A DNA stretch of 64,000 nucleotides from Brevibacillus sp. DP1.3A (lineage in GTDB: Bacteria > Bacillota > Bacilli > Brevibacillales > Brevibacillaceae): contig NZ_CP085876.1 in assembly GCF_013284245.2 (NCBI RefSeq), forward strand, positions 1,313,001 to 1,377,000, read 5' to 3'. A program made the translations under genes and the position numbers. The notes beneath the pieces were generated by a model. That model worked only from the letters and a program-made list of their open reading frames with translations, made no database searches and was not told where the DNA came from. How positions within the stretch are numbered: the stretch's first letter is position 1; the number at the start of each line of letters is the position of its first letter. Below are positions 1 through 64,000 of this stretch, one piece after another.

Positions 1-2
1 AG

Positions 3-323
3 GTGGCCTATCACGCTTTCGTGGACGGCTATCGCAAGAAGACGAAACAACGGTTTGCGTATGTGGAAGCCCTGCCAGAGCGACGTGATCATTCGGCGGT
101 TGATCCGGCAGAGCATGTCGTGAACAAGGAGCTGTGGGAAGTGGCCCATGACTATTTGGAGCAACTTCCGGAAAAGCAGAGACAGGTCATTTTGTTGTCT
201 GCCATGCAGTTTTCCTACGCGGAAATGGCAGAGGTACTCGGGATCGAGCTGGCAGACGTCAAGCGTTCCTTGTTTCGTGGACGACAAAAGATGCGGCAGT
301 TGTGGAGGGAGGAAAGCCTGTGA
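3..323 (+). CDS. ECF-type RNA polymerase sigma factor, 5'-truncated by window edge
   Basis: The visible 106 residues are the C-terminal half of a sigma-70 family factor. The segment LPEKQRQVILLSAMQFSYAE, followed by an AEVLGI...VKRSLFRGR helix-turn-helix, is a typical sigma region 4 that binds the -35 element. The frame is open at the window edge, so region 2 and the true start lie outside. The stop overlaps the start of the next gene (ATGA), which encodes a membrane anti-sigma factor. This gives the usual pair of extracytoplasmic-function sigma factor and regulator. The specific sigma (SigM/SigW type) cannot be fixed from this fragment. Confidence 0.85.
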   Translation: MAYHAFVDGYRKKTKQRFAYVEALPERRDHSAVDPAEHVVNKELWEVAHDYLEQLPEKQRQVILLSAMQFSYAEMAEVLGIELADVKRSLFRGRQKMRQLWREESL

Positions 324-1501
324 TGAACAAGGATGAGAATAATCGCGAACAAAGGCTGGTTGCTTATTTGCGTGGGGAAATGGCGGAAGAAGATTCAAAA
401 CAATTCGAGGAGGAAATAGCCGCTGACGAGGAATACGCACAGCGGTTGGAGAGGCTTTTGCTGGGGGAAGAAACGGGAGCGGGCAACGTGAAGACAAAAC
501 AGCCTGAAACGCTGTCGGCTGAAAAACAGCGCGCCATTGTTCGCCGGGGGAAATGGAAAAATCGGTTGAGCAACGCTGGATTCACCATAGTGCTTCCCTT
601 TTTTGCCGGAGTTGTGTTGCTGATTCTGAATGGCTGGGTTGGGTCACTGATGCATGAAGATCTGTTCCGCGTTGCGAAGTCGATGGTTAATTTTACTCAA
701 CCAGGTGTTAGTGTAGGCGGGAGTGGCTCGCAGGTGGGATTGTTTTACGGCAATATCAGCATGGAGCTGCGTGAAAGAGTTGGAGCGGAAGAAAAGAACG
801 CTGGCCGCTTTGAAAGCACAAATGTGCTGTGGAAAGTAAACGCTGGGCCGAAATGGCCGGATGGGGTTAGGGAACAGAAGCTGTATTTCCGTTATCCGAC
901 AGACGGGGAAATGGTGGATACGGAATCGCGCACTTCACCTGCCTGGACGACGATGGAGAAGCTACCAGAGGGAACGGTTTCTCAGCTTGCGATTTCCTTT
1001 GATCGCTTTCTGACGTACGAGGAGTACTATGAATTGGTTTCGAGCCATGTTTCCTCTTCGGGACAAGATACAGTTTGGTTTGCCGTAGACACAGGGATCG
1101 AGACCAAAGAGAGTCAAGAGGGACAATTGATGTTAGGACCGGGAAAAGTATGGGGTTTTGCAGAAAGGGAGCTGAATTATGGTGGCCCTATTCTTGTAAA
1201 CGGGGAAGGGGATAGGCGGATGGCGACTTATCTGAACGAAATGAAGTATTTGTCCGAGCAAGAAGGTTTGACTCGCGATATCGGCAGATCCTTGTTATTT
1301 CGTAGCGACCCGCAAATTACAGAACGATACAACTACATGCAACAAAACGGAGTGCGAATCTATGGCGCTGTCCTGACCGGACCTACGAAAGAACTGCTTA
1401 AGCTCAAGACCGAAAAGTCGATAACAGCAGCGTTTTTAGGCAAAGTAGACTGGTGGAATTGGGATACCCCTTCGGCATCGGGAACTCATCACACCTACTA
1501 A
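323..1501 (+). CDS. Membrane anti-sigma factor (Sigma_reg_N / Sigma_reg_C type)
   Basis: A 392-residue protein translationally coupled to the sigma gene. ATG 323 overlaps its stop and follows GGAGGGAGG at 304-312; a longer in-frame start at 302 lies inside the upstream gene and is unlikely. Layout: an acidic cytoplasmic N-terminus (residues 1-75), one membrane segment (about 84-106, FTIVLPFFAGVVLLILNGWV) and a large extracytoplasmic domain ending in a stretch like the C-terminal sigma-regulator domain (about 295-385, with RSLLFRSD and YGAVLTGP). It probably holds the sigma factor at the membrane and releases it under envelope stress. This resembles B. subtilis YhdL; the assignment rests on architecture and pairing. 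Confidence 0.8.
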   Translation: MNKDENNREQRLVAYLRGEMAEEDSKQFEEEIAADEEYAQRLERLLLGEETGAGNVKTKQPETLSAEKQRAIVRRGKWKNRLSNAGFTIVLPFFAGVVLLILNGWVGSLMHEDLFRVAKSMVNFTQPGVSVGGSGSQVGLFYGNISMELRERVGAEEKNAGRFESTNVLWKVNAGPKWPDGVREQKLYFRYPTDGEMVDTESRTSPAWTTMEKLPEGTVSQLAISFDRFLTYEEYYELVSSHVSSSGQDTVWFAVDTGIETKESQEGQLMLGPGKVWGFAERELNYGGPILVNGEGDRRMATYLNEMKYLSEQEGLTRDIGRSLLFRSDPQITERYNYMQQNGVRIYGAVLTGPTKELLKLKTEKSITAAFLGKVDWWNWDTPSASGTHHTY

Positions 1502-1599
1502 TTGCAAGGTGCGAATTTTTGCACAAAAGGGTGTTGACATCGTGGAAGCGTTGGTTGTATGATTCAAACTAAATCAAAAACCGAATACGATTTGGATAC

Positions 1600-1741
1600 C
1601 TTATCCAGAGAAGGTGGAGGGACTGGCCCGATGATACCCGGCAACCGACATGACGCCATTCAGACGCGACAAAGCGACTGATTGACAGGCGACATGCACG
1701 GTGCTAATTCCTGCAGAAACAAAAGTAGTCTGGAAGATAAG
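1600..1741 (+). promoter_or_regulatory. SAM-I (S-box) riboswitch of the mtnKA operon
   Basis: The sequence carries the S-box signatures in order: the P1 strand CTTATC at 1600, then AGAG, GGAGGGACTGGCCC and GATGATACCCGGCAACC, later CACGGTGCTAATTCCTGCAG, and the complementary P1 strand GATAAG at 1736-1741. SAM binding stabilises this fold and favours the downstream terminator, shutting off methylthioribose recycling when methionine/SAM is plentiful. This matches the two methionine-salvage genes that follow. Confidence 0.96.
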
Positions 1742-1776
1742 GGGGACATCAACACGGTTCTTACACGTGACGACAC

Positions 1777-1809
1777 GACCTCTTTTCTTCGGGAAAAGAG
1801 GTCTTTTTA
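1777..1809 (+). terminator. S-box-controlled intrinsic terminator
   Basis: A perfect 11-bp stem (GACCTCTTTTC at 1777-1787 with GAAAAGAGGTC at 1793-1803) with a 5-nt loop is followed by a T-run. It lies 35 nt after the S-box P1 stem and upstream of mtnK, so it is the expression platform of the riboswitch. Confidence 0.93.
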
Positions 1810-1877
1810 TTGCTCCAGGTACTCAAACAAAACAAATAGAGATAGAGAAAAAATACGTAGAGGGGAGTTTTGGAATC

Positions 1878-3107
1878 ATGGCATATCGCGCATTGACTGA
1901 ACAGGAAGCAGTGGAGTACGTAAAAGGAATACCGGGTCTTTTTAGCGAAGGAGCAGAGCTGATCAGCCGCGAAATCGGGGATGGCAACCTCAATCTGGTT
2001 TTTGACATTCAGGAGCCAGCATCCGGTAAGAGTGTCATTGTCAAACAAGCGCTGCCTTTTGCCCGCGTCGTGGGAGAATCTTGGCCGCTTACGATTGATC
2101 GGGCTCGCATCGAGAGCGAGGCACTCCGCATTCAGCACAAATACGTTCCAGACCTGGTGCCGCAGGTGTATCATTTCGACGGGGAGCTTGCGTTGACTGT
2201 CATGGAAAACGTCGGGGACCATATCATCATGCGCAAAGGTCTGATCGAAGGAAAGCGGTACCCGCTATTCGCGAAGCAAATTGGTCGTTTTCTCGCGCAA
2301 ACCTTGTTCTTTACATCCGATCTGGGCGCTCATCCGTACGATAAAAAAGCGCTAGTCGGAACATTCATAAATCCAGAATTATGCAAAATCACAGAAGACC
2401 TCGTCTTTACCGATCCGTATGAAAATGCGCCTACCAACGACTTCAACCCGTTGATTCGCCGGGAAGTCGAGGCGATTTGGAACAACAGGCCGCTGAAGCT
2501 GGAAATCGCCAAGCTGAAATACGATTTCCTTACTCGCTCAGAAGCGCTGCTACATGGTGACCTGCATACCGGAAGTATTTTTATCACGGAAAACAGCCTG
2601 AAAGCAATCGATCCAGAGTTCGCTTACTATGGCCCAATCGGTTTTGACATCGGGGCGGTCATTGCCAATCTATTGCTCAACTACGCAGGACAACACGGTT
2701 TACAAAAAGATCAAGGAGAACGGGAAGCGTACCGCGAATACTTACTGGAAACGGTCGAGGATGTCTGGAATGAATTCGTTTCGCAATTTGTTCAGCTCTG
2801 GCACAAGCACGCCAAAGAGCGCAGCGCCCATGTCGAAGGGCTGTGGCAAAGCTACGTGAAGCGCTTGATTCAGGATACAGCAGGCTATGCCGGATGCAAA
2901 ATCTTGCGCCGTGTCATCGGCTTGGCAGGCGTAGCGGACCTGAATGCCATTGAAGATGACCAGACTCGCGCAGAAGCAGAGCGTCTGGCTCTCTCGATTG
3001 GAGAAGCGCTGATTCTCGGTCGCGGCGGCATAGACGAATCGACAGATATCACGGACATCGTACGCACTGTGACCGAACGTTACTATCAGGAGGCAACGAC
3101 AGTATGA
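1878..3107 (+). CDS. mtnK: S-methyl-5-thioribose kinase
   Basis: Cytoplasmic kinase of about 409 residues, usual for MtnK, that phosphorylates 5-methylthioribose to its 1-phosphate in methionine salvage. It has the aminoglycoside-phosphotransferase-like fold: the catalytic-loop motif HGDLHTGS lies near residue 225 and the metal-binding [16 protein letters not shown] segment near 243-259. ATG 1878 follows GAGGGGAG with good spacing. The frame is open 59 codons further upstream, but that stretch overlaps the riboswitch and terminator. It overlaps mtnA by 4 nt and is under S-box control. Confidence 0.96.
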
Positions 3108-4144
3108 CAACCAGCACCCAATTGGCACCTGTTAAGTGGGAGAATGACGCACTGGTCTTGCTTGACCAGACGCGTTTGCCAGTAGAAACAATCTATTTGA
3201 ACTTGACTACCTCCGAGCAAGTATGGGGTTCCATTCGTCGCTTGGAAGTGCGTGGCGCACCGGCGATTGGCATGGCAGCAGCTTACGGGCTCTACCTGGG
3301 CATTCGTGGCAGTGAAGCGAGTAACTACGACGAGTTTTGGCAGGAACTGAACCAGCAGGCAGACTATCTGGGCTCTTCCCGTCCGACAGCCGTGAATCTG
3401 TTCTGGGCGTTGGATCGAATCAAAGCTCGTGTTGAAACAGAAAGCGGAGCTTCGATTGCCGAATTGAAGGCAGCAGTGCTCGATGAAGCACTGACGATTC
3501 AAAAGGAAGATGCTGAAGTATGCCGGACCATCGGAGAGCATTTGCTCACTCTGTTGCATGACGGTATGGGAATTCTCACGCACTGTAATCCAGGGGCATT
3601 GGCTACAGCAGCGTACGGTACGGCTACCGCTCCGTTTTATTTGGCAAAGGAACGCGGTTGGAATCTGAAGGTGTACGCAGACGAAACCCGTCCTGTCCTG
3701 CAAGGCGCTCGTCTTACTGCCTTCGAATTGCAGCAAGCTGGAATTGATGTGACGCTCATCTGCGACAACATGGCGGCGATGGTTATGTCCCAAGGCAAAG
3801 TAGAGGCTGTCATCGTGGGTACAGACCGCGTAGCAGCGAATGGCGATGTCGCCAACAAAATCGGTACGTATGGGGTAGCGGTATTGGCAAAAGCTCACGG
3901 CATTCCTTTTTACGTGGCAGCCCCCTTGTCCTCTGTTGATCTGGAGACACCGACAGGCGCAGATATTCCGATTGAAGAGCGTCCAGCCGAGGAAATTACC
4001 CATGGTTTGGGCAAACAGGTAGCTCCAGACGATATCAAGGTGTACAATCCTGCGTTCGATGTAACGCCTGCGAAGTACATTACAGCAATCGTCACGGAGA
4101 CAGGTATTTTCAAGCCGGAAGAGATCGGCAATAGCAAAAAATAA
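3104..4144 (+). CDS. mtnA: Methylthioribose-1-phosphate isomerase
   Basis: A 346-residue enzyme that converts methylthioribose-1-phosphate to methylthioribulose-1-phosphate, the step after MtnK. It shows [18 protein letters not shown] near the N-terminus, the catalytic cysteine in [11 protein letters not shown] (about residue 160) and the catalytic aspartate in [17 protein letters not shown] (about 240). This pattern belongs to the MtnA/eIF2B-alpha-like family. The ATGA overlap with mtnK indicates coupled translation. A terminator follows, so the operon has just these two genes. The remaining salvage genes (mtnWXBD) are not here. Confidence 0.96.
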
Positions 4145-4159
4145 AAGAATGATGTATAA

Positions 4160-4194
4160 GCGTTCGCCCTGTTGTTGCTGGCGGACGCTTTTTG
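4160..4194 (+). terminator. Intrinsic terminator of mtnKA
   Basis: A 9-bp stem, GCGTTCGCC (4160-4168) with GGCGGACGC (4180-4188, one G-T pair), is followed by TTTTT. Confidence 0.88.
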
Positions 4195-4243
4195 CTCATT
4201 TTGGCGTTTTCCAGTAAAATATCCAAGAAAAGGGGAGATTCGT

Positions 4244-4816
4244 ATGCAAACGATTCAACGGATAGCAATCAATGAAGATACGTACTTGAAACAATTAGAA
4301 TTAGCCGATGCTGAGGAGTTATTTTTGCTTACGGATTCGAACCGGGAGAATCTTATGGAATGGCTGCCGTGGCTGAATTATACGAAGAAGGTAGAGGATT
4401 CGCGCCAATTCATCCAAGCGACGATTCATCAGTACAACGATAATCGCGGTATCAACTACGGCATTTGGTACCAAGGACGTCTGGCTGGTACAGTCGGCGT
4501 GCATACGGTGGATTGGATCAACAAAAAGACGTCCATTGGCTATTGGCTAGGTGCGCAATTTCAGGGTAAGGGCCTAATGACGGAAGCAGTGGCGACCTAC
4601 TTGGACGTATTGATCTTCGGGTCATGGGATTTGGAAAAAGTAACGATTCAGGCTGCTACGGAAAACTACAAGAGCAGATCGATTCCGGAACGATTAGGGT
4701 TTCAACTGGAGGGGATACTACGCCGGAATGAATTCCTTTACAATCATTACGTGGATCATGCCACTTACAGCTTGCTAAAAGAGGAATGGCTTGACTGGAA
4801 AACCGATAAAAAATAG
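4244..4816 (+). CDS. GNAT family N-acetyltransferase (RimJ/RimL-like)
   Basis: A 190-residue single-domain acetyltransferase. It has the Acetyltransf_3 pattern of ribosomal-protein and antibiotic acetylases: LMEWLPWLNYTK near the N-terminus, then WYQGRLAGTVGVH, IGYWLGAQFQGKGLMTEAV (acetyl-CoA loop, about residue 105) and ENYKSRSIPERLGFQLEGIL near the C-terminus. ATG 4244 follows AAAAGGGGAG. It stands alone between two terminators. The substrate cannot be read from the sequence; N-terminal alanine/serine acetylation of a ribosomal protein is the family precedent. Confidence 0.85.
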   Translation: MQTIQRIAINEDTYLKQLELADAEELFLLTDSNRENLMEWLPWLNYTKKVEDSRQFIQATIHQYNDNRGINYGIWYQGRLAGTVGVHTVDWINKKTSIGYWLGAQFQGKGLMTEAVATYLDVLIFGSWDLEKVTIQAATENYKSRSIPERLGFQLEGILRRNEFLYNHYVDHATYSLLKEEWLDWKTDKK

Positions 4817-4885
4817 TAGATTGAACTGTATGCTTCGATTGACAATGAAAATTCTGTAAATTACGATGGTGAAGACAGATCAAGA

Positions 4886-4915
4886 GGGCTGCGTGTGATT
4901 CGCAAGCCCTTTTTT
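4886..4915 (+). terminator. Intrinsic terminator after the acetyltransferase gene
   Basis: GGGCTGCG (4886-4893) pairs with CGCAAGCCC (4901-4909, one bulge) ahead of six T. Confidence 0.78.
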
Positions 4916-4953
4916 AGTCGTGCTGTTAGGTTTAAAAAATAGAGGTGATTTAC

Positions 4954-6696
4954 ATGCAGACACTTCGGCAATTATCTTGGTTTTTCCGTGCTTATTGGAA
5001 ACGGTACGTCATTGGAATCTCTGTGCTGTTTATCATCGATGTCCTCATGCTTTGGCCGCCGAAATTAATCGGGGACACGGTGGATTCGATTCGTAACAGT
5101 TCCCTGACGGACGCTGACTTGACGCAAACAGTGGTCATCTTGCTCGTATTGGGTGTTAGCTTGTATGGATTGCGGTTTCTCTGGCGGTACTTGTTAAATG
5201 GGGGAGCCTTGATACTGGAGAGGACGTTGCGCGAGCGACTGTTTGCCCATTTGACGAGAATGACCCCGTCGTTTTTTCATCGCAAGCGCAGTGGGGATTT
5301 GATGGCCGTCGCTACCAACGACATTCCTGCCATTGAACAAACCGCTAGTACAGGGGTGCTTACGCTTGTCGATGCGCTGTTCATGACCGTGTTAACGCTG
5401 GGCGTCATGGTGACTGCGATTGATTGGAAGCTGACGCTGGCTGCACTGATCCCGATGCCGTTTTTGGCATGGTCAACGGCGTACTATGGAAAGTTGCTGC
5501 ATGAGCGTTTTTACTTGGCGCAGGAAGCCTTCGGAGAGATGAATGATCATGTCCAACAATCTGTGTCAGGCGTTCGGGTATTGAGAGCATTTGTTCAGGA
5601 AAAGGCCGATATTGAGGCATATCGCCGAGTCAGTGAAAAAACGTTGGAGAGAAATGTGAGCGTTTCGCGGATCGACGCCCTGTTCGAGCCGACAATCGCG
5701 ATTATTATTGGCTTCAGCTTTTTGATCGGGCTGGGCTATGGGACGTATTTGGTGTTCACTAGCGCTATCTCCTTAGGGAATTTGGTTGCGTTCAATTTAT
5801 ACTTGGGACTTTTAATTTGGCCGATGTTCGCCTTTGGTTGGCTGGTCAATGTATTGCAACGCGGTGGTGCTTCCCACAAGCGTTTTACAGAGCTAATGGT
5901 GGAGCAGCCAGATGTGACGGAGGCAGCGAATCCGGTCACGAGCCAAATCGCTAATACCGTAGAAGCACGCCATTTTTCCTTTACGTATCCGGGCACTGAC
6001 AAGCCGGCACTCATTGATATCTCGTTTCGTTTGGGCGAAGGAGAGACGCTTGGGATTGTTGGACGGACAGGAAGCGGCAAGTCGACGTTGTGCCGTGCCT
6101 TATTGCATCAATATCAGATGAAGGAACAAGCTCTGTTTATCGGGGGCATCCCGATCGAAGGGCTCGCTTTCGATACGCTACGGGAAAAAATCGGCTATGT
6201 GCCTCAGGAGCATTTGCTGTTCTCACGGACGATTGCAGAAAATGTTACATTCGGGAAACCACAAGCGACGACCGAGGACGTGATGCATGCGTTGGAGCTT
6301 GCGGAGATGAAGAGAGATCTGGCGCAATTCAGAGATGGATTGCAAACCATGGTTGGAGAGAAGGGGGTCACCCTTTCCGGGGGGCAAAAACAGCGGGTTT
6401 CCATTGCGCGCGCTCTTTTGATGGATGCGGGTATCCTGATTCTCGACGATTCTTTATCGGCTGTGGACGCGCGGACTGAGGAGAGTATTCTTCGTCATCT
6501 GAGACAGGAGCGCGCGGATAAAACGACGATTATTACCGCTCATCGTCTGTCTGCCGTCCAGCACGCACAACTGATTCTTGTGCTGGATGAGGGGCAGATC
6601 GTCGAGCGGGGGACACATGACGAGCTGATGCAGCACAACGGCTGGTATGCAGAGCAGTACCGCCGTCAGCAAATGGAACAGGATGTGGCTGGTTGA
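4954..6696 (+). CDS. bmrC: ABC exporter half-transporter, BmrC (YheI) type
   Basis: A 580-residue half-transporter: six membrane helices (about residues 15-310) and a nucleotide-binding domain with Walker A GRTGSGKST (about 370), Q-loop YVPQEH, signature LSGGQKQR (about 475) and Walker B ILILDDS. The residue after the Walker B aspartate is Asp, not the catalytic Glu. This is the degenerate site known from BmrC in heterodimeric exporters. ATG 4954 follows AGAGGTG. The next gene, starting 20 nt downstream, supplies the partner with the intact glutamate. B. subtilis BmrCD is a multidrug exporter induced by ribosome-targeting antibiotics; the substrate here is inferred from that. Confidence 0.92.
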   Translation: MQTLRQLSWFFRAYWKRYVIGISVLFIIDVLMLWPPKLIGDTVDSIRNSSLTDADLTQTVVILLVLGVSLYGLRFLWRYLLNGGALILERTLRERLFAHLTRMTPSFFHRKRSGDLMAVATNDIPAIEQTASTGVLTLVDALFMTVLTLGVMVTAIDWKLTLAALIPMPFLAWSTAYYGKLLHERFYLAQEAFGEMNDHVQQSVSGVRVLRAFVQEKADIEAYRRVSEKTLERNVSVSRIDALFEPTIAIIIGFSFLIGLGYGTYLVFTSAISLGNLVAFNLYLGLLIWPMFAFGWLVNVLQRGGASHKRFTELMVEQPDVTEAANPVTSQIANTVEARHFSFTYPGTDKPALIDISFRLGEGETLGIVGRTGSGKSTLCRALLHQYQMKEQALFIGGIPIEGLAFDTLREKIGYVPQEHLLFSRTIAENVTFGKPQATTEDVMHALELAEMKRDLAQFRDGLQTMVGEKGVTLSGGQKQRVSIARALLMDAGILILDDSLSAVDARTEESILRHLRQERADKTTIITAHRLSAVQHAQLILVLDEGQIVERGTHDELMQHNGWYAEQYRRQQMEQDVAG

Positions 6697-6715
6697 GAGA
6701 GGGGGAAAACGTTTC

Positions 6716-8800
6716 ATGAGCAAAGAAAATGTATGGGGGCGTTTGACCGAGTACGCCAGACCATTTCAAAAGCAAATACTAGGCGCGCTGTTCCTGCTCT
6801 TGCTGGGAACGAGTGCAGAGTTGGCGGGTCCTTTTTTAGCCAAGGTCATGATTGATAATCACATCCTGGCGATCCAGAAGCCTTGGTATCAACTAGACGA
6901 AGTGCCACCACAAGCAGTGGGGCAAGTCGCCTCACTGAACGGTACGAACTATATTCGTGAAGATGTAGCAGCAAAGACGGGTCTTGCTTTGGACAGTATC
7001 AATCAAAAAGAAGTAACCGTGCTGACAGAAGGCACGACCTATTACTTGGTTTCCGGCAAGGTGAATCCAAACACAGAGAAGCAATTTACCCCGATTGCGT
7101 CAGAAAACGGCAGGGAACGCTTCGAGGTAACAACCAAGGATCAATCAGGTCAAAAGACGACCTCCACAGGGATTCGGCTGACCGCAGAGGAAGTTAAGGC
7201 GATGTATCAAGGGGATGTCCTGCCCATTGTCTGGCTGTCTGTAGGTTATGGAGCACTGATCTTGCTCTCAGCTGGTTTTAACTACGTCCAGATTTTGTGG
7301 CTGCAAAAGATCGCTCAGCGCATCATTCAGCAAATGCGGATGAAGCTGTTTATCCATTTGCAAAAGCTCCCGGTTGCCTTTTTTGACAAAACGCCAGTAG
7401 GTGCGCTCGTCTCCCGTGTGAGCAATGATACAGAAGCCATCCGTGAGCTGTATGTAAGTGTGCTCGCCACATTTGTACAGAACGCTCTTTATTTGATTGG
7501 AATCTTGATCGCGCTCTACATCTTGCAGCCTGAGCTCGCCCTCTTTTGCTTTTTGACGGTGCCAGTGCTCGTACTGTTAGTCTACGTGTATCAAAAGTAC
7601 AGCTCTCGCTACTATGCGGTGATTCGCGCGAAGCTCGGTGATATGAACACAACGATTAATGAAATGATCCAGAACATGACGATCGTGCAAGCATTTCGTC
7701 GGGAGAAGGGCGTACAAAAAGAGTTTGCTGATGTAAACGAGGTCTACTTCAAGGTGCGGATGAAAGAGATCAATCTGGAATCCTTGCTTTTGCGCCCAGC
7801 GGTAGATTTGATCTGGAAAGTTTCCTTGACCCTGATCGTCTGGTATTACGGCTCGACTTCCTTCCACAGCGCGATTTCCTTCGGTGCGCTTTTTGCTTTT
7901 GTCGATTACATGGGGCGTTTTTTCGAACCGATCAACATGATCATGAATCGGTTGTCACAAATGCAGCAGGCGACTATTTCGGCGGGGCGCGTCTTCGAAA
8001 TTATGGATGAGACCACGGAGAAGAAAGAAACGGGTGCACAAATCGAACGCCCGCGTGGAGAGGTTGTTTTTGATAACGTATCTTTTGCTTATCAAGGTGA
8101 CGATTATGTCTTGAAAAACGTCTCCTTTTCGGCGCAGCCTGGTCAGACGATTGCGTTGGTAGGACACACCGGATCGGGAAAAAGCTCTTTGATGAATTTG
8201 CTGCTCGGGTTCTATCCGGTGACGAAAGGGAGCATTTTGATCGACGGGCAAGATATGAGACAGATTGATACGCATTCATTGCGCAGTCATGTCGGACTCG
8301 TTTTGCAGGACCCATTCTTGTTTACGGGCAGCATTGGATTCAATATTCGTATGTACAAGGATACGATTACGGATGAAGAAGTGAAGCGGGCTGCAAAAGC
8401 TGTACGTGCTGATGAATTCATTTCCAAGCTGCCGGGTGGGTATGACGAACCAGTCGTCGAGCGAGGCATGACGCTATCCGCAGGCCAACGCCAACTGATC
8501 TCTTTTGCTCGGGCATTGGCTGCTGATCCTGCCATGCTGATCTTGGACGAAGCAACGGCAAGCATTGACAGTGAAACAGAGCTAGCCATTCAGGAAGCGT
8601 TGCATGTACTATCAAAAGGTAGGACGACATTCATCATTGCACATCGATTGTCGACGATTCAGCACGCCGACCAAATTCTTGTTTTGTCCCGTGGAGAAAT
8701 CATGGAGCGAGGTACACATGATGAACTCATGGCGCAAAATGGTCTTTATCAAAAAATGTATCAGCTTCAACAGGGGAGTGCTTCCGTAGAGAGTGCTTAG
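6716..8800 (+). CDS. bmrD: ABC exporter half-transporter, BmrD (YheH) type
   Basis: A 694-residue partner of the upstream BmrC-type subunit. The first two membrane helices are separated by an insertion of about 120 residues (about 55-175, WYQLDEVPPQAVGQ to VKAMYQGDVLP), the extracellular domain characteristic of BmrD/YheH. The nucleotide-binding domain has Walker A GHTGSGKSS, signature LSAGQRQL (Ala in place of the second Gly-type residue) and a canonical Walker B LILDEATASID with catalytic Glu. ATG 6716 follows GAGAGGGGGAAAA; upstream in-frame starts lie inside bmrC. It is probably cotranscribed with bmrC and the MFS gene. Confidence 0.93.
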   Translation: MSKENVWGRLTEYARPFQKQILGALFLLLLGTSAELAGPFLAKVMIDNHILAIQKPWYQLDEVPPQAVGQVASLNGTNYIREDVAAKTGLALDSINQKEVTVLTEGTTYYLVSGKVNPNTEKQFTPIASENGRERFEVTTKDQSGQKTTSTGIRLTAEEVKAMYQGDVLPIVWLSVGYGALILLSAGFNYVQILWLQKIAQRIIQQMRMKLFIHLQKLPVAFFDKTPVGALVSRVSNDTEAIRELYVSVLATFVQNALYLIGILIALYILQPELALFCFLTVPVLVLLVYVYQKYSSRYYAVIRAKLGDMNTTINEMIQNMTIVQAFRREKGVQKEFADVNEVYFKVRMKEINLESLLLRPAVDLIWKVSLTLIVWYYGSTSFHSAISFGALFAFVDYMGRFFEPINMIMNRLSQMQQATISAGRVFEIMDETTEKKETGAQIERPRGEVVFDNVSFAYQGDDYVLKNVSFSAQPGQTIALVGHTGSGKSSLMNLLLGFYPVTKGSILIDGQDMRQIDTHSLRSHVGLVLQDPFLFTGSIGFNIRMYKDTITDEEVKRAAKAVRADEFISKLPGGYDEPVVERGMTLSAGQRQLISFARALAADPAMLILDEATASIDSETELAIQEALHVLSKGRTTFIIAHRLSTIQHADQILVLSRGEIMERGTHDELMAQNGLYQKMYQLQQGSASVESA

Positions 8801-8828
8801 TAGGGAGCTAGGAAGGAGAAACAACACC

Positions 8829-10013
8829 ATGTCACAGTCACGTTACACCTTTTGGGTGTTGATTTTGGTTGTCGGTATTGCGGGGTTAAGCCAAGGCTTG
8901 ACGATCCCGATGCTGACGGTTTTATTGGAAAAACAAGGTGTTTCATCCGTGATGAACGGACTCAACGCCGCTGCCTTGTATATTGGGATGGTCATGGTCA
9001 ATCCATTTTTGGAAATCCCACTGCGGCGCATTGGATACCGATCCACAATATTATGGGGATTGCTGTTGGTGACGATTGCAACAGCGCTCATCCCGATGTT
9101 TAGCCATTTGGCGGTCTGGTTCGTATTACGTTTACTGATGGGTGTGGGCGATAGCGGTTTACATTACGCCAGCCAAATGTGGGTGACTAAGATCGCAGCT
9201 CCCGAGAATCGTGGGCGCGATCTTTCCATTTACGGTCTGGCATATGGTGTGGGCTTTAGTATTGGTCCATTAGGCTTAAGCGTGCTGCATTTGGGGATTT
9301 GGGTACCTTTTGGGGGCTTGCTCGTTCTGTATCTGATTGCCTTCTTCTTATTATACCGAATCAAAAATGAGTTCCCTGCACAGATCGAGCAAACGGAAAA
9401 GAAGCAAAACAAGTATGCATTTGTTTTGCGACTTGCTTGGCTGGCGCTGATTCCTTCGTTTTTGTTCGGATTCATGGAGACGTCACTCAACGGCAGTTTT
9501 CCCGTTTATGCCTTGCGTACCGGCTTGTCCGTTGAATGGGTTTCGTTGATCCTTCCGTCGTTTGTCGTGGGAAGTATTATCTTGCAGATGCCGCTGGGGG
9601 CATTGAGTGACCGTATAGGACGCAAGCAGGTCATGCTCGTGTGTGCCCTTGTAGGGGGATTGGCCTTCTTCCTGTTCCCGTTTGCAGGTGAAAACGTATG
9701 GCTGATGATGCTGTTGTTGGCCATAGCAGGAGCGGCAGTCGGTTCCTTTTACTCGCTGGGATTGGCTTTTTCGGCAGATATTTTACCAGCATCGATGGTT
9801 CCTACCGCAGGAATTATCGCGGGCGTCAATTTTGGTGTCGCCAGTATTTTGGCTCCGAATGTGAATGGCCTGTTGATGGACGTGTGGGAGCCGTGGACGA
9901 TCTTTTGGCTGATGGGATCGCTGCTCATTGTTTTCGCGGCAGCTTGCCTGTTTTTCAAACAAAAAGCAACCCAAGAACAGACGTATTCGATGCCATTGCA
10001 AAAACAGGGGTAA
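8829..10013 (+). CDS. MFS transporter (multidrug-efflux-like)
   Basis: A 394-residue integral membrane protein with about 12 hydrophobic helices. It carries the MFS motif between helices 2 and 3 (PLRRIGYRST) and its repeat in the second half (GALSDRIGRKQVML, about residue 260). ATG 8829 follows AGGAAGGAG. It begins 28 nt after bmrD, so it is likely the third gene of a drug-export operon. The strong terminator at 10028 closes the unit. Substrate not determinable. Confidence 0.88.
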   Translation: MSQSRYTFWVLILVVGIAGLSQGLTIPMLTVLLEKQGVSSVMNGLNAAALYIGMVMVNPFLEIPLRRIGYRSTILWGLLLVTIATALIPMFSHLAVWFVLRLLMGVGDSGLHYASQMWVTKIAAPENRGRDLSIYGLAYGVGFSIGPLGLSVLHLGIWVPFGGLLVLYLIAFFLLYRIKNEFPAQIEQTEKKQNKYAFVLRLAWLALIPSFLFGFMETSLNGSFPVYALRTGLSVEWVSLILPSFVVGSIILQMPLGALSDRIGRKQVMLVCALVGGLAFFLFPFAGENVWLMMLLLAIAGAAVGSFYSLGLAFSADILPASMVPTAGIIAGVNFGVASILAPNVNGLLMDVWEPWTIFWLMGSLLIVFAAACLFFKQKATQEQTYSMPLQKQG

Positions 10014-10027
10014 AAACAATGATGGAT

Positions 10028-10068
10028 AAGCTTCGCCAAGCTTTTGGCGAAGCTTTTATTTTTTTTGC
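10028..10068 (+). terminator. Intrinsic terminator of the exporter operon
   Basis: A perfect 12-bp stem (AAGCTTCGCCAA with TTGGCGAAGCTT) has a 4-nt loop and is followed by a T-rich tract. Confidence 0.93.
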
Positions 10069-10147
10069 CCAAAAAAGCATAAACGGGCATCAAGGAGGGA
10101 AGCGTATGAATAGTAAGTAGAACAGCATGATTGGAAGGGGTTACCCG

Positions 10148-10300
10148 ATGCTGACACCGTGCATTTTTAGAAGAGGCATTGCCTGGATCTTATTTTTCGT
10201 GCTCAGTCTGGTAATCATCCCGTTCTTCTCAGATGACGGCCAGGCTCCGACACCGTCTGCACCTGCACCTGCCACTACAAATGCAACTTCGCAGCCATAG
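10148..10300 (+). CDS. Small single-pass membrane protein with Pro/Thr/Ala-rich tail
   Basis: A 50-codon frame with a good RBS (GGAAGGGG at 10133-10140). The N-terminus is basic (FRRG), followed by one hydrophobic helix (AWILFFVLSLVIIPFF, about residues 12-27) and a polar tail rich in Pro, Thr and Ala (APTPSAPAPATTNATSQP). It could be a membrane-anchored small protein or a very short exported peptide. No family recognised. It ends 19 nt before a bidirectional terminator. Confidence 0.5.
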   Translation: MLTPCIFRRGIAWILFFVLSLVIIPFFSDDGQAPTPSAPAPATTNATSQP

Positions 10301-10319
10301 CTTTGCCCTTGTGTTCACA

Positions 10320-10356
10320 AAAAAAGACACGCCACTGACGACGGCGTGTCTTTTTG
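10320..10356. terminator. Bidirectional intrinsic terminator
   Basis: GACACGCC (10326-10333) pairs with GGCGTGTC (10343-10350), flanked by A-run and T-run. It serves the small plus-strand gene and the convergent minus-strand CAP-domain gene. Confidence 0.9.
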
Positions 10357-10367
10357 CTGCTGTAGTA

Positions 10368-11378
10368 TTAGCGAGTAACAAAATTTTGCGTGAAATACGG
10401 TCGGCCGTCTTTCATAACGATACCGACTCCGAGTTGCTTGAATTTTGGACTGAGCAAGTTTTGACGATGGCCTGCGGAGTTCATCCAGCTCATGTGGGCT
10501 TCGATCCCGTCTAGTTGTCCGTAGGCAATATTTTCACCAGCTGAGCTGTAACGAATGCCGGCTTGCTTCAAACGATCAAACGGACTTCCCGTAGATGGGG
10601 AGGTATGGTTGAAAAAGTTATTCTGGCCCATGTCTTGGCTGTGTGCTCTGGCTACTGCTGCAACTTGTTCATCCCAAGTGATAACAGGCAGCTTGGCACG
10701 TTGCCTTGCCACGTTGAGCAAGTCCAAATTTTGTTTCTCGTATGCGAGCGCTGCCTGCTTCATCTGTGCGTCTGTCAGTTTCGGCAGTTCCGGTAATTTC
10801 GAATAGGAAATGGGATACATCAAGCCAATCGCAATGGTGGCAAAATGCTCAGGAGTAGAGATGCGCACCCCTGCGACCTTATTTCCACCCAGTTGATCGA
10901 TAGAGAAGGTGATCGCCTGATTGTTTTGGATATAGGTCGGATGAGTAAGGGTATTTTTTTGGATACGCAGACTTGGGATGATCGTCAGCGTGTCTTGCGG
11001 TGCACCCCAGCTATTTTGTAGGTCTTTTGTAGTAGATCCAATCGTGATGCCATTCAGATTCAGCTTGGCTCCATTAGTAAACAACGTCACGACTTTGCCG
11101 TTTTGCAGGCCGACTTGAATATAGTTGTTCAAATCTTGATTGTAAATCCACCATTCCACGCCCGTATGACTAGGATCGATCCGGGCAGGCTTGCCTAATG
11201 TTTGTTCTACCTGTGCTGTGCTCATTCCTAGCTGAAGGTTATAGACGTCATTCGTTTTAACGGCTGCTGCTTGAGGGACAGCAGATGCAGCTGAAACAGG
11301 AAGGACAGGGGCAACGTGGCCGAGCAGAGCCAGCGAAAGGCTCAGGGCGAGGATGCTGGTTACTTTCTGTTTACGCAT
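10368..11378 (-). CDS. Secreted CAP (SCP/PR1-like) domain protein with CAP-associated N-terminal domain
   Basis: A 336-residue protein with a Sec signal peptide (MRKQ, hydrophobic core, cleavage near VSAASA). Next is a repeat-like domain of the CAP-associated type (VYNLQLGMSTAQVEQTLGKP, WWIYNQDLNNYIQVGLQNGK). The C-terminal CAP domain contains VARAHSQDMGQNNFFNHTSP, RYSSAGENIA and MNSAGHRQNLLSP, the conserved His/Glu pocket of the family. Start chosen at ATG (11378), preceded on the minus strand by GAGGAGG; the longer frame has no RBS. It resembles YlbC/YkwD-type proteins. Function in the family is poorly defined. Confidence 0.88.
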   Translation of the reverse strand: MRKQKVTSILALSLSLALLGHVAPVLPVSAASAVPQAAAVKTNDVYNLQLGMSTAQVEQTLGKPARIDPSHTGVEWWIYNQDLNNYIQVGLQNGKVVTLFTNGAKLNLNGITIGSTTKDLQNSWGAPQDTLTIIPSLRIQKNTLTHPTYIQNNQAITFSIDQLGGNKVAGVRISTPEHFATIAIGLMYPISYSKLPELPKLTDAQMKQAALAYEKQNLDLLNVARQRAKLPVITWDEQVAAVARAHSQDMGQNNFFNHTSPSTGSPFDRLKQAGIRYSSAGENIAYGQLDGIEAHMSWMNSAGHRQNLLSPKFKQLGVGIVMKDGRPYFTQNFVTR

Positions 11379-11465
11379 GTATCTTCCTCCTCGGTTGGGA
11401 TAGGATCTGCCTTGTTGGTAATGGTATCGGCAGGAAGCGGCTACAAAAATAGGGACCAAGGATGC

Positions 11466-11497
11466 AAAAATAAAACCCCCGCAATAAAGCGGAGGTT
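11466..11497 (-). terminator. Intrinsic terminator of the sppA-RDD operon
   Basis: On the minus strand AACCTCCGC and GCGGGGGTT form a stem followed by TTATTTTT. The stop codon of the RDD gene lies at the stem base. Confidence 0.85.
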
Positions 11498-11987
11498 ATG
11501 GTCGACGATCCCGGATGACATACGTTTTGGCGATCAGATCATGCCAACCTTGCTTACGTGGGTGCCATGCAACCCATAGATAGCCCAGTCCGAAAATGAG
11601 TGAAGCAACGAATTTGCCGATGACTTCTCGTAATAATACTTGTCCGCCTGTCAGATTGCCTCGCGCCTGTCTGGCACTGATGACACGGATGCCTGTGATC
11701 AGCTTTCCCAAGGTTTGTCCGGTCCACCAGGTCAGCAAGATCATATAGAGGAGATCAAACAACACCTCTACCAAATCGATGAAGTGAAAAGAGGCGTAAG
11801 GAACGGAAAAAACACGCCGTAACGGATTGAAAACGAGGTAGCTAATCCCGATCAAGAACATCGAATCAAGGAGCGATGCTACGACACGAATCCAAAAGCC
11901 TGCATATGAATGCTGTGGATGGGCTTCTGGATAGGGCTCATGGGATACAGGATCATGTGCTTTTTCATCGTCGGGAAGCTGGTTCAT
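11496..11987 (-). CDS. RDD family membrane protein (YteJ-like)
   Basis: A 163-residue protein with a polar, His-rich N-terminus (residues 1-30) followed by the RDD domain: YAGFWIRVVASLLDSMFLIGI carries the Arg and Asp signature, a second helix follows (LLYMILLTWWTGQTLGKLITGIRV), and a third sits near GLGYLWVAW. RBS AAAGGAGTG precedes ATG 11987. It starts 30 nt after sppA on the same strand, the same pairing as sppA-yteJ in B. subtilis, where the partner modulates SppA. That role here is inferred from synteny. Confidence 0.88.
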   Translation of the reverse strand: MNQLPDDEKAHDPVSHEPYPEAHPQHSYAGFWIRVVASLLDSMFLIGISYLVFNPLRRVFSVPYASFHFIDLVEVLFDLLYMILLTWWTGQTLGKLITGIRVISARQARGNLTGGQVLLREVIGKFVASLIFGLGYLWVAWHPRKQGWHDLIAKTYVIRDRRP

Positions 11988-12017
11988 GAGAAGTCACTCC
12001 TTTCCTTTTTAACAGGC

Positions 12018-12983
12018 TTAGGGCATGAACTGATACAGTAGACGAGGTGAACTTTGGCGGTCCCATATTCGATTGAGACCAAGCGGATCAGGATTCGACC
12101 AGTATTGCTTCATACTGAATAACAGCTTGCTGATGGAGAGCTGGTCTGCATAGCGTATGACCATGGCTTCTTTTTCTCCAGACAAAGAGAGGGCATAGCG
12201 AGTCGCTTCCTCCAAATCGCCGAATTCATCGATGAGACCCAGGCGTTTTGCTTGCTCACCGGAATAGACACGGCCGTCAGCGATTTCCAGCACGCGTTGA
12301 CGGGAGAGGTTGCGGCCTTTAACGATGACGTCGACGAAATTGTTGTAGCTTTCGTTGACGAGTGTTTGGAAAATGTGCCGTTCTGGGTCCGTTAGTGGCC
12401 GGGATGGACTGCCGATGTCCTTGAAGCGTCCGCTTTTGATCGCGTATTGATGTACACCCAGTTTGTTCGCAGCTTCACTATAGTTAAACAGGTTGAAAAT
12501 CACGCCGAGACTGCCAGTCAGTGTGTTGGGATTGGCAAAAATCGCATCGCCTGTTGTGGCCAAGTAATAGCCGCCTGAGGCTGCTGTGGAACCCATGCTG
12601 ACGACAATGGGAAGATTGCGAACTTGCTTGAGCCGTAGCAAGCGTCTGTGTAATTCATCGGTAGCGACGACCTCTCCACCTGGACTATCAATACGAAGGA
12701 CCACGGCTTTCACCAGTTCATCCTCTTCAATTCGGCGTAGCTGTTCAGTCAATAGCTCCGTCATCGAAGGCACCCCAGCGCTATTTTGTTGCCCCGAAAT
12801 AACGCCGTTCACAAATAGCTGCACAATTTTGCTGTTGCCATAGCCCGATACTACATTTTCTTCCCAAGCAAACCCAGGATGGTCGACGAGATCTGTATAA
12901 GTCCCGTAAATACCCTCCACCAAAAGCCCTAATAGAAAAACGACCAGTACAATTACGAGAGCGACCCATTTTTTTCGATGCAT
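12018..12983 (-). CDS. sppA: Signal peptide peptidase SppA (S49 serine protease)
   Basis: A 321-residue membrane-anchored protease that degrades leftover signal peptides. One N-terminal anchor (WVALVIVLVVFLLGLLVEGI) precedes the S49 domain. It includes VLRIDSPGGEVVATDEL, the catalytic serine in SMGSTAASGGYYLA (about residue 146) and the catalytic lysine in YAIKSGRFKDIGS (about 198). The length fits the short Gram-positive SppA form. ATG 12983 follows GAGGTGG; the upstream extension in the same frame lacks an RBS. It is the first gene of the sppA-RDD operon. Confidence 0.94.
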   Translation of the reverse strand: MHRKKWVALVIVLVVFLLGLLVEGIYGTYTDLVDHPGFAWEENVVSGYGNSKIVQLFVNGVISGQQNSAGVPSMTELLTEQLRRIEEDELVKAVVLRIDSPGGEVVATDELHRRLLRLKQVRNLPIVVSMGSTAASGGYYLATTGDAIFANPNTLTGSLGVIFNLFNYSEAANKLGVHQYAIKSGRFKDIGSPSRPLTDPERHIFQTLVNESYNNFVDVIVKGRNLSRQRVLEIADGRVYSGEQAKRLGLIDEFGDLEEATRYALSLSGEKEAMVIRYADQLSISKLLFSMKQYWSNPDPLGLNRIWDRQSSPRLLYQFMP

Positions 12984-13121
12984 GAAAACCACCTCACACT
13001 TAGCATGAGCCGTCGAGGGCAGAGTTACGCATGGGACGAGCACTGGAAAAAATGGGATTGACGTGATCGGCTACGAGGCTGGCAACCAAAGGCTGAACAG
13101 TAAATTCATGCAATTTTTTGA

Positions 13122-13174
13122 CTATTGCGGTAAAATGAAATAACAAGAACGACAAGCTTGTTTTATCGCAATAG
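13122..13174. promoter_or_regulatory. Inverted repeat in the leader of the ABC ATPase gene
   Basis: CTATTGCGGTAAAA (13122-13135) and TTTTATCGCAATAG (13161-13174) are complementary over 14 positions with a single G-T pair. The right arm ends directly at the GGGGGA ribosome binding site of the 13187 gene. A weak TTGACT lies at 13118. It could be a two-half-site operator or an mRNA hairpin next to the RBS. No known riboswitch recognised. Confidence 0.55.
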
Positions 13175-13186
13175 GGGGACAGACAA

Positions 13187-13915
13187 ATGATTATACAGGT
13201 GTCGGATTTGACGAAGAACTACGGCGATCTGAAAGTGTTGAAGGGCATTACGACTCAGGTAGCAGAAAAGGAAGTAGTCTGCGTCATTGGTCCGTCTGGC
13301 TCGGGCAAGAGCACGTTTTTACGTTGCTTGAATCAGTTGGAGGAAATGAGCAGCGGAAAGATTGTCATCAATGGACATAATTTGTCAGACCCCAAGACCG
13401 ATATGAATAAAGTCAGAGAAGAGGTTGGGATGGTCTTTCAGCGCTTTAATCTCTTTCCGCATAAAACGGTGCTGGAAAACGTCATGCTGGCTCCTGTAAA
13501 AGTGAAGAAAATGTCCCAGGAAGAAGCCCGCAAGCAAGGCTTGGCTCTCTTGCAGAAGGTAGGGCTTCAGGATAAGGCCGATGTGTATCCCGAGCGGCTG
13601 TCTGGGGGGCAGATGCAGCGAGTGGCAATTGCAAGAGCACTCGCCATGAATCCAAAGGTTATGCTGTTTGATGAACCGACTTCTGCCCTAGACCCGGAGC
13701 TGGTAGGAGAGGTGCTTGCCGTCATCAAAAATTTAGCCAAAGAAGGCATGACAATGGTGATCGTGACGCACGAAATGAATTTTGCTAAGGAAGTGGGCGA
13801 CCGAATCATTTTTATGGATCAAGGTATCATCATGGCAGAAGGTCATCCCAGTGAGGTTTTTGGCAATAACGTTAACGATCGCTTGCGTTCGTTCTTGGGC
13901 AAGGTATTGGCGTAA
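13187..13915 (+). CDS. Polar amino acid ABC transporter ATP-binding protein (GlnQ-like), unpaired
   Basis: A 242-residue cytoplasmic ATPase of the GlnQ/HisP class. Walker A is GPSGSGKST (about residue 33), the Q-loop [11 protein letters not shown] (about 83), signature LSGGQMQR (about 135), Walker [15 protein letters not shown] (about 158) and the switch His in [10 protein letters not shown]. Length and spacing fit glutamine/arginine-type importers. No permease or solute-binding gene is adjacent: upstream is divergent sppA and downstream a convergent deacetylase. It may share permeases encoded elsewhere. RBS GGGGGAC precedes ATG 13187. Confidence 0.9.
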
Positions 13916-13923
13916 AAAAGAAG

Positions 13924-13970
13924 GGCACCAGTTGCTTCGTTTCGCTTCAGGAAAACGAGGCATTGGTGCC
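13924..13970. terminator. Bidirectional terminator between convergent genes
   Basis: GGCACCAGTTGCTTCGTT and its imperfect complement ending CATTGGTGCC (to 13970) form a long stem between the ATPase gene and the minus-strand deacetylase gene. Confidence 0.75.
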
Positions 13971-13973
13971 GTA

Positions 13974-14675
13974 TTATTTTGCTGCATCCAACAATTGACT
14001 GACCGTGACAAATCGATAGCCCTGCGAACGCAAATCCGTGATGAGCTCCCGGAGTGCAGCGACTGTTTGCCGTTGGTTTAGACCCCCATCATGAAACAGG
14101 ATGATATCCCCGGAGGAGACATTGCTCTTGACGCTTTTGGCAATGACGTTAGCCGTACGTGCCAAAGACCAATCACGAGGATCAATCGACCAGTGAATGA
14201 TGTCGTAGCCACTGGATTGAACCGCATTCATGACGTCATGTGTCAGGATGCCGTAGGGTGGACGGTAGTATTGCGCCAAAATGCCGGTCGTCTTCAAAAT
14301 GGAGCGTTCTGCATGCTTGATTTCTTCGTACACTTCATGCTCGGTCAGCTTGTTCAGATCAAAATGGTGGTAGCCGTGGTTGCCGATTTCATGTCCAGCC
14401 TTGTAAATCCACTGCATGACCTTTGGATGCTTGTCCACTTGGGAGCCAAGGACAAAAAACGTAGCGCGAACGTTGTACTGATGCAGCACTTCAAGAATTT
14501 TGGGCGTATAGATAGCATCCGGCCCATCATCAAAAGTGAGAGCGACGACCTTTTTCTCTGTGTCGATTCTGTGGATCGGCTCATACGAAGGCAGTGTTTG
14601 CTGAGCAAAAGCAGGTAGGGTGCCGTAGCCAAGAAGGCAGGCGAAAAGCAAGGCGTACCGTATGCATTTGCGCAT
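13974..14675 (-). CDS. Secreted polysaccharide deacetylase (NodB domain)
   Basis: A 233-residue protein with a signal peptide (MRKCIRYALLFACLLGYG, cleavage near AFA) and a NodB (CE4) domain. All five motifs are visible: TFDDGP (about residue 49), HEIGNHGYHH (zinc histidines, about 95), RPPYG (about 138), IDPRDW (about 160) and ILFHDG (about 190). It is a metal-dependent de-N-acetylase acting outside the membrane, probably on peptidoglycan or another amino-sugar polymer. ATG 14675 is preferred; a TTG two codons earlier is possible. GAAGGAGG lies upstream on the minus strand. Confidence 0.9.
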   Translation of the reverse strand: MRKCIRYALLFACLLGYGTLPAFAQQTLPSYEPIHRIDTEKKVVALTFDDGPDAIYTPKILEVLHQYNVRATFFVLGSQVDKHPKVMQWIYKAGHEIGNHGYHHFDLNKLTEHEVYEEIKHAERSILKTTGILAQYYRPPYGILTHDVMNAVQSSGYDIIHWSIDPRDWSLARTANVIAKSVKSNVSSGDIILFHDGGLNQRQTVAALRELITDLRSQGYRFVTVSQLLDAAK

Positions 14676-14816
14676 GAACAATCGCCTCCTTCTTCTGGGA
14701 TGTGATTAGGTTCACCTCCTGCTAGGGAAAACATGCTACCAAAAGAAAACAGCGGTCAGAGTGGGTGGCGGTTATGTTAAAATGGAAGAACCGTACATAG
14801 GAGAGGAGAGAGTTTG

Positions 14817-15629
14817 GTGGAACTCCGCGGTATTTTGCAAGGACTAACACACGAGTACCATGGAGGGGACAAGCCGGTAGACTACTATTTGAATATCGGT
14901 GAAGATCGCCTTCCGCTTAATGAATGGCTGGGCAGTGAATTGACGATTTCGTTTTTAGGCGAAAAAAATTGCATTGCCTGTGGCCGCAAAACAAACAAGA
15001 CGTTTAACAGCGGGTATTGCTATCCCTGTTTTACCAAACTGCCAGAAAATGACTTGTGCATCGTCAAGCCGCATGAATGTCATTTTGAATTGGGGACTTG
15101 CCGGGACGAGAGCTTTGGCGAGAGATATTGCATGATTCCTCATTTTGTTTATCTGGCAGTATCGAGTGATATAAAGGTAGGATTGACTCGCAAGCATAAT
15201 GAATTGAGACGCTGGGTGGATCAAGGCGCAATTCGCGCGATTCCGATTGCGGAGCTTCCCACTCGTCGGATGGCTGGGGAGCTTGAATTCCACTTGAGTC
15301 AGTTTTTGCCAGACAAGACCAACTGGCGCAAAATGCTCAAGGGAGATGTGAAGGAAATCGACTTGCTCGCCATGCGTGACGAAGTGTACGGTCATTTTCC
15401 TGAACAGTTTAAAGCATTCCAATATCGCGAGGACGAATGGGTAGATATTGCTTATCCGATCTTGGAGTCGTTGGATAAAATTAATTCTAAGACGCTCGAT
15501 AAAGAAGAACAGCTCGGCGGGCGATTGATCGGTGTGAAAGCACAGTATTTGATTTTTGAAAATGGTGTATTCCAGACGAGAAAGCACGCTGGCTATCAAG
15601 TTGAGATCAAGGCAAAACCATCTGCATAA
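14817..15629 (+). CDS. DUF2797 family zinc-knuckle protein
   Basis: About 270 residues. The N-terminal part has LRGILQGLTHEYHGGDKPVD and a four-cysteine cluster (CIACGRKTNKTFNSGYCYPC, residues 52-71) that likely binds zinc. The middle shows HECHFELGTC, YLAVSSDIKVGLTRK and RRWVDQGA. This order is that of the uncharacterised DUF2797 family, whose middle part may be nuclease-like. GTG 14817 is about 7 nt from GAGAGGAGAG; TTG 14814 is equally possible. Function unknown. Confidence 0.82.
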   Translation: MELRGILQGLTHEYHGGDKPVDYYLNIGEDRLPLNEWLGSELTISFLGEKNCIACGRKTNKTFNSGYCYPCFTKLPENDLCIVKPHECHFELGTCRDESFGERYCMIPHFVYLAVSSDIKVGLTRKHNELRRWVDQGAIRAIPIAELPTRRMAGELEFHLSQFLPDKTNWRKMLKGDVKEIDLLAMRDEVYGHFPEQFKAFQYREDEWVDIAYPILESLDKINSKTLDKEEQLGGRLIGVKAQYLIFENGVFQTRKHAGYQVEIKAKPSA

Positions 15630-15676
15630 TGACGTGCAAACTCCTCACACTAGGAAAAGTGAAGGAGGATGGGCAG

Positions 15677-15850
15677 ATGGATGAGCACATTGAGTACACC
15701 ATGCCTTTAACCGGGACACTGGCTGAGGCTGTGGAAGACCAGAATGCCAAGCAACTAGGGGTGCCCTTCTCGCCGCTTTCGCAAATGTGGCAGGTAAATC
15801 CTGACCAGACGAATGAAGAAGATCATACAAAGAGCGAGCGCACCGAATAA
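15677..15850 (+). CDS. Small hypothetical protein
   Basis: A 57-residue acidic, hydrophilic protein with a strong RBS (GAAGGAGG at 15661-15668, 8 nt before ATG 15677). The frame is open to 15629, but the upstream start lacks an RBS. It has no membrane segment. The end is rich in Asn, Glu and Asp. It is probably cotranscribed with the DUF2797 gene. No family recognised. Confidence 0.6.
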   Translation: MDEHIEYTMPLTGTLAEAVEDQNAKQLGVPFSPLSQMWQVNPDQTNEEDHTKSERTE

Positions 15851-15878
15851 CGGATTCCACAGGAGAAGCAAACGTATG

Positions 15879-15914
15879 ACGACAGCCAGAAGACAGGGAC
15901 GGCTGTCGTTTTTG
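15879..15914 (+). terminator. Intrinsic terminator
   Basis: ACGACAGCC (15879-15887) pairs with GGCTGTCGT (15901-15909), followed by TTTTTGT. Confidence 0.88.
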
Positions 15915-15942
15915 TCAGAAACGAAAAAGCGAGGAAATGATC

Positions 15943-16308
15943 ATGACGATGAAAGCCTACCTATACAACAAATGTGATACATGCCGCAAAGCGAAAAAAT
16001 GGCTCACGGATCAAAATATTGGCTTCGAAGAAATTCCGATTGTGGATGCACCACCGTCCAAAGAAGAACTGCGCCAAATATGGCAGACAAGCGGACTCGA
16101 TTTACGCAAGTTTTTCAATGTGAGCGGTGTCCATTACCGCGAGCTGGGCTTGAAGGACAAGCTTCCTACGATGTCAGAGGATGAAATGCTGGAGCTGTTG
16201 GCTTCCAATGGCAAGCTGATCAAACGGCCTCTTATCGCAAGCGATCAAACCGTAACCCTTGGTTTCAAAGAAGAAGAGCTGGAGAAGGCTTGGGGAGGGA
16301 AGGCATGA
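15943..16308 (+). CDS. ArsC/Spx family protein (YusI-like)
   Basis: A 121-residue thioredoxin-fold protein of the ArsC/Spx/MgsR group. It has a CDTCRKAKKWL redox motif (residues 9-12 are CxxC), IPIVDAPPSKEEL, DLRKFFNVSGVHYRELGL and the C-terminal KRPLIASDQTVTLGFKEEE pattern. The CxxC and its place a few genes before gcvH match B. subtilis YusI more than Spx itself. ATG 15943 is about 6 nt from GAGGAA; ATG 15937 is too close. The stop overlaps the next start (ATGATG). Regulatory or oxidoreductase role unknown. Confidence 0.85.
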   Translation: MTMKAYLYNKCDTCRKAKKWLTDQNIGFEEIPIVDAPPSKEELRQIWQTSGLDLRKFFNVSGVHYRELGLKDKLPTMSEDEMLELLASNGKLIKRPLIASDQTVTLGFKEEELEKAWGGKA

Positions 16309-17495
16309 TGCGCCAACCTTCCAAAAGATTGAACCATCTTTCCGCCGATATTTTTTCAGAGATGGAGGCTCGCAAAAGGGAAGTTGCCAAAACAAGAACG
16401 GTATACGACTTGAGCATTGGCAGTCCTGATCAGCAGCCTGACGAGAAGCTACTGCAAACGTTAATCCATGCCATCCAGCAACCAACTGCTTTTCGCTATC
16501 CGTTGAGCGATGGAACGGAGACCTTCCGAGAAGAGGTCGCCCGCTGGTATCAATATCGTTTTGGGGTGGAGCTAGCGTCAGATGGGGAGGTTCATTCCTT
16601 GATGGGGTCCCAGGATGGTTTGGCTCACTTTGCTTTAGCATGGACCGATCCTGGAGATATCGTTCTCGTACCTGATCCTGGGTATCCGATCTACGAAGGA
16701 AGCGTTCATTTGGCGGGAGCGGTACCTTACCGGATGCCACTGCGGGCAGAAAATGAATTTTTGCCAAAGCTGTCAGACATTCCAGAGGAGATAGCGGCTC
16801 GTGCAACGTTCATGATTCTGAACTATCCGAATAATCCGGTTTCCGCGGTTGCTACCCTTGCCTTTTTTGAAGAGGTTGTGGCTTTTGCCAAGCGTTTTGA
16901 TATTATCGTGGTTCATGATTTGGCTTATTCGGAGATGGTGTTTGACGGCTACCAAGCGCCGAGCTTCTTGCAAGTGCCAGGAGCGAAGGAAGTGGGAATT
17001 GAATTTAATTCGTTTTCCAAGAGCTTCAACATGGCAGGTTGCCGGATCGCTTACGTTGTAGGGAATGCAGACATCATCAAGCCGCTTGCAATTGTAAAAT
17101 CCAATATTGATTACGGTGTCTTTTTGCCTGTACAGCAAATGGCCATTGAGGCTTTGCGAAGGGATCGGGAGTCCGGGAGGAAAAACACAGTCGCGCCCGT
17201 TTACCAAGAACGGCGTGATGTGCTGCTGGGGGCATTGGCAAAAGCAGGATGGAACATTCCATCTCCAAAGGCGACCATGTTCGTCTGGGCAGCTGTACCG
17301 AACGGCTGGACGTCACGAGAGTTTGCCTTCGCTTTACTGGAGAAAGCCGGGGTCGTGGTCGTTCCGGGAAGTGCCTTCGGCGAAGAAGGAGAAGGGTATG
17401 TACGAATTGCTCTCGTCCAACCTCCAGAGATCCTGTTAGAGGCTGTGGCTGCCATCGATCAATCCGGGATTCTTCGCATGAAAACAAGTGTGTAG
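16305..17495 (+). CDS. PLP-dependent aminotransferase, class I/II
   Basis: A 396-residue fold-type I aminotransferase. Visible motifs are YPLSDGTETFREEVARWY, LMGSQDGLAHF (phosphate-binding), NYPNNPVSAVA, VVHDLAYSEMVFDG (PLP-binding Asp/Tyr) and SFSKSFNMAGCRIAYVVG with the Schiff-base lysine (about residue 235). It resembles the LL-diaminopimelate/PatA-type group acting on amino-acid or keto-acid substrates. The exact substrate is not readable. It overlaps the upstream YusI-like gene by 4 nt and precedes a thioredoxin-like gene. Confidence 0.9.
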   Translation: MMRQPSKRLNHLSADIFSEMEARKREVAKTRTVYDLSIGSPDQQPDEKLLQTLIHAIQQPTAFRYPLSDGTETFREEVARWYQYRFGVELASDGEVHSLMGSQDGLAHFALAWTDPGDIVLVPDPGYPIYEGSVHLAGAVPYRMPLRAENEFLPKLSDIPEEIAARATFMILNYPNNPVSAVATLAFFEEVVAFAKRFDIIVVHDLAYSEMVFDGYQAPSFLQVPGAKEVGIEFNSFSKSFNMAGCRIAYVVGNADIIKPLAIVKSNIDYGVFLPVQQMAIEALRRDRESGRKNTVAPVYQERRDVLLGALAKAGWNIPSPKATMFVWAAVPNGWTSREFAFALLEKAGVVVVPGSAFGEEGEGYVRIALVQPPEILLEAVAAIDQSGILRMKTSV

Positions 17496-17528
17496 CAGTT
17501 GAAGTCAAAAAAGAGGGGATGAGCTTTC

Positions 17529-17981
17529 ATGCGTTTGCGCGAAGAAATGCCTGACTTTTCTGGGATTACGGAGTGGATCAACGGGCAAGTAACCAAAGCC
17601 GATTTGGCTGGAAGTCCTGTATTGGTACATATCTGGTCCGTCAGTTGCTACATGTGCAAGGAATCGATGCCAAGCATAAACGAATGGCGAGATCAATACG
17701 CTGCTAACGGTTTGAAAGTCATTGGAATTCATATGCCTCATTCGGAAAAAGATACAGACATCGAGATGATCAAGAAGGCGATTGCAGAACAACATTTGAC
17801 ACACCCTATTGCAATCGATAATGATAGAAAGACAGTCGATGCATTCCAGAATGAATACGTCCCCGCTTTTTACTTGTTTGACGAGGCTCTCCAGTTACGT
17901 CACTTTCAGGCAGGAGAGAAGGGTCTCCAACTGGTAAAAAAACGCTTGTTCAGAATTTTGGGGATCGAAGAGGAATCCTAG
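17529..17981 (+). CDS. Thioredoxin/TlpA-like thiol-disulfide protein, no signal peptide
   Basis: A 150-residue redoxin-fold protein. WSVSCYMCKESMP carries the CxxC active site (about residues 40-43); VIGIHMPHSEKDTDIEMIKKAI and the cis-proline region YVPAFYLFDE follow. It resembles TlpA/ResA-type oxidoreductases but has no signal peptide or membrane anchor, so it is probably cytoplasmic. It starts about 30 nt after the aminotransferase, with GAGGGGATG as RBS. Confidence 0.82.
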   Translation: MRLREEMPDFSGITEWINGQVTKADLAGSPVLVHIWSVSCYMCKESMPSINEWRDQYAANGLKVIGIHMPHSEKDTDIEMIKKAIAEQHLTHPIAIDNDRKTVDAFQNEYVPAFYLFDEALQLRHFQAGEKGLQLVKKRLFRILGIEEES

Positions 17982-18040
17982 AATGTTCGTCTAATTATGT
18001 ATGTGTAATGGATTGTACCCGATAGGAGGATATGTAAACG

Positions 18041-18421
18041 ATGGAATTCCCGAAAAATCTACGTTACAGTGAAGAGCATGAGTGGGTGCGAGTAGAAGGA
18101 AACAAGGCGTACATCGGAATCACTTCTTTTGCTCAATCAGAGCTGGGTGACATCGTGTTTGTCGAGTTGCCTGAGGTAGGCGCGACAATCCAACAGGATG
18201 AGCCGTTTGGCAGCGTGGAATCGGTAAAAACCGTTTCTGAACTGTACGCTCCTGTAACTGGTAAAGTAGTAGAAGTAAATGGCGAACTGGAAGACGCTCC
18301 TGAACTGGTTAACTCTTCGCCATACGAGCAAGCATGGATGATCGTCGTCGAATTGTCTGATACAGCTGAGCTGGACAAGCTGATGGATGCAGACAAATAC
18401 GAAGCGATGGTAAAAGAATAG
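18041..18421 (+). CDS. gcvH: Glycine cleavage system H protein
   Basis: A 126-residue lipoyl carrier. [12 protein letters not shown] at the N-terminus and [18 protein letters not shown] with the lipoylated lysine (about residue 64) are diagnostic. It shuttles the aminomethyl group in glycine decarboxylation; in Bacillales it is also the entry point of octanoyl/lipoyl transfer to other complexes. The P, T and L genes are not adjacent, as is usual in this group. GGAGGATATGTAAACG precedes the ATG. Confidence 0.97.
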
Positions 18422-18427
18422 GAAACA

Positions 18428-18465
18428 AAAAAAGCCGGGGCTTTTATGCTCCGGCTTTTCTTTAT
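18428..18465. terminator. Bidirectional terminator between gcvH and the chemoreceptor gene
   Basis: AAAGCCGGGGC (18431-18441) pairs with GCTCCGGCTTT (18448-18458), flanked by A- and T-runs. Confidence 0.9.
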
Positions 18466-18476
18466 TTATGGACGAA

Positions 18477-20531
18477 CTACTCCAACTTGAATGTTCGTAC
18501 TGCATCATTAAGCTCTTCTGCCATTTTCGCCAGCATCGTTGCAGCCGAAGAGATTTCCTCCATCGAAGCGGTTTGTTCTTCCGCTGCTGCCGCAACCGTT
18601 TGAGAGTTGCCGGCTGATTGTTCTGCGATTTGTGTAATATGCGTAATGGCGGATACAATCGTCTGCATTTGCTGACTGATCTTGCTCATTTCTGTAGTCA
18701 CTTCATTCATGCGGACGAGCAACCCCGACGTGGAGCCAGTAATTTGCTCAAATGCATTTCCTGTTGAGCGAACGAGAGTCATGCCTTCTCCCAAAATAGA
18801 AGAGCCATGATTCATTGCCGCAATCGCTGAGCCTGTGTCCTGCTGAATCACCGTGACGATGTGACTGACCTGCTCGGCGGCAGAGCTGGACTGTTCTGCC
18901 AGCTTGCGCACCTCGTCCGCTACAACGGCAAAGCCTCGTCCTTGTTCTCCGGCGCGAGCTGCTTCGATAGCGGCGTTCAGAGCGAGCAGGTTGGTTTGAT
19001 TGGCGATCGTCGTGATGAGTGAGATCATTTCTCCAATCTCTTGGGAGCGTTGGCCTAGTGTATTGACAATGGTAGAAGTCTTGGTCATCTGGCTATGGAT
19101 CACATCCATGTGCTCGACCGTTTTGGCTGCCATCTGATTGCCATCTGTGGCTTGGCGGTTTGCTTCTTGTGTAGAGTGATTTACATCCTCAATGCCTTTT
19201 TCCATCGCTTCGATGTGTACAGCAATCTCGTTGATGACCTCATAGCCTTGAACGGTCGCATCCACTTGCTGCTCAGTACCGTAGGCAATTTCTTGAACGG
19301 ATTGAGCAATCTGCTCGGTTGCTTTGCTCGTCTGTTCCGCACTTGCCATCAATTGCTCAGACGTAGCAGCAACCTGTTGAGCGTTGAAGCTGACTTGACC
19401 CAGCGTTTCGCGCAAGGTTGACGTCATGGAGTTGAAGCGATTTGCCATAACCCCCATCTCATCTGCTGTCTGAATATCCATAGAAGCGGTAAAATCGCCA
19501 TTGGAGAGGGCATGGGACAGCTGGTTGGCGCGTTCGATTTGTTTGGTTACGTATTTGCTGAAGTAATAAATGACAGCAACCATGATCAGCAGACCGATCA
19601 GACTCACCATACAAAGCTCAAAGAACAATTCATAGAGTGGATCGGCAATTTCTTTTTCTGGCATCACGAGAGCGATTGTCCAGTTTGTATCTCCCAACTC
19701 TTGAAAATAAACACGATTGATGCCGTTGTCATCATTAAACGTCTTCATTCCTGACTTCTCTTCTAGAAGAGAAGGACCTATTGCTGCCAAGGAAGCATTT
19801 TCGTCAGATTGAACGGAATGATTCATCAGCTTGTCTGATTGAGGATGAGCGAGGTATCTCCCTTTTTGATCCACCAAAAAGGCCCAGCCTGTTTCGCCTA
19901 CTTTTGTACTGGAGACGAGCTTTTCCACGTCAGTGAGTGTAATATCGTCTGTGGCTACACCCAGAAGCTTTTTATCCGGCGTATAAAAAGGAGCGACTAC
20001 TGTCACCATGGAGACCTTGGAAACCTCGTCAAAGTACGGCTCGGAATAATTGGTTTCCTTCTTAGTCGAGATACCGACTTTGTACCAGTCTTGATTTGGA
20101 TAGTTATAGGAGTCGCTGCTGTACTCATCTGTAATGTTCACCTTGCCGTCGGTCTTTGCCCCGTAAGTAGCAACGAGTTTCTTGTTCGGGTCAAAAGCGT
20201 AAGGTTCCATGAAAATTCCCATTCCAACCGTCGTATCATTAATGAGAACAGTTTTGGACAGCAGGGAATTTAACTGCTCTAGCGAATTTGTAACAGGACC
20301 CATTTCAATAAAGCGAGCCATACTCAGCGTTACCTTGCTATGGGATTCCAGTTGCTTTTCCACATTACTGCCGACCATATCTAGTTGATAATTCATTTTG
20401 TCCTCAATTTCCCGATCCAGTTGGTCGACAGAGAACCAGAAACCGATGCCCACGACGAGCAAAAGAGTCAAGATAATGACGGGAAGGGTAATGGTCAGGG
20501 TTCGAGCACGAAGACTTTTGAAACGAAACAT
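18477..20531 (-). CDS. Methyl-accepting chemotaxis protein with dCache sensor
   Basis: A 684-residue transmembrane chemoreceptor. TM1 (about residues 11-33) is followed by a 240-residue extracellular double-Cache sensor (contains [31 protein letters not shown] and [16 protein letters not shown]). TM2 lies at about 288-310, with HAMP after it. The cytoplasmic coiled-coil domain has the hairpin tip [20 protein letters not shown] (about residues 508-540) that contacts CheA/CheW. Upstream on the minus strand, TCCGATAA (20580-20587) resembles a SigD -10 box, which fits a motility gene, but the -35 match is poor. Ligand unknown. Confidence 0.94.
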
Positions 20532-20836
20532 GGAACCGCTCTCCTTTTGAATTTTTGCTAAAATGATTATTATTCCTTATTATCGGATAGATTAAGACTA
20601 TCTTGTATGATGGATTTAGGCAAATGAGGGGAAATATTCATACTAGTCAGAAAATGTTGCATGAATCTAAGCAAATCGAGTAAAATGGATAAACCAAATC
20701 TTACTTCGATTCATTTATTGGTAGCATTTGCGGGTGGAGTGTTAGTGGGCATATAGGCTACAATGCGGATACAGACAAAGTTTCGACCAAAAAACGGACA
20801 TGGACGTTTCATTTGGCGAATAGGGAGGGAGACTAT

Positions 20837-21277
20837 ATGAGTTTTTGTTGTGGTGCTGGAATGGTAGGTTCCGTAGGCTCAGTCCGTCATTATAAAACGG
20901 TTGTACACAATGTCCCGATCATGTTTTGTCCTGTATGTGACAGAATTGAGGTTCATCCCGGTATTGAGGGAGAATACGAAATTTTAGTAGAATATGCTCA
21001 GGGAGATCAGGCTCCAGAAGTGGATTTTGCTGACTTTGTGAGTGTTGACAATACATCCGAGTTGTTTGAGAATTGTACCATGACGGATGAAGCGGCCAGC
21101 TTCGCCGAAGTATTAAAGCAGCAGATCGATATTTCACTTGATCTGCTCGGGGTCGCCAAGGAGTTACAGGATGACGATTGGCGGGAAGCATTGATGATTC
21201 GTTTAAGACGGTTAAGCGAGCGATTGAAGCAGTACAATAAAAGAAAAGCTAATGTCGCACAAGAGCGCATGACCTGA
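20837..21277 (+). CDS. Putative zinc-finger protein (YgiT-like N-terminus)
   Basis: A 146-residue protein. The N-terminal 50 residues hold a cysteine pair CC near residue 4 and CPVC at about 33-36 around a short beta-rich stretch, like the zinc-binding part of YgiT-type proteins. The C-terminal half is acidic then basic and helical (RLRRLSERLKQYNKRKANVAQ). RBS GGGAGGGAG lies before ATG 20837. A candidate TACAAT -10 is at 20759. The 305-nt gap upstream holds no gene that I can see. Function unknown. Confidence 0.6.
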   Translation: MSFCCGAGMVGSVGSVRHYKTVVHNVPIMFCPVCDRIEVHPGIEGEYEILVEYAQGDQAPEVDFADFVSVDNTSELFENCTMTDEAASFAEVLKQQIDISLDLLGVAKELQDDDWREALMIRLRRLSERLKQYNKRKANVAQERMT

Positions 21278-21299
21278 GTTGACGTGGGAGGCAGTGTGA

Positions 21300-21692
21300 A
21301 TGTTTCATTTGAAAGCCGTTCACCACATCGCATTGAATTGTAGTGATGTTGTGAAGGTAGCTCGTTTTTTTAAGGACATTTTGGAAGTCCCTATCCCGGA
21401 AGAGAATATGACGGAAGGAGCACCTGTCTACTTTCAAATTGGCACATACACACGGATCGGTCTTCATCCTCATGGCGGGGAAGCTGGGAAAGGCGGCGTA
21501 GGGCAGGTCGATCATCTCGCCTTCTCTGTGCAAAGCCGAGCTGAGCTGGACTATCTGGTCGATAAGCTGGAGGCAGAGAATATTTGCTATCGTGGCCCAA
21601 TTACACAGCCTACTAGCTATAATTTGTATTTTGAGACACCCGATGGTCACCACCTTGAGGTGCGACTCGATAAAGACGAGTTCGATGAGTAG
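21300..21692 (+). CDS. VOC (glyoxalase/bleomycin-resistance fold) family protein
   Basis: A 130-residue protein with two beta-alpha-beta-beta-beta units: VHHIALNCSDVVKVARFFKD near the start and VDHLAFSVQSRAELDYLVDK in the middle, ending YNLYFETPDGHHLEVRLD. Metal-ligand positions (His near the start of each half, Glu near the end) are present. This suggests a dioxygenase, isomerase or lyase-like metalloenzyme or a binding protein; the substrate is not readable. It starts 22 nt after the zinc-finger gene, so they are likely cotranscribed. Confidence 0.85.
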   Translation: MFHLKAVHHIALNCSDVVKVARFFKDILEVPIPEENMTEGAPVYFQIGTYTRIGLHPHGGEAGKGGVGQVDHLAFSVQSRAELDYLVDKLEAENICYRGPITQPTSYNLYFETPDGHHLEVRLDKDEFDE

Positions 21693-21700
21693 TGTTTGCG

Positions 21701-21736
21701 AAAAGCATCTGCGTAAAGCGGATGCTTTTTTGTTTT
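21701..21736 (+). terminator. Intrinsic terminator
   Basis: AAAAGCATCTGC (21701-21712) pairs with GCGGATGCTTTT (21718-21729, one G-T pair), then a T-run. Confidence 0.9.
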
Positions 21737-21824
21737 TTCCCATCTCTCTATTGTGGTGCGGAATAAAGGTTGTAGATGATCTTCATTACGTTTTAAAAGG
21801 TACCGATGAACCAACAAAGCGGGT

Positions 21825-22037
21825 GAGAAGAAAAAGCACAGGGCTCGCAGACCTTGACAACGCCTCCCCAGTCGGAACTTAAAAAAGGGGACCACGCTTG
21901 TCGAACACTTCTTCCTTGAGAAACTTCCGCCCGTAGGGTGGCTTTGGCTCGACGGTCCCCTTTTTTAAGTGGAGACGACCAGTGAATCCCCCCATGCTGG
22001 CGTGTCAGCGTCGAAGAGAACTGTGCTTTTTCTTCTC
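21825..22037. ncRNA. 213-nt long-hairpin element, candidate structured RNA or miniature inverted-repeat element
   Basis: The ends are a perfect 17-bp inverted repeat (GAGAAGAAAAAGCACAG at 21825-21841 with its complement at 22021-22037). Inside are CTC/GAG, a near-perfect 9-bp helix (TGACAACGCC with GGCGTGTCA, one bulged A), a large asymmetric bubble (13 nt on the 5' side, 29 nt on the 3' side) and a perfect 16-bp helix (CTTAAAAAAGGGGACC 21878-21893 with its complement 21954-21969). A 60-nt apical part with its own small hairpin CCGCCC/GGGTGG caps it. Closing stem, asymmetric central bubble and long apical stem at about 200 nt recall 6S RNA. A MITE is the alternative. Strand not determinable. 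The flanks 21737-21824 and 22038-22198 show no gene. Confidence 0.45.
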
Positions 22038-22198
22038 CTCCACTATGCTGACTCAAAAGGCTTCTCTAAAGCTCTTCCTACCAATGTCGAGAAAAAGATA
22101 ACTACCCTGACAACAGCCGACAGTGACTCTCATTCCTCGCCAAAGGATTCGACCTGACAGGCCACGAACCCAAATGGGAAGAGAGGGGTGGCGTGTAG

Positions 22199-22540
22199 AT
22201 GATCGGAATGGGCAGACTGCTTTTTGAACTGGGTGAGCGACTACAAGGAAAAGCACACTTGCGATTCATAACAGCAGGATGGGAGCGCAGGATCGGAATT
22301 GTAGTGGATGATTCACCTTCACAGTGGCAATTGACGATAGCAAAAGGCGTTGCATCCTGGGATGTATGGACAGAAGAGCAGCCTGCCGATCTGATCATCA
22401 AGGGAGCGGAGAAACAAATGCACATGCTGTTTGGCGGCGATGAGCTCGTCTATGTTCTAGCCAAAGAAAAGGTGCAAATAGCAGGGCCATTGCGCGACCA
22501 ATTGAAGCTCGATGCCATTTTGCGACTGACCTGTCGGTGA
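22199..22540 (+). CDS. SCP2 sterol-binding-domain-like protein
   Basis: A 113-residue protein with an SCP2-like pattern: an amphipathic helix (MGRLLFELGERLQ), beta strands ending WQLTIAKG, then ADLIIKGAEKQMHMLFGGDE and a C-terminal helix (LRDQLKLDAILRLT). Such domains bind hydrophobic ligands. The RBS AGAGAGGGG is somewhat far from ATG 22199; ATG 22208 is an alternative. Moderate confidence in the family. Confidence 0.65.
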   Translation: MIGMGRLLFELGERLQGKAHLRFITAGWERRIGIVVDDSPSQWQLTIAKGVASWDVWTEEQPADLIIKGAEKQMHMLFGGDELVYVLAKEKVQIAGPLRDQLKLDAILRLTCR

Positions 22541-22561
22541 ACTGTCTATTGGGCAGTGTGA

Positions 22562-22567
22562 TATAAT
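22562..22567 (+). promoter_or_regulatory. Candidate -10 box upstream of the M20 gene
   Basis: A TATAAT consensus hexamer lies 32 nt before the start codon. A -35 at the usual distance is poor (TGAACT-like), so this is a candidate only. Confidence 0.4.
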
Positions 22568-22598
22568 AGGAAGAAACGGTTCTGGAGGAGGCGCTTTG

Positions 22599-23741
22599 AT
22601 GTCTACTGTTATGTCGTTGCAACAGACGGTTGCCGCACGTAAAGATTCTATTGCCGAAACATTCCGTCATCTGCATGAGAATCCGGAGATTAGCTGGAAG
22701 GAAGTAGAAACAACTCGTTATTTGGCGGAGCGCATGCGTGCCTTGGGACTGCGTGTTACGACTTTTGACGATTGTACAGGTTTAGTAGCGGAATGGGGCG
22801 AAGGGAAGCCAGTTGTTGGCTTGCGCACAGATATCGATGCACTCTGGCAAGAAGTCAACGGTGAATGGCGCGCGAATCATTCCTGTGGTCATGACGCCCA
22901 TATGACATTGATTGTGGAAACGGTAGAAGCATTGGTCGCCGCTGGATATCAACCGCCGGGAACGTTAAAAATCTTGTTCCAACCAGCAGAAGAAAAAGGA
23001 ACGGGAGCATTGAAGCTGGTGGAGAAGGGTGTCGTCGATGACATCGATTATTTGTACGGTGTTCACTTAAGACCGATTCAGGAGATGGCACATGGAACGG
23101 CGGGACCCGCTATTTACAACGGAGCAGCCATGTTTCTCTACGGGGAAATCACAGGAGTCGCTGCGCACGGAGCGAGACCGCATCTCGGGATCAATGCGAT
23201 TGAAGTAGCGGGGGCGATTATTTCAGGTCTCGGTCAAGTACATATCAATCCAATGGTACCGGCCACCGTCAAAATGACCATGCTGCAAGCCGGGGGAGAG
23301 AGCTACAACATTATTCCGGACAAGGCGCGTTTTGCCCTCGATCTGCGAGCACAGACGAATCAGGCGATGGATGACCTGGTGAATCGTGTTCGTCAAATGA
23401 TTGACGGAGTGGCGATGTCATTTCAGGCACGTATAGAGGTAGAGGCCGGGTCGCGCATGGTAGCGGCAGAGGTCGATGATCAAGCGAAGGCATTTATGGA
23501 GCAGGCGATCGTAGATGTGCTCGGTCAAGAGAATTTGAGAGCGGCGCCTGTCAGTCCGGGAGCGGAGGATTTCCACTACTATACGGTGGAGCGCCCTCAT
23601 ATCAAGGCAACGATGCTGGCTCTTGGATGTGATTTGGTACCAGGGCTGCATCATCCGCTAATGCATTTTGAACGCTCTGCATTGGAAAAAGGTGTGGCGA
23701 TTTTGTGTCAAACAGTCGTGAAAACGTTTGAAAATACGTAA
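22599..23741 (+). CDS. M20 family amidohydrolase/peptidase
   Basis: A 380-residue metal-dependent hydrolase of the aminoacylase/hippurate hydrolase group. It has FRHLHENPEISWKEVETT, GLRTDIDALWQE, CGHDAHMT (metal Cys/His, about residue 93), FQPAEEKGTGA (Glu pair, about 128) and the C-terminal PGAEDFHYY and HHPLMHFE. The DALWQE stretch departs from the usual DALP. It likely cleaves an N-acyl or amide bond of an amino acid. GGAGGAGG is 7 nt before ATG 22599. It stands alone and is followed by a strong terminator. Confidence 0.9.
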   Translation: MSTVMSLQQTVAARKDSIAETFRHLHENPEISWKEVETTRYLAERMRALGLRVTTFDDCTGLVAEWGEGKPVVGLRTDIDALWQEVNGEWRANHSCGHDAHMTLIVETVEALVAAGYQPPGTLKILFQPAEEKGTGALKLVEKGVVDDIDYLYGVHLRPIQEMAHGTAGPAIYNGAAMFLYGEITGVAAHGARPHLGINAIEVAGAIISGLGQVHINPMVPATVKMTMLQAGGESYNIIPDKARFALDLRAQTNQAMDDLVNRVRQMIDGVAMSFQARIEVEAGSRMVAAEVDDQAKAFMEQAIVDVLGQENLRAAPVSPGAEDFHYYTVERPHIKATMLALGCDLVPGLHHPLMHFERSALEKGVAILCQTVVKTFENT

Positions 23742-23757
23742 ATCTTTATGCCTTGTG

Positions 23758-23800
23758 AGAGCAACACTAAGAGAGTAAACTCTTGGTGTTGCTCTTTTTG
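23758..23800 (+). terminator. Intrinsic terminator
   Basis: A 16-bp stem (AGAGCAACACTAAGAG with CTCTTGGTGTTGCTCT, one G-T pair) is followed by TTTTTGTG. Confidence 0.93.
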
Positions 23801-23956
23801 TGAGGAAAATGTCTCTGTGTACTTCCCGACTAGTCGATAGACTGATTGGTTTGTGGACAAAATACTGCTGTTGGGGAATAATACGCATGAGGAGGGTTAT
23901 TCACACATTCTCCATAAGAGATTATAAAATTATGTAGCTTATTTAGCTAAATGTGA

Positions 23957-23962
23957 TATACT
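23957..23962 (+). promoter_or_regulatory. Candidate pckA -10 box
   Basis: TATACT lies in an AT-rich stretch 72 nt before pckA. Just upstream is a palindromic TAGCTTATTTAGCTA (23935-23949) that could be an operator. The -35 is not convincing. The rest of 23801-24033 shows no gene. Confidence 0.35.
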
Positions 23963-24033
23963 AATTACAAATCGAGCGACAATTAGAAAGTCACAATAAA
24001 TGGTACACATTTTGGGAAGGAGATCGTTCACAC

Positions 24034-25617
24034 ATGGAAACCAATACGGTTCAAAAGCTTACTGACATTCTTGGAGCTACAAAAGTGTATCATAACTTGC
24101 CTGTAGCTAATCTTGTTGAGATGGCAGTGAAGCGTGGCGAAGGGATTTTGACCGATAAGGGGGCGCTCAATGCGCTAACAGGGAAGTTTACCGGCCGTTC
24201 GCCAAAGGACAAATTTGTGGTGGACGAAGCTTCCGTACACGATAAAATCAACTGGGGTCCGGTTAACCAACCAATCAGCACTGAAAAATTCCAAGCACTT
24301 CAACAAGACGTGCTCCAATACTTACAATCAAAAGATGAACTGTTTGTCTTCGATGGCTTTGCGGGTGCAGATACAACCTATCGTCTGCCGATCCGCGTAG
24401 TGAACGAATTCGCTTGGCATAACCTGTTTGCACGTCAGTTGTTCATCCGTCCGTCCGAAGAAGAACTGGCTGCGCACGAATCAGAATTCACGGTTATCTA
24501 TGCGCCTAATTTCAAGGCCAATCCTGCGGTACACGGCACGAACTCCGAGACTTTCATCGTTTTGAGCTTTGAGCAAAAAACAGTGTTGATCGGTGGCACT
24601 GAGTATGCTGGCGAAATGAAAAAGTCGATCTTCAGCGTAATGAACATGCTGCTTCCAGAGCGCAACGTACTCCCGATGCACTGCTCTGCGAACGTAGGTA
24701 AAGACGGAGACGTTGCCCTGTTCTTCGGATTGTCCGGTACAGGAAAAACAACGCTGTCTGCTGACCCGGACCGTTTCTTGATCGGTGACGATGAGCACGG
24801 CTGGTCTGACAATGGCGTGTTCAATATCGAAGGCGGCTGCTATGCAAAATGCGTCAAGCTGTCTGAAGAAGGCGAACCGCAAATCTGGAAAGCAATCCAG
24901 TTCGGTACCGTACTTGAAAATGTAGACGTAAACGAAGCGACTCGTGTAGCAGACTACGATAGCACCAAATATACAGAGAATACACGCGCTGCGTACCCAG
25001 TGGAAGCAATTCCGGGTGCTGTGATTCCAGGCGTAGGCGTGCAACCAAATGTCATCGTCTTTTTGACAGCCGATTCGTTCGGTGTATTGCCTCCAATTTC
25101 CAAGCTGAATAAAGAGCAAGCCATGTACCACTTCCTGTCTGGCTACACCAGCAAAATGGCAGGTACAGAGCGTGGCGTAACCGCTCCGCAAACAGAGTTT
25201 TCTACTTGCTTTGGATCTCCATTCTTGCCGCTGCATCCAGTAGTATATGCAGAAATGCTCGGTAAGAAGATTGACGAGCGCAAGGTTCAAGTATACCTGG
25301 TGAACACTGGTTGGACTGGTGGCCCGGTAGGTGTTGGGCAACGTATGAAGCTGTCCTACACACGTGCGATGGTAACAGCAGCATTGAACGGTGAGCTGGA
25401 AAAAGTAGACTATGCAGCTGACGAGATTTTCGGGGTACAAGTACCGACTTCTTGCCCGAATGTTCCTGCTGAAGTTCTGCAACCACGCAATACATGGGCA
25501 AACAAGGAAGATTACGACAAGCAAGCGGCTGATCTGGCTGCACGCTTCATTGAGAACTTCGAGAAGAAATTCCCGAATGCAGCAGATATTGCGAATGCGG
25601 GTCCTAAAGTAAAGTAA
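24034..25617 (+). CDS. pckA: Phosphoenolpyruvate carboxykinase (ATP)
   Basis: A 527-residue gluconeogenic enzyme converting oxaloacetate and ATP to PEP, CO2 and ADP. It shows [10 protein letters not shown], the P-loop [16 protein letters not shown] (about residue 232), the kinase-2 segment LIGDDEHGW and the [16 protein letters not shown] region, all of the ATP-dependent family, at the family's usual length. GGGAAGGAGATCG precedes the ATG. Codon use is strongly biased, as in highly expressed genes. Confidence 0.97.
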
Positions 25618-25630
25618 TCGAACAGGAAAG

Positions 25631-25666
25631 AAACGGGTAGACGATTAGGTCTATCCGTTTTTTCTT
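25631..25666 (+). terminator. Intrinsic terminator of pckA
   Basis: AAACGGGTAGA (25631-25641) pairs with TCTATCCGTTT (25650-25660), followed by a T-rich run. Confidence 0.9.
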
Positions 25667-25677
25667 CGTGAAAACAG

Positions 25678-25712
25678 AAAAAACCGTCAGCCTGTGACCG
25701 TCGGTTTTTAGC
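25678..25712 (-). terminator. Terminator of the broken minus-strand gene, possibly bidirectional
   Basis: AAACCG (25681-25686) pairs with CGGTTT (25702-25707) around a short inner TCA/TGA helix, flanked by A- and T-runs. It sits immediately after the minus-strand stop codon. Confidence 0.6.
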
Positions 25713-26128
25713 TCATCCGTTACTTGCTGCCATCGAATACTTTCGAGCTATTGCTGGGACAACTTTTCCATTTGACTGACGGAGAAGAGTCAGGTAAGCT
25801 TCCCAAGGGAGCCCTTCAATAGTGTGATAGCGATACATAACGAGAAACTCCTGATTACTCATTCCTGTCAGATTGACATAACCTTTGGAAACGACCTCTT
25901 TCACTGGTGAGCAATAGTACAAGCTGCCTTTTACATCGGAAGGGTCACAAGGAAGCGGCAAGGTGTCTTTTGCCTGCTGGACAATTGCTTCTGGTCATTG
26001 ACTATCAATTTAATGTTGGAGAAACGAGCAGATATTTTCTCTGTGCCCGTTTTTGCGAAGACTGTGGTGCCACCTACGAGTAGTAAGACAATAGCGAGTT
26101 TCTTGTACTCTTTTTCAAAATGCTCCAT
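25713..26128 (-). pseudogene. Frameshifted small exported/membrane protein gene
   Basis: Two overlapping minus-strand frames appear to be one gene. The first (from 26128) starts MEHFEKEYKKLAIVLLLVGG, an N-terminal membrane or signal helix, and runs to SNIKLIVND. The second frame becomes open exactly there (PEAIVQQAKDTLPLP onward) and gives a coherent 90-residue C-terminal part with CDPSDVKGSLYYCSP and VMYRYHTIEGLPWEAYL. Reading across about 25985-25995 by a one-base change yields one protein of about 135 residues. There is no homopolymer at the shift, so a true mutation is as likely as a base error. The SNIKLIVND stretch recalls stalk-domain proteins. Confidence 0.55.
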
Positions 26129-26399
26129 CCCTTTCTAGGTATATAGTGGTGTTTTTTGTAAAAAATACCTAGAGTTTAGGCGGAAACGTATGTCCCAAAG
26201 TTCCAAAGGGAAAAATGCTGCGGAGGCAACAATATTTAGGAAGGATTCATGCGCAAAAACGGACTTTCTAAATATAATGATATAAAAAATACAGATATGT
26301 TTCATTCCTTGATTTATAATTATTCTTATTATAAGATAGTTATTGAGAATGGATTGAGAATTTACCAACTCACTTTTGACGTGTATGGAGGGAATTCAG
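26129..26399 (+). promoter_or_regulatory. AT-rich intergenic region upstream of sufC
   Basis: No gene seen. It contains AGGTAT...ATACCT arms (26136-26171) near the start of the minus-strand broken gene, and a TATAAT hexamer (26315-26320) as the best plus-strand -10 candidate for the suf operon. The stretch TATAATTATTCTTATTATAA is AT-rich and partly dyadic, so a Fur/PerR-like site is possible but not clear. Confidence 0.35.
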
Positions 26400-27188
26400 A
26401 TGACAGCAGTACCGCATTTGCAAATAAAAAACCTTCGCGCCAAGATCGAGGACAAAGAGATCCTCAAAGGCCTGAATTTGGAGATCAAGGGCGGCGAAGT
26501 GCACGCGATCATGGGACCAAATGGTACCGGTAAATCGACATTGGCATCCACATTGATGGGTCACCCAAAATATGAGGTAACCGATGGCGAAGTGCTGATC
26601 AATGACGAAGACTTATTGGAAATGGCAGTAGACGAGCGCGCACGTGCAGGTCTGTTCCTGGCGATGCAATACCCGTCCGAAATCAGCGGTGTAACCAACT
26701 CTGACTTCCTGCGTTCTGCGATCAACGCGCGCCGTGGCGAAGGAAACGAAATCTCCCTGATGAAATTCATCCGTGAGATGGACAAAAAGATGAACACGCT
26801 GGAAATGGATGAGTCTTTCTCCCACCGTTACCTGAACGAAGGTTTCTCCGGTGGTGAGAAAAAGCGTAACGAGATTCTGCAAATGATGCTCTTGGAGCCA
26901 GCTATCTGTATTTTGGATGAAATCGACTCCGGTTTGGACATCGACGCATTGAAAATCGTTGCAGCTGGTGTAAACGAAATGCGCTCCGCAGACCGCGGAT
27001 TCTTGATTATTACGCACTACCAGCGTTTGCTGAACTATGTAAAGCCTGACTTCGTACACGTCATGATGCAAGGTCGTATCGTGAAGTCCGGTGGTCCTGA
27101 GCTGGCTGAACGCCTGGAGGCAGAAGGCTACGACTGGATCAAGGAAGAGCTCGGCATCGAGGACGAAACCGTAAACGCCAACGTGTAG
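26400..27188 (+). CDS. sufC: Fe-S cluster assembly ATPase SufC
   Basis: A 262-residue ABC-type ATPase of the SufBCD scaffold. It has Walker A GPNGTGKST (about residue 40), signature FSGGEKKR (about 150) and Walker B ICILDEIDSGLDIDAL (about 170), with no membrane partner as expected. ATG 26400 follows GGAGGG. It is first in the order sufC-sufD-sufS-sufU-sufB, the essential Fe-S assembly operon of Bacillales. Confidence 0.97.
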   Translation: MTAVPHLQIKNLRAKIEDKEILKGLNLEIKGGEVHAIMGPNGTGKSTLASTLMGHPKYEVTDGEVLINDEDLLEMAVDERARAGLFLAMQYPSEISGVTNSDFLRSAINARRGEGNEISLMKFIREMDKKMNTLEMDESFSHRYLNEGFSGGEKKRNEILQMMLLEPAICILDEIDSGLDIDALKIVAAGVNEMRSADRGFLIITHYQRLLNYVKPDFVHVMMQGRIVKSGGPELAERLEAEGYDWIKEELGIEDETVNANV

Positions 27189-27209
27189 GATGAAGGAGGC
27201 AGCAGTGAA

Positions 27210-30158
<2,949 letters not shown>

Positions 30159-30197
30159 TGATGGGTAAGGGACATGAACACGAAGGAGTGAGCAACG

Positions 30198-31595
30198 ATG
30201 GCTGTTAAAGGCCCAGAAATACAGGAGTATCAGTACGGTTTCCACGATAAAGACGTTTCAGTATTCCGTACCAAAAAGGGTTTGACACGCGAGATCGTCG
30301 AAGAAATTTCGAAGATCAAGGATGAGCCAGCATGGATGCTGGAATTCCGCTTGAAATCGCTGGACATCTTCAACAGCATGCCGATGCCAAAATGGGGCGG
30401 CGATCTGGATGACCTCGATTTTGACAGCATCACCTACTACGTAAAGCCTTCTGAAAAGCAAGGCCGTAGCTGGGATGAGGTGCCAGAAGAAATCAAGGCA
30501 ACCTTTGACAAGCTGGGTATTCCAGAAGCAGAGCAAAAGTTCCTCGCAGGTGTATCTGCTCAGTATGAATCTGAGGTTGTATACCACAACATGCAGGAAG
30601 ACCTGGAAAAACTGGGCGTTCTCTTCTGCGACATGGATTCCGCAGTAAAACTGCACCCAGAAATCGTGAAGGAATACTTCGCGACAGTGATTCCTCCAGC
30701 AGACAACAAGTTTTCTGCATTGAACTCGGCAGTATGGTCCGGTGGTTCCTTCATTTACGTACCAAAAGGCGTAAAAGTAGAAACTCCACTGCAAGCCTAC
30801 TTCCGTATTAACTCGGAGAACATGGGTCAATTCGAGCGTACGCTGATCATCGCCGATGAAGATTCCTTCGTTCACTATGTAGAGGGCTGTACAGCTCCAA
30901 TCTACAGCACGGATTCCTTGCACTCCGCTGTCGTAGAAATCATTGTAAAAGAACGCGCTCGTTGCCGTTACACCACGATCCAAAACTGGTCCAACAACGT
31001 ATACAACCTCGTTACTAAACGTGCGGTTGCATACGCGGATGCGAACATGGAATGGATCGATGGTAACATCGGTTCCAAGCTGACGATGAAATACCCAGCT
31101 GTTATCATGAAAGGACCTCGCGCAAAAGGTACCGTTCTTTCCATTGCAGTAGCAGGAAAAGGACAACACCAAGACGCAGGTGCGAAAATGATTCACCTGG
31201 CGCCAGATTGCACATCGACGATCATTTCTAAGTCGATTTCCCGTGATGGCGGAAAAGTAACCTACCGTGGTCTGTCGCAGTTTGGACGCAAGTCGGAAGG
31301 CTCCAAGTCCAACATCAAGTGCGATACGCTGATTTTGGATAAACTGTCCACGTCCGACACGATCCCGTACAACGAGATCATGAATGACAGCATCACGCTT
31401 GAGCACGAAGCGACTGTATCCAAGGTATCTGAGGATCAACTCTTCTACCTGATGAGCCGTGGTCTGTCTGAAGCAGAAGCAACTGAAATGATCGTAATGG
31501 GCTTCATCGAGCCATTCACGAAAGAATTGCCGATGGAGTATGCGGTTGAGATGAATCGTCTCATTAAGTTCGAGATGGAAGGTAGCATCGGTTAA
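30198..31595 (+). CDS. sufB: Fe-S cluster assembly protein SufB
   Basis: A 465-residue scaffold subunit where the nascent cluster forms with SufD and SufC. It shows [73 protein letters not shown] and [21 protein letters not shown]. It is last in the operon. The prophage integrase gene begins only 60 nt downstream on the opposite strand, so the phage inserted right behind the sufB stop codon. Confidence 0.97.
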
Positions 31596-31655
31596 CCCTT
31601 GCGCCACAAGGGTTTCCGAGCTTCAGAAATGGGCTTGCCCATAATTTGCCCATAT
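31594..31655. other. Probable left prophage attachment region
   Basis: Directly after sufB, AACCCTTG (31594-31601) and CAAGGGTT (31607-31614) make an 8-bp hairpin that looks like the sufB terminator but lacks a T-tract, as if its tail had been displaced by integration. Next come ATGGGCTTGCCCAT (31629-31642) and two 9-bp direct repeats TTGCCCATA (31635-31643 and 31646-31654) next to the integrase stop, plausible integrase arm sites. The core repeat cannot be fixed without the right junction. Confidence 0.5.
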
Positions 31656-32810
31656 TTATTTTTGGACGTATCGCTCATATAGTGCGAGAGCATCGTCCTC
31701 AATCTTTTTCGTAACATGTAGATACGTGTCCGCTGTGACTTTCACGCTTGCGTGCCCAAGTCGCTCGGACACGTATTTTATATTTGCACCAGCTTCAAGT
31801 AAATGAACGGCATGAGTATGCCTGAGGGCGTGAGGAGATAGAACGGGAAGTTCGGCTCGCTTACAAATCTCTTTAAAGTAATCACGGACCACATTGGTAC
31901 GTAGCCAGCGTCCCTCGTGTTGGTGGAAAATAATATTGTCTTTAGTGGGTTTGTAGTTTTTATACATTAGGCAAACCTCTTTTTGGTTTATCCTATGACG
32001 TTTCATTTGTTTTATTGTGATTTCGTCTAGTTTGATAGTTCTTTCACTGCTTTTAGATTTCGGAGTTGATAAGTATGGCTGCGAATTCAAGGGATAGACG
32101 AGAGTCTTATTAACCGTTAATGTTTTTGCATCAAAGTCAATGTCATCCCAGGTCAGCGCAAGTGCTTCGCCGACCCGAAGTCCGGTACGAGCGAGCAGTG
32201 TGAAAAAAGCATAGTATTGGATGGAGTGTTGGTATTTCGCATTTTTCACTGGAGCTTTTACACAGTCCAAAAAACTTTCCAGCTGCTCTCGGGTAAAGTG
32301 AGCCACCTTGCTTGACTTGTCTACTTGCTTTGGTATCTTGATCTTTTGAACAGGATTTTCCCGTAAAACGCGAAACTCGTGGACGGAATCATTCATAGCT
32401 GTACTGAATATGCTGTGTATCCGTCTGACTGTGCCTTCGCTGTAATGACCTCGTAACTCGTTGATCCATTTTTGGTATTCATTTCGGGTGATGTCTTTCA
32501 GTCGGTATTTTCCCCACCGAGGCAGGATGTTAAGTCGGACATTCCTTTCCTGGAGAGTATAGGTGATCGGCTTCAAATTTGGCCTTTTATATATCTCCAA
32601 CCAATCGTCGAAGAAGCTATCTACCCGTTCGCCTCCGTTCTCAGCAAAACCAAAATGATTGATCTTTGATTCCTCTTCAGTTGCTGCGAGTTGTGCCTCC
32701 TTTTTGGTTCGAAATCCTCCTTTAGACTTTTCTTTTTGTTTTCCAGTTTGCCGATCAATAAACACTATCCGATATTCCCAGTTCTGACCACGTTTCCGGA
32801 AAGATGCCAT
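31656..32810 (-). CDS. Phage tyrosine integrase
   Basis: A 384-residue site-specific recombinase. The N-terminal arm-binding domain (RKRGQNWEYRIVFID, FRTKKEAQLAA) is followed by a SAM-like core-binding domain and the catalytic domain. Catalytic residues are Arg in ARTGLRVGEALALTW, HALRHTHAVHLLEAG (His-x-x-Arg), GHASVKVTADTYLHV (His and the nucleophile Tyr). The order is that of Gram-positive prophage and conjugative-element integrases. It points toward sufB, so its stop codon marks the prophage left edge. Confidence 0.96.
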   Translation of the reverse strand: MASFRKRGQNWEYRIVFIDRQTGKQKEKSKGGFRTKKEAQLAATEEESKINHFGFAENGGERVDSFFDDWLEIYKRPNLKPITYTLQERNVRLNILPRWGKYRLKDITRNEYQKWINELRGHYSEGTVRRIHSIFSTAMNDSVHEFRVLRENPVQKIKIPKQVDKSSKVAHFTREQLESFLDCVKAPVKNAKYQHSIQYYAFFTLLARTGLRVGEALALTWDDIDFDAKTLTVNKTLVYPLNSQPYLSTPKSKSSERTIKLDEITIKQMKRHRINQKEVCLMYKNYKPTKDNIIFHQHEGRWLRTNVVRDYFKEICKRAELPVLSPHALRHTHAVHLLEAGANIKYVSERLGHASVKVTADTYLHVTKKIEDDALALYERYVQK

Positions 32811-32838
32811 TTAATATACTCCATTTCAATTTGAATTT

Positions 32839-32870
32839 AAAAAAAAGCGCATCCGGTTGGGTGCGTCTTT
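32839..32870 (-). terminator. Intrinsic terminator of the RHH gene
   Basis: On the minus strand ACGCACCC and GGATGCGC form a stem with loop AACC, followed by eight T. It separates the RHH gene from integrase transcription. Confidence 0.88.
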
Positions 32871-33005
32871 TTATTGGTGCCTTTTTTGAAGCAATGTAAC
32901 AATGTAATTGCTCAAGCTTCTGTTTTCATTTTTTGCTTCTTCTTCAAGTTTCGTTTTTAACTCTTTGGGCATTGTTATAAGTGCCTTGGTAGTTTCTGAT
33001 GACAT
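32871..33005 (-). CDS. Small ribbon-helix-helix (Arc/CopG-like) DNA-binding protein
   Basis: A 44-residue frame too short for ordinary calling, with an excellent RBS (GGAGGTG, 7 nt before ATG 33005). It has a beta strand ALITMPKELKTKL, then a helix EEEAKNENR, then SLSNYIVTLLQKR: the ribbon-helix-helix pattern of Arc/CopG/phage regulators. It is transcribed away from the winged-helix gene at 33113. It may regulate integrase or its divergent promoter region. Confidence 0.8.
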   Translation of the reverse strand: MSSETTKALITMPKELKTKLEEEAKNENRSLSNYIVTLLQKRHQ

Positions 33006-33026
33006 GATTCTTCACCTCCTATCCAA

Positions 33027-33078
33027 AGTATAAACAATCTAATATAGTATTGCAATACTGTGTATCTATGTATATACT
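33027..33078. promoter_or_regulatory. Divergent promoters sharing one palindromic -35 box
   Basis: TTGCAA at 33050-33055 is its own complement. Rightward it is followed by a 17-nt spacer and TATACT (33073-33078). Leftward, on the minus strand, it is followed by another 17-nt spacer and TATACT (33032-33027). Both are near-consensus SigA promoters, for the 33113 gene and the RHH gene. The hexamer is the centre of the 14-bp palindrome AGTATTGCAATACT (33046-33059), a likely operator. Confidence 0.7.
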
Positions 33079-33079
33079 T

Positions 33080-33089
33080 TAGATATCTA
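33080..33089. promoter_or_regulatory. Palindrome at the start of the 33113 transcript
   Basis: TAGATATCTA is a perfect 10-bp palindrome just downstream of the rightward -10, near the expected +1. Possible second operator. Confidence 0.4.
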
Positions 33090-33112
33090 ATAGATATAAA
33101 GGAGATATCCGA

Positions 33113-33907
33113 ATGGATAAGAGCATGTTATTAGAAATGCAGCCGTTTAGTTATTTTGCTTCAAAGGAACAACTAAGACAGTCCATCAATGAACGGGTAC
33201 GAAAATTAAGAAATGAGCTTACTCCATCAACTATGAGTGTCCTGGATGTATTAAGGCTACGATCAATGAAAGTTTTAGGAGTTTCGTATCTGAAAATCGA
33301 GACAATTATGGCTTTAACAAAATTAAGCCGGGCAAGCGTGGAAAGGGCTATTAGAAAGTTGGATAAGGTAGGGATTATAAAAAGAGTGACAACTAGCAGA
33401 AAAACGGGGCTCCAGGGCGCGAACATGTACTATTTTTTACCCCTTAATGACGGGGTTGAGGTGACGGGGTTGGACAAGCCTAAAAAGCCTGATACGCAAA
33501 AGGTTGAGGCGCCCAAGCAGGAAGCTAATACGGGGGTTTTTAATACTCCAAGAAGACCAAAAGAAACTAAGAAAAATAACGTAAACGGAACGCACCTCGC
33601 GAAAGACAGCTCTGTAATTCCTTCTTACATCCCGAAAGAATTTGCTAAGCTGATCCAACAAGGATTTTCATGTGGAAGAGTAATCAAACAGTTCTGGGGA
33701 AAGGTGGTGATGTTTAAAAACGTTTCAGGATGGACTCGTAACGAAAACGTGTTGCCAGTTGCTGCTGACGCATGGGAATACACCAAGCACGAATACAAGA
33801 GGGATAAAAAAGAGTGGGAACTTGATCGATTCCTAAAATGTTTCTATGGAACGATGAAGCGGATCGAAGAGAAGAGAGTGGAGGAGTACGCAGCAATTTG
33901 GACGTAA
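33113..33907 (+). CDS. Winged-helix phage protein (regulatory or replication-like)
   Basis: A 264-residue protein. Residues about 25-105 form a winged helix-turn-helix (ITMSVLDVLRLRSMKVLGVS-like segment, then ALTKLSRASVERAIRKLDKVGIIKR with a wing to about 105). The middle (about 110-165) is Pro/Lys-rich and probably flexible. The C-terminal part (about 170-264) is Trp- and Lys-rich. Similar HTH proteins occur on Bacillus plasmids and phages, usually unassigned. GGAGAT lies upstream of ATG 33113. Function unknown; DNA binding is likely. Confidence 0.7.
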   Translation: MDKSMLLEMQPFSYFASKEQLRQSINERVRKLRNELTPSTMSVLDVLRLRSMKVLGVSYLKIETIMALTKLSRASVERAIRKLDKVGIIKRVTTSRKTGLQGANMYYFLPLNDGVEVTGLDKPKKPDTQKVEAPKQEANTGVFNTPRRPKETKKNNVNGTHLAKDSSVIPSYIPKEFAKLIQQGFSCGRVIKQFWGKVVMFKNVSGWTRNENVLPVAADAWEYTKHEYKRDKKEWELDRFLKCFYGTMKRIEEKRVEEYAAIWT

Positions 33908-33956
33908 TCTGATTAAGAAAATTATCTACGCAATAAAATTTTCTAAAGGAAAATGC

Positions 33957-33962
33957 TATACT
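33957..33962 (+). promoter_or_regulatory. Candidate extended -10 promoter of the regulator-peptide operon
   Basis: TGCTATACT (33954-33962) is an extended -10 (TGnTATACT). No good -35 is seen at 17 nt. It lies upstream of the structured leader and the 34233 regulator gene. Confidence 0.5.
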
Positions 33963-34017
33963 AACAAAGTGCAATTTACTTTCTTTAACAAATAATTGAA
34001 ATCTTGTATAAAGCAAA

Positions 34018-34111
34018 AAGCCAACGGGGTCTGCATAGTTGGTAGCTATGCAAACTCTTTACCACCAAGACGCACCCTTGGTGGCGGGCCGGAGCCACTT
34101 TCCGTTAGCTT
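34018..34111 (+). ncRNA. 94-nt three-way-junction leader RNA, unassigned
   Basis: The closing stem is AAGCCAACGG (34018-34027) with CCGTTAGCTT (34102-34111), one mismatch. Hairpin one is TGCATAG/CTATGCA (34032-34038, 34046-34052) and hairpin two CCACCAAG/CTTGGTGG (34062-34069, 34077-34084). A GC-rich CGGGCCGGAGCC joining strand follows. The element lies between a promoter-like site and the HTH-TPR regulator, 121 nt before its start. It does not match the riboswitch classes that I can recall. It could be a leader regulatory element or a separate small RNA. Confidence 0.5.
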
Positions 34112-34232
34112 AAATAATTCTACAGGGTAAAAAGAAATAGGACAAGTGGCACGAATCAATAATTCTTACAAAACCTGCCATCTACAATATTTGGTGAACG
34201 GCTTTTGCTTCTCAAAGGGGAGAAGTGATAAG

Positions 34233-35489
34233 ATGAGCGGTTCAATTGAAGAGTTAAACAGAAAAGAGTTTGGAGCTGCTTTAAAAACGCTCCGTGAAAA
34301 AGCACGCATTAATGATGCACGAGTCAGCCAAGAGAAGTTAGCAGAGCTCCTGGATGTATCTAGGATAACAATAGTCAATACGGAGAAGGGACAAAACGTT
34401 CCCAAGGCTTCGTTTGTTGAAAAAGCATACCATTTGTTTCAAAGTGGCGAATTGGTCATGAGGTATGTGCTAATACAGCAAGATAAGAAAGAAGTATCTC
34501 ACCTAGCAATGAAAATTCAGCCACATGACTATAAGCTCGCTATTCGGGTAATTCAAATGATTATGCGGGAATCGTTTAGTCAAGGGGATCTACATGGTGT
34601 GATTACAAATCTCTTTCGCTTAATCCTGTGGGACATCGAGGAGAAGGGAAAGACGAGTAGACGAAAAATACAATATCTAACTCAGGCGTTTATAAATTAT
34701 GATCCTGAACACAACGGATTCTTAGATTTGCTTGACGAGTTGTATCACATTTCGAAAAAACGGAAAAACTTCGATGCGTTTCTTTCTATTACGGAGGCGA
34801 TCACCCAAGAAATAAAGTTAGATGATCGGCGTTTATCGCAGTTATTCTATCAGGAAGCTACGGCTTTCTATATTAAAGGTCAACACGATAAAGCCTATAG
34901 GCTGTCTAATAGAGCGATAGAAGCAATGGCAGGGGTAGTTTACCAGCACACAGCGCACATCTACCACAGACATTCGCTTATATGTATGCAGCTTGCATTT
35001 TACGATGAGGCACTGGAACATGCAAAGGTTTGTTTGGAGATGGCACCAAAAGCGTCTGAACTGCACAAATTAGTAAAACAAGGCATGGCACGAATGTACT
35101 ACATGAATCAAAATTTTGATGAGGCTAAAGAGCTCTGGGACGAATTATTTAAGACAATGGGTAAAAATGATATCAGAAAAGTGCATTCGCTTAATGACAT
35201 CATTTTTATGGAAATCAGATTAGGGCATTTCGACAAAGCGGACAAGCTCATTGACGAATGTGACAGACTATTGCAACTTGCAGAAAAAGAAGAATGGTCT
35301 TTCTTCCAAGCAGAAAAGCTATTACTGTTTCGCAACAAAGTTCTGTATCACGCACAAAAAACAGGAGATTTTTTTCACAAAGATGTTTCTGACATGCTGG
35401 GGGAATTGAAAGTAAGCTATCTAAAAGATGAATTTGAGCTTACGAAAAACTTTGTCCTCGATAAGGCATTTTTGTCAGCTAAAATGTAA
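34233..35489 (+). CDS. RRNPP-type peptide-responsive regulator (HTH + TPR), arbitrium/Rap-like
   Basis: A 418-residue protein. Residues about 10-66 are an XRE helix-turn-helix (EFGAALKTLREKA, VSQEKLAELLDVSRITIVNTE). The rest is all-helical with tetratricopeptide-like repeats, for example YQEATAFYIKGQHDKAYRLS, HRHSLICMQLAFYDEALEHA, MARMYYMNQNFDEAKELWDE and IIFMEIRLGHFDKADKLIDE. This is the layout of NprR, PlcR and AimR receptors that bind small imported peptides. A pre-peptide gene follows after 26 nt. ATG 34233 follows AAAGGGGAG; the upstream frame to 34146 has no RBS. It probably controls the prophage switch. Family membership is well supported; the regulatory outcome is inference. Confidence 0.85.
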   Translation: MSGSIEELNRKEFGAALKTLREKARINDARVSQEKLAELLDVSRITIVNTEKGQNVPKASFVEKAYHLFQSGELVMRYVLIQQDKKEVSHLAMKIQPHDYKLAIRVIQMIMRESFSQGDLHGVITNLFRLILWDIEEKGKTSRRKIQYLTQAFINYDPEHNGFLDLLDELYHISKKRKNFDAFLSITEAITQEIKLDDRRLSQLFYQEATAFYIKGQHDKAYRLSNRAIEAMAGVVYQHTAHIYHRHSLICMQLAFYDEALEHAKVCLEMAPKASELHKLVKQGMARMYYMNQNFDEAKELWDELFKTMGKNDIRKVHSLNDIIFMEIRLGHFDKADKLIDECDRLLQLAEKEEWSFFQAEKLLLFRNKVLYHAQKTGDFFHKDVSDMLGELKVSYLKDEFELTKNFVLDKAFLSAKM

Positions 35490-35515
35490 TTATCACGACA
35501 AAGGAGGCATCATCT

Positions 35516-35677
35516 ATGAAGAAAGTATTGACTAGTGCTTTTGCTGCAATTTTGATTGGGGTTATCTCATCTGGGTCCACAGCGTTAGCTGGTCCACCAG
35601 AGGGGAACGGGCTTGTCGCTCCGTTTCCAACGAAACCGCCAGTCATCGTGTATGGTCCGCCAGAAGGTAACGGATAA
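35516..35677 (+). CDS. Secreted signalling pre-peptide with duplicated GPPEGNG (Phr/AimP-like)
   Basis: A 53-residue frame with a near-perfect RBS (AAAGGAGG, 35500-35507). Residues 1-25 are a Sec signal peptide: MKK, a hydrophobic core, and the signal-peptidase site TALA. Immediately after it comes GPPEGNG (26-32), then a Pro-rich linker LVAPFPTKPPVIVY, then a second GPPEGNG at the exact C-terminus (47-53). The two copies differ in four codons, all synonymous. C-terminal 5-7-residue pheromones are the rule for Phr, NprX and AimP. It is downstream of its presumed receptor gene, as in aimR-aimP. The mature form is inferred. Confidence 0.8.
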   Translation: MKKVLTSAFAAILIGVISSGSTALAGPPEGNGLVAPFPTKPPVIVYGPPEGNG

Positions 35678-35763
35678 ATAACGACTGTAAAATGTAAAGT
35701 GGTAACAGTTGTTTGTTAAAATTTCTTTGATCGCTTTACAGAAATTTTGGAAATAATGTCATA

Positions 35764-35802
35764 AAATAGTGGTAGGGAGTTGTCCCTGTCACTATTTTTT
35801 TG
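35764..35802 (+). terminator. Intrinsic terminator of the regulator-peptide unit
   Basis: AAATAGTG (35764-35771) pairs with CACTATTT (35790-35797), with an inner GGGA/TCCC helix and a following T-run. The 86 nt from the peptide stop to this hairpin could form a short noncoding tail. Confidence 0.85.
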
Positions 35803-35886
35803 TTCTAGGACTGGAAACAGTTGCAAAATGTACAAGATACTCATACAATAAATAAGAACCTATGTTCGATTCAAGGGGGAGAAAGT

Positions 35887-36042
35887 GTGATCACAGTTAA
35901 GTCAACAAAATGGACTCCAGAACTGGTAGGGATTTTACATAATCTATTGAAAGAGGACCATGGCGAAGCTCTCCAAAATATCGAAGACATCGTTTCGAAA
36001 GAAAATCCAAATAAAAGAAAGAACGACCAGTCTCCCCGTTGA
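35887..36042 (+). CDS. Small hypothetical phage protein
   Basis: A 51-residue acidic, helical protein starting at GTG 35887 after AAGGGGGAGAAA. It has VKSTKWTPELVGILHNLLKE and ends in a basic patch. The frame is open to 35821, but without an RBS. It lies between the peptide operon terminator and the convergent repressor gene, so it may be a target of the peptide-controlled switch. No family recognised. Confidence 0.55.
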   Translation: MITVKSTKWTPELVGILHNLLKEDHGEALQNIEDIVSKENPNKRKNDQSPR

Positions 36043-36058
36043 GATTGGTCGTTCTTAT
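36021..36058. terminator. Bidirectional terminator between convergent genes
   Basis: GAACGACCAGTCTC (36021-36034) pairs with GAGATTGGTCGTTC (36041-36054, one G-T pair), flanked by A- and T-rich tracts. Confidence 0.88.
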
Positions 36059-36429
36059 TTCAGTGCATTCAATATTCCAATTACCCGATCGAGGCTTTCG
36101 GCGTTGTCGTCCATTTCCATCAGGATACGAACAGCTTCTTTTTTCTTTTCGTTTACGTCTGGGTCATTGAGAATTTTTTCGAAAGCATTTGCCACTTCTA
36201 CCTGACCAGCCAATTTTAATAGATTCTCTAATGGATAGTCATAAGCGGTTGCCAGTTTTTGAAGAGTGTCAGTAGTTGGCTTTACTGTTTTTTTCGAACT
36301 CCGATTTACATTCAATTCTAAATCGCGAATGTAAGAGAAATTTAATTCGGTTATATCTGCAACTGCTCTCAAGGAGAGTTTTTTGGCTTTCCTCAAGGCT
36401 TCAAGAGTTTTTCCTAGTTCATTTTGCAT
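36055..36429 (-). CDS. XRE family CI-like repressor
   Basis: A 124-residue protein. The helix-turn-helix is at residues about 5-65 (LGKTLEALRKAKKLSLRAVA, FSYIRDLELNVNR, TTDTLQKLATAYDYP). The C-terminal part is helical and may dimerise. It lacks the S24 peptidase domain of LexA-type repressors, so induction by RecA-driven self-cleavage is not expected from this protein. ATG 36429 follows GAGGTG. It faces the cro-like gene across a divergent operator region. Confidence 0.85.
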   Translation of the reverse strand: MQNELGKTLEALRKAKKLSLRAVADITELNFSYIRDLELNVNRSSKKTVKPTTDTLQKLATAYDYPLENLLKLAGQVEVANAFEKILNDPDVNEKKKEAVRILMEMDDNAESLDRVIGILNALK

Positions 36430-36450
36430 AGTGGGTAACACCTCATTTGT

Positions 36451-36489
36451 GTTGTGTTCACACAACAAATTGTAGTATATATACGACAA
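36451..36489. promoter_or_regulatory. Operator-like palindromes between repressor and cro-like gene
   Basis: GTTGTGTTCACACAAC (36451-36466) has 7-bp arms. TTGTAGTATATATACGACAA (36470-36489) is palindromic except at two positions. A related half-sequence, CGTATAGATACAACAA, recurs at 36572-36587 beyond the rightward promoter: 14 of 16 positions match the complement of the second site. Confidence 0.55.
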
Positions 36490-36538
36490 AATGGGAAGAG
36501 ATCATTTGTTCTTTGTGGTGAATTTTTATAAAAAGCTA

Positions 36539-36567
36539 TTGACGATATGTTGGATGTACAATACAAT
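36539..36567 (+). promoter_or_regulatory. Strong rightward early promoter (PR-like)
   Basis: TTGACG (36539-36544), a 17-nt spacer and TACAAT (36562-36567) make a near-consensus SigA promoter about 80 nt before the cro-like gene. Operator-like sequences lie on both sides. Confidence 0.75.
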
Positions 36568-36648
36568 TCGACGTATAGATACAACAAAAGTTTGTTTGTC
36601 CACTACAATTCGTTGCCTGTAAGCAACACTAGGGAGGTGAATACCCCT

Positions 36649-36921
36649 ATGAAAAATAACATCAGGATTTTACGGAGAAGTCCAGAGTATGATCTATCTC
36701 AAGAAGAACTAGCAATTGCCCTTGGAACAACAAGGGACAGGATCAGCGCTATTGAGAATGGGGCTATCCCTGGCGGAAAATTGATGATTAAGATTTGCAT
36801 CTTTTTCAATCGTGATATACGCGATATTTTTTTTACCGAGGATGTTGTATGCACAATACAAAAGGTTAAAAAAAAACGCCAAAAACACGAGCCAAAAAAA
36901 GCTATTAGAAGTGCAGTATGA
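36649..36921 (+). CDS. Cro-like XRE family regulator
   Basis: A 90-residue protein starting at ATG 36649 after GGGAGGTG. The HTH is NIRILRRSPEYDLSQEELA, then GTTRDRISAIENGAIPGG, with the IFFNRDIRDIF helix of the XRE family; the tail is Lys-rich. First gene of the rightward early operon, opposite the CI-like repressor. Confidence 0.85.
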   Translation: MKNNIRILRRSPEYDLSQEELAIALGTTRDRISAIENGAIPGGKLMIKICIFFNRDIRDIFFTEDVVCTIQKVKKKRQKHEPKKAIRSAV

Positions 36922-37153
36922 CGAGCAAGGCCGTATGATGTTACATCCAGATTTTCACCCTAATCAAGGGAAACCATTCTCGGAAGAAGAGACGGCCTAT
37001 CTTTGTAAATTCTACGCTACCGATACTCTCAAATCTTTATCACTTGCTCTTGGGCGCCTTGAAAAGTCCTTGGAATATAGGATTAAGTATCTCAAAAAGA
37101 AGGCGCTATTTGATTACTACCGGGCCAAATGGGATCGACAAATTAATGCTTAA
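36911..37153 (+). CDS. Small conserved phage protein with DNA-binding-like helices
   Basis: About 80 residues with the pattern YDEQGRMMLHPDFHPNQGKP then FSEEETAYLCKFY, LKSLSLALGRLEKSLEYRI and KYLKKKALFDYY. Proteins with this layout are common near phage early promoters and look like a Myb/SANT-type helical fold. The start is uncertain: GTG 36911 overlaps the previous stop by 11 nt, ATG 36842 would overlap by 80 nt, and neither has a strong RBS. Function unknown. Confidence 0.65.
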   Translation: MQYDEQGRMMLHPDFHPNQGKPFSEEETAYLCKFYATDTLKSLSLALGRLEKSLEYRIKYLKKKALFDYYRAKWDRQINA

Positions 37154-37170
37154 AGAAAGGAGTGAACATT

Positions 37171-37449
37171 TTGAAAAAGTTAGTGGCTATAGATTTAGAT
37201 GAACAAGAGGTAAGAAATATGTGCCATGAAAAGATTTCGGAATTGATCAAGGAAGTCGATGCAGAATTAGTTTTTTGGGACAAGAAAGAGCTATTACGCA
37301 GAACCATGATGTGTTGGCCCACTATTCTTAATCAGTTCTTTTATGATCCCAGATTCCCCAAACATAAAATAGGCACTAAATGGTACTTCCCAGCTAGAGA
37401 GACTAGAGAGTTTTTAACTCAGTGGTTATCTGAACAACCCAAGCATTGA
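37171..37449 (+). CDS. Phage early protein (DUF771-like)
   Basis: A 92-residue protein starting at TTG 37171 after AAAGAAAGGAG. The pattern is DKKELLRRTMMCWPTILNQF, then FYDPRFPKHKIGTKWYFPAR and TREFLTQWL. This recalls small phage proteins of the DUF771 type, which look like excisionase-type winged helices. GTG 37162 is too close to the RBS. Function not established. Confidence 0.65.
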   Translation: MKKLVAIDLDEQEVRNMCHEKISELIKEVDAELVFWDKKELLRRTMMCWPTILNQFFYDPRFPKHKIGTKWYFPARETREFLTQWLSEQPKH

Positions 37450-37488
37450 TTGTTGGTTCTTAATCTGAATGAAAGGAAGTGACAGGCT

Positions 37489-37743
37489 GTGAGGTACGAC
37501 TTTGATTCTGCAATGGACCGGATAGCAGAGCTTTGGCGCATCTACAGACATCTTAGACATCAGTCAGCTAACGGGTCATGGGATTGGTGGATCGTGAATG
37601 AAGTGAACGAGCTGGAAAAGGAAATGGCAGCTGCCAGAGAATACGAAAAGGCCACTGCTCGCAACAGTGACCAATTCAACACACAAACCAATTTGAATAG
37701 TCCTATCCTACCACAGTTTCTGGGAGGTGGACAAGCTCTATGA
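37489..37743 (+). CDS. Hypothetical phage protein
   Basis: An 84-residue protein from GTG 37489 (RBS GAAAGGAAG). It is Trp-rich and helical in the first half (MDRIAELWRIYRHLRHQ, WDWWIVNEVNELEKEM); the tail is Asn/Gln-rich and probably disordered. No family recognised. Confidence 0.55.
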   Translation: MRYDFDSAMDRIAELWRIYRHLRHQSANGSWDWWIVNEVNELEKEMAAAREYEKATARNSDQFNTQTNLNSPILPQFLGGGQAL

Positions 37744-37805
37744 CACGATCATCGGAATAGCGGTATGAGCTTGAATCTATCTGAAAATACAGGGGGATTA
37801 AGGAC

Positions 37806-38033
37806 ATGAAATCAACGGGCGTGGTAAGAAAAATGGATCATTTAGGACGAGTTGTTTTGCCAAAGGAGCTGCGCAACACCTTTGATATTCCGGAAGGTAC
37901 CCCAATGGAGATCTTCGTGAACAATCACCAAATCATTCTCCAGAAGTATGTGCCTGGTTGTGTTTTGTGTGGAAGTGTTGAAGACGTTCAATCTCATAAA
38001 AGCGGGAAGTTGGTGTGTAAAGGATGCCTTTAA
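37806..38033 (+). CDS. AbrB-like transcriptional regulator with C-terminal zinc-binding motif
   Basis: A 75-residue protein. Residues 1-48 are a typical AbrB swapped-hairpin DNA-binding domain (GVVRKMDHLGRVVLPKELR, then PEGTPMEIFV). The C-terminus adds CVLC (54-57) and CKGC (71-74), a likely zinc site replacing the AbrB C-terminal helix. RBS AGGGGG. The stop overlaps the next gene by 10 nt. Confidence 0.85.
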   Translation: MKSTGVVRKMDHLGRVVLPKELRNTFDIPEGTPMEIFVNNHQIILQKYVPGCVLCGSVEDVQSHKSGKLVCKGCL

Positions 38034-38224
38034 ACCTTGATCGATTCTCAGTAGTAAGTATTCCAGATGCTCAAGAAGCCAAAGTGGTGGACCACTGCGA
38101 TGAATGCGGTGGGGAGATTTTCAAAGGCAACTTAGTTTGGAAAGTCGGTAGTGACATCTTCTGCAGACGTGAATGCATGCTTACAAATATCGGAGCAAAA
38201 ACCATCACTGCTGGGGAGGAATAG
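38024..38224 (+). CDS. Small zinc-ribbon-like phage protein
   Basis: A 66-residue protein starting inside the end of the AbrB-like gene. Cysteines occur at CDECGG (about residues 25-28) and FCRREC (about 47-51), giving a four-cysteine zinc ribbon. Probably cotranscribed with the AbrB-like gene. Function unknown. Confidence 0.6.
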   Translation: MPLNLDRFSVVSIPDAQEAKVVDHCDECGGEIFKGNLVWKVGSDIFCRRECMLTNIGAKTITAGEE

Positions 38225-38400
38225 GGTACAACGTGGGCTTCGGCCCTGCGTGCAGCTGGTATGAGTTTGTCAGTTGCACGGAGGTTCGAACCTCCAATCA
38301 CATAGCGAGGTCATCGGGATCAGTCAGAGGAGCTGTACGGCTGCCGTAGAGGTTGGGACGGTGGCGGCCTCGTGAACAAAGGCAAAGGGGGTGAACGTGT
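38225..38400 (+). other. Intergenic run of hairpins
   Basis: No frame with an RBS. Hairpins follow one another: GGGC/GCCC around CTTCG (38234-38246), GTGCAGCTG with CAGTTGCAC (38249-38278) and GGAGGTTCGAACCTCC (38280-38295). The last looks like a tRNA T-arm, but its loop is 6 nt and there is no acceptor or anticodon stem. It could be an untranslated leader or a small RNA. Confidence 0.4.
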
Positions 38401-38703
38401 TTGACCTTGGAAGAAAAGATTAGTGGCGTAAAGTACGAGCTTGAGTCCCTCAAAAACGAGCTGGATCACCGATTCAATAATCCAGCAGATATTCTCAACG
38501 CTTTTGCTGATTTTTACAAGAAATTAGACGGAATGATTACTGACATGACTGTAATTGAAGAATCCGTTGAAGAGATTGAGTATCAATTGGAACAGCATCA
38601 AAAAGTAAAAGACTCCGCTGCAACGGAGTCTCAGGAAAGCATTATACACGAATCTGGTAGCTCAAGCATAGCGTTTCAATCACAAGAAATCAAGGGAGGG
38701 TAG
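38401..38703 (+). CDS. Hypothetical coiled-coil phage protein
   Basis: A 100-residue acidic protein from TTG 38401, 8 nt after GGGGGTG. Long helices with heptad character (EEKISGVKYELESLKNELDH, VIEESVEEIEYQLEQHQ) precede a Ser/Glu-rich disordered tail. It directly precedes the Gp157 gene. Function unknown. Confidence 0.6.
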   Translation: MTLEEKISGVKYELESLKNELDHRFNNPADILNAFADFYKKLDGMITDMTVIEESVEEIEYQLEQHQKVKDSAATESQESIIHESGSSSIAFQSQEIKGG

Positions 38704-38706
38704 ATT

Positions 38707-39192
38707 ATGAATTTGTATGAAATGGCAGATCAATACGCTGCTATTTTACAAGTTATAACAGAAGATGAAACGCATTCTGTAGGCTTGGCAGATGCACTTG
38801 AAGCATTGAAGGACGCAATTGAAGTAAAAGCTGAAAACATTGTAAAGATGATGAAAAACATCGATGGCTATATGGAAGTGATTCGGAATGAAGAAAAGCG
38901 TCTTGCTGATCGCCGAAGAACATTGGAAATTCGGCGTGACGGTCTGAAACGTTATCTTGAAGATCAGCTTGGCAAGGCTGGTTTGAATCACATTAAAACG
39001 CCTATCTTTACAGTTTCCTTGCAGAAAAATGCCCCATCAGTCCAAGTGTTGAATGAATCAATCATTCCTTCGAATTATTGGGTGAACACAGCCCCAACCT
39101 TAAACAAGACAATGATATCTGAGTTGCTAAAAAAAGGGGAAGAAATTCCAGGCGTTGCCCTTCATCAGGGGAGTAGCCTTCGGATCCGGTAG
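38707..39192 (+). CDS. Siphovirus Gp157 family protein
   Basis: A 161-residue protein with the Gp157 pattern: MNLYEMADQYAAILQ, an acidic coiled-coil middle with KAENIVKMMKNIDG, RLADRRRTLEIRRDGLKRYL, then IKTPIFTVSLQKNAPSVQVL and IPSNYW at the end. Gp157 proteins occur next to single-strand annealing and replication genes; a role in phage resistance was proposed for the founder. RBS GGGAGGGTAGATT. Confidence 0.88.
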   Translation: MNLYEMADQYAAILQVITEDETHSVGLADALEALKDAIEVKAENIVKMMKNIDGYMEVIRNEEKRLADRRRTLEIRRDGLKRYLEDQLGKAGLNHIKTPIFTVSLQKNAPSVQVLNESIIPSNYWVNTAPTLNKTMISELLKKGEEIPGVALHQGSSLRIR

Positions 39193-39204
39193 GGAGGAGT
39201 CGTT

Positions 39205-40113
39205 ATGTTCACACCGACATTAGCTGTTCGGGAAAAGCTAAAAGGCTGCCTTGCAGTAATTGGAGCTTCTGGCAGTGGTAAAACCCTTTCCTCTCTCTTT
39301 ATTGCCTATGGGATGATGCGGGGAGCGTACCCAGAGCTGGATGAGGCGTCCGTGTGGAAGAAAATCGGGGTTGTCGACACAGAACACAAGCGAGCTCTCC
39401 TGTATGTAGGGACAAGCGTCCAAGACGTTCAGATCGGGCAGTTCTTCCACATTGATTTGCAATCGCCGTATTCAACCGAGCGCTACGAAGCAGCCATAGA
39501 GGCATTAAAAAAAGCTGGTTGTGAGGTTGTTATTGTGGATAGCCTCTCTCATGCCTGGGAAGGTATTGGCGGCATTTTGGACAAGCAGATTGATCTCGGG
39601 GGCAGGTTCCAAGACTGGAAGCCCTTAAAGCCTGTGATTAAAAAATTTGTCCAGACGCTGACCGAAAACGATCTTCATATTATCGGAACCATGCGAACCA
39701 AGCAGGACTATCAAGCTGTTCCGGATGACACTGGACGTTTGCAGATCCGCAAATTAGGACTCAAGCCAATCCAAAAAGATGATCTGGAGTATGAGTTCAT
39801 GATCGTATTTCAAATCGATCAGGACCATAAAGCAGTTACTACAAAGGACAATTCCAATATGTTCGTAGAGCTTGTTGGTGCGCTTACACCTGAACATGGG
39901 ACGAATATTTACAAATGGCTCGAGCTCGGTATTGATGTAAAGGCCGAAGAGGAGAAGCAACGCACAGAAGCAATCGAAAAGGTCAACACAATCCTCAAAA
40001 ATAAGCCTGACGCTATGAAGCAAATCGAACAAATGGAATTTAAGGCCGGAAGAAAACTGGATCAATTCACTTTGGCCATGGCTCAACGAGCCTTGGAGAT
40101 ATTAGGAGGATGA
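39205..40113 (+). CDS. Phage AAA/RecA-like ATPase (AAA_24, Sak-type)
   Basis: A 302-residue ATPase. Walker A is GASGSGKTLSS (about residues 20-28), Walker B-like VVIVDSLSHAWEG (about 110), then DLHIIGTMRTKQDY (sensor) and a Lys/Glu-rich C-terminus. It is a RecA-core protein of the AAA_24 type found with DUF669 proteins in phage recombination/replication modules (Sak4-like). It likely loads or remodels proteins on single-stranded DNA during replication. Confidence 0.85.
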   Translation: MFTPTLAVREKLKGCLAVIGASGSGKTLSSLFIAYGMMRGAYPELDEASVWKKIGVVDTEHKRALLYVGTSVQDVQIGQFFHIDLQSPYSTERYEAAIEALKKAGCEVVIVDSLSHAWEGIGGILDKQIDLGGRFQDWKPLKPVIKKFVQTLTENDLHIIGTMRTKQDYQAVPDDTGRLQIRKLGLKPIQKDDLEYEFMIVFQIDQDHKAVTTKDNSNMFVELVGALTPEHGTNIYKWLELGIDVKAEEEKQRTEAIEKVNTILKNKPDAMKQIEQMEFKAGRKLDQFTLAMAQRALEILGG

Positions 40114-40119
40114 TGATAA

Positions 40120-40563
40120 ATGGGTTTTAAAATCGATCATAGCAGAGCAGGTTCTGATTTCGAACCTATCAAGCCAGGAGAGTACGAAGTAGTTCCAATC
40201 AACTATGAGTTGAAACCCGCAACAGATAGCGGAAACAACCGAATCGTTTTTGACTATGAAATCCGCTCTGACGTGGATCAGCCTTGCCAAGGACAGAAGC
40301 TACTCTATGATAATTTCACCATCACGGAGAATGCCATGTGGAGGATTCAGCAAGCGTCAAAAGCAGCTGGTTTCCCTGACGGCATGGAATTTGCCAATTT
40401 CAAAGAATGGGCGGACACCTTCAAAGGAAAAGCAGTGCGTGTTTACGTTGGTGAAAGAACACATAATGGCAAAAAATATCCGGAAGTAAAACGATTTATG
40501 GAGTCAATAGCAGCTCCAGTTATTGAAGGTAAACCACTGTCCGACAGTGATGTGCCATTTTGA
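40120..40563 (+). CDS. DUF669 protein, candidate phage single-strand DNA-binding protein
   Basis: A 147-residue protein with the DUF669 pattern (GEYEVVPINYELKPATDSGN, IVFDYEIRSD, GKAVRVYVGERTHNGKKYPEV). The C-terminal tip SDSDVPF strongly resembles the acidic-hydrophobic tail of SSB proteins (DDDIPF) that recruits replication enzymes. With the adjacent Sak-like ATPase and primase this supports a single-strand DNA-binding role. That role is inference. Confidence 0.78.
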   Translation: MGFKIDHSRAGSDFEPIKPGEYEVVPINYELKPATDSGNNRIVFDYEIRSDVDQPCQGQKLLYDNFTITENAMWRIQQASKAAGFPDGMEFANFKEWADTFKGKAVRVYVGERTHNGKKYPEVKRFMESIAAPVIEGKPLSDSDVPF

Positions 40564-40626
40564 TCCACACGAAGGAGGGAAGGGGGAGTGAAACTCCCTT
40601 CCTGCAACTGAAAGGGGAATAGACTC

Positions 40627-43026
40627 ATGCATTATGAACTTCATCGAATTCCGAAAGAGCTGCAGGATTCCCCTCAGTGGATTGTTTGGCGATCAGAAAG
40701 TAGGGATGGTAAGCCCACAAAAGTACCGTATCAGACAAATGGAGAACTTGCAAAGTCAAACGATCCTTCCACATGGTCTAGCTTTAATGCTGCCGTCCAG
40801 ACCTTTCCAAATGGTTATGACGGAATCGGATTTATGTTTTCTGAGAATGATCCGTTCATCGGTGTAGACATCGATAAGTGCATGGAAGACGGGGAACTAT
40901 CGGATACCGCCAGAGAAATTGTAGACCTGATGGAAAGTTATACGGAGCTGTCTCCATCGGGCAAGGGTCTACATATCATCGTTCGAGGCGAACTGCCCAA
41001 CGATGTAGCCGGGACTGGTAAAAAGAATCCACAGCTTGGAATTGAAGTCTACCGCCATGGCCGATACTTCACCTTTACGGGAAAGTGTCTCTGGCATCAT
41101 ACCATCGAGGAAAGAACGAACGAGATTCAGCAGCTGTTTGATCGATACTTGGTCAAAGTAGAGTCACCTATTTCAAAGAAGCGACATAGTGAGTCTCAAC
41201 CATCGAATCGATCTAACTCAGAACTGTGGACGAGGATGTTTTCCAGCAAGAACGGCGATGCGATTCAAGCAATGTTTCATGGCGAGCTGATTAACGGAGA
41301 TCATTCAGCAACAGACATGGCTCTCTGTAATCATCTTGCATTTTGGACCAATAAGGATCCCGAGCAGATGGATAGCATGTTTCGTGAGTCTGGCCTGTAT
41401 CGGGAAAAATGGGAAAAGCGTCACTCGTCTGATGGTCGTACATACGGCCAAATGACCATCGATAATGCTATTGATTCCACGCAAACAACTGTTGGCGATC
41501 ATGTTGCTGTGCAGCCGTATGAGATTTTCATTGGTACGGAAGAGTCCAGTTATGAAGAGAGCAATTCATATCAGGGCAAGAACAGACCATTTTTTCGTCT
41601 CTCTGAATTGGGAAATGCTGAACGCCTGGTTTATCATCACGGCGAGCGCCTCCGATATTCCAACGAACTAGGCTGGTTGATCTGGAATGGCAAGTATTGG
41701 AGACAAGATGAAAAGCTTGAGATCGAGTCAATCGCGGCCAAGACGTTAAGGGCACTGTATCAAGAGTGCCGAGAGATTTCAGATGAAGCACTGGCAAAGC
41801 AAATCTACGCCTGGGCAAAACGTTGTGAAAAGCGATCTGTAAGGATGAACAGCATTTTGGACACACGCCCGATGGTGGCTGTTTCCAAGCACGAACTGGA
41901 TAGCCATAATTACCTGTTCAACTGTGAGAATGGTGTCATTGACCTGAAAACGGGCAAGTTGCAGCCGCACTCAAAGGACCTGCTGCTGACAAAGTTGTCC
42001 AATGTGACCTATGAAGAGACGGCAGAATGTCCAAGCTGGAAAGCGTTCATAGAAAGCATTTTTGTTAACGATAAAGGCGAAGTAAACCACGAGATCATCG
42101 ATTTTCTCCAGAAGGCAGTAGGGTATACGCTGACTGGAGATATCTCAGAACAAGTCATGTTTTTTCTATACGGTACAGGGCGAAATGGGAAGTCCACATT
42201 TATCAACACGATTCAGACCTTGCTTGGCGATTACGGGCGACAGACGAACAGTGACACGTTTATCAAAAAGCGTAACGACAATGGGATCAACAACGATATT
42301 GCTCGCCTGGATGGTGCGAGGTTCGTATCAGCTGTGGAGTCAGAAGAAGGGCAGCAGCTCTCGGAGTCATTGGTCAAACAGATCACTGGCGGCGAGAAGA
42401 TGACGGCGCGGTTCATGCGGCAGGAATTTTTCGAATTTACGCCAGAGTTCAAAGTTTTCTTCACCACAAATCACAAACCGATCATCAAGGGATCTGACGA
42501 GGGGATTTGGAGACGGATCCGGCTGATTCCATTCGAAGTGACCATTGCTAAAGAAAAAGTGGATAAGAAGCTACCGGAGAAGCTAGCAAAGGAAATGCCA
42601 GGAATACTTCGTTGGGCTGTGGAGGGCTGCATTCGATGGCAAAAGGAAGGGCTTGGAGAACCGGAGGCGATCCGAGTTGCTACGGAAGGGTATCGAAACG
42701 ACATGGATATTCTGGGGCCTTTTATCGATGAGAAATGTTTGATTCATCCATTGGCCAGAGTGGAAGCCAAAGCCTTATATGAAGAGTACAAAGATTGGTG
42801 TTTCAAAAATGGCGAAATCGAGTTGAAGAACAGAGCATTTTATCGAGCACTTGAAAGCCGTGGTTATAAAAAGGGGAACGGAGCAAAAAACAAAGTTTAC
42901 TTCCTAGAATTGGGTTTAAAAAGAGAAAATTGGGATTTAGTGGGTGATGGGGTTAACGAACGGGTTAACGAAAATCAGTTCATTAACCCAGAAAAAGTCG
43001 TTCCTATTAATCGACAAAAACTCTAG
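40627..43026 (+). CDS. Phage primase-helicase (P4/D5 type)
   Basis: A 799-residue replication protein. The N-terminal part (about 1-185) is a primase-polymerase-like domain (PQWIVWRSESRDGKPTKVPY, IGFMFSENDPFIGVDIDKC, SPSGKGLHIIVRGELP). The C-terminal part is an SF3-type helicase: WRQDEKLEIESI, then Walker A FLYGTGRNGKSTFI (about residue 520), then FFTTNHKPIIKGSDEGIWRR (sensor region) and a D5-like winged end. Iteron-like GGGTTAACGAA motifs are embedded in its last codons. Confidence 0.92.
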   Translation: MHYELHRIPKELQDSPQWIVWRSESRDGKPTKVPYQTNGELAKSNDPSTWSSFNAAVQTFPNGYDGIGFMFSENDPFIGVDIDKCMEDGELSDTAREIVDLMESYTELSPSGKGLHIIVRGELPNDVAGTGKKNPQLGIEVYRHGRYFTFTGKCLWHHTIEERTNEIQQLFDRYLVKVESPISKKRHSESQPSNRSNSELWTRMFSSKNGDAIQAMFHGELINGDHSATDMALCNHLAFWTNKDPEQMDSMFRESGLYREKWEKRHSSDGRTYGQMTIDNAIDSTQTTVGDHVAVQPYEIFIGTEESSYEESNSYQGKNRPFFRLSELGNAERLVYHHGERLRYSNELGWLIWNGKYWRQDEKLEIESIAAKTLRALYQECREISDEALAKQIYAWAKRCEKRSVRMNSILDTRPMVAVSKHELDSHNYLFNCENGVIDLKTGKLQPHSKDLLLTKLSNVTYEETAECPSWKAFIESIFVNDKGEVNHEIIDFLQKAVGYTLTGDISEQVMFFLYGTGRNGKSTFINTIQTLLGDYGRQTNSDTFIKKRNDNGINNDIARLDGARFVSAVESEEGQQLSESLVKQITGGEKMTARFMRQEFFEFTPEFKVFFTTNHKPIIKGSDEGIWRRIRLIPFEVTIAKEKVDKKLPEKLAKEMPGILRWAVEGCIRWQKEGLGEPEAIRVATEGYRNDMDILGPFIDEKCLIHPLARVEAKALYEEYKDWCFKNGEIELKNRAFYRALESRGYKKGNGAKNKVYFLELGLKRENWDLVGDGVNERVNENQFINPEKVVPINRQKL

Positions 43027-43242
43027 GAACCCTTGATACGACTGGTTTTACAAGTCTTCTATTCTATTGATTTTTGATAGTGGGTTAATGAGGGTTAATG
43101 AATTTACCTGTTCCATTCCATAGCAAATAAAACAATAAAAGCTCTGATAATAGCAAAATGGATAACCTTCATTAACCCAAACGCTGAAACCCTTGGTATT
43201 ACTGGATTTTATGGGTTAACGAACGAAAAAACTTATTAACCC
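42950..43242. repeat. Iteron-like GGGTTAAYGAA repeats (candidate replication origin)
   Basis: Plus-strand copies lie at 42950-42960, 42962-42972, 43082-43091, 43092-43102 and 43213-43223. Inverse copies (TTCATTAACCC or close) lie at 42979-42989, 43168-43178 and 43232-43242. The first three are inside the primase coding end and the rest in the 236-nt noncoding gap, which is otherwise AT-rich. The arrangement in clusters and both orientations next to the primase-helicase fits an origin. Confidence 0.7.
43028..43211 (+). repeat. Pair of 23-24-nt direct repeats inside the iteron region
   Basis: AACCCTTGATACGACTGG (43028-43045) and AACCCTTGGTATTACTGG (43188-43205), each followed by a TTTTA stretch, are near-identical copies 160 nt apart. 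They flank the middle iterons. Confidence 0.6.
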
Positions 43243-43262
43243 ATGGCAGGAAGGTGAGCTTT

Positions 43263-43706
43263 ATGCACCCTAAACTGATCTGCGATGAAATGGCAAAGCT
43301 TGGCTCTCCGATCGTCATGGATGGCGGTAACTTATATGTCGAGAATGCTGACAAGGTGCCAGCTCATGATATGGACTTAGCTCGGTCGTATAAAGCGAGA
43401 ATTGTTAAGTACCTCATGGGAACCTATTCAGACAAAGAGCATGCTTTACGGCAGACGAATGACAAAATTATTGCCTTCATGCTAATGGAGAATCAAGACA
43501 AAACCACAGAAATCAAGCTTGATAAGTGGCTGACAACCGATGAGCATTCATATGAGCTTGTGACCAGGTGGTTGCAAAAGCTTGCGGTGAATGGGTGGGT
43601 AGATGCCCAGCAATCAATTGCTAATTACGAAACACTAGAAACTGACAAAATTGCAGTTGAACTATTCGATAGGGCAATGTCTTTTTTCAAGAAGGTGAGA
43701 GCATGA
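43263..43706 (+). CDS. Phage protein with TubC-like N-terminal docking-domain pattern
   Basis: A 147-residue protein starting at ATG 43263 after GGAAGGTG (GTG 43254 is the alternative). Residues about 1-50 (KLICDEMAKLGSPIVMDGGN, LYVENADKVP, YKARIVKYL) have the length and hydrophobic spacing of TubC-like docking domains that precede primase or synthase partners. The C-terminal half is helical with a winged-helix look (KLDKWLTTDEHSYELVTRWL). Function unknown. It lies directly after the putative origin. Confidence 0.55.
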   Translation: MHPKLICDEMAKLGSPIVMDGGNLYVENADKVPAHDMDLARSYKARIVKYLMGTYSDKEHALRQTNDKIIAFMLMENQDKTTEIKLDKWLTTDEHSYELVTRWLQKLAVNGWVDAQQSIANYETLETDKIAVELFDRAMSFFKKVRA

Positions 43707-44236
43707 GTCCATTACATTTCCGGTTTGCGGAAAATGAAATCAAAGCTCTCCTGGACACAATGGTCATGATTGTGGATACCAGGGAGCAAAAGAACCGACA
43801 CATTTTGGAGTATTTCGATAAGAAAAAGGTGCCATACATGCACCGTGGCCTGAAAACAGGGGATTATACTGCGATGCTACCCAAGAATGACGAGCTCGGG
43901 ATTCCGAGAGACTTGTTTCTCCCAGGGCTAATCGAGCGGAAAAATTCGGTCAATGAGTTGGTTGAGTCAATCAAAGATCGGACCCGATTTGAAAACGAGC
44001 TGATCCGGGGAGCGCGGCAGCCGTTTACCATGATCGTGGAAGACGCTGACGGGTACGAGAAAATTCTCAAAGGTGATTACATTTCGAAATACACGCCACA
44101 AGCACTACTCGGCAGCTTGAAAACCTTTGAAGCACGCTATGGATTTACGACTGTATTTCTATCGCCACAATTCAGCGGAAACTATATCTACCACCATTTT
44201 TACTATATGGCAAGAGAAGCCATGAAGGGGGCATAA
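43703..44236 (+). CDS. ERCC4-domain nuclease
   Basis: A 177-residue protein with the XPF/ERCC4 nuclease core: VMIVDTREQKNRHILEYF (metal Asp, about residue 24), GLKTGDYTAML, LIERKNSVNELVESIKDR (catalytic ERK) and FENELIRGARQPFTMIVED. Such phage nucleases process branched or replicating DNA. It overlaps the upstream gene by 4 nt and sits in the replication block. Confidence 0.9.
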   Translation: MSPLHFRFAENEIKALLDTMVMIVDTREQKNRHILEYFDKKKVPYMHRGLKTGDYTAMLPKNDELGIPRDLFLPGLIERKNSVNELVESIKDRTRFENELIRGARQPFTMIVEDADGYEKILKGDYISKYTPQALLGSLKTFEARYGFTTVFLSPQFSGNYIYHHFYYMAREAMKGA

Positions 44237-44239
44237 GGG

Positions 44240-44758
44240 ATGAACGCTGTATTGAGCACCGATGTTGACACACTGGTTCAAAAACACTTACGGTTCGTCC
44301 ACCATATCCTTAAAAGGTATTATCCACCTGCAGGCTATGACTACGATGACCTATTTCAAATCGGATGCATTGGGCTTGTCAAAGCAGCGCAGAAGTTTGA
44401 TCCAACATTGGGATTTAAATTCACAAGCTTTGCAGGACACTGGATTGAAAACGAGCTAAGAAAAACTATCCGTTTAGAAATGGCAGTGAAGAGAACGGGA
44501 GAAGTAGTTTCGATGGATTGGGAAAGCGAAGGAGAAGATGGTTCACTACTGGATTTGCTTGCAACCTACGATTCAGTAGAGGAAGAGGTTGAAGCCAAAT
44601 GGATGTGCTCGGAGTTGATCCGTCAAGAGCCAGCCATCACTATGCTTGCTTTGGAAGGGTACACGCAAAAAGAGATTGGACGAAAGCTAGGGATGAGCCA
44701 AGTCAACGTGTCTAGGAAAATAAAAAACATCAAAAATGTTGCAATAGGCTTGTGCTGA
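44240..44758 (+). CDS. Phage-encoded sigma-70 family factor
   Basis: A 172-residue protein with region 2 (FVHHILKRYYPPAGYDYDDL, FQIGCIGLVKAAQKFDP, FKFTSFAGHWIENELRKTIR) and region 4 (MLALEGYTQKEIGRKLGMSQ, VNVSRKIKNI). Likely directs host RNA polymerase to phage middle or late promoters. No anti-sigma partner is visible. ATG 44240 follows GAAGGGGGC. Confidence 0.85.
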   Translation: MNAVLSTDVDTLVQKHLRFVHHILKRYYPPAGYDYDDLFQIGCIGLVKAAQKFDPTLGFKFTSFAGHWIENELRKTIRLEMAVKRTGEVVSMDWESEGEDGSLLDLLATYDSVEEEVEAKWMCSELIRQEPAITMLALEGYTQKEIGRKLGMSQVNVSRKIKNIKNVAIGLC

Positions 44759-44765
44759 TTCAGTC

Positions 44766-45329
44766 ATGGTAAGCAAAGCGAGATTTGTTGGACGAACTAG
44801 TCGCCGTGGTGATATCCGGTTTCCACATAACGAAGAGGCTATGGAGCCGAGCGAGGTTATAACCTATCGGCTCTCTCCAGAGGAAATGGAACGTCTCATG
44901 AAGGGAGATAAGACTACGATGGGTGCAGCTCCTAAAACAAAGAAGGATTTGACCAAGGATGTATACCTGAAATTGATCAAACAAGGCAAACTCGATTCGC
45001 ATATTCGCAAGGAATACGGTCTCTCCAGTTGGACGCAATTGAAACGGATGAAAGAAAACTGGGGGATTGCGGGAGGATCTGGAGCAGAAGAAAAACAAGT
45101 AGCTGTTCCTGTAGAAACTTCGCTGGAACAGGTCATGGCAAGAATGGACGAAATGGCTGCTGAACATGCAGAAACAAAAAAACAGCTGAACGGGATCGGG
45201 GAGATCCTCACTCAGCTGACACAAAAAATAAATTCACCTAACACCCAGTATATCCAAAATGATGGCGAAAAGTCCAATGATCAGCAAGTAAACGAATTGA
45301 TCCGGAAGCTTTTGAAGGAACTGCTTTAG
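44766..45329 (+). CDS. Hypothetical phage protein with helical C-terminus
   Basis: A 187-residue protein with no RBS-supported start: ATG 44766 is used, and ATG 44841 is an alternative. It has a middle stretch resembling short HTH-like helices (LTKDVYLKLIKQGKLDSHIR, EYGLSSWTQLKRMKENWGI) and a C-terminal coiled coil (EQVMARMDEMAAEHAETKKQ). No family recognised. Confidence 0.6.
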   Translation: MVSKARFVGRTSRRGDIRFPHNEEAMEPSEVITYRLSPEEMERLMKGDKTTMGAAPKTKKDLTKDVYLKLIKQGKLDSHIRKEYGLSSWTQLKRMKENWGIAGGSGAEEKQVAVPVETSLEQVMARMDEMAAEHAETKKQLNGIGEILTQLTQKINSPNTQYIQNDGEKSNDQQVNELIRKLLKELL

Positions 45330-45365
45330 GTACTCATCACACGATTTGTTAAGGGGGGAACAGAT

Positions 45366-45545
45366 ATGCGGAATCTGAGCAAAGATGAAGTGATTGACTT
45401 CTTAAAACAAGCAAGACCTGATCTAACTGAGGAAGACTGGAAAGAAGCAGACTTGATTACGGTTCTCTCTTGGGCTTTACCGACATATTATTCGTGGCTT
45501 AATAACGGACATATTTCTCGAAAGTTCACATTCGACAAAGACTGA
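45366..45545 (+). CDS. Small hypothetical phage protein
   Basis: A 59-residue frame with RBS AGGGGGG before ATG 45366. Helical, with two Trp/Tyr-rich segments (DWKEADLITVLSWALPTYYS, WLNNGHISRKF). No family recognised. Confidence 0.65.
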   Translation: MRNLSKDEVIDFLKQARPDLTEEDWKEADLITVLSWALPTYYSWLNNGHISRKFTFDKD

Positions 45546-45586
45546 GTTATCACAACAATCGATTTGTTAAATAGGGAGTGATAGGC

Positions 45587-45994
45587 GTGCGCGAAATCAA
45601 GTTTCGGGTGTGGGACAAGCAGAATAAAACGATGATCTACCAAAAGCCACTGAGCCTTACTAAGTTCATGATTACAATCGATGGCGACTTTGGATGGTTT
45701 GATTTCGAAAGACAGATTTGGAGCGGCGTGATGCCGAAAGCGTTTATTGAGCTACAGCAATTTACAGGCATACATGACAAGAACGGTCAGGAGATTTACG
45801 AAGGGGACATTATTGAGGCAGGGCATGACGATGGAGCCGTATATCTCGAAGTAGCATACGACCAAGAACACGCCAGGTATGTTTTTATCGATCGTGAAGA
45901 GGATGAGTGGCTGGATTCATATGAGTGGGATGAATTCGAAATAATCGTAAAAGGCAACATCTACGAAAATCAGGAGCTTCTGCCAGCAATTTAA
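45587..45994 (+). CDS. YopX family phage protein
   Basis: A 135-residue protein with the YopX hallmarks: an N-terminal EIKFRVWDKQNKTM and QQFTGIHDKNGQEIYEGDII in the middle, with a C-terminal IIVKGNIYENQELL. GTG 45587 follows ATAGGGAG; GTG 45578 is too close to it. Function of the family is unknown; it is common in Firmicutes prophages. Confidence 0.9.
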   Translation: MREIKFRVWDKQNKTMIYQKPLSLTKFMITIDGDFGWFDFERQIWSGVMPKAFIELQQFTGIHDKNGQEIYEGDIIEAGHDDGAVYLEVAYDQEHARYVFIDREEDEWLDSYEWDEFEIIVKGNIYENQELLPAI

Positions 45995-46029
45995 CACAAC
46001 ATTACATTTGAAAATAGGAGGATTATCCG

Positions 46030-46785
46030 ATGAGTGTAAAACTGTATGTTGCCGAAGGTCAAAAGCGCGTGGAGCTTGAGTTGAGCAAAGCCAATAACAT
46101 GCAAGTAATGAACATCATTCATGGGCTTTTTGGATTCTTGGGATATGAGCTGGCAGAAGTCACAAAGCCGATTCAACAAAGCGTGGGTTTCGGTCCAGTT
46201 GTTTCTGATCCAGGAGTGCCAGAGAAAGAGGAGCCTGTTGTTGAAACGAAAGGTATCCCAATGCCCATTGAGACACTGGAAGCTCCAGAGGAAGTAGACA
46301 AGCAGGTGAAGGGAAAGCGTCAGCTGCCATTCATTAATGGTGATCATACTTTGTCTCAGTCTCTGGGTGAAAAATTAGGACCACTTCTTGGATTGGAAGT
46401 GAAGGAGGGGACGGCCTGGGTGGATGGATCGGATAATCCGCTTATCGCTAAGAAGAGCCAACCTCATATGAATATCCCGCTAGAAGAATCACTCATTGAT
46501 CCTACCAAGGAGAACTCAGGTGTTCGTTATGTCGATGGTATCCCACGTTATCAAACATATATCTATTGCAAAAACAGTAAATGCAGCCAGCGAACAAAAG
46601 TGTTTGTGAAGGAATTACAGTTATCTGTGTATTGCCCAGCATGCAATACCAAGCATGTAAGACGAGATGCCACGCATGGAGGATTCCCGGAACAAGATGA
46701 TTTTGGAAACTACTTCAAAGCGGATCGTCTCTGGGTGGAGAACCACAAACCTCATCAAGAAAGAATCAAAAGCCCGTTGAAATAA
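46030..46785 (+). CDS. Hypothetical phage protein with C-terminal zinc ribbon
   Basis: A 251-residue protein. The N-terminal 45 residues are a compact alpha/beta piece (KLYVAEGQKRVELELS), the middle is Pro/Glu-rich, and the C-terminus has YCKNSKCSQR and VYCPACNTKH, four cysteines forming a likely zinc ribbon near residues 178-205. Function unknown. GGAGGATT precedes the start. Confidence 0.65.
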   Translation: MSVKLYVAEGQKRVELELSKANNMQVMNIIHGLFGFLGYELAEVTKPIQQSVGFGPVVSDPGVPEKEEPVVETKGIPMPIETLEAPEEVDKQVKGKRQLPFINGDHTLSQSLGEKLGPLLGLEVKEGTAWVDGSDNPLIAKKSQPHMNIPLEESLIDPTKENSGVRYVDGIPRYQTYIYCKNSKCSQRTKVFVKELQLSVYCPACNTKHVRRDATHGGFPEQDDFGNYFKADRLWVENHKPHQERIKSPLK

Positions 46786-46808
46786 GCATCATTGTGGAGG
46801 TGGTCGGC

Positions 46809-47351
46809 TTGAATCAAAGACTAGCAGAAGAAGTAACCAAGCTGTCTGCGGAAACTGCGGTTAAGGCAGCGATAGAGTTTTTAGAAAAAGAGAAACAGAA
46901 GCAACAGAAGGAGAAACGGGATTATCGGCTACGCAATACGAAGTTGCTGCTAAAGCATTTCAGATCATTCGTAAGCCATGTGGAAGGAGCGAATGAAAAG
47001 GTAAAAGTCACCGCTCATGATTATGCCGAAGCTATGGAGAGCTTGTACACACAGGAGCTAGCGCTGGAATCCATCAAGAGAAGCACGCAACGAACAATGG
47101 TTATGGTCAAGTTCGTCCAGAGAATGGTGAGTGTCTATAAGGCAATGTGTGAAACATCTGGACAACAAGAGGACCTCCGACGCTATCGAATTATCGAAAA
47201 CATGTACATTTCCGAAGAAAAAATGACAGCCGAGGAAATAGCCGAATGCGAAAAAATAGACGTCAGCACTGTGTATCGGAACATTAACGAGGCAGCCAAA
47301 ACCTTGTCAGTGCTGATCTTTGGCGTAGATGGTGTCGAATTATTCGGGTGA
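46809..47351 (+). CDS. ArpU family late transcriptional regulator
   Basis: About 180 residues, starting at TTG 46809 six nt after GGAGGTGG. It matches the ArpU pattern: a coiled N-terminus (KEKQKQQKEKRDYRLRNTKL), LLLKHFRSFVSHVEGA, a middle helix bundle, and a C-terminal sigma-like HTH (MTAEEIAECEKIDVSTVYRN). ArpU-type proteins switch on phage late or packaging genes. It is the last gene before the cos-like site and terminase. Confidence 0.85.
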   Translation: MNQRLAEEVTKLSAETAVKAAIEFLEKEKQKQQKEKRDYRLRNTKLLLKHFRSFVSHVEGANEKVKVTAHDYAEAMESLYTQELALESIKRSTQRTMVMVKFVQRMVSVYKAMCETSGQQEDLRRYRIIENMYISEEKMTAEEIAECEKIDVSTVYRNINEAAKTLSVLIFGVDGVELFG

Positions 47352-47440
47352 GAAAAGCGTGAGAAAAAGACGCTATTACTGCGCCACTCGTTCCGTGCTA
47401 CTATGATAACATCGAAAAAATATGAACAGCGAAACGTGTA

Positions 47441-47470
47441 AGCCATCCGATGTATTGGGTGGCTTTTTAC
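47441..47470 (+). terminator. Intrinsic terminator before the late region
   Basis: AGCCATCC (47441-47448) pairs with GGGTGGCT (47457-47464), followed by TTTTA. Confidence 0.82.
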
Positions 47471-47509
47471 ATGCATCAGCTCGGCCATATTCCCAAGCGC
47501 TTGTGAATT

Positions 47510-47575
47510 TGGAGGCCACGGGTCCTTCCGGCGGGGTGGGCCCTATGCGGGTCTAACGAGGCCCGAAATCTGACC
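47510..47575 (+). other. Candidate cos (DNA packaging) site
   Basis: The GC-rich block GGCCACGGGTCCTTCCGG (47514-47531), followed by CGGGGTGGGCCCTATGCGGG, stands out from AT-rich flanks. From memory, the right end of lambda reads ACGGGTCCTTTCCGG just before its cos overhang, a close match. It lies 57 nt before a Nu1-like small terminase gene, where lambda has cos. The exact nicks cannot be set from sequence. Confidence 0.6.
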
Positions 47576-47631
47576 GAGTATAATTAAAAAATTTCATTGT
47601 GCATGTTATGCATGGAGGAGGTGTTCTCGGA

Positions 47632-48150
47632 ATGGATATCAGCAAGTCCGTAAAAGTGATTGAAGGTAAACTGTGCCTTAGTTCCACAGCGATATGTGAG
47701 GTGCTAGATATCCACCGAAATACGCTCCAGAACTACACAAAGGCAGGCTTGCCAAAGGTGAAAACAGGCTGGTTTGACTTGCGTGAAGTTATTCGTTGGA
47801 GAGCTGAACGCGAAGGTGCCAAAGCAAGCGGCGAAGATGAGTCACATGCACAAATGAAACTCCGGTACGAAGCAGAGTTGAAGCGGGAACAGGCGGCAGC
47901 TGCCACATTGAAAAATGCCATTGCAAATGGTGAATATGTTAAGCGGGATGACGTTGTGAGCGAGCTCCAGCGTTTTTTTGTTACACTGCGGCGTTCCATG
48001 CAGGGCTATAGCAGAAAGGTTGCCATGGAGATTGCGCCATATGTAGATCCTGACCAGGTGCGTATCATCGAACAGAATATCACCGATGCGACAAATGTGG
48101 TTCTGTTGCAGTTGTCTGTAAGAGGTGTGTACGATGTGCCCAAAAAATAG
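47632..48150 (+). CDS. Nu1-like terminase small subunit
   Basis: A 172-residue protein. The N-terminal winged helix (LSSTAICEVLDIHRNTLQNY, KAGLPKVKTGWFDLREVIRW) resembles lambda gpNu1, which binds cosB. A long charged helix (MKLRYEAELKREQAAAATLK) and a dimer/partner region follow. ATG 47632 follows GGAGGAGGTG. Overlaps the large subunit by 17 nt. Confidence 0.85.
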   Translation: MDISKSVKVIEGKLCLSSTAICEVLDIHRNTLQNYTKAGLPKVKTGWFDLREVIRWRAEREGAKASGEDESHAQMKLRYEAELKREQAAAATLKNAIANGEYVKRDDVVSELQRFFVTLRRSMQGYSRKVAMEIAPYVDPDQVRIIEQNITDATNVVLLQLSVRGVYDVPKK

Positions 48151-49951
48151 CTTTTCAGAATGGCTTATGGACGCTTTACAAGTGATGAAGCCCCCTGAAA
48201 AACTTACCGTTTCAGAGTGGGCGGACAAGTACAGAATCTTGGATATAAAAACATCATCTGAACCAGGGCAGTGGTCAACGGATCGTACACCATACTTACG
48301 TGGAATTCTGGATTCTTTTACTGACCCACGCGTCGAAGAGATTATTTTTGTCAAGCCAACACAGGTCGGCGGGACGGAAACATTGAATAATATGCTGGGC
48401 TTCATTGTTGCTCAAGACCCTAGCCCGGCACTTGTTGTTTATCCAATGATTGAACTGGCCGAATACACTTCAAAAAACCGATTGCAACCGATGATGCAAC
48501 TGAGCCCGGCCTTAGCTGCCAAGTTTCAGGCGAAGGAAAGTAAGCTCCTAGAGCTACAATTCGACGGGATGTATGTTGTCATTTCGGGTGCAAACAGCCC
48601 GGCGTCATTGTCCAGCCGTCCTATTCGATTTCTGTTCATGGATGAAGTGGACAAGTACCCCAAAAATGCGGGAATAGAAGCCGATCCACGTTCCCTAGCC
48701 CGTGAACGGACAAAAACGTTCGCATTCAACAAGAAGATCGTCCAGACCTCAACACCAACACTAAAGAACGGTCCAATCTGGCAAGCTTACGAGAAAGCGG
48801 ATGTGAAATTGCAATATTACGTCCCTTGTCCGCACTGTGGCCACTACCAAACGTTCAAGTTCAAGGGTGGAATCAAGTTCAATAAAGAGTTGCCTGCTGA
48901 GCAGATTCGACAGACAGCCTACTATGAGTGCGAAAAGTGTAAAGGGGCAATTCGTGACGCGCACAAACCGACGATGCTTCGCAACGGTGAGTGGCGCGAT
49001 TCTACAGGGGTTACTCGATTGGCTACTAAAACCGCCTTTCACCTAAATGCTATTTACAGTCCTTGGGTGCGATTCGGTGATGTGGCTTACGAATTTATGA
49101 TCAGCAAGGGCGATCCGGAAACCCTCATGAACTTCATCAACAGCTGGTTGGCTGAGCCGTGGGAAAAAACACAGGTAAAGCTGAGCAGCGACTCTGTTCT
49201 GGAGCGGACAAGCGGTTACGAAGAGGGTGTTGTCCCTGATCGAACTATTTTCCTCACTGGTGGGGTAGACGTGCAAAGGGACCGATTCTATTACACCGTT
49301 AGGGCATGGGGTGAGAAGATTACCAGTTGGAACGTCCGACATGGATTCTGCGAGACTTGGGCAGAAATCGAAGACGTAATGAATGCGCCTTATCGATCAA
49401 AGGACGGATCTGAGTATTGTGTAAGTCTTTGCGCTATCGATTCCGGCTGGAACCCAGATGACACATACGATTTTTGTGTGAGAAACAGCGAATGGGCTGT
49501 TGCGATAAAAGGGGCAAGCAATGAAATCCCTGCAAAATTCCGGTTGACCAAGATCGACCGTGAAGAGAAAGGGCTTTTTGGCATTTCTCTTTATTTGATT
49601 GACGGGGGCTATTACAAGGATCTGATTTCAAACCGAATCGCCCGCAAGCCGAATGAACAAGGCGGATGGTATGTGTATGAGGGGTGCGATCGGGAATATG
49701 CTGAGCAAATAACAGCCGAGCATAAGGTCGAGATCAAACGAAACGGGAAAACAATCGATGTTTGGCAACTAAAGACGGCCGGTGCGGATAACCACTATTT
49801 GGATACTGAGGTTTATGCAGCCTTTGCAGCTGATCGCCTTGGCATTCGATATTTGACATATGAGGAGCCGATCAAAGAAGAAAATCTGGCATCTAAGCAG
49901 CAGGAAAAACGATCTGCAAATAACTGGGTTGGAGGTGAAAAGTGGATATGA
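48134..49951 (+). CDS. Terminase large subunit, GpA (lambda) family
   Basis: A 605-residue packaging motor. LTVSEWADKYRILDIKTSSE and IIFVKPTQVGGTETLNNMLG (atypical Walker A with QVGG as in GpA) lead the ATPase; Walker B is FLFMDEVDKYP (about residue 175); a CPHCGH...CEKC zinc ribbon is near residues 235-280. The nuclease domain has GGVDVQRDRFYYTVRAWG (metal Asp) and an ending with YLDTEVYAAFAADRLGI. ATG 48134 is preferred over GTG 48125. It cuts cos DNA and packages it into proheads. Confidence 0.93.
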   Translation: MCPKNSFSEWLMDALQVMKPPEKLTVSEWADKYRILDIKTSSEPGQWSTDRTPYLRGILDSFTDPRVEEIIFVKPTQVGGTETLNNMLGFIVAQDPSPALVVYPMIELAEYTSKNRLQPMMQLSPALAAKFQAKESKLLELQFDGMYVVISGANSPASLSSRPIRFLFMDEVDKYPKNAGIEADPRSLARERTKTFAFNKKIVQTSTPTLKNGPIWQAYEKADVKLQYYVPCPHCGHYQTFKFKGGIKFNKELPAEQIRQTAYYECEKCKGAIRDAHKPTMLRNGEWRDSTGVTRLATKTAFHLNAIYSPWVRFGDVAYEFMISKGDPETLMNFINSWLAEPWEKTQVKLSSDSVLERTSGYEEGVVPDRTIFLTGGVDVQRDRFYYTVRAWGEKITSWNVRHGFCETWAEIEDVMNAPYRSKDGSEYCVSLCAIDSGWNPDDTYDFCVRNSEWAVAIKGASNEIPAKFRLTKIDREEKGLFGISLYLIDGGYYKDLISNRIARKPNEQGGWYVYEGCDREYAEQITAEHKVEIKRNGKTIDVWQLKTAGADNHYLDTEVYAAFAADRLGIRYLTYEEPIKEENLASKQQEKRSANNWVGGEKWI

Positions 49952-50175
49952 CACCGGAAGAAAAACTTGCTCGTTTCCGCGAGCAGCTGGAGCAGTTGAA
50001 CAAGGCAATTCTTGCGATTCAAAACGGGGCTCAAGAGTACAGCATCGGATCCAGAAGGATTAAAAAGGCTGACCTTGGGCTGCTCTACAAAGAGAGAGAG
50101 CGGCTGGAAAGAGAAATCGATGTGCTTGAAAACGGCGGCGGAATCTTCAAAGTTGCCGTCTTCGAAGGGAGGTAG
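49942..50175 (+). CDS. gpW-like head-tail joining protein
   Basis: A 77-residue protein of gpW size, between terminase and portal as in lambda. It is helical with a central beta hairpin (EEKLARFREQLEQLNKAILA, EYSIGSRRIKKADLGLLYKE). GTG 49942, 6 nt after GGAGG, is used; ATG 49948 is possible. gpW seals packaged heads. Confidence 0.85.
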   Translation: MDMTPEEKLARFREQLEQLNKAILAIQNGAQEYSIGSRRIKKADLGLLYKERERLEREIDVLENGGGIFKVAVFEGR

Positions 50176-50180
50176 TCGCT

Positions 50181-51665
50181 TTGAAGTGGTTGGAAAGGAC
50201 CATTGCAGCAATCAGCCCACAATGGGCATACAAACGCCAGGCATGGCGTTCCGGTATGGATGCCCTGTACGACTCGGGATCGAGTGGCCGACTGAATATG
50301 AATTGGAATCCGGCCGCAACTGCTGATGAAAACAAAATGAGAACCGAAAGGAATCTCATACTAAGTCGTGCGCGGGATCTGGAACGAAACAGTGATGTAG
50401 CAGAGTCCATTATCGATGCATTCGAGCGTAATGTGGTAGGCACAGGAATGACCTTGCAAGCCAAGGTTCCAAAATCAGTTACTGCAGCAGAAGAAATCAA
50501 TCAGCGAATAGAAAAGCTGTGGAAGGAATTCAGTAAAGCCGAGAACTGCGACATTACTGCGACGCAATCACTTGAAGAGATTCAAGAAATGCTCGTTCGT
50601 CGGTATGTTGTTGACGGCGGAATTCTCATAGTTAAGGTGTTTACAGATGAGAAGCGTTTTCCTTTCAAACTGCAGGTACGAGAAGTGGACGAGTTAGATT
50701 CAATAACCACATCATTCGGAGGAAGACGTGTTGTTGATGGGATCGAAATTAATGAATACGGTCGTCCTATTGCCTATCACTTCAAGAAGTTTGACGGCAT
50801 CCGGCAACTCCATGGTGAAAGTATCCGTATTGAAGCGGACAAGGTGATCTTTTGGCGCAGGAAAACATCTCCACGCCAAGTGCGTGAACTATCTAGATTG
50901 CGTACTGTGATCCCCCGGATCAAGGATGCCAACCAGTTTATCGAAGCAGTATCCGTAAAAGAGCGCGTACTAGCTTGTCTGTCAGTATTCATCAAGAAAG
51001 GAACCCCGGCAGGGTCGATTGGCCGAGGAGTGAGCACCGTAGGAAAGGGCTCAAGCTATGACGGAATGTCGCTTTCACCCGGTATGATCGGGGAGCTGAA
51101 TCCCGGTGATGAAGTACAGACAGTCATCCCAACTGGCCAAGCATCAAACACTAAGGATTTCATCAGTACATTAATCCGGTTGGGTGGTTCCGGTATTGGG
51201 TTGAGCTATGAAGCGATATCCCGTGACATGAGCAACGTGAACTATTCTAGTGCTCGACAGGCACTCATCGAAGACCGTAAAACATACAAGAGAATGCAAC
51301 GTTCAATGATTGGAACCGTTATGTCTCCGGTCTACCTCTTATTTTTGGAGACGATGTTTTTGACAGGGCAATTGCATATCAAGGATTTCATGCAGAATAA
51401 GGAGCTCTACACAGCGCACGTATGGATTCCGCCGGGGAATACCTGGATTGACCCGATGAAAGAAGTAAGTGCCAATAAGGTGGCGTTGGAATCCAATCAA
51501 GATACGCTCGCTCGAATTTGTGCAGAAAGGGGTGAGGACTGGCGTGATGTCGTAATGCAGCGTATCGAAGAAATGAAATTGATTCAAGAATTGACGGGAG
51601 GAGTAGCTAGTGGGGAAAGTAATGCTTCCGACGATGCTGTCAAGAAACAGCAGCCCGACGAATAA
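50181..51665 (+). CDS. Lambda-type portal protein
   Basis: A 494-residue portal of the lambda gpB family. It shows AYKRQAWRSGMDALYDSGS, LILSRARDLERNSDVAESII, KLQVREVDELDSITTSFGGR, VIFWRRKTSPRQVRELSRL and SNVNYSSARQALIEDRKTYK. It forms the dodecameric DNA entry ring. TTG 50181 follows GGGAGG. Confidence 0.93.
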   Translation: MKWLERTIAAISPQWAYKRQAWRSGMDALYDSGSSGRLNMNWNPAATADENKMRTERNLILSRARDLERNSDVAESIIDAFERNVVGTGMTLQAKVPKSVTAAEEINQRIEKLWKEFSKAENCDITATQSLEEIQEMLVRRYVVDGGILIVKVFTDEKRFPFKLQVREVDELDSITTSFGGRRVVDGIEINEYGRPIAYHFKKFDGIRQLHGESIRIEADKVIFWRRKTSPRQVRELSRLRTVIPRIKDANQFIEAVSVKERVLACLSVFIKKGTPAGSIGRGVSTVGKGSSYDGMSLSPGMIGELNPGDEVQTVIPTGQASNTKDFISTLIRLGGSGIGLSYEAISRDMSNVNYSSARQALIEDRKTYKRMQRSMIGTVMSPVYLLFLETMFLTGQLHIKDFMQNKELYTAHVWIPPGNTWIDPMKEVSANKVALESNQDTLARICAERGEDWRDVVMQRIEEMKLIQELTGGVASGESNASDDAVKKQQPDE

Positions 51666-53613
51666 CCTGCTTACGCGAACATTAACGCTTGACCGTTCCA
51701 CGATTAACGAGAATGACCGAACGGTTGAGCTATCTTTCAGCTCAGAGGCACCCTATGAACGATATTTCGGCTCTGAAATCCTGAGCCATGATCTAGACGC
51801 CATCGACCTGGCGAGACTCCAGGAAGTTGGCGTTTTGTTGTTTGCGCATGGCCGAGATGCTCGATATGGAAAGCTTCCGATCGGCTCTATCGAAAAGGTT
51901 TGGCTCGATCAGTCGCAGCGAAAAGCGCGGGCGCTCGTAAAATTCGACGATGACGAAGAGAGCGACAAGATTTTCCAGAAAGTCAATAAGGGCATGATCA
52001 AAGGCGTGTCCGTTGGCTATTCGGTGAGCTCGTGGGAAGAGGTCAAAGCGGGTAAATCATCTGCTAATGGCCGTCACACAGGCCCGGCCTACGTCGCATT
52101 GAAGTGGCAGCCTTTTGAAATTAGCATCGAGCCAACTCCGGCAGATCCGTCAGTCGGTGTTGGAAGAACTTTTGAACAGGAGGATTTTAATATGCATGGT
52201 TTGAAACGATTGGCTTTGCAAGCACAAGGATACATGGTCCCGGATAATGGGTTGCCAGGTGGAGGCGCAGCACCTACGCCAGATCCTGCAACACGTTCGG
52301 CAGCTTCTCAAGCACCACCTGCAGTAAATGTAGAAGATCTACAGCGTCAGGCGGCAGAGGCAGAACGTGCTCGTGTAACAGAGATTTCTCAGCTTTGCCG
52401 GACCTTCGGTATGGAGGGCGATGAATTTATCCGTACAGGTGCGACAGTTCAAGCTGTGAAAGACGCAATTTTGCAGAAGCAAATCAGTGCTAATCAACCA
52501 CAGGCTACCTCGGTCGTTGTACAAACCGAAGAAGCGGATAAATTTCGCGCTGCAGCATCAGACGCTTTGCTCATGCGTGCAGGTCGCTATGTAGAGAAGC
52601 CTGCAGCGGGTGCTATGGAACTTCGCAGCTTGCGTTTGCGCGACGTCGCAATCGAGTGCTTGCAACGAGCTGGAGAATCCGGTGCCCACTTGTTACGGGA
52701 TGAGGAGCTACTCAAGCGTGCGCTGAGTCCTGATACTACGTTCCAAGGTATTGTGTCTAACGCAGTCAACAAAACGCTATCCCAGGTGTATCAGGAAGCA
52801 CCAACAACTTTCCAACTGTGGACGAGCCGGGGCTCAAATCCAGATTTCAAGGCTGCCGAACACTACAGAATCAGCGAAGCAGGGAATTTGGAGCGTACGC
52901 CGCAAAATGATCCAATTCCGTATGACACAGCAATGAAAGACGAGAAGGTAACGAAAGCCGTACTCACGTACAGCAAGCGTTGGGGCTTCACACGCGAGGC
53001 GTTTATCAATGACGATCTCTCGATGTTGTCACGTGTTCCAGCAGCTTATGTCATGGCCGCAAAACGTGGTATTAACCAACTCGTCTATAAAATGTTGGCC
53101 ACCAATCCTGCTATTTTCGACGCCAAGACACTCTTCCATGTGGATCATAAGAACCTAGGGACAGCCGGGCCTATTGGTAAGGACGCCATGAGCGAGGCAC
53201 GCTTGAAAATGCGGACTCAAAAAGACCAGCGAGGTATTGCAACGCTGAACATTTCTCCGAAATTCTTGCTTGTTCCAGCAGCGTTGGAAACCGATGCAGC
53301 GCAATTCATGCGTTCCGAGTCAGATCTGAGCAGCAACAACAGCGGCGTGGCCAACGTCTTCCGCAATTCCTATACGGTGATTGTGGACGCAGAACTGGAC
53401 GCACACAGCGCAGACGCTTGGTATCTTGCAGCTGATCAGAACATTGCCGATACGGTAGAGGTTACGTACCTGCGAGGCCAAGAGGAGCCAACCCTGGAAA
53501 CTGATATTCCGTTTGATCGCCTGGGCATGGACTTCCGAATCTATTTCGATTACGGGGTTACTGTTCTGGATTACCGTGGACTCTATAAAAACCCAGGTAA
53601 GGTGACACCATGA
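51610..53613 (+). CDS. Fused prohead protease and major capsid protein
   Basis: A 667-residue fusion. Residues about 15-200 are an HK97-type prohead protease: FGSEILSHDLDAIDLARL, GVLLFAHGRDARYGKLPIGS (catalytic His) and GMIKGVSVGYSVSSWEE (catalytic Ser). A Pro/Ala-rich linker and coiled helix (about 220-330) act as a scaffold-like delta domain. Residues about 340-667 are the capsid, with VNKTLSQVYQEAPTTFQLW, KRWGFTREAFINDDLSMLSR and LFHVDHKNLGTAG. GTG 51610 sits 6 nt after GGGAGGAG and overlaps the portal gene. Confidence 0.92.
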   Translation: MGKVMLPTMLSRNSSPTNNLLTRTLTLDRSTINENDRTVELSFSSEAPYERYFGSEILSHDLDAIDLARLQEVGVLLFAHGRDARYGKLPIGSIEKVWLDQSQRKARALVKFDDDEESDKIFQKVNKGMIKGVSVGYSVSSWEEVKAGKSSANGRHTGPAYVALKWQPFEISIEPTPADPSVGVGRTFEQEDFNMHGLKRLALQAQGYMVPDNGLPGGGAAPTPDPATRSAASQAPPAVNVEDLQRQAAEAERARVTEISQLCRTFGMEGDEFIRTGATVQAVKDAILQKQISANQPQATSVVVQTEEADKFRAAASDALLMRAGRYVEKPAAGAMELRSLRLRDVAIECLQRAGESGAHLLRDEELLKRALSPDTTFQGIVSNAVNKTLSQVYQEAPTTFQLWTSRGSNPDFKAAEHYRISEAGNLERTPQNDPIPYDTAMKDEKVTKAVLTYSKRWGFTREAFINDDLSMLSRVPAAYVMAAKRGINQLVYKMLATNPAIFDAKTLFHVDHKNLGTAGPIGKDAMSEARLKMRTQKDQRGIATLNISPKFLLVPAALETDAAQFMRSESDLSSNNSGVANVFRNSYTVIVDAELDAHSADAWYLAADQNIADTVEVTYLRGQEEPTLETDIPFDRLGMDFRIYFDYGVTVLDYRGLYKNPGKVTP

Positions 53614-53972
53614 TAGTAGTCAATCCAGTAAATTTCGCCGGACGGTTGTTTATGCCGGGGGAGAGCGTAAAAGGCGAGCTCCCCCTAGATGTGATCGAGC
53701 AGCTGAAAGAAAACGGGTTTTTAACTGATCAACCAGAGGAGGTTTCCACCGAGAATGAAGACTCTATTGAACAGGATTCTCCTACTGCAAAAGACGTTCC
53801 AGAGCTCGATTATCCTACGGCAGAAGATTTCAGCAAGCTAAAGGCCGATGAACAAAAGGCGCTTTTGGCTCGCTTGAACATTGAACCAGGACCGAAGGAA
53901 GAGAATCGAGTTGAGCAATACAAAATCTGGCTTGCCAAGAGGGAAGAGGGAGCCGACAATGCTGAACTTTAA
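53610..53972 (+). CDS. Head-region hypothetical protein
   Basis: A 120-residue acidic protein whose ATG overlaps the capsid stop. An N-terminal beta-strand part (VVNPVNFAGRLFMPGESVKG, LDVIEQLKENGF) leads to an acidic disordered middle and a short C-terminal helical motif (ADEQKALLARLNIEPGPKEE) like a HeH/LEM DNA-binding element. Its place fits a lambda FI-like head-completion assistant, but this is only positional. Confidence 0.6.
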   Translation: MIVVNPVNFAGRLFMPGESVKGELPLDVIEQLKENGFLTDQPEEVSTENEDSIEQDSPTAKDVPELDYPTAEDFSKLKADEQKALLARLNIEPGPKEENRVEQYKIWLAKREEGADNAEL

Positions 53973-54291
53973 AGAGCTTGTGGCCCAAGATATCGCCGTT
54001 TTCATGAATCCTGATGAATTCGGCGATATGCACAACATCGAAGGCAAGAACATTACAGTCGTCATCGATGCGGACACCTTAAAGGAAAAAAGTATGAACG
54101 GCGCGAGTGCATACGCAACGCATAGCGGTGTCATGCTTTCTGAATTTACCATGTACGTCAAATGTGAAGACCTGGACGAGAAACCGTGGATTGGACAAAG
54201 GATGACGCTAGACGGAGAGCTTTATCTGGTTACGGATGTTGCAGAAACCGCTGGGATTTACCAGATCACTCTGGGAGCGAACATAGCATGA
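53959..54291 (+). CDS. Head-tail connector (lambda FII-like)
   Basis: A 110-residue protein starting at ATG 53959 inside the previous gene. It has the size and strand pattern of phage attachment FII-type proteins (DADTLKEKSMNGASAYATHS, GQRMTLDGELYLVTDVAETA, then GIYQITLGANI). It likely seals the head-tail interface. Similarity is moderate. Confidence 0.68.
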   Translation: MLNFKELVAQDIAVFMNPDEFGDMHNIEGKNITVVIDADTLKEKSMNGASAYATHSGVMLSEFTMYVKCEDLDEKPWIGQRMTLDGELYLVTDVAETAGIYQITLGANIA

Positions 54292-54875
54292 TCGATTTTA
54301 CTACTGAGCAAATGGCGAAAGCGGAGAAATTGCTGCGTCATATTCCAGGGGCTGCCCCTGCAGCTATGGCCCGTGCTATTAACCGGGCAACAGAATCAGC
54401 GAGAACGGCAGCAGCTCGGAAAGTTCGTGAAACTTATTTCATCAGGCACAAGGACGTAACAGATACACTCAAGCTCCGCAAGGCCACTCCTACAAGTCTA
54501 AGCGCCTCTATTGTTTCGTCAGGGAGTGTCATTGCTTTGACTACTTTTCGTGTGTCTCCAAAAAGCCCACAGCCTCAGAAAGCGGCTAATGTGCGGTGGA
54601 AAAATGGTAAAGCCTTTAAGATCGTCGCACGCGTGAAACGTGGCGAAGGTGGCCCGATCAAGTCTGCATTCGTAGCTAAAATGCAAAGTGGCCATGTAGG
54701 AGTGTTCAAGCGGGTAGGGACAGATCGAAAGCCGATCGATCAGTTTTATGGTCCATCTGTTCCGCAAATGCTTGGAAATCCAAGTGTCTCGGATTGGGTT
54801 AACGAGAAGGCCAAGGAAACGATGGGTCAACGGCTGGATCATGAGATTAACCGTTTGCTGGAGGCGAATCGATGA
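54288..54875 (+). CDS. Minor tail protein Z-like
   Basis: A 195-residue protein from ATG 54288, overlapping the FII-like gene by 4 nt. It has the gpZ pattern: IPGAAPAAMARAINRATESA, RTAAARKVRETYFIRHKDVT, KLRKATPTSLSASIVSSGS, VFKRVGTDRKPIDQFYGPSV. In lambda, Z is required for correct tail ends. Confidence 0.85.
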   Translation: MIDFTTEQMAKAEKLLRHIPGAAPAAMARAINRATESARTAAARKVRETYFIRHKDVTDTLKLRKATPTSLSASIVSSGSVIALTTFRVSPKSPQPQKAANVRWKNGKAFKIVARVKRGEGGPIKSAFVAKMQSGHVGVFKRVGTDRKPIDQFYGPSVPQMLGNPSVSDWVNEKAKETMGQRLDHEINRLLEANR

Positions 54876-55336
54876 CACCGACCATTATGTTGGATCGACT
54901 TGTAGAGCATCTGCAGTCAGTAACCGAGAATTTTGAAATGCAGACGAACATCCCTGGGATTAAGAAAGCACCACAAGTGGTTGCGGGGTATCTCTCAGAA
55001 AAGAAACCAGCACAAAAACAAGAAGTACCAGATTATCCATATGTGATTGTCCGGTTTTTGAAGGATAACGATGATAATGACGGCGCAGTTGCGAGAGTCA
55101 AAATCATCGTAGGAACATATAGCCAGGACGCACAAGATGGTTGGCGAGATCCTTTAAACATCCTTACACGAATTAAACAGGAACTGTTGGCTCGCCCGGT
55201 CTTTGGCGAGTCTTTTCGTGTTGAGAAACCAATAGAGACGGATATGCCGGAGGAGCAGCCTTTTCCTGAATGGTGGGGATCTCTTACCCTGAACGTGATT
55301 ATTCCTCAAATGGAGGAAGAAGGAGGTTTTCTTTGA
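54872..55336 (+). CDS. Tail-completion-like phage protein
   Basis: A 154-residue protein overlapping Z by 4 nt. YPYVIVRFLKDNDDNDGAVA, VKIIVGTYSQDAQDGWRDPL and LTRIKQELLARPVFGESF recall tail terminators. Its location between Z and the sheath gene supports that. No firm family. Confidence 0.6.
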   Translation: MTPTIMLDRLVEHLQSVTENFEMQTNIPGIKKAPQVVAGYLSEKKPAQKQEVPDYPYVIVRFLKDNDDNDGAVARVKIIVGTYSQDAQDGWRDPLNILTRIKQELLARPVFGESFRVEKPIETDMPEEQPFPEWWGSLTLNVIIPQMEEEGGFL

Positions 55337-55337
55337 T

Positions 55338-55616
55338 ATGGCAATACGGAAAAAGGTTGAGCACAACGAAGAAGCAAAATCGCTGATCTACTGTGGCCCC
55401 AACCTTCCAAACGGGATTCTCAGCCAATTTGTAGTGTATCGCGGAGAAATCCCCAATCACTTAGATGAACATATGAAGAAGTGCCCGTCTTTGGAAAAGC
55501 TGTTTGTACCTGTTGAAGCTCTTTCAACGACATTACTTGCAATCGAAACTAAGGGTTCAGCTGAAAATGCCTTGTACCAAGAAGTACAGGCGTATGTTAA
55601 AGGAGGTGCTCGATAG
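55338..55616 (+). CDS. Hypothetical tail-module protein
   Basis: A 92-residue protein starting at ATG 55338 right after the previous stop. SLIYCGPNLPNGILSQFVVY and KCPSLEKLFVPVEALSTTL are visible. It ends at the sheath start (AGTG overlap), with AAAGGAGGTG at its 3' end as the sheath RBS. Likely a small structural or chaperone protein; unassigned. Confidence 0.6.
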   Translation: MAIRKKVEHNEEAKSLIYCGPNLPNGILSQFVVYRGEIPNHLDEHMKKCPSLEKLFVPVEALSTTLLAIETKGSAENALYQEVQAYVKGGAR

Positions 55617-57058
55617 TGGCATTTAAACACGGCGTAACTGGTGGAGAGGTCCCTACCTCTGTCATTTCTCCTGTGGAAGCGAGCGCGGGGTTGCCAGTAG
55701 TTTTTGGAACTGCGCCTATCCATCTATCAGAAACACAGGAGTACGTAAATAAGCCAGTTTTGGCCTACAACTATGGAGAAGCAGAGAAAGCATTGGGATA
55801 TTCTGACGATTGGGAGCAGTACACCCTTTGCGAATTTATCTATTCGCATTATCAGCTGTTTAACGTCTCACCAGTCGTTTTTGTCAATGTCTTGGATCCT
55901 ACCAAGCACAAAACAAGCGTTTCAAATGCGACTATCCAATTAACGAATAAGGTGGCAAAGGTCGAGCAAGACGGAATTTTGCTAAAAACGCTAGTAGTTA
56001 AAGCAACAGCCGAAGGACAGCCTCTCGAAAAGGGCACTGATTATGTTGCTGCTTTTGACGATAAAGGTAGGCTTGTCATTACGGCACTTGGAACGGCCAC
56101 ACAGTTTGTCATCTCCTATGACCACCTCGATCCATCGAAAGTGACGAAAGCCGATATCATCGGGGGGATTGATAGCCAGACAGGAGCTTACTCGGGTATG
56201 GAATTAATTAGCCGAGTCTTTCCTACCTTCCGATTGGTACCAGGTCAAATTCTCGCACCGGGTTGGAGTCAGGATCCAGTCGTAGCAGCCGTTATGAAAG
56301 CTAAATCTAGCAATATCAATGGTGTTTTTAAGGCGATTTCAATTGTCGATATTGACACGTCATCAGCTGGAGCTGATTTGTACACAAAAGCCCCGGTCTG
56401 GAAGAATGACAACAACATTACGGATCCATTGCAAATTGTCTGCTGGCCAAAGGTAAAGCTTGGGGATCTATCTTTCCATCTTTCCACGCAAGCTGCAGGT
56501 GTTATATGCAAGACAGATGCCGCTAACGACGATATCCCATTTGTCAGCCCATCCAATAAGAGCATTCAAGCCAATGCAGTGGTTAATGAAAGTGGGTCCG
56601 AGGTTTCGTTGGACATTACTCAAGCCAACTATCTTAATTCTCAAGGGATCGTGACTGTTCTAAACTTCACAGGAGGATACAAGCTGTGGGGGAACCAAAC
56701 GGCAGCTTTTCCTGCTGTAACAGACGTCAAAGACGCGTTTATTGCGGTTCGGCGTATGGCCAATTGGCTCAACAACAGTTTGATTCTTACGTATTGGCAG
56801 AACGTAGACAGTCCGACGAATCGACGATTAATTGATACAGTAGTGGATAGCGTCAATATTTGGATGAACGGACTTAATGCCCGAGGAGCTCTGCTCGGTG
56901 GCCGAGTAGAATTTTTGAAAGAAGAAAATCCGGAAACGGATCTCTTGCAAGGAATTATCCGGTTTCATGTGTACTGGGCGTCGCCAGTTCCTGGACAAGC
57001 GATCGAATTCACGCTTGAGTATGACGTCAGCTATCTAAGAACGCTCTTTGCAGCGTAG
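55616..57058 (+). CDS. Contractile tail sheath protein
   Basis: A 480-residue sheath protein. GVTGGEVPTSVISPVEASAG at the N-terminus, SPVVFVNVLDPTKHKTSVSN, then IIGGIDSQTGAYSGMELI, and a C-terminal region with AAFPAVTDVKDAFIAVRRMA and the strand-forming tail. This order is that of Mu/P2-type sheaths and proves a contractile (myovirus) tail. GTG start after AAAGGAGGTG. Confidence 0.93.
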   Translation: MAFKHGVTGGEVPTSVISPVEASAGLPVVFGTAPIHLSETQEYVNKPVLAYNYGEAEKALGYSDDWEQYTLCEFIYSHYQLFNVSPVVFVNVLDPTKHKTSVSNATIQLTNKVAKVEQDGILLKTLVVKATAEGQPLEKGTDYVAAFDDKGRLVITALGTATQFVISYDHLDPSKVTKADIIGGIDSQTGAYSGMELISRVFPTFRLVPGQILAPGWSQDPVVAAVMKAKSSNINGVFKAISIVDIDTSSAGADLYTKAPVWKNDNNITDPLQIVCWPKVKLGDLSFHLSTQAAGVICKTDAANDDIPFVSPSNKSIQANAVVNESGSEVSLDITQANYLNSQGIVTVLNFTGGYKLWGNQTAAFPAVTDVKDAFIAVRRMANWLNNSLILTYWQNVDSPTNRRLIDTVVDSVNIWMNGLNARGALLGGRVEFLKEENPETDLLQGIIRFHVYWASPVPGQAIEFTLEYDVSYLRTLFAA

Positions 57059-57073
57059 TGGAGGTGAACAGCA

Positions 57074-57595
57074 TTGAACAAATTGCCTGAACGGTTAAAG
57101 GATTTTAGGGCGTACCTGGGAGGAACCAATGCATTGCTAGGGGTGACGGATGTCACCCTGCCATCTTTTGACATGATGACAGAAACGGTAAAAGCAGCGG
57201 GGATTCTCGGGGAATACGAGTCCCCCACAATGGGCCATCTTCAAAGTATGAAACTGACGCTGAATTTTCGGGTCCTTACAGATGAGCAAGTGAAATTACT
57301 CCGTCCAGAGGCACACCGTATCGATTTACGAGGTGCAAATCAGGTGTATGACACAGCAACAGGCAAGTACAAAGATGCTGCAGTACGTCTGGTTGTTCAA
57401 GGACCAGCAACAAAAGTGGATCTCGGGAAATTTGAAAAAAGCGCAGCGTCTGGCGGATCCGCTGAGCTGGAGATTTTCTATTTGAAACTCCAATTCGATG
57501 GGGAAACGAGGGTTGAGTTCGACCGATTCAACTACATTTTCATTGTAGATGGTGTGGATTACATGCAAGGCACACGAAATGCTCTTGGACTATAG
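57074..57595 (+). CDS. Tail tube protein (P2 FII-like)
   Basis: A 173-residue tube protein. LPERLKDFRAYLGGTNALLG, GEYESPTMGHLQSMKLTLNF and RGANQVYDTATGKYKDAAVR fit the P2 FII family. TTG 57074 after GGAGGTG. It follows the sheath as in P2. Confidence 0.92.
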   Translation: MNKLPERLKDFRAYLGGTNALLGVTDVTLPSFDMMTETVKAAGILGEYESPTMGHLQSMKLTLNFRVLTDEQVKLLRPEAHRIDLRGANQVYDTATGKYKDAAVRLVVQGPATKVDLGKFEKSAASGGSAELEIFYLKLQFDGETRVEFDRFNYIFIVDGVDYMQGTRNALGL

Positions 57596-57604
57596 GAGGT
57601 CATT

Positions 57605-57934
57605 ATGAGTAAAAAAGTAATGTTACGGAAGCCAATTGAAAAAGACGGTCAATCTATTAGCGAGCTCGAACTGAAATTTGATGATTTGAAAGGTAATGAC
57701 CTTGTTCACGCCGAACGCCAAGCGCGCATGAGAGGCGACATCAGCCCGGATCCACTCTTTTCTTCCGAGGGTCTAGCGGTAATCGCTGCGCGTGTCTCTG
57801 GTCAAATTCCAGAGGATATTTTGGGCTTGGCAGCCCCTGACTTCCTCCTCGTGACAAATATGGTGAAGAATTTTTTGTACGATTGGGCTTCACCGATGAA
57901 CATGCAATTGGAGACTTCCGAAAAACCGTCCTAA
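57605..57934 (+). CDS. Tail assembly chaperone E (P2-like)
   Basis: A 109-residue protein with the P2 E pattern (MLRKPIEKDGQSISELELKF, DDLKGNDLVHAERQARMRGD, ILGLAAPDFLLVTNMVKNFL). It contains a TTTTTTG slip site in frame and is the short product of the E/E' pair that guides tape measure and tube assembly. Confidence 0.9.
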   Translation: MSKKVMLRKPIEKDGQSISELELKFDDLKGNDLVHAERQARMRGDISPDPLFSSEGLAVIAARVSGQIPEDILGLAAPDFLLVTNMVKNFLYDWASPMNMQLETSEKPS

Positions 57935-58065
57935 AAATGTCTAGATGTAACTACACACCGATAACCGTGTGGATGGATATGCCCATTTCGGAATTTGCCA
58001 AATGGGTAGTCGATTTTCAGGAACTTTCTGAGGAAGAGAAGGAGGAGGGAGGAGCAAATGGCTAG
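57605..58065 (+). CDS. E-E' frameshift product
   Basis: A -1 slip at TTTTTTG (57871-57877; codons AAT TTT TTG) continues as GTA CGA TTG in the -1 frame and stays open to the stop at 58063-58065. This gives about 153 residues whose new end has the Glu-rich DFQELSEEEKEEGG. The downstream frame has no RBS or start of its own. The heptamer and gene order match P2 E+E'. Confidence 0.85.
57871..57877 (+). promoter_or_regulatory. Programmed -1 ribosomal frameshift site
   Basis: T TTT TTG in the E reading frame, the same slippery heptamer used by P2 for E'. The zero frame stops 55 nt later; the -1 frame runs 62 codons. Confidence 0.85.
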
Positions 58066-60313
58066 TAGGATCCACGAAATAAGCTTTGCCATTGCAGGGA
58101 AGCTTGCCACGTCGTTCAGGGGGGCGTTTTCTTCTGCCTCCTACCAAATGGCACGTCTTTCTGAGGAAACAGATGAGCTCAAAAGAGAGCTGAAACGACT
58201 GGAAAATGAGCATCGAAGTGGTGCCATTACGACCGAACAGTATACAGCGGCCCAGGAAAGGCTAACGAGAGCGATCGAGCGACAAAACCAGGCGCGCCAA
58301 GCATTGTCACACCAACAAAGCAGAAGGCAGACACACATAGACAATCGAACCGATGCAGCTGGGAAATTAGGGGAGACGGCCGTTATGGCTGCTCCCATTG
58401 CTGGTGCCGTTATGGCAGCGAATGACTATGAAGAAGCGCAGCGTCGAATTCAAGTGCAATCTGCTTTGACTGCCCAGCAGCAACAGCAGGCTTTTCAAAT
58501 CACACGTCGAGCATACGTCTCTGGATTAGGGGAAAGCATGTCTGCTACGACAGAAGCATATGGAATCATGTCGCAGACCATAAAAAACGAAACTGTTCAG
58601 CAACAACAAACGATCTTGCAAGGTGCCCTTTCCGCCGAGAAGTATTGGGGAACAGGGATCATGGAGATCAATAGGTCAATGTACAACCTAACTAACAACT
58701 TCAAAAATTTGTCCAACACACAGGCCATGGACATGATTACTTACGGCTTGCAGAACGGAATGAATTATGCCGATGACTTCATAGACACGCTTTACGAGTA
58801 TTCGCCTCAGTTTGAATCCTTGGGTTATTCCGCCAAGCAATTTTATGGTGTCCTGGAGGCTGGAAAAAGAGCGGGTGCTTTCAACTTAGATAAAGTTGCA
58901 GATGCTGCTAAAGAATTTAATATCCGCGCAAAAGATGGTAGCAAGTCTACAGAAGATGCTTTCAAGTCCCTGGGGCTGAACAGTGCAAAGATGGGAAAAG
59001 ATATCGCCAGTGGAGGGGCTTCCGGAGTAAATGCCTGGAACAAAACAATTGACGCACTTAAAAAGATTGAAGATCCGGTGAAACGGAATCAAATTGGTGT
59101 CGCTTTGTTCGGTACACAATGGGAAGACCTTACGGAAAAAGTCATCTTGAACATGAAGATCATGGAGAATGCAGGGCAAGGCATGGACGGAACCACACAA
59201 AAAATAGTTGAAGCGTCTACAGCAGCGAGGAACGGGGCACCTTCCTGGACACAACTCGGGAGACAGATACAGGATACTGCTGCAGTGGTTGGAAATCAGT
59301 TTTTACCAGTGCTCGCTCCTATGATTCAGAGCGTGGCAAGTGGAGCAGCTTGGGTCGGCACATTCGCACAGGCCCACCCTCAATTAACATCCGTCATTGT
59401 TGGGGCAACCAGTGCATTAATCGGAGGCCGTATTGCTTGGTTAGCCTTACGAATGGCATGGGCCCAGACTGCTCTAATCGGTAATGGATTATCGGGTATC
59501 TTTATCCGACAAGCTGCAGCGCAGACGATCGCCACAACAGCAACGGGTAGAATGACCATTGCACAACGGTTGCTAAATCTCACTATGATGATGAATCCCA
59601 TTGGTCTCATTATTACGGGGATTGGCCTATTGGTGGCTGCAGGTATTTACTTGTACAACAACTGGGACACTGTGAAGGCGAAAACTATGCAATTGTGGGA
59701 GACGTTGAAGAAAAATCCACTTCTTGCGCTTGCGGTTGGTCCTTTTGGCGCTTTGATTTCAGCGGGTATCAACCTATACAACAACTGGGACAGATTGAAG
59801 CAGGGTGCCATGGACATCGGGATAAATATTAGCAACTACTTCAAAAGCATGGCCAACGGCGTTATTCAATCAGTCAACCGGATTAGCGATGGAATCAATA
59901 ATTTAACGGGCACTTCCATTCCGCAGATTCAAGAATTTCAGCTCGACTACTCCATACAGGCACGCAAGATCCAGGAGAACAAGGCAGCTAGAAACATGGG
60001 TGAAAAGATTCCAGCGTACGCCAAGGGTGGTATTTTAACGAGGCCCCATATTGGTATGGTAGCAGAGGCTGGGCCGGAGGCAGTTATCCCTCTGAATCGA
60101 TCGCCACGTTCTGTTTCCCTGTGGAAGCAAGCAGGGAAGTCGATGGGTCTTACAGGTGGTGGGGGAATGGTTATTCATTTGAACTATGCACCTCAAATTA
60201 ATGGCGGAGATTCGAACGCCATCAGGCCGATTCTGGAAGAGAACAATCGAACGTTGGTGGATCAGCTGCGTTCTGTTCGTCGTCAGAATGAAAGGGTGTC
60301 TTTCGGTGCCTAG
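58058..60313 (+). CDS. Tail tape measure protein
   Basis: A 751-residue protein. The N-terminal 90 residues are coiled (DELKRELKRLENEHRSGAIT), then a long helical body, with hydrophobic segments near residues 440-580 (MMMNPIGLIITGIGLLVAAG, LLALAVGPFGALISAGINLY). The C-terminus carries YAKGGILTRPHIGMVAEAGP and EAVIPLNR, typical of tape measures. Its length sets the tail length. ATG 58058 overlaps the E' stop. Confidence 0.94.
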   Translation: MASRIHEISFAIAGKLATSFRGAFSSASYQMARLSEETDELKRELKRLENEHRSGAITTEQYTAAQERLTRAIERQNQARQALSHQQSRRQTHIDNRTDAAGKLGETAVMAAPIAGAVMAANDYEEAQRRIQVQSALTAQQQQQAFQITRRAYVSGLGESMSATTEAYGIMSQTIKNETVQQQQTILQGALSAEKYWGTGIMEINRSMYNLTNNFKNLSNTQAMDMITYGLQNGMNYADDFIDTLYEYSPQFESLGYSAKQFYGVLEAGKRAGAFNLDKVADAAKEFNIRAKDGSKSTEDAFKSLGLNSAKMGKDIASGGASGVNAWNKTIDALKKIEDPVKRNQIGVALFGTQWEDLTEKVILNMKIMENAGQGMDGTTQKIVEASTAARNGAPSWTQLGRQIQDTAAVVGNQFLPVLAPMIQSVASGAAWVGTFAQAHPQLTSVIVGATSALIGGRIAWLALRMAWAQTALIGNGLSGIFIRQAAAQTIATTATGRMTIAQRLLNLTMMMNPIGLIITGIGLLVAAGIYLYNNWDTVKAKTMQLWETLKKNPLLALAVGPFGALISAGINLYNNWDRLKQGAMDIGINISNYFKSMANGVIQSVNRISDGINNLTGTSIPQIQEFQLDYSIQARKIQENKAARNMGEKIPAYAKGGILTRPHIGMVAEAGPEAVIPLNRSPRSVSLWKQAGKSMGLTGGGGMVIHLNYAPQINGGDSNAIRPILEENNRTLVDQLRSVRRQNERVSFGA

Positions 60314-60524
60314 AATTTATATGACGACCCAAGGAGATACATGGGACTTGATCGCGTTTAAACAACTGGGCAGTGAATACTATCTGACCGATCTGATAGA
60401 CGCGAATCCTGCCCACAGAGAAACGGTCATTTTTACTGCCAACGTTCAACTGTTGATCCCAGATGTGGACTTGTCCCAGACACCGGATAATCTGCCACCA
60501 TGGAAGCGAGAGGGCGGGACATGA
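60306..60524 (+). CDS. Tail protein X (LysM-like)
   Basis: A 72-residue protein from GTG 60306 after GAAAGGGTG, overlapping the tape measure end. TTQGDTWDLIAFKQLGSEYY, then LIDANPAHRETVIFTANVQL, is the LysM-like P2 gpX fold. It bridges baseplate parts. Confidence 0.88.
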   Translation: MPRIYMTTQGDTWDLIAFKQLGSEYYLTDLIDANPAHRETVIFTANVQLLIPDVDLSQTPDNLPPWKREGGT

Positions 60525-61540
60525 CAAAAGCACGCAATGCGAGATTACAGGTTTTTTACAATAAGACAGACCTGTCCACTGATTTAAAGCCCCACCTATT
60601 GAGTTGGAGCTATACAGACAACTTGAGCGGCCAGGCGGACGATCTGCAGCTTACAGTAGAAGATAGCGAGCAACGATGGAGTGGCAGCTGGATCCCGGAT
60701 TTATCCGCATCCTTGCAGGCCACTCTTTTTCGAGAGAATTGGGATCTAGATGGGAAAATAGAAAAACTGCCTCTGGGCTTCTTTGAAATCGATGAGATCG
60801 AGGTGAGCTACCCACCATCGGTTGTTTCTATCAAAGCTATTTCCGTGCCTGAATCCTCGTCGTTGAGAGGCGAGAAGAAAAACAAAGCATGGGAAGAGAC
60901 AAAGTTGTCCGTGATCGCTGCTGAGAAAGCAAAAGGAGCCGGACTCAAGCTCTTGTATGACTCGCCAGAAAATCCGAAATACGACCGAATTGAACAAACT
61001 GACGAGACTGATATCGGGTTTCTGATGCGCTTGTGCAATGATGCGGGTTTGTGCTTAAAGGTAGCCGGAACACAACTGGTGATATTCGATGAGGCGAAGT
61101 ACGAGAACGCAGCACCCATTGCCACTCTTGAGAGGAAGGTTTCGGAGCTCAAATCTTTCAGGGGGAGAACAACGTCCATTGGCACATACAAAGCTTGCAG
61201 AGTGACTTATTTTGCTGGAAAAGACGAAAAGGCGATATCAGCTACGTTTACCCCAGCAAAAGCCCCGAAAGTAGGGCGAACGTTGAACGTCAACGAAAGA
61301 GTTTCTTCCATTGCAGAAGCGCAGCTTCTAGCCAAAAAGAAGTTGCGAGAGGCAAATAAAGAGGCCACACAAGTGACGATTACGATGGTCGGGGATCCTC
61401 GTATGGTTGCAGGTGTCACGGTAAATCTAAAAAGGTTTGGAGCTTTTGACGGAAAGTATATCGTTACGCAGGCCGTTCATAGCCAACAGAGCGGATATGA
61501 AACTAGCTTGGAGCTACGGCGTTGTCTGGAGGGGTACTAA
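60521..61540 (+). CDS. Late control/baseplate hub protein D (P2-like)
   Basis: A 339-residue hub protein with the late-control D family pattern: NARLQVFYNKTDLSTDLKPH, DDLQLTVEDSEQRWSGSWIP, IDEIEVSYPPSVVSIKAISV, DIGFLMRLCNDAGLCLKVAG. ATG 60521 overlaps X by 4 nt. Together with V it forms the hub and spike. Confidence 0.92.
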   Translation: MTKARNARLQVFYNKTDLSTDLKPHLLSWSYTDNLSGQADDLQLTVEDSEQRWSGSWIPDLSASLQATLFRENWDLDGKIEKLPLGFFEIDEIEVSYPPSVVSIKAISVPESSSLRGEKKNKAWEETKLSVIAAEKAKGAGLKLLYDSPENPKYDRIEQTDETDIGFLMRLCNDAGLCLKVAGTQLVIFDEAKYENAAPIATLERKVSELKSFRGRTTSIGTYKACRVTYFAGKDEKAISATFTPAKAPKVGRTLNVNERVSSIAEAQLLAKKKLREANKEATQVTITMVGDPRMVAGVTVNLKRFGAFDGKYIVTQAVHSQQSGYETSLELRRCLEGY

Positions 61541-61776
61541 TGGGGATTGAGATACAAGTGGGAATTGTCTCATCTGTCAACGCTGCTGCAGGTTCTGCAA
61601 GGGTTGCCTTTCCGAATCGGACCAATACCGTTTCAAAAGAGCTGCCTGTTATGAAAAAAGCGTGGCCTGTAAAGCCCAAGGAGCTGGTTGTCTGCCTATT
61701 TCCTGCTACTGGAACAGACGGTTTTGTCTTAGGCTCCTACCACACCATAGACGATCCGCCGCAGGGAGGTGCGTAG
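61540..61776 (+). CDS. Short baseplate V-like OB-fold protein
   Basis: A 78-residue OB-fold-only protein from ATG 61540 (RBS GGAGGGG): EIQVGIVSSVNAAAGSARVA, VKPKELVVCLFPATGTDGFV, LGSYHTIDDP. It fits the N-terminal OB domain of gpV-type spikes but lacks a needle, so another tip protein may be needed. Confidence 0.78.
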   Translation: MGIEIQVGIVSSVNAAAGSARVAFPNRTNTVSKELPVMKKAWPVKPKELVVCLFPATGTDGFVLGSYHTIDDPPQGGA

Positions 61777-61777
61777 G

Positions 61778-62179
61778 ATGGGGCAGCTCGGAAGTTTTGG
61801 CGAGATCATTTTCGAAGTCTCTTACGAGCAAATGCGGACGTTCTTTGATTTTACGCGTTCCGCATCTGGTCGTTGGGTTGCACATGAACGTTTTGGTCAA
61901 AAACCAAGATCCGAATTCCTGGGCCCGTCATTGGATGAGATCAGTTTTACAATGCGGTTCGATGTGAAGCATGGGATGAACCCGAAAGCAGAAATGGACC
62001 GTCTCCTGGAGTGGTGTCGATCCGGTAAAGCAGAGACTCTGATCATTGGGGGCACACCTCTCGGGATGGATCAGTGGACCATTAAGTCCGTTACGCAAAA
62101 TTGGAAGGTATTAGACGGACAAGGCAGGCTACTCACTGGGGAGGCAAATGTTTCCATAGAGGAGTACATGAGGAGGTGA
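61778..62179 (+). CDS. Tail protein U (P2 gpU-like)
   Basis: A 133-residue protein from ATG 61778, 8 nt after GGGAGG. GQLGSFGEIIFEVSYEQMRT, RSEFLGPSLDEISFTMRFDV and ETLIIGGTPLGMDQWTIKSV match P2 gpU. Required for a complete tail. Confidence 0.88.
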   Translation: MGQLGSFGEIIFEVSYEQMRTFFDFTRSASGRWVAHERFGQKPRSEFLGPSLDEISFTMRFDVKHGMNPKAEMDRLLEWCRSGKAETLIIGGTPLGMDQWTIKSVTQNWKVLDGQGRLLTGEANVSIEEYMRR

Positions 62180-62184
62180 AAGCC

Positions 62185-62496
62185 TTGGTTTACGAAGTAA
62201 CGCCAGGCAGCTTAAGAATTAATTTCGGGGCAACGGGAGTAGACGCGATTCTACAGAACGTTGCTTTTATTTTGTCCACTGCTATTTTTTCGTGTCCTAT
62301 GCATAGATCGTTCGCATGGGATCCTGACATAGATTCTCCGATCCAGATGCAAAGTGCGAAAAACATTGCCCGGATGACGGCAGCCATTCAAGAGTTTGAA
62401 CCACGTGCCACGGTGGTGAGAATTGACATGAGAGGGGATCCACAAAACGGAGCCCTAAAACCAGTAGTGGGGGTGAGAATTGATGACGAGGTTTAA
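62185..62496 (+). CDS. Baseplate wedge W/gp25-like protein
   Basis: About 103 residues from TTG 62185, 6 nt after AGGAGGTG. VAFILSTAIFSCPMHRSFAW, DPDIDSPIQMQSAKNIARM and AAIQEFEPRATVVRID match the gp25/W baseplate family that starts sheath assembly. Overlaps J. Confidence 0.88.
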   Translation: MVYEVTPGSLRINFGATGVDAILQNVAFILSTAIFSCPMHRSFAWDPDIDSPIQMQSAKNIARMTAAIQEFEPRATVVRIDMRGDPQNGALKPVVGVRIDDEV

Positions 62497-63601
62497 TCTT
62501 CCTGATGTGGAGTTTGCGAAGAAGTCCGCTCAAGAGATCGAGGCGGAAGCCGTTGCCAACTATGAAGGACTCACTGATATTAAGCTAGCAGATGCCGACC
62601 CACGACGGAAATTCATTCAATCGATTGTTTTGCTGGCCGTTCAACAAAGGTCCAACATTAACTACAGTGCCAAACAGAATTTGCTTGCATATGCAAACGG
62701 TGATTTCCTCGATCATCAGGGCGTTTCTACCGATACATCCAGACTCCCAGCAACGGCATCTGTAACAACATTACGTTTTGTACTTTCTGTGGCTCTGGAG
62801 AAAAACGAAATAATCCCAGCAGGGACCATGGGTACAGCTGGCGACGACGTTTTCTTTGCCACTACTGAACAGGTCGTTGTCCCTGCTGGGCTAACACAAG
62901 TCGATGTTGAAGCGATTTGCACAATTGCCGGTTCGCAGGGGAACGGTTATCTACCTGGACAGATTAATCAGTTGGTTAAGCCCATTAGATGGGTTCAATC
63001 AATCCAGAACGTGACAACGAGCGAAGGCGGCTCTGATGAGGAGGAAGACGACGCTTATGCTGATCGGATCCGCCAGGCTCCAGAACGATTTTCGGTTGCA
63101 GGTCCAGATGGCGCATACCGTTACTGGGCACGAACTGCCAGCCCATTAATTGTTGATGTTTCAGTTGACTCGCCTTCACCTTGCGTCGTGGAGATCCGCC
63201 CACTTCTAAAGGATGGAGGAGTCCCTGGACAGGAAATATTGGATCTGGTTGATGGTGTTTGCAATGACCGGAAAATACGTCCTCTTACGGACCACGTTCA
63301 AGTGCTTGCCCCTGAGATTGTGTCCTACGACATTTCTTTGACCTACTGGATCAGTACGGGAAATAGTAGCACCGCAGCCAGTATCCAGGCGAATGTTCAG
63401 CAGGCACTCAGCGATTACAAGCAGTGGCAAAAATCAAAGCTTGGACGCTCCGTTGATCCGTCCGAATTGATTGCGCGGATAAAAAATGCCGGAGCGAAAA
63501 GGGTGGCCGTGACGCTGCCAGCCTATAAAGCCCTTTCTCCCTACCAGGTTGCTGTTGAAAATACCGTGGCGATCGATTACGGAGGGCTTGAAGATGACTG
63601 A
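62483..63601 (+). CDS. Baseplate J-like protein
   Basis: A 372-residue wedge protein of the Mu/P2 gpJ type: ADADPRRKFIQSIVLLAVQQ, LLAYANGDFLDHQGVSTDTS, EEEDDAYADRIRQAPERFSV and SVDPSELIARIKNAGAKRVA. ATG 62483 is preferred (TTG 62480 adjacent). Confidence 0.93.
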   Translation: MTRFNLPDVEFAKKSAQEIEAEAVANYEGLTDIKLADADPRRKFIQSIVLLAVQQRSNINYSAKQNLLAYANGDFLDHQGVSTDTSRLPATASVTTLRFVLSVALEKNEIIPAGTMGTAGDDVFFATTEQVVVPAGLTQVDVEAICTIAGSQGNGYLPGQINQLVKPIRWVQSIQNVTTSEGGSDEEEDDAYADRIRQAPERFSVAGPDGAYRYWARTASPLIVDVSVDSPSPCVVEIRPLLKDGGVPGQEILDLVDGVCNDRKIRPLTDHVQVLAPEIVSYDISLTYWISTGNSSTAASIQANVQQALSDYKQWQKSKLGRSVDPSELIARIKNAGAKRVAVTLPAYKALSPYQVAVENTVAIDYGGLEDD

Positions 63602-64000
63602 TATCTACACGGTATCGCTTGTTGACCTCCTACCTGAAAGCCTCAAACAGGATTCAGATGCGAGAGCGTTGGCCGAAGCATTGACTCCAGCATTTCAGGA
63701 GATTTCAGCCCAAATTCCTTTGATTACATTCCTGGCTACACTTGATGAACAGCCAGAAGAAGTTGTTGATTTACTAGCTTGGCAGGCTCATGTTGATTTC
63801 TATGAACCCGATTTGCCTCTTGAGCAGAAAAGACAGCTAGTGCGTGAAGCGTCCCTGTGGCATCGACGTAAAGGGACACCCTGGGCCGTGGAGCAAGTGG
63901 TGTCGATCGTGTTTCCTGGGGCAAAAGTAGCCGAGTGGTTTGAATATGGTGGTCAACCAGGTTATTTCCGTGTAGAGACAGAACAGACTCTCGCAGCCAA
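63594..64000 (+). CDS. Tail protein I (P2 gpI-like), cut by window end
   Basis: About 135 residues visible from ATG 63594, 8 nt inside the end of J. LLPESLKQDSDARALAEALT, VVDLLAWQAHVDFYEPDLPL, WHRRKGTPWAVEQVVSIVFP match P2 gpI. Open at the window edge; tail fibre genes probably follow. Confidence 0.9.
   Translation, partial: MTDIYTVSLVDLLPESLKQDSDARALAEALTPAFQEISAQIPLITFLATLDEQPEEVVDLLAWQAHVDFYEPDLPLEQKRQLVREASLWHRRKGTPWAVEQVVSIVFPGAKVAEWFEYGGQPGYFRVETEQTLAA

Follow-up and report, generated by a model that had tools for sequence, protein, structure and literature searches.

Genomic context of the locus

In the genome of Brevibacillus sp. DP1.3A, we analysed a stretch of 64,000 nt (hereafter the window, to which positions refer) that contains a gene for an HTH-TPR receptor followed by a gene for a short, Sec-like pre-peptide. 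Downstream of this pair lie a long-spaced inverted repeat (hereafter the dyad), a terminator and a small gene with its own promoter and a LexA-type box, which neighbours the genes for a CI-like and a Cro-like protein (Table 1). A first-pass annotation of the sequence had placed the pair between the integrase and the CI/Cro genes, and this arrangement was confirmed.

The locus is part of a prophage. The second copy of the attachment repeat is found at 1384853-1384872 of the genome (contig G000:C1), and the two repeats flank about 40.3 kb. By eye, both copies are followed by sequence encoding an identical SufB ending, so that the prophage, which enters at the 3' end of sufB, would restore this end. 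Genes for terminase, portal, head, tail sheath, tape measure and baseplate proteins are present, as in a contractile-tail prophage of about 40 kb, which looks intact from its sequence. Directly upstream of the receptor gene, we observed a gene for a replication-initiation-like HTH protein (phrog_1835, 33113-33907), which has 87-88% identity in three related proviruses.

Table 1. Features of the locus (positions within the window)
Feature	Position	Strand	Basis or remark
attL, 20-bp repeat in 3' end of sufB	31563-31582	+	partner copy 71853-71872 (window scale), outside the window
Tyrosine integrase	31656-32810	-	Pfam, PHROGs
HTH-TPR receptor, 418 aa	34233-35489	+	RRNPP-type by fold; Pfam, AF2, structure comparison, 12 further receptors
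Sec-like pre-peptide, 53 aa	35516-35677	+	GPPEGNG twice, residues 26-32 and 47-53
First signal copy	35591-35611	+	directly after ALA signal-peptidase motif
Second signal copy	35654-35674	+	ends at last codon
Long-spaced inverted repeat TGTAAAGTG...CGCTTTACA	35693-35740		proposed receptor operator
Intrinsic terminator	35763-35798		strong, 16-bp stem, T run; possibly bidirectional
Sigma-A-like promoter of small gene, TTGCAA-17-TACAAT	35821-35849	+	9 of 12 consensus bases
LexA-type (SOS) box GAACCTATGTTCG	35856-35868		at presumed transcription start
Small protein, 51 aa, GTG start	35887-36042	+	convergent with CI; proposed output gene, perhaps antirepressor
CI-like Xre repressor, 124 aa	36055-36429	-	HTH only, no peptidase domain (Pfam)
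Cro-like HTH protein	36649-36921	+	Pfam

The receptor

Members of the RRNPP(A) family are defined by a TPR receptor of 250-500 aa, an N-terminal HTH (in all but Rap) and an adjacent gene for a Sec pro-peptide of 10-100 aa. The receptor studied here lies within this size range and has an N-terminal HTH_31 domain (E 9e-08, 32.8 bits against a Pfam cut-off of 27 bits); TPR_12 and TPR_2 scored just under the Pfam cut-offs. The AF2 model, which was computed from an alignment of eight receptors, is all-helical (mean pLDDT 91.8, pTM 0.81). When this model was compared to known structures with VIA-align, the best matches were Rap of pLS20 (Z 19.0), RapF, RapI, RapH and phage Raps; NprR, AimR and PlcR ranked lower among the same best 50. 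Two AimR structures aligned with Z 15.4 (6s7i_B, 352 aligned residues, rmsd 16.7) and Z 14.8 (6hp3_A, 349 aligned residues, rmsd 18.0), scores that other TPR proteins also reach. Since unrelated TPR proteins, for example Rpn6 and LGN, reach scores similar to those of the RRNPP structures, the comparison shows an RRNPP-like fold but does not by itself establish membership.

On sequence, we rejected AimR as an identity for the receptor. A comparison of 13 receptors (see below) with AimR of SPbeta and phi3T gave an hhalign probability of 0.3%, and a HMMER profile of the 13 receptors did not report either of these two AimRs at E 100. AimR is absent among the best 60 of the 181 PDB rows matched by the receptor, and PHROGs gave it no AimR label.

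Homologous receptors and their pre-peptides

Matches to the receptor were found in 10 of 149 related genomes (E 0.001). Searches in 39 genomes of the order and 398 genomes of the class gave 14 (E 1e-8, several in the HTH part only) and 8 (E 1e-20, all within the window's own family), respectively. Among IMG/VR contigs, five of 48-58 kb carry full-length receptors (L034-L038) and one matched in the HTH part only (L039). In 50,697 phage records, there was no match to this receptor or to that of locus L014; the receptor of L006 matched 22 records, with coverage of at most 25% among the matches listed (20 of 22). The L014 and L006 receptors had no match in the IMG/VR contigs, where a search with the pre-peptide returned only an already known contig. 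A receptor pattern gave 10 matches in the genome contigs, none of them a relative. A search with the integrase resulted in 36 loci; within the stretches fetched, a full-length match to the receptor was obtained for one of them only, L091 (the L036 contig).

We compared 13 receptors with an HTH: that of the window and those of L034, L002, L035, L003, L037, L004, L005, L011, L006, L133, L007 and L014. The 12 further receptors have 20-94% identity in the alignment of all 13. Loci L036 and L038, which share the pre-peptides of L003 and L005, respectively, were not added to this count. Left out of the counts were matches in the HTH part (L009, L010, L023-L025, L027, L028, L033 and L039), L026, which belongs to a different family, and L143-L148.

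The pre-peptide frame of the window starts 26 nt past the receptor stop, with a ribosome-binding site AAGGAGG 8 nt from the ATG; the 26-nt gap and a near-perfect ribosome-binding site had been described in the first-pass annotation. Judged from its sequence, the frame begins with a predicted signal peptide, which has K-K at its start, then a hydrophobic core, and ALA preceding the presumed cleavage site. The annotation had proposed GPPEGNG at the exact C-terminus as the signal and had missed a second, identical copy directly after ALA. The layout reads MKKVLTSAFAAILIGVISSGSTALA, GPPEGNG, LVAPFPTKPPVIVY, GPPEGNG, where the presumed signal-peptidase cut lies after ALA, between MKKVLTSAFAAILIGVISSGSTALA and the first copy. 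The pre-peptide has no family match above the cut-offs of Pfam, NCBIfam and PHROGs; NCBIfam Phr_nterm gave a hint only (E 0.095, 13.2 bits against a cut-off of 25), and AF2 on the pre-peptide alignment was uninformative (pLDDT 61.3).

A Sec-like short frame follows each of the 13 receptors, window included, at a distance of -4 to +47 nt. The first-pass annotation had suggested looking for homologous receptors with flanking small frames and held that their absence would speak against the pair; instead, since every receptor has a comparable pre-peptide, the pairing is not due to chance, and receptor and pre-peptide are by sequence a conserved two-gene unit. In 11 of the 13 pre-peptides the motif is doubled: GPPEGNG (window, L034), GPPEND (L002, L035), GPPEW (L003, L037, L004), GPPDGW (L005, L011), GPGETS (L133) and GPPIHP (L014, in which the first copy begins one residue later than the cut). 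Single motifs are found in L006 (GPGETS, at the C-terminus only) and L007 (GPVEPNV, only after the signal-peptidase motif).

As the copies were found by being identical, the informative number is that of the codon differences between them. The two codons are different in 41 of the 65 pairs from the 11 doubled precursors (in 31 of 53 for nine of these precursors), and always synonymously so. Some changes are shared among related phages and thus do not represent 41 separate events. This synonymous drift argues against a recent DNA duplication, and both copies look as if they are held by selection. In 10 of these 11 precursors, moreover, the first copy begins at the signal-peptidase motif and the second runs up to the stop codon. 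The mature peptide is suggested by the longest shared stretch, which extends from the presumed cut to the stop.

In the receptor tree, the GPPEGNG, GPPEND, GPPDGW and GPPEW groups correspond to four supported receptor clades; long branches make the placement of L006, L133, L007 and L014 uncertain. The predicted peptide type changes with the receptor lineage. Because the downstream motifs of homologous receptors are mostly doubled and change with the receptor, the earlier proposal of an RRNPP-type receptor with a secreted pre-peptide and GPPEGNG as its signal is well supported by sequence.

Further observations concern the distribution of such pairs. Nine precursors, including that of the window (35612-35623), have Ala-Pro or Ser-Pro after the first copy (0 or 2 residues on), which is perhaps a processing mark; L133 and L014 differ at this position. 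Two lineages, GPPEND and GPPDGW, occur together in one genome (G002). Another (G004) has a GPPEW module and, on contig C77 (L047, 7234-11612), a second, distant receptor with 24% identity to that of the window and a doubled GPPIHP; this receptor adjoins a serine-recombinase-like frame and is found without dyad or box. Such pairs were also noted at L008 2464-2571, L012 2449-2556 and L013 2461-2568, where three chromosomal relatives of the TPR part, which by eye have no HTH, each precede by 12 nt a Sec-like pre-peptide with GPVEPNV or GPVEPDV as its presumed first mature residues. The B. marinus homologue (L007; L088, NZ_CP034542.1 99411-100688) is located on a plasmid of 101 kb that also has genes resembling those for secretion and transfer, and there it adjoins a CI-like gene and a small frame and has its own matched dyad. 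Since the L007 pre-peptide also has GPVEPNV, this plasmid and the chromosome may share a signal.

A long-spaced dyad as proposed operator

Behind the pre-peptide gene, we found a conserved inverted repeat, TGTAAAGTG...CACTTTACA, which we propose as the operator of the receptor. It was compared at 11 loci, where L036, L038, L040, L041, L043, L045 and L046 stand for L003, L005, L002, L011, L004, L006 and L007, respectively. The outer width is 47-49 bp in all 11 loci, with 35-37 bp between the 6-mers, and the arms pair at 8-9 of 10 positions in 10 loci and weakly, at 6 of 10, in L006. Seven arm pairs are distinct. Arm position 7 is complementary in all seven (G-C in four, A-T in two and C-G in one), and positions 1-9 are complementary in four to seven of them, compared to none and one for the flanking positions. 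A symmetric change of the arms, TGTAAACTG/CAGTTTACA, accompanies both GPPEND receptors, whatever the neighbouring CI; the receptor HTH reads SRQAIVK with GPPEND and SRQTIAN with GPPEW and GPPDGW. No dyad was found behind the distant L014 receptor.

The window dyad pattern occurs once in the 64 kb (0.01 expected) and this is its sole match in the whole genome. Taken alone, the window dyad is unremarkable by free search, as its best score was reached by 32 of 60 shuffles, which counts against an operator. A looser pattern is not specific genome-wide: in 39 genomes, it gave 12 sites in nine genomes, six of them at modules, compared to 10 sites in nine genomes for the reversed control.

As a prospective test, we scanned the IMG/VR contigs with the operator only, using a pattern that was drawn from known loci and that by design misses L034 and L038. 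Ten contigs were found, of which four have a receptor and six have no receptor match. Three of the four are known proviruses (L035, L037 and L036; the stretch retrieved for L036 stops short of the receptor), and the fourth, L133, is new. The L133 receptor has 33-42% identity to the eight receptors of the earlier alignment and is followed by the doubled GPGETS pre-peptide, a 48-bp dyad, a LexA-type box 116 bp behind it, a 46-aa gene and CI-like and Cro-like genes; a frame of this locus was named serine-recombinase-like by eye. We consider the predicted signal, the receptor type and the candidate operator to be well supported by sequence.

The small gene and the immunity region

The LexA-type box, GAACNNNNGTTYG, was detected in 9 of the 11 loci, with the arms kept and the four central bases varying, and also in L133; it is missing at L006, L007 and L014. 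It lies 114-116 bp behind the dyad in eight loci and 97 bp behind it in L035, which has a deletion in the small-gene promoter. The distance of about 115 bp between dyad and box, with the terminator in between, counts against a direct link of the dyad to the small gene. The box pattern is not over-represented in the window (1 match, 1.12 expected), and in the genome there were 28 among the matches listed compared to 83 for the reversed pattern. Four boxes of this type lie 77-300 nt upstream of the lexA gene in the same genome, one of them exact, GAACATATGTTC, and three imperfect; for recA, there is a single, imperfect box. Control of the small gene by LexA is likely, judged from the box. Some other matches of the box pattern precede frames that are YolD-like by eye.

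The 51-aa small protein has no convincing family match. Its sequence type tracks the type of CI and not that of the peptide: GPPEND was seen with both type A (L035) and type B (L040), as was GPPEW (type A in L036 and L043, type B in L037). As the small gene and CI are neighbours, their matching types could be due to linkage alone. Different combinations of the immunity region (small gene and CI, types A and B) and the receptor-peptide module are observed in L040, L035, L036 and L037, as if the two were exchanged independently between phages. Since CI has no Pfam peptidase domain, a small protein under SOS control would be a sensible route to induction.

By eye, the small proteins resemble the C-terminal helices of the CI proteins, which had suggested mimicry of the CI tail, as in a SinI-like antirepressor. 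For five pairs of small protein and CI tail, the sum of all 25 scores exceeds 299 of 300 shuffles, which reflects a general likeness. Own pairs did not stand out: 20 of 120 pairings gave an equal or higher score, the own-pair sum was reached by 49 of 1000 shuffles, and single tests against the own CI in four lineages (2000 shuffles) gave p values of 0.22, 0.13, 0.03 and 0.21. Mimicry is speculation only.

Interpretation of the module

We conclude that the locus is probably a prophage-borne quorum-sensing module of RRNPP type, with an arbitrium-like layout and a receptor that is not AimR by sequence. The first-pass annotation had called the pair arbitrium-like. This stands for the layout, with receptor, pre-peptide, long-spaced dyad, small gene and repressor, and fails for the receptor sequence, where hhalign gave 0.3%.

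In the mechanism that we propose, the pre-peptide would leave the cell by Sec, signal peptidase I would free the N-terminus of the first copy, the stop codon would set the C-terminus of the second, and further cuts would release GPPEGNG, which the host oligopeptide permease could import. A receptor dimer would bind the dyad through its HTH domains, and the peptide in the TPR groove would change this binding. The output would most likely reach the SOS-controlled 51-aa gene, directly or by readthrough, such that prophage density as well as DNA damage would be sensed before repression by the CI-like protein is lifted. Release, import and binding of the peptide and the direction of regulation are thereby what we infer, and it is the position of the module that suggests a role in lysis-lysogeny.

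The pair might also be genuine and have another target, such as host physiology (e.g. sporulation or competence) or its own expression, which would make it a cargo locus near CI/Cro. We consider this unlikely, yet it is consistent with several observations. Phage-borne Rap-Phr pairs are thought to act on host sporulation or competence (available part of PMC10075063), HTH-less chromosomal relatives with a GPVEP pre-peptide occur in Brevibacillaceae, and the terminator between dyad and small gene could merely end the receptor operon. However, the module is kept between a recombinase and a CI-like gene in tyrosine- and serine-recombinase elements (the latter in L006 and L133) alike. In addition, as the dyad pattern matches only once in window and genome, a wide host regulon through this operator is unlikely.

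Rather improbable is that the doubled peptide reports the cell's own lysogeny, as in superinfection control, and not the number of neighbours. The phage lineages do have their own peptides, and G002 carries two, but the Sec-like start in all 13 HTH-receptor loci, as judged from sequence, points to an extracellular stage. That the 53-aa frame is an unrelated small secreted phage protein beside an orphan Xre-TPR regulator would fit its failure to match a family above the cut-offs, but is hardly credible given the pairing in 13 of 13 loci, the motif doubled despite codon drift and its change with the receptor clade.

Returning to the quorum-sensing module, we tentatively extend it to a 'GP-peptide' family specific to Brevibacillaceae, a proposal that is possible rather than probable. 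The family would span prophages, elements that carry a recombinase, a plasmid and the chromosome, all with related signals; within prophages, LexA and the receptor, the latter at an operator about four helical turns wide, would jointly control a small antirepressor of a CI without peptidase, forming a logic gate of quorum and DNA damage.

With the quorum-sensing module, chemical communication between phages would extend, in Brevibacillus phages, to a receptor family that is unrelated to AimR by sequence, and the layout suggests a way for quorum and SOS inputs to converge on a single small gene next to the repressor. As the doubled motif points to the mature peptide from the sequence, with its start set by signal peptidase and its end by the stop codon, the peptides are ready for synthesis and testing. 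The seven peptide types and their receptors are a ready panel for studies of specificity.

Comparison with known systems

The peptide switches the receptor off in AimR and in the tested AloR. The AimR operator is described as two 6-bp boxes 25 bp apart, 37 bp in all (PMC6458997). Compared to this, the dyad of the window family, with 47-49 bp and a longer spacer (35-37 bp), is about 11 bp or one helical turn wider. The module resembles arbitrium (AimR-AimP-AimX of SPbeta and phi3T) in its phage HTH-TPR receptor, Sec pre-peptide, long-spaced inverted repeat and small gene; the annotated AimX of phi3T has 51 aa, as does the small protein of the window. It differs in that there is no kinship of sequence profiles (hhalign 0.3%), the HTH is recognised by Pfam, the signal is encoded twice, a LexA-type box and a CI gene are neighbours, the host belongs to another genus and the phage has a contractile tail.

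The mobile element ICEBs1, with RapI-PhrI, ImmR and ImmA, couples the release of an Xre repressor to a peptide signal and to SOS. At the locus described here, an ImmA-like protease was not noticed beside CI; a LexA-type box and an unrelated small protein are found instead.

Rap proteins are the best structural matches of the receptor, yet they have no HTH, as stated in the available part of PMC9765709, whereas the receptor of the window does. Pro-peptides with at least two identical pheromones have been described for AimR, NprR, Rap and PlcR systems (PMC9765709, PMC11343458, as far as available). Unlike in Rap-Phr and NprR-NprX, the doubled signals of the window family have one copy at the signal-peptidase motif and one at the stop, in 10 of 11 precursors.

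The AloR-AloP systems of Paenibacillus are also similar, as judged from the published description, in that they have an HTH-TPR receptor and a short pre-peptide. In the part of PMC7425212 available to us, the tested receptor activates the next gene, a Spo0E-like gene, and the peptide, SHGRGG for AloP13, shuts it off. A distantly similar HTH-TPR receptor (hhalign probability 95%) occurs in another genus of the window's family (L026), where the pre-peptide has no GP motif. This distant receptor family (L026 1495-2769; NZ_CP007807.1 9914-11098) has relatives on plasmids of B. laterosporus, B. halotolerans and Paenibacillus. Cluster 8 of RRNPP_detector comprises a plasmid of B. laterosporus LMG 15441 (available part of PMC10075063); the LMG 15441 plasmid NZ_CP007807 holds an L026-like receptor and is not matched by the receptor of the window.

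A receptor family with GP peptides is not described in the available parts of PMC10075063 and PMC7425212, and six of the peptide strings, searched as whole words in the literature, returned no paper.
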